Source: Actinomycetes bacterium (GTDB lineage Bacteria; Actinomycetota; Acidimicrobiia; Acidimicrobiales; Ilumatobacteraceae). Taken from it: a stretch of DNA of 37,899 nt. The position numbers and the translations under genes were made by a program. This document shows, piece by piece, positions 1 through 37,899 of the stretch. Below the pieces are notes generated by a model. That model was given only the letters and a program-made list of their open reading frames with translations. It did not search any database and was not told where the DNA came from. The stretch lies in contig BJGC01000020.1 of the NCBI GenBank assembly GCA_014190235.1, positions 1 through 37,899 of the forward strand, in the 5' to 3' direction. Every line of letters starts with the position of its first letter. The first letter of the stretch is position 1.

Positions 1-273
1 GTGATAATTTTGGCACTCGCCGCTGATGTATATCCCGGAAGAAAATTATTGGTGGCGGGCCCCACTGACTGGGTGGGAAGAATTTCATACGGATTGTATT
101 TGTGGCAGATTCCAATTTTTCGCGTCATAGAGCGTCACGGAGCCACATTGTCAAGTGGCATACGATGCATTTTGGCTATCGGTGGTGTCTTTGCTGTGAG
201 TTCATTTTCGTGGTATGCGCTTGAGCGTCCTGTGATGAAATCACACTGGGCAAAACAGTTAGCGGGTGGTTGA
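1..273 (+). CDS. Acyltransferase-3 family protein, C-terminal fragment (cut by window edge)
   Basis: This is the last 90 residues of a membrane acyltransferase of the OafA/YrhL (acyltransferase 3) type; the 5' part lies outside the window. The diagnostic stretch is ISYGLYLWQIPIF at about residues 28-40, followed by a hydrophobic helix and the ending YALERPVM, which matches the usual C-terminus of the family. A near-identical block (SYGIYLWHYPIF) occurs in the neighbouring gene on the opposite strand, so the two are paralogues. Such enzymes O-acylate sugars of surface polysaccharides or lipids on the membrane. The gene runs convergently into its neighbour and the coding ends overlap by 15 bases. 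The first in-frame GTG at base 1 is not taken as the true start. Confidence 0.85.
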   Translation: MIILALAADVYPGRKLLVAGPTDWVGRISYGLYLWQIPIFRVIERHGATLSSGIRCILAIGGVFAVSSFSWYALERPVMKSHWAKQLAGG

Positions 274-1371
274 AAACTTGCGCTTCTTTAGACGAAGGGC
301 AGGGGTCTCAATGAGGATCCATGATGCTGTCGTGAACAGTCCTGTAAAGAAGAGAGCAATGATCACTTTGTAGATTTCGTTAGCGGTGGTCATATGTCGG
401 TCGATGAATTTAAAAATTGGATAGTGCCAAAGGTAGATCCCGTATGACGTTTTGCCAATCAAGACGATCAATCGTCCCTGAAAAAGTCGGGTCAAAGAAA
501 AGGTGTTTGTGGTGAGCCCGAGGATAAAACACCCAACGCTGACCGCGACAACGGTAAATCCTCCGTTGAACATATAGCCCGTATACAGCTTTGAAAGTTC
601 TAGATACCCCAAAAGTATGAGTAGTCCGAGTAGAGCGAGGAACTGCGAGAGTCTTATCGAGATGAGATGGTATCGATAAATAAACGCAGTGACACAGCCA
701 ATAAGCAGGGAGTCAATACGTGCATCAGTGCGCACAAAGACGGTGACTTGTTTGTAAGGAATATCGCTAGGCGTTGTCCAGAGGACATGACGATGCCAGA
801 GTACAAAAGCAATGAGGACGGCGATAAACGAAATGCTGACAATTACCCGCTTGGTGACTTTGAGCAAAAAAATGAGGATGGCTGGCCAAACTATATAAAA
901 TTGTTCTTCTATTGACAGCGACCATAGGTATCCGAGATCTCCGAATGACCTTGGAAAACTAAAGACGTACTGCCAGTTGAGATAATAAAATAAACTCGCC
1001 CAGATTCCTAAGGAAATCGAAGAGAACTCTTTCCCATCAAGAACCGTAAGGATGCTATATAAAAGTAAAAGAAAAGTGAGCGCAGGCAGTAGGCGCAGAA
1101 ATCGTCGCCCGTAAAAGCGAAGTAAGTAAATCTTGGAATGTGCTTCGTGCTCATTGAGTAGTAACGATGTAATAAGGAAACCACTTAAGACAAAAAAGAT
1201 GTCAACGCCGAGGTAGCCACCACGAAAGAAATGATTAATAAAAGTGATTCCGGTGAGCCCTTGCGGAGCCAAAACTTCGAAGTGACTCACTAAAACGAGG
1301 AGAACTGCCACACCACGTAGACCATCCAGTGATGTGACGTGACCGAGGCGTTGGATTTGTGTTTCAGCCAC
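259..1371 (-). CDS. Acyltransferase-3 family membrane O-acyltransferase
   Basis: About 370 residues, the usual length for the OafA/YrhL family, with roughly ten hydrophobic helices. Visible marks are TSLDGLRGVAVLLVLVSHF near the N-terminus (catalytic-type His after helix 1), FFVLSGFLIT, the arginine-rich RRFLRLLPAL, SLSIEEQFYIVWP and SYGIYLWHYPIF near the end. The expected role is transfer of an acyl group to a sugar of a surface glycan. I chose GTG at 1371, which overlaps the stop of the upstream oxygenase gene by 8 bases and leaves a short cytoplasmic N-terminus; an ATG at 1419 would add 16 residues that do not resemble the family. It is the last gene of a coupled minus-strand series starting at 6965. 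The acceptor is unknown. Confidence 0.88.
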   Translation of the reverse strand: MAETQIQRLGHVTSLDGLRGVAVLLVLVSHFEVLAPQGLTGITFINHFFRGGYLGVDIFFVLSGFLITSLLLNEHEAHSKIYLLRFYGRRFLRLLPALTFLLLLYSILTVLDGKEFSSISLGIWASLFYYLNWQYVFSFPRSFGDLGYLWSLSIEEQFYIVWPAILIFLLKVTKRVIVSISFIAVLIAFVLWHRHVLWTTPSDIPYKQVTVFVRTDARIDSLLIGCVTAFIYRYHLISIRLSQFLALLGLLILLGYLELSKLYTGYMFNGGFTVVAVSVGCFILGLTTNTFSLTRLFQGRLIVLIGKTSYGIYLWHYPIFKFIDRHMTTANEIYKVIIALFFTGLFTTASWILIETPALRLKKRKFSTTR

Positions 1372-2230
1372 GACGAGTGTGACGCACGCGATCAACGAGT
1401 TGCAACGCACGGTTGGCAAGTGAATTGGATATTCCGAGGCGACGCTTGGCCATATCGAAAATGCGCAAAGTCATTTTGTCAAGATAGATCAGGATTCCTT
1501 TAGAACCATCAGTTGGTCGAGCACGGTATTCAGTTGATCGCACAATTGGTTTATCTTCGTACGTGAAGTAATACAGCGCCATGGACCGCCTTGCGATGCC
1601 GTCAGGGCACTGCAATGGATCAGGGTGCCCATGAAATGATGTTGTATCGGTGGCAAAAATAAGAACCCGATTGCCGAGTGGCTGCACGACTGTTTCTGCA
1701 TGCGACATTGTGGCATCCCAAAGCTCAAGCCCGCCACCATATTCAGGGAGCCAGTTTTCATTGCAATAGAGCAATAGATTTAGACGCCGTTTCCAATGAC
1801 GCTGATGCGGATGAACCGTGAAGTCCGCATGCATATTGAGAAATCCACCGCGCAGGGACTGATGAAGTCCGCCTCCCTCAAAGGTGGGATCCGTGATGAG
1901 ATTGGGTATCCCCGTGAGATCTTCTAGGAGTGAGACAAATTCGGGAGTATTAAGTTCGGTAGCGATTTGTTGCAATGTTGGACCCCATGTGGAGGGATTG
2001 GAGTTGGCGAATTTTCTTTCATTGACGTGTAAATATCCGGTCCATTGCTCTTTGCTGACGACATCAAAGTCAGCCATTGCTTGATGAAAAACTTGTGAAG
2101 GAAGGAAGTTATCGATGACAATGTGTTTGTAGGGATGAGCAGTAGCAAACTCCTCTTTGAGTACCGGAAGTCGTTCGCGAAGAGCCTTGAGATCAAGCGC
2201 CGTAAAGTCTGAGGAAGAAGGGCTACTCAT
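1364..2230 (-). CDS. 2OG-Fe(II) oxygenase (prolyl-4-hydroxylase-like) protein
   Basis: A 288-residue cytosolic protein with the iron-binding triad of 2-oxoglutarate dioxygenases: H134-x-D136 in LNMHADFTVH, and H200 in TSFHGHPDP. Arg214/Arg215 are placed to bind the 2OG carboxylate. The block RRLNLLLYCNENW...YGGGLELWD is typical of the 2OG-FeII_Oxy_3 (P4Hc-like) fold. It would hydroxylate a substrate using O2 and 2-oxoglutarate. Its start overlaps the end of the glycosyltransferase/methyltransferase fusion by 4 bases (ATGA), so it is probably translationally coupled. By context the substrate may be a sugar, lipid or protein of the glycan pathway; that is inference. No signal peptide is seen. 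Confidence 0.85.
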   Translation of the reverse strand: MSSPSSSDFTALDLKALRERLPVLKEEFATAHPYKHIVIDNFLPSQVFHQAMADFDVVSKEQWTGYLHVNERKFANSNPSTWGPTLQQIATELNTPEFVSLLEDLTGIPNLITDPTFEGGGLHQSLRGGFLNMHADFTVHPHQRHWKRRLNLLLYCNENWLPEYGGGLELWDATMSHAETVVQPLGNRVLIFATDTTSFHGHPDPLQCPDGIARRSMALYYFTYEDKPIVRSTEYRARPTDGSKGILIYLDKMTLRIFDMAKRRLGISNSLANRALQLVDRVRHTRRG

Positions 2231-3684
2231 GGCTTGAGTTCGTAGATGAATTGGTAGGCGAAGAACGGAGGGCGAATCTTGACGAGTGCAAAGTCAATGA
2301 GACGAAGTGGCGCAATGATGAATCTTGGGACCTTCGTGTTGCCCCGCGAAAGGACATCAAAAGGAAATCCAGTACACGCAACTCGTTGCACGCTATACCC
2401 AGCAGAGCGAGCAAGTCGCTCAAAACTTCGACGAGTGAAGAAGCGCACGTGGGTTCGGTCAAGAATTCCGCGGCGATCGTAGTCAAAGAATCCGAACATG
2501 GTTCGTACGCGTGGATACCAATGTCCGAAGTTCGGAATGCTCACGAGAAGACTTCCGCCAGGGGCAACGACGGCACGAAGGTCATTAAGTAATGCGTCGG
2601 GTCGTCGCACATGCTCGACGACGTCTGCGCACAAAATAATGTCGAATGGTCCAGGAAGATCTTTGGGGAGACCGTGGTCAAGGTCAGCCTGAATAAACTT
2701 GTCAAGACGATCTTCGACAAGATCATGGCACTCAACGTCAATACCCACGACGACATGACCAAGTGCGCGCACACGCTCACCAAGAGAGCCATCAGAACAT
2801 CCAACATCTAAGACATGGCAGTGAGATTTTTTGCTGAGTTGACGAAGCAAGACCCCGTGCGATGAATCAGCGGAAGTTTTCATTTCGTACGCATGATTTT
2901 GTGTGACGTATTTGCCGGAGCCAAGACCCATTTTATGAAGCCGATAGCGGAATGTCTCGACCATGACTTGACGGCCATATTTGAGACCATCAACGTGGCA
3001 AATTTCATCTCCATAGTACGTAGGTATTGGGATTTCAACAATTCGAGCCCCTGAGGCGTGTAATTGTAAAATGATCTGCGTATCAAAATCAAATCCATCT
3101 GAGTTGCGCTGGAGAGCAAGTTTTTGCAACGCCGACATTGAGTAAGCGCGATAGCCACTGTGCCACTCAGAGAGATCGGTTCCGGCCATTGCATTTTCCC
3201 AGCGAGTTAAAATTTTATTCCCGATGAATTTATAGAGGGGCATTCCTCCACGTCGAGCAGCGCCTTGTTCGAGCATGCGTGAACCAAACACTGCATCAGC
3301 GGAGCCATTGAGCAATGGCGCAATCATCTCGGGCAACATTTCAGGGGCGTATTGACCGTCTCCGTGGAGCAACACTATGACGTCAAGACCAAGTTCATGG
3401 GCCCACGCGTATCCTGCTTTTTGGTTACCGCCGTATCCTAAGTTGATTGGATGCCGCACAACATGAAGAGGCAAATGAGTAGTTGAGCGCTGGTATGCGA
3501 GTGCTGCATCATGTGTCTGGTCATGGCTTGCATCGTCACACACGAGCACCGCCGAAATCTGAGGCGCAAACTCGCTGGGAATACGGTCAAGAACATTTGT
3601 CAAGGTGTTCTCGGCATTGTATGCGACAATCAAGACTCCAATTTTTGGTGGTGAAGGTTGCATGTCCTGAGTATACGAGCTCAC
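2227..3684 (-). CDS. Glycosyltransferase family 2 fused to a class I SAM methyltransferase
   Basis: A 485-residue two-domain protein. Residues about 14-245 are a GT2 domain of the dolichyl-phosphate-mannose-synthase type: VLIVAYNAENTL, VCDDASHDQT, LHGDGQYAPEM (HGD at 107-109 in the DxD place) and SGYRAYS. Residues about 270-485 form a class I methyltransferase: motif I VLDVGCSDGS at 291-300, acidic VVGIDVE, then ILCADVVEHV and PGGSLLVSIPN. It probably makes a polyprenyl-phosphate sugar and methylates the same or a linked product. The GTG start overlaps the upstream stop by 4 bases (GTGA at 3684); an ATG seven codons inside, at 3663, is a possible alternative. No C-terminal membrane helices, so the GT2 half would be a soluble or peripheral enzyme. 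Confidence 0.88.
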   Translation of the reverse strand: MSSYTQDMQPSPPKIGVLIVAYNAENTLTNVLDRIPSEFAPQISAVLVCDDASHDQTHDAALAYQRSTTHLPLHVVRHPINLGYGGNQKAGYAWAHELGLDVIVLLHGDGQYAPEMLPEMIAPLLNGSADAVFGSRMLEQGAARRGGMPLYKFIGNKILTRWENAMAGTDLSEWHSGYRAYSMSALQKLALQRNSDGFDFDTQIILQLHASGARIVEIPIPTYYGDEICHVDGLKYGRQVMVETFRYRLHKMGLGSGKYVTQNHAYEMKTSADSSHGVLLRQLSKKSHCHVLDVGCSDGSLGERVRALGHVVVGIDVECHDLVEDRLDKFIQADLDHGLPKDLPGPFDIILCADVVEHVRRPDALLNDLRAVVAPGGSLLVSIPNFGHWYPRVRTMFGFFDYDRRGILDRTHVRFFTRRSFERLARSAGYSVQRVACTGFPFDVLSRGNTKVPRFIIAPLRLIDFALVKIRPPFFAYQFIYELKP

Positions 3685-6600
3685 GATTTTTGTTCCGTTC
3701 GAGCTAGCTCAACTGACGTGTCACCAAGTGGGGCATCAGACTGCAAGAGAATTGTTTGAGTCTCCCATCCAAACCATGTTGGACATGACGCTACTTGTGC
3801 GCCACCAATGTGCTTTCCTTTGGCGGTGGAAAAAGAGATAGCACGCTTTGCGTCGAGGGATATGTCATAGAGAAGAAGTTTGTTCTGGCTGAAACCACTT
3901 TGACTGCGAAGAATGATCCATGAGAAGTCAGTGAAATTTGTCGGCAAATTTAGCAAGGTGAGGTATCTGGATTCGCCACTCAAGCCAATCAGGACTTTGC
4001 CGTTTTCAGATGCACGCAGAACTGGCGGATCGAATTCTCCCGTGACTTGGCCGACGACTGGTGTCATGACTTTCATCTCGATTCCGTTGACACGCAAGGA
4101 AGAAAGTGATGGCGCTGTCCCAAATAATCGGGTGAGTGGTATTAAAGTATTATCCTGTATTGCGAAGATAGCGATATTTGAATCTGTGACATCTGGAGTA
4201 GTGAGCGGAATTTCAAACCAAAATCCAGGGGCAGGGCCAGTAGCAAAGATGCCTATTCCCAAGTCGCTTCGTGGTTGCGAGGTTGTGCCGACATGGAGCA
4301 CCGTGTTGTTTTGGGAAACAACAATCGTGGTGGGAGTTTTGCCAAGACTCGGGGTCCAGCCGTGAAGGGTCAGCATCCCGGTGACTTCTGTGCGAGTGAT
4401 TAGTGTTCCAGCAGAGTCTGGTCGCGTTGGCATGAACTGCCCTGCATGTCCCCATTCGCATGTGACGACTGATTCTTCGGTGGTTGCATCAAAACTATTG
4501 CGGAGCATGCGCCGAGACTCGCTGGTCGAGACTCGCGCAGGTGCTGTCAGCGCAAGGCCTGCACCCGGCGCAAGGTCGTTGCGAATGAGCATCGTTTCTC
4601 CGAGGTATTCAATCCATGGCGAATAATTACGCAGAACGTATTCGCTGATGTCGTAGTGGCGGACAGCGTTTTCAACTTGATCCCATTCATTGAGACCACC
4701 TGCAGATGCGTACACAACAACTTCAGGGCGTTGTTCTCGCATTGAGTTAATGACTTGAGCCTGGCTTTTTGCAGTTGCACTTTGCACGACGTAACTGAAT
4801 TGTGTGGCCGGAACTTGATTGAGTAAAAAGTTGTATAAAGATGATGAATTGCTGAAGTCATAGACATGAGCATTTTTTCCGATATTTTCTTTAAAGAAAG
4901 TTCTTAAAGCAGCAACCTTATTGACATAGGCAGTGTCGGCGTAGTAACCCAATCGAGGAACGGTGGCTGGATAATTAGCAATAGTGTGTAGACGACTCGG
5001 TAGGGATGTCACGGTCCGGTCGAGCGCACTCACCAAAGGTGCACCAGGCAAGAGAAGTAGGGGTCCAATAAAGAGCCAAATCCAAGAAGAAGAACGAATT
5101 CGACTGCCAGCAATTCGAAATGGCTGGACAAGGTCTCCGAGTAATTCTCCGCTACGTTGGACCACATAGATCAAGACAGGCAACATCGCAATGAGCGATT
5201 GGTAGACGTGGGAGTCTGGCCGTGTTGTTGTCTTGCGGAAAAAGAGAGCACCACCAACTGCAAGCGCAACAATTGTCCAGTCTTGGCTCGAGACGGTTCT
5301 GCGGGTACGAAAACGCCAAATAAGAAAGAAGCCAACGATGAGCACGAGTATTGGAGTGATTACTAAAATACCGGTAGGTGTTTGGTAGTTATCTGGGTCA
5401 ACATTTAGTGGAACAGCAGTTTCGAGATACCAGCCCGCAGGAAATGTTCGCCACCAACTTGTGAAGCCCGAAAGAACATTGGCTCGATCAAGAATGACAC
5501 CGGCTGCGGTAACGCTCAGTACTCCGCATAATCCGAGCCGCAATGTGAGTGATCGTAGCGACCATGGTTTGGTGCCCTCTCGCCAGCCGTAGAGATCGAT
5601 GACCACTGCCACAAGGCCAACAGCAATGAGATAGACAATCATTTCTGATGCCAAAATTGTTGTGATGACGAGTGAGGTGGCAAGGGCCAACGCACTTATC
5701 CAACTGCGTTTCTTGAAAAACCACAAGATCGGAATACCGATGAGTGCAAGCGGAATAAAACGGAAGATAAAGAGCGTTGGATCACCCCGCAATACGTCGG
5801 CAAAGCCCCATAAGAATTTTTGTGGGAAAAAGAAAAATAGAGCGACAATACTCAAAAATGCGACATTATTTTTAGCGAAAACTGCTGAGCAGAGATATAG
5901 AGAGACGACAAGTAGTGGGATAAAGATAAGTTCTGTTCCGGCGACGAGCCCCCAAAACGATGTCCCGAAGAGTTCAAAACTGATTTTCGGAACAATGGCT
6001 GCGGGAAGAAATCCGACGTTAAAGAAAAAATCTCTCCACGGTAGTTGTCCCATTTGCCAACGAAGGCCACCAGTAAGGCTTTCTCCATGATGGAAAACAT
6101 CAAGTTCGGAAACGTCCCCCACCGCGTGACTTGTAAATAGAAAAAGAAGGACAGGAACCGTTAAAAATGTGATTCGAGCACGTTCTAATGCAGCGATGAC
6201 TGCTGGTCGTCTCTGAATGATTCGGCGTATATCAAAGGCGACTAATGCAGCCGTCGGAATGAGAACCCAAGAGAGTGGCAGCCACGCAAGCGAACGAGTT
6301 GTGTTCTCACTCGCAACAAAGACCGTGGTTTTATGAGAGACGTACCACACTGCTGGTAGCGATAGCCACGTTGCGATGATTGTGAGTGTTGACCTCAGAG
6401 TTTGTGCACGACGATGAGTATCAGTGGTGCCTGAGAGTCGCACCAATGTCTGCCCGATGGCCCATGGCGTGAGACCTCCAATAATTGATCCGACAACAAG
6501 GATGATCCAGACATGTTGAGATGTAACAGGACGACCCTCAACGAACGCCACTAATAATGTGAGAGCAACAACGCCCGAGCGCAGTATTCCCAGGACAGGT

Positions 6601-6965
6601 GGTGTCGTGCGGTTTGGTTCGTCTGAAGAACTGAGCCAGATTTGCAGATTTTGTGAGTCACTTTTATCTGGCAAGAGTGATGCCAGGAATTGCAGACGTC
6701 GTGCCAAGCGTGGGATGAGCATGTAGGTGCCAAGGGCCACTGCGGGCAAGATGGTGACCCAGATGACAAATACCCACCACAAGTGATTTGGGTCATAGTT
6801 ATAGATGAGTGCATAACCCATGTGGTCTGTCTGGGGCGGGGAGAACACAGGCAGCAAGAGTGAGCAGGTAAGTGCTGCGCACGAGCCGGCAAAGACTGAC
6901 ACCAAGGAACGAACGGTGTAGCGAAATGCCATCGCAAGAATTTGTCCAATGTTCATGGTTTCCAC
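3681..6965 (-). CDS. Large polytopic membrane protein, putative GT-C glycosyltransferase
   Basis: A 1094-residue protein with many hydrophobic helices over roughly residues 15-640 and a long, mostly soluble C-terminal part. The loop after the mid-protein helices reads ELDVFHHGE...GLRWQMGQLPWRDFFFNVG (Asp289 and Glu295), which resembles the first catalytic loop of GT-C enzymes that use lipid-linked sugars (acidic pair, 'G.xPyRDf', then a helix). The C-terminal half has a segment like the periplasmic tails of such enzymes and a beta-rich region. I infer transfer of a sugar from polyprenyl-phosphate outside the membrane; the exact family is not recognised. The start is GTG 6965, seven bases after a TAGAGT -10-like box, so it likely has its own leaderless promoter and heads the coupled genes below. 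Confidence 0.7.
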   Translation of the reverse strand: METMNIGQILAMAFRYTVRSLVSVFAGSCAALTCSLLLPVFSPPQTDHMGYALIYNYDPNHLWWVFVIWVTILPAVALGTYMLIPRLARRLQFLASLLPDKSDSQNLQIWLSSSDEPNRTTPPVLGILRSGVVALTLLVAFVEGRPVTSQHVWIILVVGSIIGGLTPWAIGQTLVRLSGTTDTHRRAQTLRSTLTIIATWLSLPAVWYVSHKTTVFVASENTTRSLAWLPLSWVLIPTAALVAFDIRRIIQRRPAVIAALERARITFLTVPVLLFLFTSHAVGDVSELDVFHHGESLTGGLRWQMGQLPWRDFFFNVGFLPAAIVPKISFELFGTSFWGLVAGTELIFIPLLVVSLYLCSAVFAKNNVAFLSIVALFFFFPQKFLWGFADVLRGDPTLFIFRFIPLALIGIPILWFFKKRSWISALALATSLVITTILASEMIVYLIAVGLVAVVIDLYGWREGTKPWSLRSLTLRLGLCGVLSVTAAGVILDRANVLSGFTSWWRTFPAGWYLETAVPLNVDPDNYQTPTGILVITPILVLIVGFFLIWRFRTRRTVSSQDWTIVALAVGGALFFRKTTTRPDSHVYQSLIAMLPVLIYVVQRSGELLGDLVQPFRIAGSRIRSSSWIWLFIGPLLLLPGAPLVSALDRTVTSLPSRLHTIANYPATVPRLGYYADTAYVNKVAALRTFFKENIGKNAHVYDFSNSSSLYNFLLNQVPATQFSYVVQSATAKSQAQVINSMREQRPEVVVYASAGGLNEWDQVENAVRHYDISEYVLRNYSPWIEYLGETMLIRNDLAPGAGLALTAPARVSTSESRRMLRNSFDATTEESVVTCEWGHAGQFMPTRPDSAGTLITRTEVTGMLTLHGWTPSLGKTPTTIVVSQNNTVLHVGTTSQPRSDLGIGIFATGPAPGFWFEIPLTTPDVTDSNIAIFAIQDNTLIPLTRLFGTAPSLSSLRVNGIEMKVMTPVVGQVTGEFDPPVLRASENGKVLIGLSGESRYLTLLNLPTNFTDFSWIILRSQSGFSQNKLLLYDISLDAKRAISFSTAKGKHIGGAQVASCPTWFGWETQTILLQSDAPLGDTSVELARTEQKS

Positions 6966-6972
6966 ATCTGAG

Positions 6973-6978
6973 ACTCTA
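6973..6978 (-). promoter_or_regulatory. -10 box of a leaderless promoter for the 1094-residue membrane protein
   Basis: TAGAGT on the minus strand, followed by 7 bases and then the GTG start at 6965. It fits TANNNT at the distance expected when transcription begins at or near the start codon. No clear -35 element. Confidence 0.45.
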
Positions 6979-7007
6979 CTTCTCAGCGCATTGCGTGACG
7001 AGATGGA

Positions 7008-7616
7008 CTAGTTCGTTGTGGGGGATGCGCTGATGTGAATCCATTCGTTGTAAGTGAACCAACGGCCAAAGAAGGCAGGGAACGGGAACGATTGACGCGA
7101 GAGTTCACTGTATGTAACGGAGGCAGCAAGTTGTGCAAGAGCATCAAGATCGAAATACGTGACATGGGTTGAATCGGAGGCATATCCGCGTTGTTGTGGG
7201 CAGATAATAATGAGCTTGCCAGAGGGCACGAGGTACTGAAGGTATGTGTGTAATAAAGCACGAGCATCAGAGAGAGTGAGATGCTCAAGAACATGAGAGA
7301 GCAGAATCGTGTCAAACTTTTTGTGTGCAGTGTCAGGTAATGCCGTGAACTCATCGGGAGTGTAAGCATTAAAGCCTCGCTCCCTGCAGACTTTAATGCT
7401 CATCAAATTATGGTCAACACCAACAGCGCGAGAACCAAGAAAATGGAGGTTGCGCCCAATTCCGCAACCGACTTCAAGAACTTCTCCAGTGGCTATTCGC
7501 CGAGTCTTCCAGCGATATGGTTGCCCACCGACCAGACGCGAGATGAAGCGGCCCGAAAGTGCAGTGAGCCTATTCGTGTATGCCTCTGATTGCGTAGATG
7601 AATTCTCTATGTTCAT
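7008..7616 (-). CDS. Class I SAM-dependent methyltransferase
   Basis: About 202 residues with a Methyltransf_11/23-type core: motif I VLEVGCGIGRN, the following acidic VGVDHN, the FDTILLSHVLEHL segment, and LVPSGKLIIICPQ. There is no membrane segment. I chose ATG at 7616 because it overlaps the upstream gene's stop by 4 bases (ATGA); a start at 7649 would add 11 residues lying wholly inside the upstream gene. It is coupled to the GT-C protein upstream and sits in the glycan cluster, so a lipid-linked or nucleotide sugar substrate is plausible. The substrate cannot be told from sequence alone. Confidence 0.85.
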   Translation of the reverse strand: MNIENSSTQSEAYTNRLTALSGRFISRLVGGQPYRWKTRRIATGEVLEVGCGIGRNLHFLGSRAVGVDHNLMSIKVCRERGFNAYTPDEFTALPDTAHKKFDTILLSHVLEHLTLSDARALLHTYLQYLVPSGKLIIICPQQRGYASDSTHVTYFDLDALAQLAASVTYSELSRQSFPFPAFFGRWFTYNEWIHISASPTTN

Positions 7617-8938
7617 CCGACCAGAACCGCGTAGGTGCAAATGATCCAAGCACTGCCACCAAATAAGCCGAGAAGAACATCACCGACACGCCCTTTGCTC
7701 TGCGATGCGATTGCAATGACATAGACCGGAAGCAGGCACACTGCATATCGTCCTTCTGCTCCGACAAGGATTCCGGATGTGATTGCTGTTCCGATAATAA
7801 AAATTGGTGCACCCACCAAGCCAGCGAGACCAGCGTAGAGGCTCAGAGATGCGATGTCGTTGCCTTTGCGCGCGCGTAGTGCAGTCACAATTAGGGCGCC
7901 GATGAGCAATGGGAATACGAGAGATCGCATGAGTGAAACGTATTGATTAAAAAACCTTGCATTGTCAAAGCCGCGACTGGGTGGAAACCAAGTCAGTAAA
8001 ACTTCTGGATTGAGGAGATGTTTCAGCGGAGGTATTCCGTCAAATTTCAACATGATTGTTTGGGGAACAATGTCTGCACTAATTGTGGCCCTGAGTCTGT
8101 CAAAAAGAACCCATGCTCCGGATGTGAGTGCGCCAGCGGCAAACATCAGCAATGGGGCTCTAATCGGTGACAGTTCGCCTTGTTCATTGCGTTTTTGCAA
8201 GAGTGCATCAATCAGTAGCCATGTCACCACCGCCAGAAGCATGACGAGATTTGTCAGTTTTGTAAAACCAACAAGGGCGCCAACAAGAATTAACCAACGA
8301 GTACTGAGTAGACCTTTTTTCCAGCGAATTGCAGCGAGTAGAGCGCCACTGCCCGCCAACATGGCAAATGAATCAGGGGTCACAATCGATGCCGAGTGCA
8401 GCGCTCCTGGCAATGTGAGCAGAAGTGCTAGCCCAGCGAGTAACGGAAACGATCGCACGCCTAGTTGTCGGCCAGCAGCGAAGGTCGCAACAAAACCAAA
8501 CCCAAAGAGCAACGCACTCATGAGGCGAGCCCCATCAATTGCGCCATCAAGAATTCCGAGACCACGCAATGTTCGACCGGAGATGCCAGAGAGGATGTAA
8601 TAGGTTGGCGGATGTGGCGAGGCGGTTTGCCACCCATCATCACGAAACGCTACGGGGTCAAAGGTGGTGGAATTGCATGCGGGGTCGAGCCAGGCGTAGT
8701 CAATGCCGCGACATGCTTCTTCGTGCATTGCATCTTGGCCAAGTTTGTCGCCGAGTTTTGGAACGTGCCCTTTTGTGATCTGAAGTGCGTAGTCAAGATG
8801 TCGAAGTTCGTCGATGGGTGAGAATTGTGAGTACTCAACGATGTGAATGAAAGCAGGGATAAAGGCAATCAGGAAAGCGACGAGATAGGGAGCCAGGCGA
8901 GACAGGGTTTTCGGCGCAAAATAACGCTGCAATGACAT
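7613..8938 (-). CDS. Polytopic membrane protein, GT-C / PMT-like glycosyltransferase
   Basis: About 441 residues with some ten hydrophobic helices. After the first helix comes SPIDELRHLDYALQITKGHVP, the acidic first loop (Asp-Glu, then His and Tyr, then 'xGxxP') typical of GT39-like enzymes that take sugar from polyprenyl-phosphate. A long external loop with two cysteines follows (EACRGIDYAW...DPACNS), then HPPTYYIL. The likely role is glycosyl transfer to a lipid, glycan or protein on the outer face. I chose ATG 8938, which lies 6 bases after a TAGTCT box; GTG 8944 would add two residues. It heads a two-gene unit with the methyltransferase and is divergent from the DUF2304 gene. Confidence 0.78.
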   Translation of the reverse strand: MSLQRYFAPKTLSRLAPYLVAFLIAFIPAFIHIVEYSQFSPIDELRHLDYALQITKGHVPKLGDKLGQDAMHEEACRGIDYAWLDPACNSTTFDPVAFRDDGWQTASPHPPTYYILSGISGRTLRGLGILDGAIDGARLMSALLFGFGFVATFAAGRQLGVRSFPLLAGLALLLTLPGALHSASIVTPDSFAMLAGSGALLAAIRWKKGLLSTRWLILVGALVGFTKLTNLVMLLAVVTWLLIDALLQKRNEQGELSPIRAPLLMFAAGALTSGAWVLFDRLRATISADIVPQTIMLKFDGIPPLKHLLNPEVLLTWFPPSRGFDNARFFNQYVSLMRSLVFPLLIGALIVTALRARKGNDIASLSLYAGLAGLVGAPIFIIGTAITSGILVGAEGRYAVCLLPVYVIAIASQSKGRVGDVLLGLFGGSAWIICTYAVLVG

Positions 8939-8944
8939 CTCCAC

Positions 8945-8950
8945 AGACTA
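8945..8950 (-). promoter_or_regulatory. -10 box of a leaderless promoter for the 441-residue membrane protein
   Basis: TAGTCT on the minus strand, 6 bases before ATG 8938. It is the mirror of the arrangement found 40 bases away for the divergent DUF2304 gene. Confidence 0.45.
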
Positions 8951-8984
8951 ATAGCCATTGATCATTGAGGGGATGCTTCTGCTT

Positions 8985-8990
8985 TAGACT
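8985..8990 (+). promoter_or_regulatory. -10 box of a leaderless promoter for the DUF2304 gene
   Basis: TAGACT, then GTGGCA, then GTG at 8997. The distance of 6 bases favours GTG 8997 over GTG 8991 as the start codon. Confidence 0.45.
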
Positions 8991-8996
8991 GTGGCA

Positions 8997-9359
8997 GTGA
9001 GTCCAGAGTCGATCCAAATTCTCACAGCGGGTGGTTTGGGAGTTGTTGGTTCTGCAGTGGTGTATCGCTTGGCACGATTGCGACGTCTGAGTTTTCGTTA
9101 TGCCGTTGGTTGGTTGACACTATGCGGTATTGGGATGTTTGCTGGCATTACGGCGCCAATTTTAGAACCACTCGCACGAAGCCTCAAAGTGTCACCGGCA
9201 GTCGTGATAGCTCTTGGTGCTGTTGTGTTGCTTGTTGCAATTTGTATACAACTTTCGATCAGTATTTCTGGATTGCAAGAGCAAAATCGCCAACTCACTG
9301 AACATATTGCACATCTTCGCCTAGAGATGGAAGAAAAGATTTCAGAGTTAGGGAAGTAA
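8997..9359 (+). CDS. DUF2304-type small membrane protein, partner of GT2
   Basis: About 120 residues with three hydrophobic helices (first at the N-terminus, then around GWLTLCGIGMFAGIT and VVIALGAVVLLVAICIQLSI) and a charged coiled-coil tail (LQEQNRQLTEHIAHLRLEMEEKI). This matches the DUF2304 family, whose genes commonly lie beside dolichyl-phosphate-mannose-synthase-like GT2 genes, as here: the GT2 gene starts 4 bases after this stop. It may anchor or regulate the soluble GT2 enzyme at the membrane, by analogy with DPM accessory subunits; this role is inference. The start is GTG 8997 (or GTG 8991), chosen on promoter spacing. Confidence 0.78.
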   Translation: MSPESIQILTAGGLGVVGSAVVYRLARLRRLSFRYAVGWLTLCGIGMFAGITAPILEPLARSLKVSPAVVIALGAVVLLVAICIQLSISISGLQEQNRQLTEHIAHLRLEMEEKISELGK

Positions 9360-9363
9360 TGCG

Positions 9364-10107
9364 GTGTTGATAACGAAAGAAAACACGTTAGTTATCGTGC
9401 CTGCGCTGAACGAACAAGACTCAGTTGTAGACGTATTGAATGAATTACGAGAATTTGGGTTCCACGTTCTTGTCGTGAGTGATGGCTCGACGGACGATAC
9501 CGCGACACAATCTCGCGCTGCTGGTGCAACTGTTCTTGAACTTCCGATAAATCTTGGAGTCGGTGGCGCATTGCGGGCCGGATTTCAACACGCAGTCAGC
9601 AGGGGTTATGAGGCGATTGTGCAAGTAGACGCTGATGGACAGCATCCAGCAAATGAGATAATAAATTTGATTACGGCGGCCAATGAGTCTGGTGCTCATA
9701 TGGTGGTTGGGAGCAGATTTATTTCGCACGATACGACGATGTCTGTAGGGACGTCTCGTCGCTTGGTGATGAGAGTGCTTGCATGGAGTGCTTCACGCGC
9801 GACACACATTGTGATTACTGATGCAACGTCTGGGTTTCGATTAATACGAATGCCGTTACTCGGGGAATTTGCTCAATCATTTGCGGTTAATTATTTAGGG
9901 GATACCTACGAAGCACTCGTTTCGGCTGGTCGTGGTGGCTACAAAATTCAAGAGATTCCAGCAGGACTTCGGCCGCGCCAAATGGGTGAGTCATCGGCGT
10001 CGATTGCACAATCAGTTCGGTTTACGCTCAAAGGTATTGGCATTGCAATGCTGCATATACATTTTCCGATTTCGTCACTACAAGATGTAACGAAGTCAAG
10101 GATTTAG
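9364..10107 (+). CDS. Glycosyltransferase family 2, polyprenyl-phosphate-sugar synthase type
   Basis: A 247-residue GT2 enzyme: LVIVPALNEQDSV at the N-terminus, VVSDGSTDDT, LPINLGVGGALRAGF, QVDADGQHP (DxD, metal and nucleotide-sugar binding), VVGSRF and DATSGFRL. These match dolichyl/polyprenyl-phosphate mannose or glucose synthases, which load a sugar from GDP or UDP onto a polyprenyl-phosphate at the inner face. There is no transmembrane tail, which fits the membrane partner encoded just upstream. Start GTG 9364 follows GGGAAG at the end of the upstream gene. Its TAG stop overlaps the TAA stop of the convergent gene (10104-10107), leaving no room for a terminator. Confidence 0.88.
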   Translation: MLITKENTLVIVPALNEQDSVVDVLNELREFGFHVLVVSDGSTDDTATQSRAAGATVLELPINLGVGGALRAGFQHAVSRGYEAIVQVDADGQHPANEIINLITAANESGAHMVVGSRFISHDTTMSVGTSRRLVMRVLAWSASRATHIVITDATSGFRLIRMPLLGEFAQSFAVNYLGDTYEALVSAGRGGYKIQEIPAGLRPRQMGESSASIAQSVRFTLKGIGIAMLHIHFPISSLQDVTKSRI

Positions 10108-11672
10108 ATAAAGTCCTGAAGTTTTTGCGGAGTCCACTTTGGCTTGGTGGGTTCGCATTTTTCATTTTCTGGGGGGAGCCCGGCATACGGGTCGTGCTCA
10201 ACCTCGCGCGGCCAGCGACGTCGGAACTCGTCGGTCATTCGGTGTCTGCCGCGTGAAAGATCGTTATTGTCCTCAAAACACCACATGTGGGCTTGGGGTG
10301 TGACGACAACTCTGTATCCGTGATGCCAGAGCCGCAAAGACAAGTCTGCAGATGCATAGGGCTCGGGGAGTGATGTGTCAAATCCACCAACTTTTAAAAA
10401 TGCCTCACGGCGGATCATTGTGCAAAATGTTCCGAGTGCTGTGACTTCGCGATCTGACTTGAAGACGGCGCGAAATCCGGTGAAAGGTTTATTGATGCGT
10501 GCCCCCGCCGTTTCGATGCAATGTGGCCGCAAGAGGTAACCAGCGTGGAAGAGTCGCGAGTTGGCTGTCCATAAATATGGGGCGACCATGCCGACGTCTG
10601 CTTGTCGCGCAAAGCCGTAGAGGATTTCACACCAGTTGTGAGTTTCAACGGCAAGGGCTTCACTAGCCAATACAATGAATTCTGTCGAACACTCTTGAAC
10701 GGTGCGATTAAGAACTTCGGTTCGACTTTGAGAACCTTGTGCGCGAACATCAATCATCAAATTACGAAAAGTCGACATGTGCCTCAGATGGAATGCAGTT
10801 TCTGGTGCATGACGCCGTTGATCTCCCCACACGCTCGACTCCAACCCTGTATCGACAAGAAGCGCAGTGATTGGTGGTATGTCTGGGTCATCTTGACGCA
10901 CAACACGGTAATTGCCTGGCAAGGCGGTAACAGGACTGATATCTGCAGCGATTCCGACGCGATGGCAATGCTCTTCAATGGCTCGTTGACCAGCCAAATA
11001 CGCGTATGGCTTAGCAGTTGGATCTGCTGCGACTGAGCCATCAACGATGCGCCAGTGGTACAAGATCTTTGGGATGTGATGAACTTTGTGTGCCTGCTCT
11101 GTGACTCGCAACATGAGGTCGTAGTCCTGCGAGCCATCAAAACCAATGCGAAAGCCACCGACTTGTCGCAACAGGGAGGTCTTGATAACAGAGAAATGGC
11201 AGACATACATTTGATTTCGAAAACGTTCTGGTGACCAATCTGGTTTGCGAAAGGGGTCTCGCATCGTGCCATCTTGTGTGAGTAGATCTTCGTCGGTGTA
11301 GATGTAGTCAATAGACGGATCTGCGTGCAGTGCGGCGACGACTTCAGCTAAAGCATCTGGTTCGAGAACATCATCGTGGTCGAGCAGGCCGATGTAGTCG
11401 CCCGCAGCCAAGGCGACGGCTTCATTTGATGCGGCGACGATTCCGCCGTTGGTGGCCCGATGTGACACAACGACGCGAGGGTCTTGTTTAGCAGCACGAG
11501 CGAGAAAATCACGGATCTCTTGCCGTGGTGAAAGATCGTCAACGAGGCAGAGTTGCCAGTTGGTGTAGGTTTGGGCAAAGACCGAAGCGATACATTCTTC
11601 GAGCGCATATAGAGGTGTGTTGTACACCGGAGTCACGATGGAGATAAGCGGTGACGCTGGTGATGAAGTCAT
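10104..11672 (-). CDS. Glycosyltransferase with tandem GT2 domains
   Basis: About 522 residues. The N-terminal domain (residues ~8-240) is a full GT2 fold: ISIVTPVYNTPLYALEECI, CLVDDLSPRQE, GLLDHDDVLEPDAL (DxD), IYTDEDLL, and GFDGSQDYDLMLR. After a linker, residues ~270-500 resemble a second GT2 domain but lack a clear DxD; the acceptor-side part, AFLKVGGFDTSL...ADLSLRLWHHGYRV, is kept. Such double-domain proteins occur in O-antigen and galactan-type assembly. ATG 11672 is chosen because it lies just behind the stop of the coiled-coil gene at 11680 and directly before the GT2 fold; upstream in-frame codons would run back into that gene. The sugar is unknown. Confidence 0.85.
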   Translation of the reverse strand: MTSSPASPLISIVTPVYNTPLYALEECIASVFAQTYTNWQLCLVDDLSPRQEIRDFLARAAKQDPRVVVSHRATNGGIVAASNEAVALAAGDYIGLLDHDDVLEPDALAEVVAALHADPSIDYIYTDEDLLTQDGTMRDPFRKPDWSPERFRNQMYVCHFSVIKTSLLRQVGGFRIGFDGSQDYDLMLRVTEQAHKVHHIPKILYHWRIVDGSVAADPTAKPYAYLAGQRAIEEHCHRVGIAADISPVTALPGNYRVVRQDDPDIPPITALLVDTGLESSVWGDQRRHAPETAFHLRHMSTFRNLMIDVRAQGSQSRTEVLNRTVQECSTEFIVLASEALAVETHNWCEILYGFARQADVGMVAPYLWTANSRLFHAGYLLRPHCIETAGARINKPFTGFRAVFKSDREVTALGTFCTMIRREAFLKVGGFDTSLPEPYASADLSLRLWHHGYRVVVTPQAHMWCFEDNNDLSRGRHRMTDEFRRRWPREVEHDPYAGLPPENEKCEPTKPKWTPQKLQDFI

Positions 11673-11679
11673 TAGATAG

Positions 11680-11967
11680 TTAGTGACTTTGGCGCAGGCG
11701 ATTTTTAATAACCCGCGCGATTGTGACAGGAAAGAGAACGACACGACCAACACGCCATGTCCAGGAACTGCGCATGACGCGTACTTCTCGCTCGAGCAGT
11801 TTTACTCGGCGGTCGAGCGTGGTCGCAAGTAGTCGAAACTCAGCAGTTTCTGCGGCCTGAACTTGAGCGAATGCCCGAACTGATTCCAGGCGTGCCATCC
11901 AACGAAGGTGGTCTGCTACTGCTGACATGTCCTCTTGAGTTGATTGTGTGTTGTCGTTCTCTGTCAT
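11680..11967 (-). CDS. Small coiled-coil protein with a glycosyltransferase-linker-like tail
   Basis: A 95-residue protein with no signal peptide. Residues about 10-65 are charged and heptad-like (RLESVRAFAQVQAAETAEFRLLATTLDRRVKLLEREVRV). The tail SSWTWRVGRVVLFPVTIARVI resembles the 'S.tWRvGrp.R..P' motif found between a coiled coil and a GT domain in many actinobacterial and cyanobacterial glycosyltransferases. Its gene ends 7 bases before the tandem GT2 gene, so the two are probably one transcript. It may be a membrane-touching partner of that enzyme, like a fused linker that became a separate gene. Function is inferred from context only. Confidence 0.7.
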   Translation of the reverse strand: MTENDNTQSTQEDMSAVADHLRWMARLESVRAFAQVQAAETAEFRLLATTLDRRVKLLEREVRVMRSSWTWRVGRVVLFPVTIARVIKNRLRQSH

Positions 11968-12042
11968 GGCATCTCTCTAGTAACAGTGTTCGTCTGACAA
12001 TCAGTCTAACTCCGTAGATGCATTGACTGCTGATGAGGTGTG

Positions 12043-12750
12043 TTAGCGGCCAAATACCAGCAAGAGTTCTAGGTCTCCGTGGTCGTCGGTTTTGATGGGG
12101 CCAATGGACGGATCGGGAATACCGTAATCAGCGAACACAATGTTGATGGTGCCCTGCACAGCAATCTTGCCATTTGTGAGTTGCGCTTCGATCGGAATAG
12201 TGACTGCCACAGTGGTGCCGTGCAACGTGAGGTCACCAGTTGCTGTCGTGCTGAACTTTTCGCCAGTCGTGGCGTTTGCCGGAAGAACAATTGGGGATGT
12301 CAAAGTAAATATTGCTGTCGGAAATGTTGCAGTATCCATGATGCGCCCTGAAAACTGCGCATCACGTTTAGCGGAATCACTTTTAAGCGTGGTCATGTCA
12401 ACTGTGAACTCTGCAGTCGTGACGGAGTTGTCAACAATTTCGAGTGTGCCAGATACGGATGATGTGCGTCCGACTCCCTCGGTGCTCTGACCAACGAGAA
12501 TTTCTTTGACGCGATAACCGGCGAGTGATTCTGGTCCGATTGTCCAAGTGCCGATAATGCCATCGGGCACCACGACAGATGTTGTATCAGGACTCACAAC
12601 CGTGTCAGGGGTTGTTGCCACGACAGTGTCAAGCGTTAATCGACTTGGGGCATCGTCTTTAATGACATTGATGTAGAGCCATGGTGCCCCGACGAGGAGT
12701 ACAAGAGCAGCGATCGCGATGGCAATAATATTTTTACGAAGGGAGTTCAT
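12043..12750 (-). CDS. YceI-like domain protein, membrane-anchored
   Basis: A 235-residue protein with an N-terminal membrane anchor (IIAIAIAALVLLVGAPWLYINVI, residues ~7-30), a Thr/Val/Asp-rich linker, and a YceI-like beta-barrel from about residue 65 (GTWTIGPESLAGYRV, SVSGTLEIVDNSVTTAEFTVDMTTLKSD, KRDAQFSGRIMDTATFPTAIFTLT, TTATGDLTLHGTT, IVFADYGI). The family binds isoprenoids or other amphiphilic molecules in a hydrophobic barrel outside the cytoplasm. ATG 12750 lies 6 bases after TAGATT. It is divergent from the YeiH-type gene, with 71 bases between the two starts. Confidence 0.88.
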   Translation of the reverse strand: MNSLRKNIIAIAIAALVLLVGAPWLYINVIKDDAPSRLTLDTVVATTPDTVVSPDTTSVVVPDGIIGTWTIGPESLAGYRVKEILVGQSTEGVGRTSSVSGTLEIVDNSVTTAEFTVDMTTLKSDSAKRDAQFSGRIMDTATFPTAIFTLTSPIVLPANATTGEKFSTTATGDLTLHGTTVAVTIPIEAQLTNGKIAVQGTINIVFADYGIPDPSIGPIKTDDHGDLELLLVFGR

Positions 12751-12756
12751 TCAATC

Positions 12757-12762
12757 AATCTA
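12757..12762 (-). promoter_or_regulatory. -10 box of a leaderless promoter for the YceI-like gene
   Basis: TAGATT on the minus strand, 6 bases before ATG 12750. No Shine-Dalgarno sequence is visible before this start. Confidence 0.45.
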
Positions 12763-12801
12763 TAGACGGTTTAGCCGATACGTCACGTCTTGTTTTTCTA
12801 G

Positions 12802-12820
12802 ATGTTAGACTATCTAACAT
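12802..12820. promoter_or_regulatory. Perfect palindromic operator in front of the YeiH/SsuD operon
   Basis: Two 8-base arms, ATGTTAGA and TCTAACAT, are exact reverse complements separated by CTA. The site ends one base before the ATG at 12822 and would cover the -10 region and start site, so a bound dimer should repress. A TetR-family gene is the last gene of the same operon (15637-16200) and is the most natural candidate; a MarR-type protein is also possible. The symmetry is directly visible; the regulator is inference. Confidence 0.6.
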
Positions 12821-12821
12821 T

Positions 12822-13829
12822 ATGGAAGTGCGCCTGAATCACTCGCTACCTCAGCACCTGCCTGGCTGTGTAGTTGCTGGCGTTGCAGCGTTTATTGGCT
12901 TTGCGATCAGCTGGCAATGGACCAGTGTCTCCCCATTGACGGCTTCGTTGCTGGTTGGAGTTGTGCTTGGCAACGCCGCACAATTGCCGACACGTTGCGA
13001 TCTTGGATTGAGGTTTTCTGCTCGTGAGATCTTGCGCACGGGAATTGTATTGCTCGGACTTCAGTTGTCTTTTCGTCAAGTAGCCGATCTTGGTGGTCGC
13101 GGAATCATCGCAGTAATAATCGTTGCCACGACGACATTTTTTGGAACACAATTCATTGCCCGAAGGTTGGGTGTGTCTCCAGGGCTTGGACTTTTAACTG
13201 CGACTGGGTATTCGATCTGCGGAGTTTCTGCAATCAGCGCAATGATGGGAGCCACCGATGGCACCGAAGAAGATGCCACGTATGCAATTGCACTCGTCAC
13301 AATTTTTGGCAGCATCTCGATTTTTGTTCTGCCCGTGTTGGGTCATTTTTTGCATCTTGGTGATGTGCGGTTCGGGATGTGGGCCGGATCTGCTGTTCAC
13401 GATGTCGCGCAAGTTGTTGCAACGTCAACTGCTTATTCTCACGATTCACTCTCGCCTGCTGTGGTAGTAAAACTGACGCGTGTGTTATTGCTCGCTCCAA
13501 TTGTGGCGACGGTGGCATTTATGCATCGTCATCGTCAAATAGCGACGAGTAGAACTACTTCTCCTGCGCCACTCCCACTTTTTATTATTTTGTTTCTTGC
13601 AATGGTGGCGATCCGGTCAACAGGCACGCTGTCAGATGGCACGTTGTCATTTTTGCAACATCTTGAAAAAATCTGTTTGGCACTTGCTCTTGTTGGGCTC
13701 GGGGCCAGCGTACGTTTTAGAAAAATCCGCGCACTTGGTCCACGCCCTCTTGTCCTTGGTGTGTTGTCGTGGCTTCTCGTGATGACCATCGGATTTGTTT
13801 CTGTCCATCTCATCGAAATTCCAAATTAG
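12822..13829 (+). CDS. YeiH-family (UPF0324) membrane exporter, putative sulfate/sulfite exporter
   Basis: A 335-residue protein with about ten helices. Signature blocks of the YeiH/UPF0324 family are present: LTASLLVGVVLGN, REILRTGIVLLGLQLSF, LLTATGYSICGVSAISA, YAIALVTIFGSISIFVLPVLG and GMWAGSAVHDVAQVVA. The family is annotated as putative sulfate exporters, with members linked to sulfite and sulfonate metabolism. An SsuD-like monooxygenase gene starts 10 bases after this stop, so export of sulfite released from sulfonates is a reasonable inference. ATG 12822 follows a palindromic operator directly, with no ribosome binding site, so the mRNA is nearly leaderless. Confidence 0.87.
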   Translation: MEVRLNHSLPQHLPGCVVAGVAAFIGFAISWQWTSVSPLTASLLVGVVLGNAAQLPTRCDLGLRFSAREILRTGIVLLGLQLSFRQVADLGGRGIIAVIIVATTTFFGTQFIARRLGVSPGLGLLTATGYSICGVSAISAMMGATDGTEEDATYAIALVTIFGSISIFVLPVLGHFLHLGDVRFGMWAGSAVHDVAQVVATSTAYSHDSLSPAVVVKLTRVLLLAPIVATVAFMHRHRQIATSRTTSPAPLPLFIILFLAMVAIRSTGTLSDGTLSFLQHLEKICLALALVGLGASVRFRKIRALGPRPLVLGVLSWLLVMTIGFVSVHLIEIPN

Positions 13830-13838
13830 GAGCACACA

Positions 13839-14945
13839 ATGATTGAAATGAATTGGTTTCTTCCGACCGGTGGAGACTCACGAGATGTTTTACCTGATGC
13901 TGACACTGTGGCGCGAGCTCCGAGCGTGTCGTACATGTCTCAAATTGCTCAAGCATGTGAAGGCTTAGGTTTCAATGCGCTGCTGACCCCGTGCGGTACA
14001 GGTTGTGAAGATGCATGGATTGCGACGGCCGCACTTCTTTCGGTCACGACACGGCTCAAGTTTTTGGTTGCGTTTCGACCTGCTTTGCTATCTCCGACGC
14101 TTGCAGCACAGATGGCAAGCACCTATCAACGTATGTCGGGGGGCCGATTGCTAGTCAATATCGTGACAGGAGCAGAACAGTCAGAGTTATCTCGATTTGG
14201 AATCAGTGAAGACAAAGAGACGAGATACGAACGTACGAGTGAGTTTATAAAAATCATGCGCGGCGCATGGAGCGGTGAGGCATTTTCATATAGCGGAAAA
14301 TTCTTTGATGTAACGAATGCAACAACTCGCGATGTGCCACAACCTGTGCCACCAATTTATTTTGGTGGGGCTTCCGACTCTGCAGAAAAAGTAGCAGCAG
14401 AGAATGTAGACCTTTATTTGGCGTGGGGTGAAACCCCAGACATGGTGAAAGAGCGCATTGAACGAGTTCGGGCTCTCGCCACACAAGCAGGTCGCACCAT
14501 TCGTTTTGGAATTCGCTTTCATGCCATTACACGTTGCACGGATGACGAAGCATGGGCAGTTGCCGATTCAATTTTGGCATCGATGACGCCAGAAGCGATT
14601 GAACTCGCGCGGCAAGATTTTTTAAAGACGCAATCTGTAGGTCAGCGACGTCAGTTTGAATTGCATGGGGGCGACATAAGCAAACTTGAGATTTATCCCA
14701 ATGTGTGGTCAGGGATTGGACTCGTGCGCGGAGGTGTAGGTAGTGCACTTGTTGGCAGTTACGAATCTGTTGCTGATCGCATTATCGAATATCACAAATT
14801 GGGATTTGATGCGTTCATTATGTCGGGGTACCCGCATCTCGAAGAGGCGTATTGGTTTGGAGAAGGGGTGATGCCGATTCTTCGCGAACGTGGATATTTG
14901 CCTGCACTTGTTGGTGGCGACGCAAAGGTGTTTTCGTTCCGGTGA
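13839..14945 (+). CDS. ssuD: FMNH2-dependent alkanesulfonate monooxygenase-like (SsuD-type) enzyme
   Basis: A 368-residue luciferase-fold (bacterial LLM class) enzyme close in length to SsuD (~380). It shows MNWFLPTGGDSR at the N-terminus, AQACEGLGFNALLTPCG, RLKFLVAFRPALLSP, MSGGRLLVNIVTGAE and IYFGGASDSA, all SsuD-like. The reaction would split a C-S bond of an organosulfonate with FMNH2 and O2, giving an aldehyde and sulfite in the cytoplasm. An AGGAG ribosome binding site lies in the 9-base gap after the YeiH-type gene. No flavin reductase (SsuE) or sulfonate ABC importer (SsuABC) is in the window. Other dimethylsulfone or methanesulfonate monooxygenases (SfnG, MsuD) are close relatives and cannot be excluded. 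Confidence 0.82.
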   Translation: MIEMNWFLPTGGDSRDVLPDADTVARAPSVSYMSQIAQACEGLGFNALLTPCGTGCEDAWIATAALLSVTTRLKFLVAFRPALLSPTLAAQMASTYQRMSGGRLLVNIVTGAEQSELSRFGISEDKETRYERTSEFIKIMRGAWSGEAFSYSGKFFDVTNATTRDVPQPVPPIYFGGASDSAEKVAAENVDLYLAWGETPDMVKERIERVRALATQAGRTIRFGIRFHAITRCTDDEAWAVADSILASMTPEAIELARQDFLKTQSVGQRRQFELHGGDISKLEIYPNVWSGIGLVRGGVGSALVGSYESVADRIIEYHKLGFDAFIMSGYPHLEEAYWFGEGVMPILRERGYLPALVGGDAKVFSFR

Positions 14946-15646
14946 TTCGTCTTGGTTTGTTACTCGTGGGCCATGTTGATGCCGGAAGTCTGCACGTGGG
15001 AGGCGATTATCCAGCGCTATATGAAAACCTGTTGCAATCACAAGACATTGAGATCACCACGTATCGCTGCGATGAAGGACAAATGCCCGATTCGACGCGT
15101 GATCAAGATGGCTGGTTGTGTTCACCAAGTCGGCTGAGCGTGTATGACGACATCGCATGGCTGCGAGATGTTGAACAACTCCTTCGCGACATTGTGTCGA
15201 CCGAAGCCCCGTATGTGGGGATCTGTTTTGGGCATCAGTTAATGGCACAGGCACTCGGAGCAGTTGTTCAAAAAGCAGACTATGGCTGGGGAATCGGGGC
15301 CAAGCAGTACGACATTCATCTAGTAGAGCCATGGATGACGCCGGCGGCCACCCAGATCCGATTAGCCGCGAGTCATCAAGACCAAGTGATGTCATTGCCA
15401 GATCAAGCCGAACTGTTGGCATCAAGTGACTACTGCGCAATCGGGGGAATGAAGATAGGAGAGCGGGCGTGGACACTGCAGGTACATCCCGAGTTCAGTT
15501 CAGAACTAGCGAGCAGTTTGCTCGCCACACGCCAGCAATTATTCGGTCCAGAAAAAGTAGAGCGTGCGCTGTCTACATTGCAAGCATCTCTTGACCAAGA
15601 TTTGGTTGCTCATTGGATTGCAAGGTTTTTTCATCTGTGCGCTTGA
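14942..15646 (+). CDS. Class I glutamine amidotransferase-like protein
   Basis: About 234 residues with a GATase1 fold. The nucleophile elbow is YVGICFGHQLMAQALG (Cys95), and the His-Glu of the triad is in VHPEF (His182, Glu184). Stand-alone members include GMP-synthase-like and gamma-glutamyl hydrolase-like proteins; the ammonia acceptor or amide substrate cannot be told. The GTG start at 14942 overlaps the SsuD stop by 4 bases (GTGA), so the genes are coupled, which ties it to the sulfonate/sulfite operon. Hydrolysis of a glutamyl conjugate or an amidation step in the same pathway are possible roles, both speculative. Confidence 0.85.
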   Translation: MIRLGLLLVGHVDAGSLHVGGDYPALYENLLQSQDIEITTYRCDEGQMPDSTRDQDGWLCSPSRLSVYDDIAWLRDVEQLLRDIVSTEAPYVGICFGHQLMAQALGAVVQKADYGWGIGAKQYDIHLVEPWMTPAATQIRLAASHQDQVMSLPDQAELLASSDYCAIGGMKIGERAWTLQVHPEFSSELASSLLATRQQLFGPEKVERALSTLQASLDQDLVAHWIARFFHLCA

Positions 15647-16200
15647 ATCGAGGAATTGTTGTTGATATGGCGGCACGAATTGCCGATACCGAAGGAATCG
15701 ATGCCGTGACGCTGACTCGCATTGCACTTGACGCCAATGTGAAACAACCCGCTTTGTATCGTCATGTTACTGGCATCGAAGAACTCTGGGCTCTGTTGTC
15801 GCTACGTGCGCGTGAGCAACTTGTCATCGCGCTTGAGGACGCTATTGTTGGCACTACTCGTGATGCCTCGGTTGTTGCTGTAGGGCGTGCATGGCGATTA
15901 TTTGTGCAACAACATCCTGGCTTGTACAGCGCAACGGACCGTGTTGCATCGGTGGGCGATACCAATATTGAGCGATCACTTGCACGGGTTGTGAGCACGC
16001 TGAGCGAGTCATTGTCAGGGTATCGATTGACACAAACACAACGGGCACATTGTGCTCGATCCTTGCGAAGTGCGTTGCACGGTTTTTGTGTTCTAGAAAA
16101 AGATAATGGCCATCCGGAGCCCTACGCAATCGAAAAGAGCCTCAAACAATTGCTTGAACTTTTTTGTCGTGGGATTGAGACACTCGAAAAAGAGAATTAA
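15637..16200 (+). CDS. TetR-family transcriptional regulator (end of the YeiH/SsuD operon)
   Basis: About 187 residues. The N-terminal helix-turn-helix domain reads DMAARIADTEGIDAVTLTRIALDANVKQPALYRHVTGIEELWALL, a clear TetR_N pattern (including the usual PALYRHV recognition-helix end). The C-terminal ligand domain is divergent. The start is GTG 15637, overlapping the amidotransferase stop by 10 bases; TTG 15643 gives a TTGA overlap and is a possible alternative. As the last gene of the operon headed by the palindrome at 12802-12820, it may autoregulate the operon and sense a sulfonate or a product. That link is inference. Confidence 0.85.
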   Translation: MRLNRGIVVDMAARIADTEGIDAVTLTRIALDANVKQPALYRHVTGIEELWALLSLRAREQLVIALEDAIVGTTRDASVVAVGRAWRLFVQQHPGLYSATDRVASVGDTNIERSLARVVSTLSESLSGYRLTQTQRAHCARSLRSALHGFCVLEKDNGHPEPYAIEKSLKQLLELFCRGIETLEKEN

Positions 16201-16232
16201 TCCTCGTCAAGACAAGACTTGGCCTTATTTTT

Positions 16233-16883
16233 TTATTTTTTGGGACTCAGCATTGTTGCAAATGCTTGGTATACGGGAACCCAGGAGCTGTCTGGCACGC
16301 GAGGAAGTCCAGAAAATTGCAAGAGTGCTAAGCCGGTAGGAATTGCCAACAACAACATGGCAATGAGCTGAGGGTCAATGTCTGAATTTATTTCACCAGA
16401 AGCCACTGCGTCATCGATCACTTTTTGATAGGACGCAAAATGTTGTTCAAGACGTGGCAAGAATGTTTTTTCCTTGGCCTTGCCGCGCCACGAGACGTAG
16501 TATCCCTCAATCAACATTACTTGTGCCGCTGTTGGTTGATTGTCGGCGTTGTTGCGTGGAAGGAGTGCGGCAATCTTTAGAAGCCAGGGTGTGTTTTTTA
16601 AGTCCTCAATTTTTGAAAGATTCGCGATATTGGCAGCGAGTTGAGCATCGAGAGCTTCTTCAAGTGCGACACGAAAAAGTACTTCTTTATTTTTGAACCA
16701 TGTATAGATCGAGCCAGGTGTCATCTTTGCTCGATCTGCAATGTCGCCGATGCGCGCATACCGGAATCCTTTGAGAGCGATTTCTTCTGTAGCGGCGTCG
16801 AGAATAACTTTTCTGCTTCCGACAGCCCAGGGTCGCCTGTTTTGACCGTCAACCTGAATGAGCATGTTTGGTCCTTGCACCAT
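16233..16883 (-). CDS. TetR-family transcriptional regulator
   Basis: About 216 residues. The DNA-binding domain is VGSRKVILDAATEEIALKGFRYARIGDIADRAKMTPGSIYTWFKNKEVLFRVAL, typical of TetR_N, followed by a helical ligand domain. I chose ATG 16883 because it stands 7 bases after a TACGTT box; ATG 16865 or ATG 16922 are alternatives. It is divergent from the ferric-reductase-like gene at 17006, with 122 bases in between holding repeated TACCGT elements, so it may control the flavin electron-transfer module and itself. It meets the other TetR gene tail to tail with 32 bases between. Confidence 0.86.
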   Translation of the reverse strand: MVQGPNMLIQVDGQNRRPWAVGSRKVILDAATEEIALKGFRYARIGDIADRAKMTPGSIYTWFKNKEVLFRVALEEALDAQLAANIANLSKIEDLKNTPWLLKIAALLPRNNADNQPTAAQVMLIEGYYVSWRGKAKEKTFLPRLEQHFASYQKVIDDAVASGEINSDIDPQLIAMLLLAIPTGLALLQFSGLPRVPDSSWVPVYQAFATMLSPKK

Positions 16884-16890
16884 AGGACAC

Positions 16891-16896
16891 AACGTA
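16891..16896 (-). promoter_or_regulatory. -10 box of a leaderless promoter for the divergent TetR gene
   Basis: TACGTT on the minus strand, 7 bases before ATG 16883. It was used to choose this start. Confidence 0.4.
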
Positions 16897-16946
16897 GCAA
16901 GAATAAAACCAAAGTCAATCATTAGGCAAAGATTTTTATGTCCCCG

Positions 16947-16999
16947 TACCGTTATTCTGTGGCTCTTTACCGTTTCTTTACCCGACTAATCGTACGGTA
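16947..16999. promoter_or_regulatory. Repeated TACCGT half-sites in the TetR / ferric-reductase-like intergenic region
   Basis: TACCGTT occurs at 16947-16953 and 16968-16974, exactly 21 bases apart (two helical turns). The inverted form TACGGTA is at 16993-16999 and overlaps the -10 box of the gene at 17006. Spacing and position suit binding by a dimeric regulator such as the adjacent TetR protein; function is inferred. Confidence 0.35.
16993..16998 (+). promoter_or_regulatory. -10 box of a leaderless promoter for the ferric-reductase-like gene
   Basis: TACGGT, then 7 bases, then GTG 17006. It fits TANNNT at leaderless distance and lies within a CGTACG palindrome. Confidence 0.45.
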
Positions 17000-17005
17000 G
17001 AACCA

Positions 17006-18403
17006 GTGAATAGTACAAATCTCACCGTGCCAGTAGCCCCAGTAGCCAAACTCGAACAGCGACGTCCCCTCGCCCGTCCGAGTTCTACAAATCTGAAGGC
17101 CAATGATCTCGTCATCGTCATCGTTGCTATTTTTGCCATCGTCACTGCAGCATGGGCGATGACCGGCGGTTGGAACCAGGTGTCAAGTGGCTGGTCGCAC
17201 GCATGGAGAGCGGCAGCGTCGCTCACGGGTCTGTATACATCGTTGTTCGGAATGGTCGGTTTGACATTGTCGGCTCGTCTCAAAACAATGGAGCGAGCCA
17301 TTGGCTTAGACCGTTTATTGAACTGGCATCGCATCGCGGGAGACACGATGGGACTTCTGCTCGCCGTACATATTTTTACGTCTATTCCTGCGGAAATGCC
17401 GGTGCGTGGTGGTTTTATTAATACGGTTTTGGACTTCACTGGTCGTGAACCATATATGGCGTTGACAGCAATTGGTTCTGCGCTCGTGGCAGTTGTTGTG
17501 GTGTTGAGTCTCAAAGATATTCGCAACAAGATCTCGTATGAGACGTGGTATTTCGTCCACCTCACTGTTTACTTCGGCTTGGCGGCATCGTTCTCGCATC
17601 AAATCACACTGGGCTCGATGTTGAGCAACGATCGCTATGTGCGTCTTGTATGGGTTGGTAGTTCTATTGCAATTTTTGCAACGGCATTATTTGGAAGATG
17701 GTGGAAAGTTTTTGGATCCGTGGCACGACCACTGCATGTACGCGCCGTCAGCAAAGAGACTGGTGACACGGTCAGCGTCTTATTGGGTGGTCGCAATGTT
17801 CTGCGATTGCGCGGTGATGCCGGCCAGTTTGTGATGATCCGATCATTAGTGCGAGGTCAATGGTGGAAAACAAATCCATATTCTCTCTCTGCAGTTCCGA
17901 CCACTGCTGGTCTGCGAGTCACTATTAAAAATCGTGGCGATGCAAGTTCTGCCACGCGGCATTTACGTGTCGGTGACAGAATGGCAGTCGAAGGACCTTA
18001 CGGGGTGACAACGCCAGAAGTTTTTGGCGACAAGCGACCCCTGTTTATTGCTGGTGGTGTTGGTGTGACTCCAGTGTGCGCACTACTACAACGCCTGCCG
18101 TCGGACTCTCGGCCAACCGTATTGTTGCGCGCCCGACACGAAAGTGAAGTCGCCCACTTATCAGAGATCCGCGCACTTGCAACGCGCTGTGGTGGAGAAG
18201 TGTTCGTCTTAACAGGACGCACAGCAGCACTAAAGGGGAAAGATCCGTTCTCTGCAAGGTCATTGTCTCGGGTGGTTCCAGAACTGTCGTCTCGGGTGGC
18301 TTTGGTCTGCGGTCCGACAGCGTTGATGTTTGCTGCGCGTAGAGGCTTGCGTGAGGCCGGTGTGTCAAAAGATGACATTCATATGGAGATGCCATGGTGG
18401 TGA
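17006..18403 (+). CDS. Membrane ferric-reductase-like protein with FAD/NAD(P) ferredoxin-reductase domain
   Basis: A 465-residue protein. Residues ~30-230 hold six helices of the ferric-reductase-like transmembrane domain, with heme-type histidines in LLNWHRIAGDTMGLLLAVHIFTS and TWYFVHLTVYF...SHQITLG. Residues ~240-465 are a ferredoxin-NADP reductase-like domain: NPYSLSAVPT (FAD), VEGPYGV, the NAD(P) site FIAGGVGVTPVCALL, and LVCGPTALM near the end. It would pass electrons from NAD(P)H through FAD and heme across the membrane. The next two genes encode an FMN-binding protein and a flavin transferase, so the likely electron acceptor is the covalently bound FMN outside. Start GTG 17006. Confidence 0.88.
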   Translation: MNSTNLTVPVAPVAKLEQRRPLARPSSTNLKANDLVIVIVAIFAIVTAAWAMTGGWNQVSSGWSHAWRAAASLTGLYTSLFGMVGLTLSARLKTMERAIGLDRLLNWHRIAGDTMGLLLAVHIFTSIPAEMPVRGGFINTVLDFTGREPYMALTAIGSALVAVVVVLSLKDIRNKISYETWYFVHLTVYFGLAASFSHQITLGSMLSNDRYVRLVWVGSSIAIFATALFGRWWKVFGSVARPLHVRAVSKETGDTVSVLLGGRNVLRLRGDAGQFVMIRSLVRGQWWKTNPYSLSAVPTTAGLRVTIKNRGDASSATRHLRVGDRMAVEGPYGVTTPEVFGDKRPLFIAGGVGVTPVCALLQRLPSDSRPTVLLRARHESEVAHLSEIRALATRCGGEVFVLTGRTAALKGKDPFSARSLSRVVPELSSRVALVCGPTALMFAARRGLREAGVSKDDIHMEMPWW

Positions 18404-18407
18404 ACTC

Positions 18408-19037
18408 ATGAGTTCTGACAATTCATCTCCAACGTCGCGCTTTGCACTTGCCAGGCGACTTGCGCCTGCACTTGCTCTGACAAGTGCGGGCGTGGCTCTG
18501 ATTAATGTTTTAGATCGCCCGGTCGACCTGAGTGCGTCTGGCTCTGCTGGAGTCGCCGACATAGGTGGCTCTACTGAGGCCGGAGCAGGCCAGACGGTGA
18601 CGGGTGCAACAGTTCCGGCACCAACGACGACAACCGTTACTGCGGCAACCGTCGTCACGTCAACAGTGCCGCCAGTAAATGGGGCGACACCAGACACAAC
18701 GCCAGTCACGACGCCAGCACCAGCGTCTGCACCCGCAGCGTGCGGCGCAAAAAAATCAACAGGATCCACTACTGACATCGTGGATCGTAATCGCGTCTTT
18801 GGCACTCTCGTCGTGACGGCAAAGTTTGCGAGCAACGGAGAACTCTGCGGTGTGGCAGTCAACTTTGATGTGTGGGATCGTAAGTCCGTACAGATTGAGC
18901 AGTATGCATTGCCCAAACTCAATGCACGTGCAAAAAAAGCCAAGAGTGCCAACATTCAGGGAGTCTCAGGTGCCACGGCTGTATCACGCGCATATGCCGC
19001 TTCATTGCAAGCGGCGATTGACGCTAAGCCGTTGTGA
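18408..19037 (+). CDS. Extracytoplasmic FMN-binding (NqrC/RnfG-type) domain protein
   Basis: A 209-residue protein. Residues 11-35 form a membrane anchor or signal sequence, then a Thr/Pro/Ala-rich linker (~55-110), then an FMN-binding domain. The flavinylation motif is QGVSGATAVSRAY, with Thr190 of SGAT the expected attachment residue for FMN by a phosphodiester bond. ATG 18408 is 4 bases after the upstream stop. The ApbE gene begins on the last base of this stop (TGATG), so enzyme and substrate are co-translated. It is the external electron acceptor of the membrane reductase, by analogy to Nqr/Rnf and other flavinylated systems. Confidence 0.88.
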   Translation: MSSDNSSPTSRFALARRLAPALALTSAGVALINVLDRPVDLSASGSAGVADIGGSTEAGAGQTVTGATVPAPTTTTVTAATVVTSTVPPVNGATPDTTPVTTPAPASAPAACGAKKSTGSTTDIVDRNRVFGTLVVTAKFASNGELCGVAVNFDVWDRKSVQIEQYALPKLNARAKKAKSANIQGVSGATAVSRAYAASLQAAIDAKPL

Positions 19038-19756
19038 TGCAAGCGCGCCATCGTTCGTCTTTTTCAGTGATGGGAACCACGGCAAGTGTGCATGTCAATG
19101 ACAACATCATGGACGAAACTTTTGATGATGTAGTACAAGAATTACGAACAGAACTTGAGCGTTTAGAGCAGATGTTTTCTGTGTACCGATCCGATAGCGA
19201 AATCTCACGTATTAATCGTCAGGAACTTCATGTACTTGATGCATCTCGCGAAGTTATTGATGTGTTGGACGCGTGCACTTGGCTAGAACAAGCTTCGCAA
19301 GGTTCCTTTACGATTCGGCCATCTGATCGACCTTTGCAAATCAATCCAACAGGCTTTGTGAAAGGGTGGTCTGCGGAGTACGCATCCCGTATATTTATAG
19401 AACGTGGATTGCAACATTGGTATGTAGGTATCGGTGGTGATTATGTCTTGCATGGTGGTCTCGACAACGACATCCCCTGGAACATTGGCATTACTGATCC
19501 GCGAGACCCCGAAATGTTGGTGGCAGAGATAAGCGTTGACACCGGGGCAATTGCAACTTCTGGCACTGCAGAGCGTGGCCAGCATTTGTGGGACGCGCAA
19601 GGCAATGAAGTGGAGTCGCCATTTAGATCAGTGACCGTGACTGGTCCAAGTCTGACGTGGGCAGATGCATTTGCCACGACGGTATTTGTGATGGGTGAGT
19701 CCGGCCTGTCGTGGATGACGCAGTTTGATTCGTACGAAGTTTTGCCTGTTCGTTGA
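19037..19756 (+). CDS. apbE: ApbE-type FMN transferase
   Basis: A 239-residue flavin transferase. Family marks in order are SVMGTTASVHV at the N-terminus, FSVYRSDSEISRINR, NPTGFVKGWSAEYA, YVGIGGDYVLHGG, VDTGAIATSGTAERG and LTWADAFATTVFVMG (Asp210 as a metal ligand). It moves FMN from FAD to Thr/Ser of a target motif, here most likely Thr190 of the protein encoded directly upstream. It is short for the family (usually ~300-350), with the middle after GSFTIRP contracted. No signal peptide or lipobox is seen, so it may act in the cytoplasm before export. GTG 19034 is an alternative start adding one codon. Confidence 0.88.
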   Translation: MQARHRSSFSVMGTTASVHVNDNIMDETFDDVVQELRTELERLEQMFSVYRSDSEISRINRQELHVLDASREVIDVLDACTWLEQASQGSFTIRPSDRPLQINPTGFVKGWSAEYASRIFIERGLQHWYVGIGGDYVLHGGLDNDIPWNIGITDPRDPEMLVAEISVDTGAIATSGTAERGQHLWDAQGNEVESPFRSVTVTGPSLTWADAFATTVFVMGESGLSWMTQFDSYEVLPVR

Positions 19757-19767
19757 CAGATTAAATT

Positions 19768-21132
19768 TTATTGAGGCATTCCGGCGAGAGTGAGGGCTTC
19801 GTTGAGGGTGCTTGCGCGTTGCAGTTTTATACCGCGTAGGTCGTCAGGAGAATTAGCCGGCACGATGGCACGGGTGAATCCGAGTCGTGAAGCTTCGGCA
19901 AGTCGTCGCGAAATTTGTGCGGCCTGACGTACTTCGCCAGCCAGACCAACTTCTCCGACTACGACGAGATCTGCTGGTAGTGGCGTGTTGGTGATGGCGG
20001 AAACAAGTGCGAGGCAGAGTGCCAAGTCAGCACCGGGCTCTGTGAGGCGAACCCCGCCCACGACCGATGCGTAGACCTCGTGACCAGACAGGCTCACGCG
20101 TGCACGACGCTCAAGAACCGCAAGCAACATTGAGAGACGCCCTGGATCGACACCTTGAGCACTGCGCCGCGGTGGAGCACCGCCCGAGACGGCGTTGGTA
20201 AGTGCTTGTAGTTCTACGAGTAACGGACGTTGACCTTCGAGGGTGGGCACCACCACTGAACCAGGCACGCCAGTGCGACGATCGGCAAGAAATAGTTGAC
20301 TCGCATCGGGCACGCCGACGAGACCTTGCTCGGTCATCTCGAAGAGTCCCAATTCATTCGTGGGTCCGTAGCGATGCTTGGATGCGCGCAGCAGTCGAAG
20401 TGCATGATGTCGCTCGCCTTCAAATGACAACACAGTGTCAACAACATGTTCGAGGACGCGTGGTCCGGCAAGGCCGCCTTCTTTGGTGACGTGTCCAACC
20501 AACACAATCGGAAGATGCCGACGCTTTGCTTCTTGCACTAATCGATGGGCGCAACCGCGCACCTGCACCACCGAGCCAGGAGTTGAGCCCAAGTCTGGGT
20601 CGGCGATCATTTGAATACTGTCAATGACAACGAGGCTCGGCTGAACCGTATTGATTGCGGTAATAATGTGCGGTAACGACATTTCTGGGAGCAACCAAAG
20701 ATCGTCGCGCAGTGCACCGAGTCGTTCTGCGCGCATGCGCACTTGTTGGGCGCTTTCTTCGGCAGTCACATACAAAGTCGTGCCGCTCATATTTGCGAGC
20801 AACTGCAAGAGCAGTGTGCTTTTGCCGATGCCTGGCTCGCCTCCGAGCAATGTGACGGATCCGGGAACAAGACCGCCACCCAAAACACGATCGAGTTCTT
20901 CGATATTGGTGAGACGCGGATGACCGACGCTGGCATCAACTTTGCCGATTTGAGTTGGCTCGCCAGCGGGCACAAGTGCCATGCCGGCTGCAAGCGATGT
21001 GATGGGTTCGTCACCGCCCTCGAAGTCTTCGACGAGAGAGTTCCATGCATCACATGTAAGACATTTGCCGGACCACTTGGGATGAGCAGTGCCACACTCT
21101 GTGCACCGATGAACGAGTCGAATTTTTGCCAC
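19768..21132 (-). CDS. radA: DNA repair protein RadA (Sms)
   Basis: 454 residues, the normal RadA length. A four-cysteine zinc finger opens the protein (C10, C13, C24, C27). The RecA-like ATPase follows with Walker A GEPGIGKST (98-106) and VVIDSIQ (Walker B), then the RadA-specific motif, here KHRYG in place of the usual KNRFG, and a Lon-protease-like C-terminal domain (GHEVYASVVGGVRLTEPGADLALCLALVS). It is a branch-migration helicase of recombination intermediates. GTG 21132 has AAGG upstream overlapping the LppM-like gene's stop. It is the third gene of a clpC / LppM-like / radA unit. It is convergent with apbE, 11 bases apart. Confidence 0.95.
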   Translation of the reverse strand: MAKIRLVHRCTECGTAHPKWSGKCLTCDAWNSLVEDFEGGDEPITSLAAGMALVPAGEPTQIGKVDASVGHPRLTNIEELDRVLGGGLVPGSVTLLGGEPGIGKSTLLLQLLANMSGTTLYVTAEESAQQVRMRAERLGALRDDLWLLPEMSLPHIITAINTVQPSLVVIDSIQMIADPDLGSTPGSVVQVRGCAHRLVQEAKRRHLPIVLVGHVTKEGGLAGPRVLEHVVDTVLSFEGERHHALRLLRASKHRYGPTNELGLFEMTEQGLVGVPDASQLFLADRRTGVPGSVVVPTLEGQRPLLVELQALTNAVSGGAPPRRSAQGVDPGRLSMLLAVLERRARVSLSGHEVYASVVGGVRLTEPGADLALCLALVSAITNTPLPADLVVVGEVGLAGEVRQAAQISRRLAEASRLGFTRAIVPANSPDDLRGIKLQRASTLNEALTLAGMPQ

Positions 21133-21141
21133 GAGCCAACC

Positions 21142-21921
21142 TTAGATGCGGGGTGTCCGTTTATTTTGAGCGCGAATCACCATGCCGAGCAAAATCAGCA
21201 TCACGATGATCCACAATGCGATGAGTAACTTAAGTAATGGTCGAGCCACGCGTGCCACGTTGGCGACGATGTCAAGATTCTCAGAAGTACTGGCAAGGTC
21301 GATTGCTGTTCCGTCCATTGGTACACGCCATGTGAGCGAACCGTTGCTGATATTGGCAGTAGTGGCTTTGATTTTGCCGGGAAGAACTGCTTCAAATGTG
21401 ATCGCAACAGCATCACCGAGATCTAGTCCAGAGCGCTTGACCTCTGCTGCATACGGAGCACCCCCGAGCAGATTGAGTGTTTTGTCATCGACGAATGCTT
21501 CGAGTCCACCAGTGACTTCAAGTCGACCTGCAAGTGACCATGTTGCGTTGGTGTCTTTGCCGGTACGACTAATGAGTAGATCATGAAAAGGCCCCTTTGC
21601 TCCGCTCACCTGAGCAAGCAAGGCACTTGCTGTTGCTGGATTCTCAAACGTATGTGACAGTACTAGTTTGAGGCCACCGTCGCGGGTCTTCTTTGGTTTT
21701 TGCACTTTCCAGCCGGCATTCAAAATGTCTTCAAGTCGCAGATCAGTTGCGATTGTTGGCTCTGCGGTGACGATGTCCTTGTCAGCAGTTGCGGTGACAG
21801 TGATGTTGCCGCTTCCGTTGGCATTGACATCAACGTGTACGACTACGTCAACACGACACGCCGATAAAAGTAGTACGACGCCTAAAACAGACGCGACAAG
21901 AGTGAGGCGCCGAAGCGTCAC
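21142..21921 (-). CDS. LppM-like (DUF3153) lipoprotein with C-terminal membrane helix
   Basis: About 259 residues. An N-terminal lipoprotein signal ends in LLLSAC (Cys22), followed by a beta-rich domain starting VDVVVHVDVNANGSGNITVTATAD, as in the LppM/DUF3153 family. A C-terminal helix LLKLLIALWIIVMLILLGMVI anchors it, followed by a short basic tail. GTG 21921 overlaps the clpC stop by 4 bases (GTGA); in-frame codons further upstream would lie inside clpC and encode an arginine-rich run. The role is not established; LppM of mycobacteria affects envelope lipids and trafficking. Position between clpC and radA points to a conserved housekeeping operon. Confidence 0.8.
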   Translation of the reverse strand: MTLRRLTLVASVLGVVLLLSACRVDVVVHVDVNANGSGNITVTATADKDIVTAEPTIATDLRLEDILNAGWKVQKPKKTRDGGLKLVLSHTFENPATASALLAQVSGAKGPFHDLLISRTGKDTNATWSLAGRLEVTGGLEAFVDDKTLNLLGGAPYAAEVKRSGLDLGDAVAITFEAVLPGKIKATTANISNGSLTWRVPMDGTAIDLASTSENLDIVANVARVARPLLKLLIALWIIVMLILLGMVIRAQNKRTPRI

Positions 21922-24467
21922 TCGGGTGTTGTAGCGCCGTCTCCGGCGCCTGCGAGTTCGACAGAACTTGGTGGCACAAAACCTTCTACTGCGCGGAAGC
22001 ACAGGCGCTTTTGATCTGCGTTTTCAGGATCATCTTCGGTGTCAACGACAATAATCTCTCCGGCGTTGAACTCTTTGTACAGAATTTTCTCTGACAACTC
22101 GTCTTCGATGAGGCGTTGTATTGCGCGTCGCAATGGACGAGCACCCAGTTGTGGGTCATAGCCCTTGTCAGCAAGATGTTCTTTTGCGTTCTGCGTGAGT
22201 TCGAGTCCGAGTCCTTGGCTTTCGAGTTGACCAGTGAGACGCTTGATCATGAAATCAACCATCTGGATAACTTCTTCTTTTGACAACTCATGGAACACGA
22301 TTGTTTCGTCGACACGGTTGAGAAACTCTGGCCGGAAATGCGCCTTGAGGGCGTCATTAACCTTTGATTTCATTCGCTCGTATGACACCGCTTCGTCACC
22401 TTTAGTGAAACCAACATTGCCTTTACGTAATTCTGCGGTTCCGAGGTTTGATGTCATGATCAAGACCGTATTGCGAAAATCAACAGAGCGACCTTGACTG
22501 TCGGTCAGACGACCTTCTTCAAGAATTTGCAACAATGTATTGAACACGTCTGGATGTGCTTTTTCGATTTCGTCAAACAACACAACTGAGAACGGCTTGC
22601 GTCGAACTGCTTCGGTGAGTTGACCGCCTTCTTCGTAGCCGATGTATCCAGGAGGCGAACCAACGAGACGACTCACGGTGTGTTTTTCCATGTATTCGCT
22701 CATGTCAAGAGTGATGAGTGCTTTGTCGTCACCGAACAAGAACTCAGCAAGTGTTTTGGCGAGTTCAGTTTTTCCGACACCAGTTGGTCCGAGGAAAATA
22801 AATGATCCGCTAGGTCGGCGTGGGTCTTTAAGCCCAGCACGTGTGCGACGAATGCTCTGACTGACTGACTTGACCGCATTGTCTTGTCCAATCATTCGCT
22901 TATGCAGTTCTGCTTCCATATTGAGCAGTTTGGCTGTTTCTTGCTCGGTGAGTTTGAAGACGGGGATACCCGTCCAAACACTGAGAACGTCAGCGATTGC
23001 TTCCTCGTCGACTTCGTCAAACAGGTCAATGCCTTGGGCTTTGATGTCGGTCTCTTTTTGGGAGCGTTCTTCGAGCAAGATGCGTTCTTGATCGCGCAAG
23101 CGACCAGCATCTTCGAAGCGTTGTTCTTCAACGGCTTTCTTTTTGCCGGTTTGTACTTCGGTGATTTTTGCTTCAAGTTCTTTGAGGTCGGGCGGTGTGC
23201 GCATGCGCTTGAGGCGCAGGCGACTGCCAGCTTCGTCAATAAGGTCGATTGCCTTATCGGGCAAGTGTCGGTCAGCAATGTAGCGATCGGCCAGATTAGC
23301 GGCGGCCACGATTGCTTGATCGGTGATTGTGACACTGTGATGCTTTTCGTATTTGTCGCGAACACCACGAAGGATTTCAATTGTCATTGCAACAGAAGGT
23401 TCCTCGACTTTGACAGGTTGAAAACGACGCTCAAGTGCTGCATCTTTTTCGAGATGCTTGCGGTACTCTTCGGTTGTTGTGGCGCCGATTGTTTGCAATT
23501 CACCACGAGCCAACATTGGCTTCAAGATGCTTGCGGCATCGATTGCGCCTTCTGCAGCGCCCGCTCCGACCAAGGTATGAATCTCGTCAATGAACAAAAC
23601 AATGTCACCGCGTGACTTGATTTCTTTGAGAACTTTTTTGAGACGTTCTTCGAAGTCACCGCGATAACGACTGCCGGCAACAAGTGCTCCGAGATCGAGT
23701 GTGTACAACTGCTTGTCCTTGAGAGTTTCAGGAACATTGTCATCGACAATGCGCTGCGCGAGACCTTCGACGATTGCAGTTTTGCCGACACCTGGTTCGC
23801 CGATAAGCACAGGATTGTTTTTGGTGCGACGAGATAAAATTTGCATCACACGTTCGAGCTCGCGTTCGCGGCCAATCATGGGGTCGAGTTTTCGTTCGCG
23901 AGCGAGTTGGGTGAGATTGCGTCCGAACTGATCGAGAATTTGGCTGCCGCCCTTTTCTCCTGGTTCGTCTTTGCTGCCACTAGCACCGGCAGGTTGCGAA
24001 TCGGATTTGCCGGCAGGGCCCTGGTATCCGGACAACAGTTGAATTACTTGTTGACGCACACGAGCGAGGTCTGCTCCGAGTTTGACTAATACCTGAGCAG
24101 CAACGCCTTCGCCTTCGCGAATAAGTCCAAGCAAGATGTGCTCGGTGCCGATGTAGTTGTGTCCGAGTTGCAACGCTTCGCGCAATGACAGCTCAAGAAC
24201 TTTTTTAGCACGAGGCGTAAACGGAATATGTCCTGATGGCGACGATCCACCTTGTCCAATGATTTCTTCTACCTGCGCACGCACTGCCTCGAGTGAGATG
24301 CCAAGAGATTCGAGTGCCTTGGCAGCGACGCCTTCACCCTCGTGAATGAGTCCAAGCAAAATGTGCTCGGTGCCGATGTAGGAGTGATTAAGAAGACGGG
24401 CTTCTTCTTGGGCGAGAACTACTACCCGTCGGGCCCTGTCAGTAAAGCGTTCGAACAAGTTGACCAC
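21918..24467 (-). CDS. clpC: ATP-dependent Clp protease ATPase subunit ClpC
   Basis: 849 residues, full length. Two Clp_N repeats come first ([24 protein letters not shown] and [16 protein letters not shown]), then AAA-1 with Walker [10 protein letters not shown], a UVR-type middle motif ([15 protein letters not shown]), AAA-2 with GPTGVGKTE, and the ClpB_D2-small domain. The hexamer unfolds proteins for ClpP and, in actinobacteria, is an essential quality-control chaperone. The sequence is very close to mycobacterial and other actinobacterial ClpC. The start is GTG 24467 (reading V-N-L-F-E-R-F). A TACAAT -10 box at 24521-24526 would give a leader of about 50 bases. Confidence 0.96.
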
Positions 24468-24520
24468 CTTGTCATTGGAATTCGTTGATTGATCACCAAA
24501 AAGTAGTGGCGATGTCTCTC

Positions 24521-24526
24521 ATTGTA
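24521..24526 (-). promoter_or_regulatory. -10 box for clpC
   Basis: TACAAT on the minus strand about 54 bases before the GTG start of clpC, giving a normal leader in contrast to most units here. No clear -35 element is seen. Confidence 0.35.
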
Positions 24527-24561
24527 TCGGCACAGTGGGGAAGAGATGTATCCTGATGCCG

Positions 24562-24567
24562 TATCCT
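24562..24567 (+). promoter_or_regulatory. -10 box of a leaderless promoter for the polyprenyl synthase gene
   Basis: TATCCT, then 6 bases, then GTG 24574. A second copy of TATCCT lies 13 bases upstream (24549-24554) as part of an imperfect direct repeat. Confidence 0.4.
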
Positions 24568-24573
24568 GACGGT

Positions 24574-25551
24574 GTGACTTCTTCCCCACTTCTTGCTCTT
24601 CGGGCGATGAATGCCGACCGTGAGCGGGTGGAACTGGCATTGCGGGAGGCCGTGCACACCCCCGATGCGTATTTGTCAGAGATTGCCTCGCACCTCATAT
24701 CTGCTGGCGGAAAGCGTTTGCGCCCCGTTCTGTCAATCGTGGCGTCTCAAGTAATGGACGATAGCGATGTCGTCGAGAATGCCGTTCAGGGCGGAATTTC
24801 TTGCGAACTGGTGCATTTGGGTTCGCTGTATCACGACGATGTAATGGATGAGTCCACAACACGCCGCGGTGTCGAAACCGTTAACGCCAAATGGGGCAAT
24901 CTGCAAGCAATCCTGGCAGGTGACTTTTTGTTGGCGCGCGCTTCTGAGATTGCCGCCTCGTTGGGGAACGAAGTAGCCGGATTATTGGCACGAACCATTG
25001 GTCGACTGTGTGAAGGCCAGATCGAAGAACTTCGCCATACGTACAACATCGCGCGTCCTGTCGACTCGTATCTGAATTCAATCGAGGGCAAAACTGCATC
25101 GCTGTATGCAACTGCTGCACGAATTGGTGGACTTGTGTCGGGATATGACCGTCACATAGTTGACGCATTGACGCAATACGGAGTGGCGTACGGAATGGTG
25201 TTTCAGATAGTGGATGACATTTTGGACATCACTGCCACAGATGAAGAACTCGGAAAACCAGCGGGGCATGACATGGTCGAAGGCGTTTATACATTGCCGG
25301 CGCTTGCAACATTGGCTGCAGGCGGACCAGCCGCTGCAGAATTGGCAGCGTTGTTAGGAAAACCACTCAACCACGCTGAGTGCGAAAAAGTCCTCGAAAT
25401 CGTGCGAGCCAATGGCGGTGTCGCGCATGCTGTTGATCGTGCTCGTATGTATGTGGCTCGCGCAGAATCAGCCTGCGATGTATTTCCTGATACAGCAGCA
25501 TCTCGTGCAATGCGCTCGGCAACTGCGGTGTTGCTCTCGTCTGTTGAGTAA
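24574..25551 (+). CDS. Trans-isoprenyl (polyprenyl) diphosphate synthase
   Basis: About 325 residues from GTG 24574. The first aspartate-rich motif is LYHDDVMDE (DDVMD at 88-92), with GGKRLRP upstream; the second is QIVDDILD (214-218). These bind Mg-diphosphate and condense allylic diphosphate with IPP units. The product length cannot be given; context suggests a menaquinone side chain or similar (octa-/nona-prenyl). ATG 24556 or GTG 24535 would lengthen the N-terminus but have weaker support than the leaderless start. The stop at 25551 touches the stop of the convergent flavoprotein gene with no bases between. Confidence 0.9.
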   Translation: MTSSPLLALRAMNADRERVELALREAVHTPDAYLSEIASHLISAGGKRLRPVLSIVASQVMDDSDVVENAVQGGISCELVHLGSLYHDDVMDESTTRRGVETVNAKWGNLQAILAGDFLLARASEIAASLGNEVAGLLARTIGRLCEGQIEELRHTYNIARPVDSYLNSIEGKTASLYATAARIGGLVSGYDRHIVDALTQYGVAYGMVFQIVDDILDITATDEELGKPAGHDMVEGVYTLPALATLAAGGPAAAELAALLGKPLNHAECEKVLEIVRANGGVAHAVDRARMYVARAESACDVFPDTAASRAMRSATAVLLSSVE

Positions 25552-26499
25552 TTAGTTCGCTAACACAAATCGAGCGGCATTGAGTCCACTTAATGTTGCG
25601 CCTTCTACTTTTGCTCCTTTAAAAGCATCTCCAGCAAGTAACAATGTTGCGTCGTTCGTTGACCAGAAATAATCTGGCCACAAAACCTTTGGCGTCGCAA
25701 AGCGCCATTTTTTTACTTGTGATTCTGTAATGGTGAGTCCATCAAGATAGGGAGCAGCGGACGACACCAAGATGTCGTGTTGTTGTTCGAGCGACGCATC
25801 CCAGTGTGTGCGACTGAACTCTGCGTTGGCATGCAACGTAAGCGCGGGCGACCCAGAAACACCTTTTGTCATGTTGTCTGCAATGAATTGAAAAGTGTTG
25901 TCCGGGTTTTGGAGACCACCTGGTGGGGCAATGCGGTGAGTCCCCGTGTATGTCAGTAGTAGCGCGATTGTTCTGTCATAGTCCGTGCCACGCAGGGTTT
26001 CTGGAAGTTCGACACCTGCAGTAAATAACAAAGAGTAGGACTGCGGTAATGGACACGTTGAAATTAAAACATCACATTGCAATTCAGTGGCATCGTCGAT
26101 CTGCACTGTCCAACCAGAATTCGTTCGAGAAAGTGCAAAGACCATTGTGCTGCAACGCACGTCTAGTCCCTGGGACATGTACTTGGCCACGCTGTTCATT
26201 CCGTGTGTGCCGATGTATCGCGGATGTCCATCGTCGGACGCAAAACCACGGCACCATTCATGAGCAATGTCGTCGTGTGTCCACTCATGCACTATCGCTG
26301 CAAAGTCATCGGATCGAACTGTAAAAAATTGTGCACCATGGTCGACAATGGCATCACCAATGCGTCGAGTGGCCATGCGTCCACCCACAGATCTTCCCTT
26401 ATCAAGAACAATGACGCTGTGACCCGCGCGAGACAAGGCTCGTGCCGCGGTGAGTCCGGCTATTCCGGCACCTACTACAACCACGCGCTTTTTTGTCAT
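25552..26499 (-). CDS. Renalase-like FAD-dependent oxidoreductase
   Basis: A 315-residue flavoprotein. The dinucleotide-binding fold opens the chain (VVVVGAGIAGLTAARAL, G10-x-G12-x-x-G15), then DKGRSVGGRMATRR, the usual GGR motif, and IVDHGAQFFTVR. Near the end LLLAGDAFKGAKVEGATLSGLNAA is the second FAD-contacting motif. This matches the amine-oxidase/renalase-like group often placed beside isoprenoid or carotenoid genes; the substrate is unknown. ATG 26499 stands 7 bases after TAGCGT. It is convergent with the polyprenyl synthase gene. Confidence 0.85.
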   Translation of the reverse strand: MTKKRVVVVGAGIAGLTAARALSRAGHSVIVLDKGRSVGGRMATRRIGDAIVDHGAQFFTVRSDDFAAIVHEWTHDDIAHEWCRGFASDDGHPRYIGTHGMNSVAKYMSQGLDVRCSTMVFALSRTNSGWTVQIDDATELQCDVLISTCPLPQSYSLLFTAGVELPETLRGTDYDRTIALLLTYTGTHRIAPPGGLQNPDNTFQFIADNMTKGVSGSPALTLHANAEFSRTHWDASLEQQHDILVSSAAPYLDGLTITESQVKKWRFATPKVLWPDYFWSTNDATLLLAGDAFKGAKVEGATLSGLNAARFVLAN

Positions 26500-26506
26500 T
26501 GAGCGA

Positions 26507-26512
26507 ACGCTA
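26507..26512 (-). promoter_or_regulatory. -10 box of a leaderless promoter for the renalase-like gene
   Basis: TAGCGT on the minus strand, 7 bases before ATG 26499. This start is well supported by the protein fold, so the match is independent of the start choice. Confidence 0.45.
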
Positions 26513-26545
26513 GTGACGGTGAGTTGAACACACGGAAGTCACGAT

Positions 26546-27055
26546 CTATCGCAATTCGTGAACGCGCAAAATGAGTTCTCGAGACCATGTGTCGAGTTGG
26601 CGACCACTGATGTGTTCGGTGATCTGGATGGCCTGCGAAGAATCTTCTAACATTTGGCTCCAGCGGATATATCCGCCCATGATGCCAACAAGACGATCTC
26701 CGACTTCTTCTGCATGAATGACGATTTTTGCTTCTTTGTTGATCAGATCACGAAGTTCTGTGTAGAACACACGGAGCCATGCATCGAGGTCGTCTGCTCC
26801 GCTGAGTGGACGATGTCGAAATGGCAGATGCAGTTCGTCGTAGGCGTGGAGGTTATGCGGCGCAGCAATAATTGAAACGACGAAGTCGAAATGATTTTCT
26901 CTCAACCAGATGATTTCTTCTTGACGGCGAACGCGACGGTGATTGTCTCCGTAACCACCTGGACGCTCGCAAATAGCGACACGATCTTTGATGATCCACG
27001 TAAAGTTTCGAGGCGTAATACCTAAGGCCCATTTTCCACGCAATTTCGGGGGCAT
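26546..27055 (-). CDS. Dual-specificity-phosphatase-like protein lacking the catalytic cysteine
   Basis: A 169-residue cytosolic protein with the layout of a tyrosine/dual-specificity phosphatase: ITPRNFTWIIKDRVAICERPGG, RRQEEIIWLRENHFDFVVSII, ELHLPFRHRPLSG, then the P-loop position IVIHAEEVGDRLVGIMGGYIRW. The canonical HC(x5)R is here H114-A115-(x5)-R121: the nucleophile Cys is Ala while the His, the Arg and the following helix are kept. This suggests a binding-only pseudophosphatase. ATG 27055 has a strong AGGAG 7 bases upstream, and a TACATT box at 27089-27094. Family assignment rests on pattern, not on a search. Confidence 0.72.
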   Translation of the reverse strand: MPPKLRGKWALGITPRNFTWIIKDRVAICERPGGYGDNHRRVRRQEEIIWLRENHFDFVVSIIAAPHNLHAYDELHLPFRHRPLSGADDLDAWLRVFYTELRDLINKEAKIVIHAEEVGDRLVGIMGGYIRWSQMLEDSSQAIQITEHISGRQLDTWSRELILRVHELR

Positions 27056-27088
27056 TCGGTTCTCCTGGTGATTCTGTTGGCTAGATGA

Positions 27089-27094
27089 AATGTA
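27089..27094 (-). promoter_or_regulatory. -10-like box before the phosphatase-like gene
   Basis: TACATT on the minus strand about 34 bases before ATG 27055. The resulting leader carries the AGGAG ribosome binding site at about 27063-27067. Confidence 0.3.
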
Positions 27095-27149
27095 TTTGTT
27101 CTGGCATTGCCGTGACGAGCAGATGAATCCGCCACCACGCCCGATAAAT

Positions 27150-28016
27150 CTACCGTACAGAACCCAAGACAAGACGCTGTTTGCTCCGACGAATTTCACG
27201 GCCACCACCGATATCACACGCCAAGCGCGCTCCACTAGCGACCATGAGCACTCGCTCGATAGTGGCTTGATCAGGAGGATACGGGTGACTGAGCCACGTG
27301 CGCAGTGCGCGTCGTGCGAGGGCAATTGGTGCCGCGGTGAGGGCTACAGCATCGGTTGGATCAAGTGCAGCCGCAAGAATGTCAAGCAGTTCGTTGTCGT
27401 CGCGCATGACATTGGCCGCACGTGTGAGGATGGGTACAAGATCACGCTGCGACATCGTGTTCATTGCAGGTAAGAGATTGTGTCGAATATTATTGCGGAG
27501 ATAACTGGTGTCGTCATTGGTGTGATCATGCACCACCGAGATGTCAAGTTCGGCGCAGAGCGCGTGCGTGTCGGTGCGACGAAGTTGTAGAAGCGGCCGA
27601 CAAATACCCGGTGTCATGGCTGAGAGTCCTTGTGTGGCGGCTCCGCGCATGAGATTAATGAGCATTGTCTCGGCCTGATCATCAGCAGTGTGTCCGGTCA
27701 TGATGTCAGATGGCAAGACGCCGTATCGGGCAGAGCGAGCGCGGGCTTCAAGGTTGGCGCCATGCTCAATGCTGACACGATGTAACACCACCTCGACTCC
27801 GAGTTGTTGTGCAAGTGATGAAACGAGTTCTACGTCGGTATCTGAATCATCTCGCAGCGAATGATTGACATGGTGGGCGGTGACGTGCAGTCCGTGATTA
27901 ACGGCGAGCACCATCAGTGCCATCGAGTCTGCTCCACCCGAAACTGCACATGACACAGGTGTTGCGCTTGGCGGAAATGTGCACTGGGCTAGAAGTTCAG
28001 CGATGAGTTGAGACAT
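27150..28016 (-). CDS. tilS: tRNA(Ile)-lysidine synthase TilS
   Basis: 288 residues. The PP-loop ATP pyrophosphatase motif SGGADS is at 26-31, followed by VNHSLRDDSDTD, the GHTADDQAET motif and the NLMRGAATQGLSAM segment, all typical of TilS. It makes lysidine at C34 of the CAU-anticodon tRNA(Ile), needed to read AUA. It is shorter than the E. coli protein (about 430), lacking the C-terminal domains, which is common in actinobacteria. ATG 28016 lies 25 bases after the stop of the small membrane protein gene. The usual hpt-ftsH neighbours are absent. Confidence 0.92.
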   Translation of the reverse strand: MSQLIAELLAQCTFPPSATPVSCAVSGGADSMALMVLAVNHGLHVTAHHVNHSLRDDSDTDVELVSSLAQQLGVEVVLHRVSIEHGANLEARARSARYGVLPSDIMTGHTADDQAETMLINLMRGAATQGLSAMTPGICRPLLQLRRTDTHALCAELDISVVHDHTNDDTSYLRNNIRHNLLPAMNTMSQRDLVPILTRAANVMRDDNELLDILAAALDPTDAVALTAAPIALARRALRTWLSHPYPPDQATIERVLMVASGARLACDIGGGREIRRSKQRLVLGSVR

Positions 28017-28041
28017 CGTGTGTCATGACCCATCTGACACG

Positions 28042-28188
28042 CTATTGCTGTTTGCGTTGACGACGACTGGGATAACGCGTGGCAGTTACTTTTACTAAGT
28101 ATCCAATAACGGTTTGCAGAATGGCTCCGACTCCAGCCAAAAGAAGAATAACTCCAAGCCACCAATGCCATACTTCTGCTGCGAACAT
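28042..28188 (-). CDS. Small single-helix membrane protein (48 residues)
   Basis: A 48-residue reading frame opens with MFAAEVWHWW, continues through one hydrophobic helix (LGVILLLAGVGAILQTVIGYLV) and ends in a strongly basic tail (RYPSRRQRKQQ). ATG 28188 is preceded by 7 bases and TACGAT, a clean leaderless promoter. The aromatic N-terminus, helix and basic tail make it look like a genuine conserved small protein, probably with the N-terminus outside and the basic tail in the cytoplasm. I know of no function. It is followed on the same strand by tilS. Confidence 0.72.
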   Translation of the reverse strand: MFAAEVWHWWLGVILLLAGVGAILQTVIGYLVKVTATRYPSRRQRKQQ

Positions 28189-28195
28189 GACTTCT

Positions 28196-28201
28196 ATCGT
28201 A
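28196..28201 (-). promoter_or_regulatory. -10 box of a leaderless promoter for the 48-residue membrane protein
   Basis: TACGAT on the minus strand, 7 bases before ATG 28188. It also supports the reality of the small gene. Confidence 0.45.
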
Positions 28202-28248
28202 GCGAACTGATGCTGTTACCAACGGATCTTGGGGCTTGCAGAATGGGT

Positions 28249-28770
28249 TTATGCAGTCGGGGTCTGAGTCTGGGCAAGTTCAGCGTCTGTATTGTCAAGG
28301 GCGACGACAAAGCGTTCAAATAAGTCAGCAACTTGGATACGTTCATCCGGACTGTATTCCGCCAGGATGTGTGACAATACGGTGAGACGACGAGATGCAA
28401 TGTCGGCATGGCGATCTCGGCCGACTTGAGTGACACGAACTTTCACCACTCGGCCGTCACCGTCGTGAACAACTCGCTCGGCTAAACCGTCTGGGACGAG
28501 TCGTTGGATTGCGCGCGTCGCAGTGCTGGGGTCAATATGCAAGGCCGTGGCAAGATCACACATGCGCCACTCGTCTTGTTGGACTAACAAATCAAGAGTG
28601 TCTACTTGTCCAGGCTCAAGCGCGTCAGGTCCACTTCCAAAAATACGGTCTCGGATTGCACTGGCAGCAGCACCGCGTCGAATATCTCTCCACGCTCTGC
28701 CGATGCGAACTGCAAGTTGGTGTTCGTTGTCCGCTGTGAGATCAACGGGTGATTTTTTCGTTTTGAGCAC
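28249..28770 (-). CDS. MarR-family transcriptional regulator
   Basis: About 173 residues. The winged-helix core is PGQVDTLDLLVQQDEWRMCDLATALHIDPSTATRAIQRLVPDGLAERVVHDGDGRVVKVRVTQVGRD, with the wing DGDGRVV characteristic of MarR. GTG 28770 is chosen because the ATG at 28806 would overlap the divergent hydrolase gene and its promoter; GTG 28770 stands 6 bases after TACCCT. It probably represses itself and the divergent hydrolase from the palindrome between them. The ligand is unknown. Confidence 0.87.
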   Translation of the reverse strand: MLKTKKSPVDLTADNEHQLAVRIGRAWRDIRRGAAASAIRDRIFGSGPDALEPGQVDTLDLLVQQDEWRMCDLATALHIDPSTATRAIQRLVPDGLAERVVHDGDGRVVKVRVTQVGRDRHADIASRRLTVLSHILAEYSPDERIQVADLFERFVVALDNTDAELAQTQTPTA

Positions 28771-28774
28771 ACGG

Positions 28775-28787
28775 CTAGGGTACCTAG
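28775..28787. promoter_or_regulatory. Palindrome with two opposed leaderless promoters (MarR / hydrolase)
   Basis: CTAGG, then GTA, then CCTAG: exact 5-base inverted arms. On the plus strand TAGGGT (28776-28781) lies 7 bases before ATG 28789; on the minus strand TACCCT (28777-28782 region) lies 6 bases before GTG 28770. Both -10 boxes share this palindrome, so one bound dimer would close both genes. The MarR protein is the likely binder (inference). Confidence 0.5.
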
Positions 28788-28788
28788 T

Positions 28789-29484
28789 ATGAGCGATGAT
28801 GCGCACAAAATAACGACTCCGTTAGAGGTGCTCGGGGTCATGGCCAGCCAGAACGTAATGCTGACACCCACGCTGAGACACATTGAGATGTACACGATGA
28901 AGGGATTATTGTCAGCGCTTTGGCACGAACCGACAACGCATCTTTTTTCTGCAGGAGTTGTGACGTGTGGTGGTGCAATGGGCGGACTACTCGGACCAGG
29001 CGAAGGCCTGTATCACGAACTGGGCCAAATATTATCTGCGCGCGGTGTGCCGACACTTCGAGTGAGCTATCGGCGACCCAACGACATGGACGCATGTTGT
29101 GTAGATGTTGCTGCTGCCGTGCAGTTACTTGTGGGAAGCGGCGTTGAACGCGTGGTGATCATGGGACATAGTTTCGGTGGAGCCGTTGCTGTGCGCGTCG
29201 CAGTGGCATTGCCTGACATAGTGGCCGGAGTCGTCACATTTTCTACTCAGTCGGCTGGATGCGAAATTGCAGGTGGTCTCAATGGACGCCCACTTCTTTT
29301 GTTCCATGGCGACAAGGATGAAATCTTGCCAGTAGAGGCAAGCGAAGTCGTGAAGGCAATTGCCGGGCACGGAGATCTGCACATCATGAGCAGCGATGGA
29401 CACCTGTTGGCGCATAGCCAGCAGGTGATACTGGACCTCTTGCTTCCGTGGCTCGACGAGGTTCTTGGTTTACATCCCGAGTGA
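28789..29484 (+). CDS. Alpha/beta-hydrolase (dienelactone-hydrolase-like)
   Basis: A 231-residue cytosolic protein. The nucleophile elbow is VVIMGHSFGGAVAV (Ser in G-H-S-F-G). The acid is in LLLFHGDKDEILP and the histidine in MSSDGHLL. An AGVVTCGGAMGGLLGPGEGLYHEL segment precedes the core as the oxyanion loop. The substrate is unknown. It is divergent from a MarR regulator with overlapping promoters, a pairing common for hydrolases of aromatic or ester compounds. ATG 28789 is the leaderless start. Confidence 0.82.
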   Translation: MSDDAHKITTPLEVLGVMASQNVMLTPTLRHIEMYTMKGLLSALWHEPTTHLFSAGVVTCGGAMGGLLGPGEGLYHELGQILSARGVPTLRVSYRRPNDMDACCVDVAAAVQLLVGSGVERVVIMGHSFGGAVAVRVAVALPDIVAGVVTFSTQSAGCEIAGGLNGRPLLLFHGDKDEILPVEASEVVKAIAGHGDLHIMSSDGHLLAHSQQVILDLLLPWLDEVLGLHPE

Positions 29485-29545
29485 TTTCAGCCACGCTCAA
29501 AGGTGCTAAATATAGGGGGTACACATTTAATGCATTGGGGGAATC

Positions 29546-31114
29546 ATGAGTGCTCGTCGTTATTCAAGGGTCGTATCAGGAGTTGCAGTGTTCGCACTTT
29601 TTGTGGCGGCATGTGGCGGTAGTTCATCGTCAACAGACACAGGCGGTTCTTCTGACAGCACAGTTGCTGGCAGTGCTGCAGACAATGATCTCACTGCATC
29701 ATTGACAGTGGGACTCGATGCCGAGCCATCAAGCCTTGATCCAGCGGGTGACTCATTGAGTTTGGCAAATGGTTCTGTGTATGACGGAATATTTGAAGCG
29801 CTGATGGTGGGTGACTACACCAAAGCGCCAACTCCTTGGCTGGCCAAGACCGTCACTGAGTCGGCAGATCGTTTGTCATGGACACTCGTTATGCAAGATG
29901 GTGTCACCTTTCATGACGGCACACCGTTTGATGCCGCCGCCGTCAAATTTAATCTTGAGCGCCAACGCGTCTCGCCGTATAACGGTTCTGGACTAAAGAA
30001 CATCACTGCTGTTGACGTTGTTGACCCGATGACAGTAAAAATTACATTGGCAGTTGCCTGGACGGCATTTCCAAATGTGTTGTCTGGCATCAATGGTGTC
30101 ATGGTTTCGCCAGCATCGGCTGCAGATCCAGAAAAAGTAAAGCGCAATCCGGTCGGAACTGGTCCATTCACATTTACAGAATGGATTCCTGCCGATCACA
30201 TCTTGCTTACTCGTAACGATGCGTACTGGGGTGAGAACAAGGCTCAACTGGCCTCTCTGACATACAAATTCGTGACGGATGAAACTGCTCGATTAACTGC
30301 TCTGATTGCAGGTGACCTTGACGCAATGACCACAATCGTCAGTGCAAGTGTCAAAGAAGCCGATTCCAAAGGTTTCCAAACCAGTATTCCGCCCGTCAGT
30401 GGCTATGGGAATATTCATTTGAATAACAAAAAACCAGGGCTTGATGATGCCAGAGTTCGCCGCGCACTTGAAATGAGTATTGACCGCGATGCGCTTGCGG
30501 ATGCATTTGATTATTTTGGATACGACACAGAATCTGGCACGCCAATTTCTATGACATCACGTTGGTATTCGGCTCCAGCAACCGCCAACAAGTTTGATCC
30601 AGAAGGAGCGAAAGCCTTACTTGCAGATTACGGCAAGCCTGTCAAGTTCACGATTCAATTACTGCAGGGTTCACAATCATCGGTCGATGCCTTAGCGGCA
30701 ATTGTTGACTACTGGAAACAAGTCGGCATTGAGGCCACAGTCAAGATGGTCCCTGACCTCACAACATACGTGGTCAGCGTGATTACGGGAGCGTACGATG
30801 CCGTTGCGTGGCTAGCCGGCGAAGGAAGCGACCCAGACTCAAGCTTGTTTGCAATTTTGCATACAGGTGGACCAAGTAATTACTCGGTCTTTTCCAATCC
30901 CGACATGGACGCTGCTCTTGACGAAGGACGAAGTGCTCCAGACGAGGCAACTCGCATGGCGGCCTACGCCAAAGCGCAAGACCTGTTCCATTCTCAAATG
31001 CCGTTCATTATCTTGACACATGGTCAAGTTCGAATTTTGGCAACCAAAGATGTGACAGGGCTTACTCAGGCAGCATTCTTTCCGTCACGAACTGCTGGCA
31101 AGAAGGCAAAGTAA
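29546..31114 (+). CDS. ABC transporter substrate-binding lipoprotein, family 5 (DppA/OppA-like)
   Basis: A 522-residue lipoprotein. The signal ends in LFVAAC (Cys23), followed by a Ser/Gly-rich linker, then the SBP_bac_5 fold: GLDAEPSSLDPA, FEALMVGDYT, WTLVMQDGVTFHDGTPFDA, VGTGPFTFTEW, DARVRRALEMSIDRDAL. It binds peptides, nickel or other small solutes outside the cell for the permease encoded downstream. The ATG at 29546 has GGGGGA just upstream, a Shine-Dalgarno site. It heads a four-gene unit that ends in a sulfatase, so a sulfated solute is a possible ligand (inference). Confidence 0.93.
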   Translation: MSARRYSRVVSGVAVFALFVAACGGSSSSTDTGGSSDSTVAGSAADNDLTASLTVGLDAEPSSLDPAGDSLSLANGSVYDGIFEALMVGDYTKAPTPWLAKTVTESADRLSWTLVMQDGVTFHDGTPFDAAAVKFNLERQRVSPYNGSGLKNITAVDVVDPMTVKITLAVAWTAFPNVLSGINGVMVSPASAADPEKVKRNPVGTGPFTFTEWIPADHILLTRNDAYWGENKAQLASLTYKFVTDETARLTALIAGDLDAMTTIVSASVKEADSKGFQTSIPPVSGYGNIHLNNKKPGLDDARVRRALEMSIDRDALADAFDYFGYDTESGTPISMTSRWYSAPATANKFDPEGAKALLADYGKPVKFTIQLLQGSQSSVDALAAIVDYWKQVGIEATVKMVPDLTTYVVSVITGAYDAVAWLAGEGSDPDSSLFAILHTGGPSNYSVFSNPDMDAALDEGRSAPDEATRMAAYAKAQDLFHSQMPFIILTHGQVRILATKDVTGLTQAAFFPSRTAGKKAK

Positions 31115-31147
31115 TTTTATCTGCTATTCCTCTAGAGATTTCTTTAC

Positions 31148-32107
31148 ATGCGTGGATTAGGACAGCGATTTCTGCAGATGACGGCTGTGCTGTTGCTTGT
31201 TGCAGCTGGAACATTCTTTTTGCTCGATCTCATGCCCGGAAGTCCAGCCATTGCGATTTTAGGCACCAGCGCCACCCCTGAGGGCATTGCCAAAGTTGAG
31301 GCCGAGTTGGGACTCGACAAACCCAATATTGAGCGTTTTTTGACGTGGGGTACACACGCTGTTCGTGGTGACCTAGGTGTGTCGTATCGAGATGGAGAGA
31401 ACGTCGCACAAGCCATTCGGCAAAGATTCCCGACATCATTTGAAGTATTGATTCTGACGCAACTTCTGGCTCTGGGCATTGCTGTTCCGGCTGCATTATT
31501 TGCTGCATCTCGACCCGGCAAGCGACGAGATCGAGCCCTCACAACTACATCATTTGCGCTCATTGCAATTCCGCAGTTTGTGATGGCTCTCACTCTTCTT
31601 ATTATCTTTGCCAAACAACTGCAATGGTTTCCGGCGGCTGATTTCGTTCCACTCAATGAGGGAATAATTCGCAACTTGCGGTCTCTTGTCTTGCCTGTCC
31701 TGTCGTTAAGTTTTCCGTTGAGCGGAATATATTTTCAGGTGTTACGCAATGACCTAGTCATCACGATGTCGTCCGATCACATCATGCGCACACGGGCAAG
31801 CGGCTTCAGTGAGCGCATAATTCTCCTGAAATACGCACTTCGTTCTTCGTCGCTCACCCTGTTGGCAGTCGTTGGTCTCAATACAGCTGGACTACTCGGA
31901 GGTGTCCTAATTATTGAGCAGATTTACTCGCTCCCGGGTTTGGGTCGCTTTCTATTTGATGCAGCAACACGTCGTGACATTGTCAAAGTCGAAGGTGCTG
32001 TATTGGTGATTGCTGTTACCTACGTTACCGTCAATCTGTTGGTTGATATGTTGCTGCGAGTTTTTGATCCTCGCGTGAGGGCAGCAAGTATTGGAACACG
32101 ACGATGA
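31148..32107 (+). CDS. ABC transporter permease, DppB/OppB-like
   Basis: 319 residues with about six helices and a large N-terminal outer loop (PGSPAIAILGTSATPEGIAKVEAELGLDKP...GDLGVSYRDGENV), typical of the first permease of peptide/nickel importers. The coupling region TRASGFSERIILLKYALRSSSLTLLAVVG is the EAA-like loop that contacts the ATPase. ATG 31148 follows the substrate-binding gene by 33 bases. Its stop overlaps the start of the next gene by 4 bases (ATGA). Confidence 0.92.
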   Translation: MRGLGQRFLQMTAVLLLVAAGTFFLLDLMPGSPAIAILGTSATPEGIAKVEAELGLDKPNIERFLTWGTHAVRGDLGVSYRDGENVAQAIRQRFPTSFEVLILTQLLALGIAVPAALFAASRPGKRRDRALTTTSFALIAIPQFVMALTLLIIFAKQLQWFPAADFVPLNEGIIRNLRSLVLPVLSLSFPLSGIYFQVLRNDLVITMSSDHIMRTRASGFSERIILLKYALRSSSLTLLAVVGLNTAGLLGGVLIIEQIYSLPGLGRFLFDAATRRDIVKVEGAVLVIAVTYVTVNLLVDMLLRVFDPRVRAASIGTRR

Positions 32108-33978
32108 AACAACTGCTCAGATTCAAACAGCGGTGGGGGATACTCGGGCTGATTGCGATTGCATGGATTGTCGCCTTGGGAGTCTGTGCACTGTTCGGAA
32201 AATTATTCACGTCACATCTCAATCAGGACCTGAAGAATCGATTACAAGCACCATCATTTTCACATCCATTCGGAACCAATAATCTCGGAGTCGACATGCT
32301 CGGCTTAGCCATCAAGGGCGCACGTATTTCAGTCTTGGTCGGACTTGCGGCTACCGCTATCGGATTCATCGGCGGCAGTCTTGTCGGCCTCACTGCTGCG
32401 TATTGGCGTGGGCGAACCGATCGTGTCATTCTCACTTTTCTGGATGCATCTGCTGCTTTTCCATCTTTTGTTGCTGCAATTTCAGTCGTCCTGTTCTGGG
32501 GGAAAAGTGTTCGCAATGTTATTTTGGTGATTGGAGTTCTCACTATTCCTGTCATTGCTCGTATCGTGCGTGCCGCATCGCTGCCACTGGTTGAGCGCGA
32601 TTTTGTGTTGGCTGCACGAATGCAAGGGTCACGGCATAGTCAAATTATTGTGCGTGAACTGATTCCAAATGTCATCCGTCCGCTCTTGGGTTTTGCAATG
32701 ATCACAGTTGGCATCACAATTTCAATTGAAGGTGGTCTGTCGTTTATCGGGGCCGGAGTGCCCGACAATATTGTGACGTGGGGTCAACTGATTGCCAGCG
32801 GTCGAGCAACTGTTGAGGGGTCACCGCATCTTGTGCTGATTCCAGCATCATTGATTTTTGGAACAATATTGGCTCTCAACACACTTTCTTCCAAGTGGTT
32901 GCGTGGCAGACCGTTTCCGGTCATCAAGGAGTCTGTTGTTGAGACAACAGTCAGTGCCAACGCAAGCGACGCAGCCAAAATGATCTCGTCCAACCCGCCA
33001 ACCGATGTGGTGTTGTCAATCGAGAATCTGCATACATATTTTTCAACGCCGTTTGGTTCATTGCGTGCTGTTGACGGAGTCTCACTGCAGTTAAGGCGTG
33101 GCCAAATGGTTGCATTAGTGGGAGAAAGTGGTTCGGGTAAAACAATGATGGCGCGCAGCCTTCTTGGTCTTGTGCCTTCGCCTCCTCGTGTTGCAGGATT
33201 GCCCGGACGGGTCATGTTTGACGGACAAGATCTGCTCTCGCTCAGTAGTGAGGAACTTCGCAAAATACGAGGTCGCCGAATTGCAATGATTTTTCAGGAT
33301 CCGATGACCACGCTGAATCCTGTGATGCGAGTTGGGCGACAGATTGCTGACACTGCCACGTTGCATCTGGGTCTGAGCAAGAAAGAAGCAACCAGGCGGG
33401 CACTTGAGTTGTTGATCGAGGTGGGTGTTCCGGATGCACAAAGAAGGATGCGCGCGTGGCCACACGAACTCAGCGGTGGACTGCGCCAACGTATTGGCAT
33501 TGCGATTGCGTTGGCTGCTGAACCAGAAGTTCTTATTGCCGACGAGCCAACGAGCGCACTTGATGTGACAATTCAGCGGCAGTTACTTGACTTGCTGGAC
33601 AGGCTGCGTCGTTATCGTGGATTATCGATCTTATTTATCACACACGACATGGGAATCGTGGCGAGCCGTGCAGATGAAGTTGCAGTGATGTATTCGGGTC
33701 GCATTGTCGAACAGGGTTCAACGCTCGAAGTATTCGCTCATCCGCGCATGCCATATACCCGAGCATTGTTGGCTTCGATTCCTCGCATTAATCATGAGTC
33801 TCACAAAAAACTTGCTGTCATCGGTGGTATTCCCCCGATCGCAATTGGGCCACGAGTGGGGTGTGCGTTTGCTCCTCGTTGTCCAGACGTGATTGACGCA
33901 TGTCGAACTGAGATACCTCAACTTGTCGGGAACACACATCAGGCGGCGTGTATTCGAAACGTTGTCAGCGCGTCATGA
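32104..33978 (+). CDS. Fused ABC permease (DppC-like) and ATPase (DppD-like)
   Basis: A 624-residue two-domain protein. Residues ~1-270 are a DppC-type permease (HPFGTNNLGVDMLGLAIKGARISVLVG, ARMQGSRHSQIIVRELIPN). After a linker of about 30 residues, residues ~300-624 are the ATPase: Walker A GESGSGKT (340-347), Q-loop FQDP (397-400), signature LSGGLRQR (456-463), Walker B VLIADEP (476-482), and the oligopeptide-type C-terminal CAFAPRCPD with two cysteines. Standard systems have separate DppC, DppD and DppF proteins; here one ATPase domain is present and it is tied to the permease. No second ATPase gene is in the window. It ends with an ATGA overlap into the sulfatase gene. Confidence 0.93.
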   Translation: MKQLLRFKQRWGILGLIAIAWIVALGVCALFGKLFTSHLNQDLKNRLQAPSFSHPFGTNNLGVDMLGLAIKGARISVLVGLAATAIGFIGGSLVGLTAAYWRGRTDRVILTFLDASAAFPSFVAAISVVLFWGKSVRNVILVIGVLTIPVIARIVRAASLPLVERDFVLAARMQGSRHSQIIVRELIPNVIRPLLGFAMITVGITISIEGGLSFIGAGVPDNIVTWGQLIASGRATVEGSPHLVLIPASLIFGTILALNTLSSKWLRGRPFPVIKESVVETTVSANASDAAKMISSNPPTDVVLSIENLHTYFSTPFGSLRAVDGVSLQLRRGQMVALVGESGSGKTMMARSLLGLVPSPPRVAGLPGRVMFDGQDLLSLSSEELRKIRGRRIAMIFQDPMTTLNPVMRVGRQIADTATLHLGLSKKEATRRALELLIEVGVPDAQRRMRAWPHELSGGLRQRIGIAIALAAEPEVLIADEPTSALDVTIQRQLLDLLDRLRRYRGLSILFITHDMGIVASRADEVAVMYSGRIVEQGSTLEVFAHPRMPYTRALLASIPRINHESHKKLAVIGGIPPIAIGPRVGCAFAPRCPDVIDACRTEIPQLVGNTHQAACIRNVVSAS

Positions 33979-35504
33979 AAAATCCACGCAATGTCGTGGT
34001 TCTATTACTTGACAGCCTCAATAAACACGAGATCGGCGCGTACGGTGCGCAACAATTTGACACTCCCAATCTGGACAGACTCGCTGCACGATCAGTAAAA
34101 TTCACTAATCACCACACCGGATCATTGCCATGTATTCCGGCTCGTCACGACATCTTGGTTGGTGCATGGGATTTTCTTTGGAAACCATGGGGTTCGATTG
34201 AGTTGTGGGAAGAAGCAATCACAGTCTCATTACGTCGTGCAGGTGTTGTGACCAACCTCATCACTGATCATCCGCATCTCTTTGAAGTTGGTGGAGAAAA
34301 TTACCATTCTGATTTCACGGCGTGGTCGTACGAGCGCGGTCACGAAAGCGATGCATGGAAAACGCGCCCCGACCCAAGCTGGGTGGGTGCGCCATCTTTT
34401 GGTCGAGGCAAGACACACTACGATGCGTCGCGAGGCTGGTTTGCCGGAGAAGAAGATTTCCCTGGTCCACGAACCATGCGTGCGGCTGAGCAATGGTTAC
34501 TCAATGATGCTCCTCATCATCGTGCTAATGACGAGAGATTTATGCTGTTTGTGGACGAGTTTGATCCGCATGAGCCATTTGATACACCCGAGGAATGGGC
34601 GATGCGCTACGACGACACATGGGATGGACCACATCTTGTGTGGCCACCGTACGCAGTAGATGCTTTGGCAGACGGCGTCATTACAACACGTCAAGCACAT
34701 CAAATACGAGCGCAATACGGTGCCAAATTGTCAATGATCGATCATTGGTTGGGCAAAGTACTTGATGCACTAGACGCAACTAATGCGTGGGATGACACCG
34801 CAGTGATCTTGTGCACTGATCACGGTCATTATCTTGGTGACCGTGATGTTCATGGACGCGATGTGTGGGGCAAACCTGGCGTACCGGTGTATAAAGCACT
34901 CGGAGATATTCCGATGTTGGTGTCGTGGCCCGACGTCACACCACGTAGTTGTGATGCGCTCACAACATCAACTGATATTCATGCAACCCTTGCAGATATT
35001 TTTTCTGTCAACGTGTCGCATAGGGCGCATGGAAAATCATTGCAGCCACTCATCGCCCAGAAAACAAATACTGTGCGTGACTGGCTGCTTACTGGTGTGT
35101 GGGGACGAGAAGTACAACTAGTCACCAATGACTGGCGCTACACACGCGGGCCAGTCAATGAAAATGCTCCCTTGTCAATGTGGTCAAACAGATGGAGCAC
35201 AATGCCAATCGGTGCGTTTCCTGATTTTAAAATGCCTATGCCAGATGAACGAGCAGTGCTGGACAAGATGCCGGGCACCACGATTCCGGTCATCAAGCAG
35301 CCATTTCAGGCAGGGGATCTATTACCGTTTTGGGCATATGCCAAGCAATACGAGACGATTTTATTTGATCGACACAATGATCCGCTCGAGACAATAAATC
35401 ACGTAGGCAAACCTATCGAAACGGGCGCAGTAGAGCTATTGCGGGTCGCCTTGCAACAAGTAGAGGCCCCAACTGAGCATTTTGTTCGTCTTGGGCTGAA
35501 TTAG
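33975..35504 (+). CDS. Sulfatase (formylglycine-dependent arylsulfatase-like)
   Basis: About 509 residues without signal peptide, so it acts in the cytoplasm. The sulfatase active-site motif is GSLPCIPARHDILVG, with Cys53-x-Pro55-x-Arg57 as C-x-P-x-R; Cys would be changed to formylglycine. Metal ligands are expected in VVLLLDSLN (Asp13) and in CTDHGHYLGD. GAYGAQQFDTPNLDRLAARSVKFTNHHT is the conserved N-terminal block. It would hydrolyse a sulfate ester. ATG 33975 overlaps the transporter stop by 4 bases (ATGA), so it most likely acts on what the importer brings in. No formylglycine-generating enzyme is encoded in the window. It is convergent with the next gene, 6 bases apart. Confidence 0.88.
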   Translation: MKNPRNVVVLLLDSLNKHEIGAYGAQQFDTPNLDRLAARSVKFTNHHTGSLPCIPARHDILVGAWDFLWKPWGSIELWEEAITVSLRRAGVVTNLITDHPHLFEVGGENYHSDFTAWSYERGHESDAWKTRPDPSWVGAPSFGRGKTHYDASRGWFAGEEDFPGPRTMRAAEQWLLNDAPHHRANDERFMLFVDEFDPHEPFDTPEEWAMRYDDTWDGPHLVWPPYAVDALADGVITTRQAHQIRAQYGAKLSMIDHWLGKVLDALDATNAWDDTAVILCTDHGHYLGDRDVHGRDVWGKPGVPVYKALGDIPMLVSWPDVTPRSCDALTTSTDIHATLADIFSVNVSHRAHGKSLQPLIAQKTNTVRDWLLTGVWGREVQLVTNDWRYTRGPVNENAPLSMWSNRWSTMPIGAFPDFKMPMPDERAVLDKMPGTTIPVIKQPFQAGDLLPFWAYAKQYETILFDRHNDPLETINHVGKPIETGAVELLRVALQQVEAPTEHFVRLGLN

Positions 35505-35510
35505 TTTGCA

Positions 35511-37046
35511 CTAGTTCACTTGACGAGTGTGGCCTTCCCAAAAAGGCTCACGCAATTTAAATTTTTGCAATTTTCCTGTAGATGTACGCGCTAGTTCAGA
35601 ACGGAATTCAATTTTTTTCGGGCACTTGTATCCAGCAAGTTTCGTCTTTGTGTATGCAATCAGTTCGTCTTCGGTGAGCGCAGAACCGGGTGTTTTGACA
35701 ACAAGTGCCATCACGAGTTCTCCCCACTTAGCATCGGGAATTCCGATGACTGCAACTTCTGCAACGTCAGGGTGAGAAAATACGGCGTCTTCGACTTCGA
35801 TCGAACTCACATTTTCTCCACCAGAAATAATGACGTCCTTCTTGCGATCACTGATAGTCAGGACATTTTGGGAGTTAATGACTCCACCATCACCGGTGCG
35901 AAACCATCCATCAACAATTGCAGCGCTGGTAGCTTCTGGCTGATTCCAATATCCCTGCATAATGACGTTGCTGCGGGCAAGGATTTCGCCACTCGCATCT
36001 GTTTTCATTTCGACGCCAATAGCAGGAACCCCAGCAGCACTGAGTTTCGACGCGCGTTCGGCTGGTGATAGATGATCAAGTTCGGCTCGCGGTCTGTTGA
36101 TCGTCAGCAACGGCGCTGTCTCGGTGAGACCGTAGATCTGATTGAGTTGCCAACCTAGTTCAGTCTCGATGCGTTCGATTGTGCGGGTAGGAGGTGGTGC
36201 ACCTGCCACCACCATGCGCACTCTGCCACGACCAGGAATCTCACCCTGCCATGTGGCGGCTGCATCAAGAATTGCGTTAGCGACCGCAGGTGCGCAACAG
36301 ATCAATGTGACACCATGTTTTTCAACACGACGCAAGATTTCTGCACCATCAATTTTACGCAAGATAATGTGCTCGCCACCCATGCCAGTGACTGCATAGA
36401 CCATTCCCCATCCGTTGCAATGAAATTGCGGAAGCGTATGCAGGTATACATCTCGATCGTTGACACCCATATGCCAACCAAAAGTTGCTGAATTCAGCCA
36501 TAAATTGCGGTGCGTGAGTTGAACGCCCTTTGGACGGGCAGTGGTGCCACTCGTGTAATTGATTGTTGCTGTGAAGTCTTCGTCTGGTTCCCAAGACTTC
36601 GGTTGTTTGTTAAATGCGTATAGTTCTTGATCGGACTCCGCACCAATGACAAATCGATGCTTGGCTGTGACGCCAGCAAGTGATTCGTCGAGTTCTGGGT
36701 CGACAAGAAGAACTTCAGCACCGCTGTGCTCCATGATGTATGAAATTTCTTCAGCGACAAGTCGAAAATTAATCGGAACAAGAATGCGACCCGAACCACT
36801 TACTCCAAAAAAACTTGTCAGCAATCGCGCAGAGTTTTGGCTGACTACTGCTACTCGCGCACCCTGGGCGACTTTGAGGGCATCAAGTCCAGCCGCCTGA
36901 GCACGAGCACGATCAGCCATTTGTTGGTATGTCTGAATTCCCCATGACTCTGCAGGTTGATCTGACTCGTCAACAAAGGCAACCCTGTCGCCGTATACCT
37001 GCTCTGCTCGACGCAGATGATCGATTACTGTCAATGGCACTTTCAT
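35511..37046 (-). CDS. AMP-binding acyl-CoA synthetase (fatty-acid-CoA ligase-like)
   Basis: 511 residues. The phosphate-binding loop is NYTSGTTARPKG (165-169 in the core), then the IYGLTET motif, GWFRTGD, the hinge SDRKKDVIISGGENVSSIEVE and the C-terminal catalytic lysine in TGKLQKF. This is a complete ANL-superfamily acyl-CoA ligase of the FadD / aromatic- or medium-chain type; the acid it activates is not known. ATG 37046 has GGGGGAAGAG upstream. It follows the mycothiol-isomerase-like gene by 63 bases on the same strand; a shared unit is possible but not shown. Confidence 0.93.
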   Translation of the reverse strand: MKVPLTVIDHLRRAEQVYGDRVAFVDESDQPAESWGIQTYQQMADRARAQAAGLDALKVAQGARVAVVSQNSARLLTSFFGVSGSGRILVPINFRLVAEEISYIMEHSGAEVLLVDPELDESLAGVTAKHRFVIGAESDQELYAFNKQPKSWEPDEDFTATINYTSGTTARPKGVQLTHRNLWLNSATFGWHMGVNDRDVYLHTLPQFHCNGWGMVYAVTGMGGEHIILRKIDGAEILRRVEKHGVTLICCAPAVANAILDAAATWQGEIPGRGRVRMVVAGAPPPTRTIERIETELGWQLNQIYGLTETAPLLTINRPRAELDHLSPAERASKLSAAGVPAIGVEMKTDASGEILARSNVIMQGYWNQPEATSAAIVDGWFRTGDGGVINSQNVLTISDRKKDVIISGGENVSSIEVEDAVFSHPDVAEVAVIGIPDAKWGELVMALVVKTPGSALTEDELIAYTKTKLAGYKCPKKIEFRSELARTSTGKLQKFKLREPFWEGHTRQVN

Positions 37047-37109
37047 GGTGCTCTTCCCCCTTGAACTACGTCCGAACTGTACTAGTTAGGGTCGCAACAA
37101 GAGAAGACG

Positions 37110-37895
37110 TCAGATGACGTTGATGGCGTCAAGCGTGTTGGCCGCTGCACCCGTTGGGTCGTCAGTTAACGTCGCATGCTTACGCCAGTCGGCGCGCTTC
37201 GTCGCCCAACTCACAAAGTCGTGCGCAGATCCGGTGGCAGTCGGAAGAGATGCGTTGACTCCGCTTGTGATGACCCAACCATCAGTTCCTGGAGAAAGAG
37301 CAAATGATGACTGACCTGATCCGGTAAAGACAAGGTTCACGCCTTGTGTGCATGTTGCCAATGCGTCCGCACACATTTGTGGCGTTCCGGCAAGCATCCA
37401 TTCAAGTGTTGCGTTCAATGCGTCAGGATCTTGGGGCAAAGCGGCCGCAGTCGACACCGCAAAGCCAATGTCATGGCGTAAGTGGCAGTAGTGATCGAAC
37501 ACAATGGCGTTAGCCAAAAGGTGCATGGGATGAGCACCAAGATTAGATAGCGGAACAACTGTGTCGTTCATGGGCGGTTCTTGCAGCGCGCTTAATGCTG
37601 CAAAACCGATTTCACTCCACTCGTCGTATTCGGCCATGACTTGTTGTGGGGTCCAGTTTTTACGCGCCTGTACTGGAACCTCTGCATCCACTTCTGCATC
37701 TTTTCCGGCGCCGCCTTCAATGGTGTCTGGCCCAGCGATGGAATGAAAGACCGAAGCCATATGACACGCGACATCTTGCACCCGCCAGTCAGTGCAACCA
37801 GATGGTGCTGCCCACTGTGCAGGCGTTAATGCGTTGAATATTTTTTGTGCTCGAGTGATCTCTAAGCGAAGGGCTGTAATTGCAATTTTGGACAT
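37110..37895 (-). CDS. Maleylpyruvate isomerase-like (MDMPI, DinB-type) protein
   Basis: A 261-residue protein. The N-terminal half is a DinB/MDMPI four-helix domain with the usual LTPAQWAAPSGCTDWRVQDVACHMASVFH (histidine of the metal site) and HPMHLLANAIVFDHYCHLRHDIG. The C-terminal half is an SCP2-like domain. Relatives use mycothiol as cofactor, as in maleylpyruvate isomerase or other thiol-dependent steps. The ATG at 37895 is 4 bases from the window end, so a longer N-terminus outside the window is possible. Substrate not known. Confidence 0.82.
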   Translation of the reverse strand: MSKIAITALRLEITRAQKIFNALTPAQWAAPSGCTDWRVQDVACHMASVFHSIAGPDTIEGGAGKDAEVDAEVPVQARKNWTPQQVMAEYDEWSEIGFAALSALQEPPMNDTVVPLSNLGAHPMHLLANAIVFDHYCHLRHDIGFAVSTAAALPQDPDALNATLEWMLAGTPQMCADALATCTQGVNLVFTGSGQSSFALSPGTDGWVITSGVNASLPTATGSAHDFVSWATKRADWRKHATLTDDPTGAAANTLDAINVI

Positions 37896-37899
37896 CCAC

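Follow-up and report, generated by a model that had tools for sequence, protein, structure and literature searches.

A class-wide protein of the Acidimicrobiia with a predicted phosphatase fold and a rebuilt, cysteine-less catalytic loop

The window, the whole stretch of DNA analysed here, comprises 37,899 nt of contig BJGC01000020.1 (assembly GCA_014190235.1) from a member of the Ilumatobacteraceae whose genome spans 2.02 Mb and is 96% complete. A gene on its minus strand encodes a protein of 169 residues, here called X, and lies between its upstream operon partner tilS and an oxidoreductase gene.

25552–26499, minus strand: FAD/amine-oxidase-type oxidoreductase gene, 46 bp downstream of X
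26546–27055, minus strand: coding sequence of X (predicted dual-specificity phosphatase fold), 169 aa, translated from the ATG at 27055
26693–26716, minus strand: rebuilt P-loop HAEEVGDR, residues 114–121 of X, placed by profile alignment and the 262-sequence comparison
26915–26968, minus strand: motif ERPGGYGDNHRRVRRQEE, residues 30–47 of X, with G33, G34, R40, R43, R44 and E47 in 262/262 sequences
27017–27040, minus strand: N-terminal tail RGKWALGI, residues 6–13 of X, conserved in the order and often changed or absent elsewhere
27062–27066, minus strand: Shine-Dalgarno sequence AGGAG, 6 nt 5′ of the X ATG, read from the sequence
27150–28016, minus strand: tilS (tRNA-Ile lysidine synthetase), separated from X by a 94-bp gap

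X fits no family in the libraries tried (Pfam, NCBIfam and PADLOC). A Pfam search with X gives no family above threshold and no DSPc, its lone row being a sub-threshold match to DUF3695 (E 0.23), while NCBIfam matches neither X nor any of 18 homologues, a single one of which matches Pfam DSPc (E 0.14). The AlphaFold2 model, calculated from the window protein and 68 homologues, has a pLDDT of 89.3 and a pTM of 0.85, and has the layout of a P-loop, with a strand at residues 111–115 followed by a helix at 120–132. VIA-align places human DUSP23/VHZ first (2img, Z 17.1, rmsd 2.5 over 144 residues; 4erc, Z 16.7), Foldseek also ranks 2img at the top (E 1.2e-7), and the top 50 rows of either search all look, by their titles, like chains of the PTP superfamily. 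In a search of solved structures (PDB), a profile of the 18 homologues matches 25xa (E 1.9e-6, profile positions 15–148), a chain titled dual-specificity phosphatase family protein whose nearest other solved chain is human DUSP23 (E 3.2e-24). The model, both structural searches and the profile match thus assign X, by prediction, a PTP/dual-specificity phosphatase fold. Since HCRAGYGR of 25xa aligns residue for residue under HAEEVGDR, the latter marks the true P-loop position and a chance H...R is ruled out. Both the phosphatase fold and the placing of HAEEVGDR at the HC(x5)R site, which the earlier note had proposed from the letters of the window, are therefore borne out, the fold at the level of structure prediction.

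The enzyme signature HC(x5)R itself is absent from X. To follow the loop through the family we reduced 360 loci to 350 full ones and then to 262 distinct near-full sequences, a set over-weighted by the window's own family; rows matching fewer than 140 of the 171 columns were dropped before counting, among them those of f81, another family of the phylum. The loop consensus is H114-x-[DE]116-x-Φ118-x-[DE]120, where H114 is kept in 261/262 sequences and D/E116 in 257/262. Position 118, a glycine (x3) in the canonical P-loop, is V, L, F, I or M in every sequence, and position 120, the canonical glycine x5, is Asp or Glu in 260/262. The nucleophile position is far less constrained: residue 115 is most often Arg (61 sequences), followed by Ala (59), His (41), Gly (31), Gln (21), Asn (20), Ser (10) and Cys (6), with others making up the rest, so that Cys is absent from 256 of the 262. 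The earlier description of a catalytic Cys replaced by Ala is right as to the missing Cys and understates the change, the entire loop being rebuilt around a free position 115; nor is Ala fixed across the clade. That His and Arg are retained holds for the His, whereas position 121 carries neither Arg nor Lys in 78/262 sequences.

This P-loop Arg (R/K121 in 184/262) has been lost in many lineages, mostly those with an Arg at 115. R115 stands alone in 60 sequences and R/K121 alone in 183, both occur together in one and neither in 18, leaving at least one basic loop residue in 244/262. The near-exclusion looks as if the loop requires one Arg, a reading that is suggestive only, because the tree offers too few independent events. 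On a quick tree of 187 of the 262 rows after thinning, calculated with the loop columns omitted and with 41 of 184 inner branches starred, the swap between R115 and R/K121 amounts to 3 independent starred pairs (6 over all branches) with a median p of 0.5, and formal coevolution was dropped as a claim despite the striking raw table. With its canonical glycines gone, two acids in addition and the P-loop Arg missing in many lineages, the loop is a doubtful binder of phosphate, and the earlier suggestion that it may still bind phosphate appears weak; an acidic loop devoid of glycines would make a poor phosphate cradle.

Outside the loop, conservation is strict. W20, G33, G34, R40, R43, R44, E47 and W50 are invariant in all 262 sequences, and Y72 (261), E46 (260), E30 (256), N68 (255), H39 (249) and R31 (249) nearly so. 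The N-terminal K8-W9-A10 is almost fixed among 50 distinct sequences of the order, as nearly are G12 and I13, and W9 is kept class-wide in 207/262 and gapped in 38/262. As residues 1–9 (window positions 27029–27055) fall below pLDDT 50 in the AlphaFold2 model and are conserved in the order all the same, this stretch hints at a binding tail. Against two close congeners, dN/dS is about 0.006 (0.0077/1.20) and 0.016 (0.0128/0.777), rough ratios given that dS is already high in both; the ten remaining comparisons have a dS of at least 1.7 or an undefined one. The low ratios indicate a gene under strong purifying selection that is not decaying, in keeping with what the intact frame and good ribosome binding site had suggested at the outset.

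X is present in 59 of the 61 near-set genomes, the window's own included, two of which show a second, short match split by a contig end. Across the class Acidimicrobiia it occurs in 232 of 247 genomes and in 170 of the 175 good ones, with one copy each. The five good genomes lacking it are G074, G187 and G258, all of family f26 (which we take to be the Acidimicrobiaceae), together with G153 and G088, where the absence is possibly an assembly gap. In the phylum set X is found in 42 of 396 genomes; the 5 outside the class all belong to f81 and give weak matches. Homologues outside Actinomycetota were sought by pattern scan alone, with the best 80 of 548 matches considered, and among these the three closest named matches are 97–99% identical to X. 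A mobile-element origin and an anti-phage role were set aside: the plasmid and phage collections hold no match for X, and PADLOC returned none for four members of the family.

Taken in its general sense, as a PTP fold that lacks the catalytic Cys and is maintained by selection, the term pseudophosphatase would apply to X as modelled. We consider it probable that X is a housekeeping pseudophosphatase of the class Acidimicrobiia, a non-catalytic binding module whose pocket has turned from a phosphate cradle into an acidic site, because nucleophile and cradle glycines are missing and two carboxylates have entered the loop, yet selection is strong and uniform. A DUSP23-like fold would have abandoned cysteine-based phosphatase catalysis no later than in the ancestor of the class, assuming that the change was a loss rather than a gain. 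Its P-loop would have been rebuilt into an acidic site made of H114, D/E116 and D/E120, usually with one Arg or Lys at 121 or an Arg at 115. The rebuilt pocket, together with the basic segment ERPGG..NHR..RR.EE, would then hold a ligand or a partner protein, with the contact between the two and the loss of activity both presumed; if it lies near the segment, the acidic pocket could accommodate a cationic group, a metal or the segment itself.

The conserved polar residues R40, R43, R44, E47 and H114 could pass for an active site as readily as for a binding site. X could be a PTP-fold enzyme that works without Cys, in which H114, D/E116 and D/E120 hydrolyse or transfer a small phosphate-bearing molecule, possibly helped by a metal and the ERPGG..NHR..RR segment. 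This reading is unlikely, though it ranks second to the binding module and ahead of a folate phosphohydrolase. It gains from the retention of three acid/base loop residues in 257–261 of the 262 sequences while the nucleophile position drifts, from the complete conservation of R40, R43, R44 and E47, and from the basic loop residue (R115 or R/K121) in 244 of them. It loses from the searches made, which found no precedent, and from the Arg 121/115 swap, which falls short of significance when the tree is taken into account (3 independent starred pairs). Put more specifically, that X is a class-wide enzyme of a core process, with a PTP fold, no Cys, a His-Asp/Glu-Asp/Glu loop, an Arg at 121 or 115 and the invariant R40, R43 and R44, acting on a phosphorylated metabolite, it is slightly more doubtful again.

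The gene neighbourhood raises a further candidate. We counted neighbours at 57 loci outside the window's family, with a distance cut-off of 700 bp and sufficient flank at 56 of them upstream and 54 downstream. There folP lies upstream of X in 52/56 loci and folB or folK downstream in 49/54, in the order tilS-hpt-(ftsH)-folE-folP-X-folB-folK-(DUF2520)-panC-coaX (identities by Pfam), and at one locus (L219) the operon genes abut or overlap. As 220 of the 247 Acidimicrobiia genomes have folK, most of the class combines X with folate synthesis. X might then supply the missing folate step, which falls between FolE and FolB and removes phosphate from dihydroneopterin triphosphate; according to the available text of PMC1971073, the gene for this step is unknown in most bacteria. 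This was the explanation favoured at first from the operon.

A two-way dissociation demotes it. All three f26 genomes keep a tilS-hpt-folE-folP-folB-folK operon devoid of X, in which folP is followed directly by folB, and in G074 the Pfam search puts folB between folP and folK. Conversely, G182 retains X in the order tilS-hpt-ftsH-X-DUF2520-panC-coaX (locus L391), with folE, folP, folB and folK gone from the operon and folK not found in the genome. At least eight good genomes carry X and lack folK (G068, G091, G036, G204, G032, G261, G182 and G215); in G032, G036 and G204, the last a single-contig assembly of 5.0 Mb, folE and folB were not found either. Left out of this comparison were G065, where the contig ends 445 bp from X and folK may be unassembled; G153, which has folE, folB and folK and no X, with one folK match against two in most f43 rows and X possibly unassembled; and G088, which lacks X, folB and folK and whose folE has a contig end 875 bp away. 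X also sits beside tilS and away from the fol genes in the window's own family: of the best 80 of 548 loci (65–99% identical), taken to represent that family, 71 have enough flank, and 70 of these have tilS no more than 1.2 kb upstream; none of the 80 shows a match to FolE, FolP, FolB or FolK.

The presence of X therefore does not track the folate synthesis genes, and the two are separable neighbours. Because the dissociation runs both ways, between f26 on the one hand and G182, G032, G036 and G204 on the other, folate is the wrong function for X or not its sole one, and an enzyme of the missing step is now improbable. Nor is X indispensable everywhere, since f26 lives without it in 3/3 genomes. 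For genome-context inference the case is a caution, as operon position alone would label X a folate enzyme.

folK is missing from several members of the window's family, and the three of these that were checked for folE and folB have neither, which suggests folate auxotrophs with patchy gene retention. The window's genome carries folB next to folK on another contig and folE on a third (L389, G000:C5:91283-92035; L390, G000:C25:157-690). Many genomes of families f38 and f43 (e.g. G061, G067 and G082) have two folK matches and a folE-folB pair apart from a folP-X-folK cluster, a split and partly duplicated folate operon. In part of the window's family (L031, L124, L162, L180, L182 and L244), epimerase-like and alpha/beta-hydrolase genes lie 3′ of X.

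Rare Cys115 forms occur naturally (L015–L017, L019, L032 and L220, with loops HCEEVGDR, HCEEVSDK and HCDDIDDQ). The earlier note had taken Cys-bearing homologues as a mark of local mutation; they do exist, HCEEVGDR congeners being about 80% identical to X, and are sporadic, costing 3 changes on the tree. As residue 115 varies freely and, within the window's family, the Cys forms branch among relatives with Ala or Ser, Ala115 reads as one of several residues at a position of the rebuilt loop that is free of constraint, and the Cys-less state as family-wide. That X is an ordinary phosphatase hit by a recent Cys-to-Ala mutation in the window's lineage is hardly credible, the HCEEVGDR congeners notwithstanding, for the 262-sequence comparison and the tree contradict it, with Cys missing in 256/262, three separate changes and P-loop glycines lacking throughout. 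Judged from their loops, the six Cys115 sequences, five of which pair Cys115 with R/K121, may have phosphatase activity. The drifting nucleophile position and these Cys forms provide ready natural variants for testing catalysis by the rebuilt loop. The genome does not lack real phosphatases, since an ordinary dual-specificity enzyme with HCAAGIGRSG is encoded elsewhere in it (L279, G000:C11:14438-14635, minus strand).

The pseudophosphatases described so far come mainly from animals and depart from active enzymes at one or two residues. X would instead be a bacterial, class-wide family with one member per genome, in which the whole catalytic loop has been remodelled and is held by selection. 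The DUSP23/VHZ type (2img and 4erc; 25xa of bacterial type) appears to share with X the entire fold (Z 17.1 and 16.7), an N-terminal N[FW].WV...LA and the place of the P-loop; unlike it, X has no catalytic Cys, no P-loop glycines and two loop acids, and carries the ERPGG..NHR..RR.EE segment where 25xa has a short ALPGGSGKEDE. STYX, of the animal DUSP family, is likewise a dual-specificity phosphatase fold without Cys. It has Gly for Cys, and a single change back restores activity, as described in the available text of PMC8269279. X does not fall into the STYX subtype, being bacterial and class-wide with a wholly rebuilt loop (x3 Gly lost in 262/262, x5 acidic in 260/262). In the available main text of the same review, the strings 'bacteria' and 'prokaryot' occur nowhere, and no paper of the library searched combines Acidimicrobi- and pseudophosphatase. 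The role of FolQ/NudB, the dihydroneopterin triphosphate pyrophosphatase, would suit the place that X takes in the operon across most of the class; FolQ is, however, a Nudix protein (PMC1971073, available text), whereas X has a predicted PTP fold and is separable from the folate genes.

X also resembles the conserved signature proteins of the Acidimicrobiia, unknown proteins near-universal in the class (PMC5962788, in its available part). The same part of that study describes a start from Acidimicrobium ferrooxidans proteins, so its list would miss X if f26 is the Acidimicrobiaceae. Among the distant homologues of f81 (L204–L208 and L240–L243), five have HCD[RH]xxEWL, with Cys present and Arg absent, and L242 keeps the ERPGG..HR..RR motif at a sugar-transferase/sigma-factor locus outside the tilS operon.
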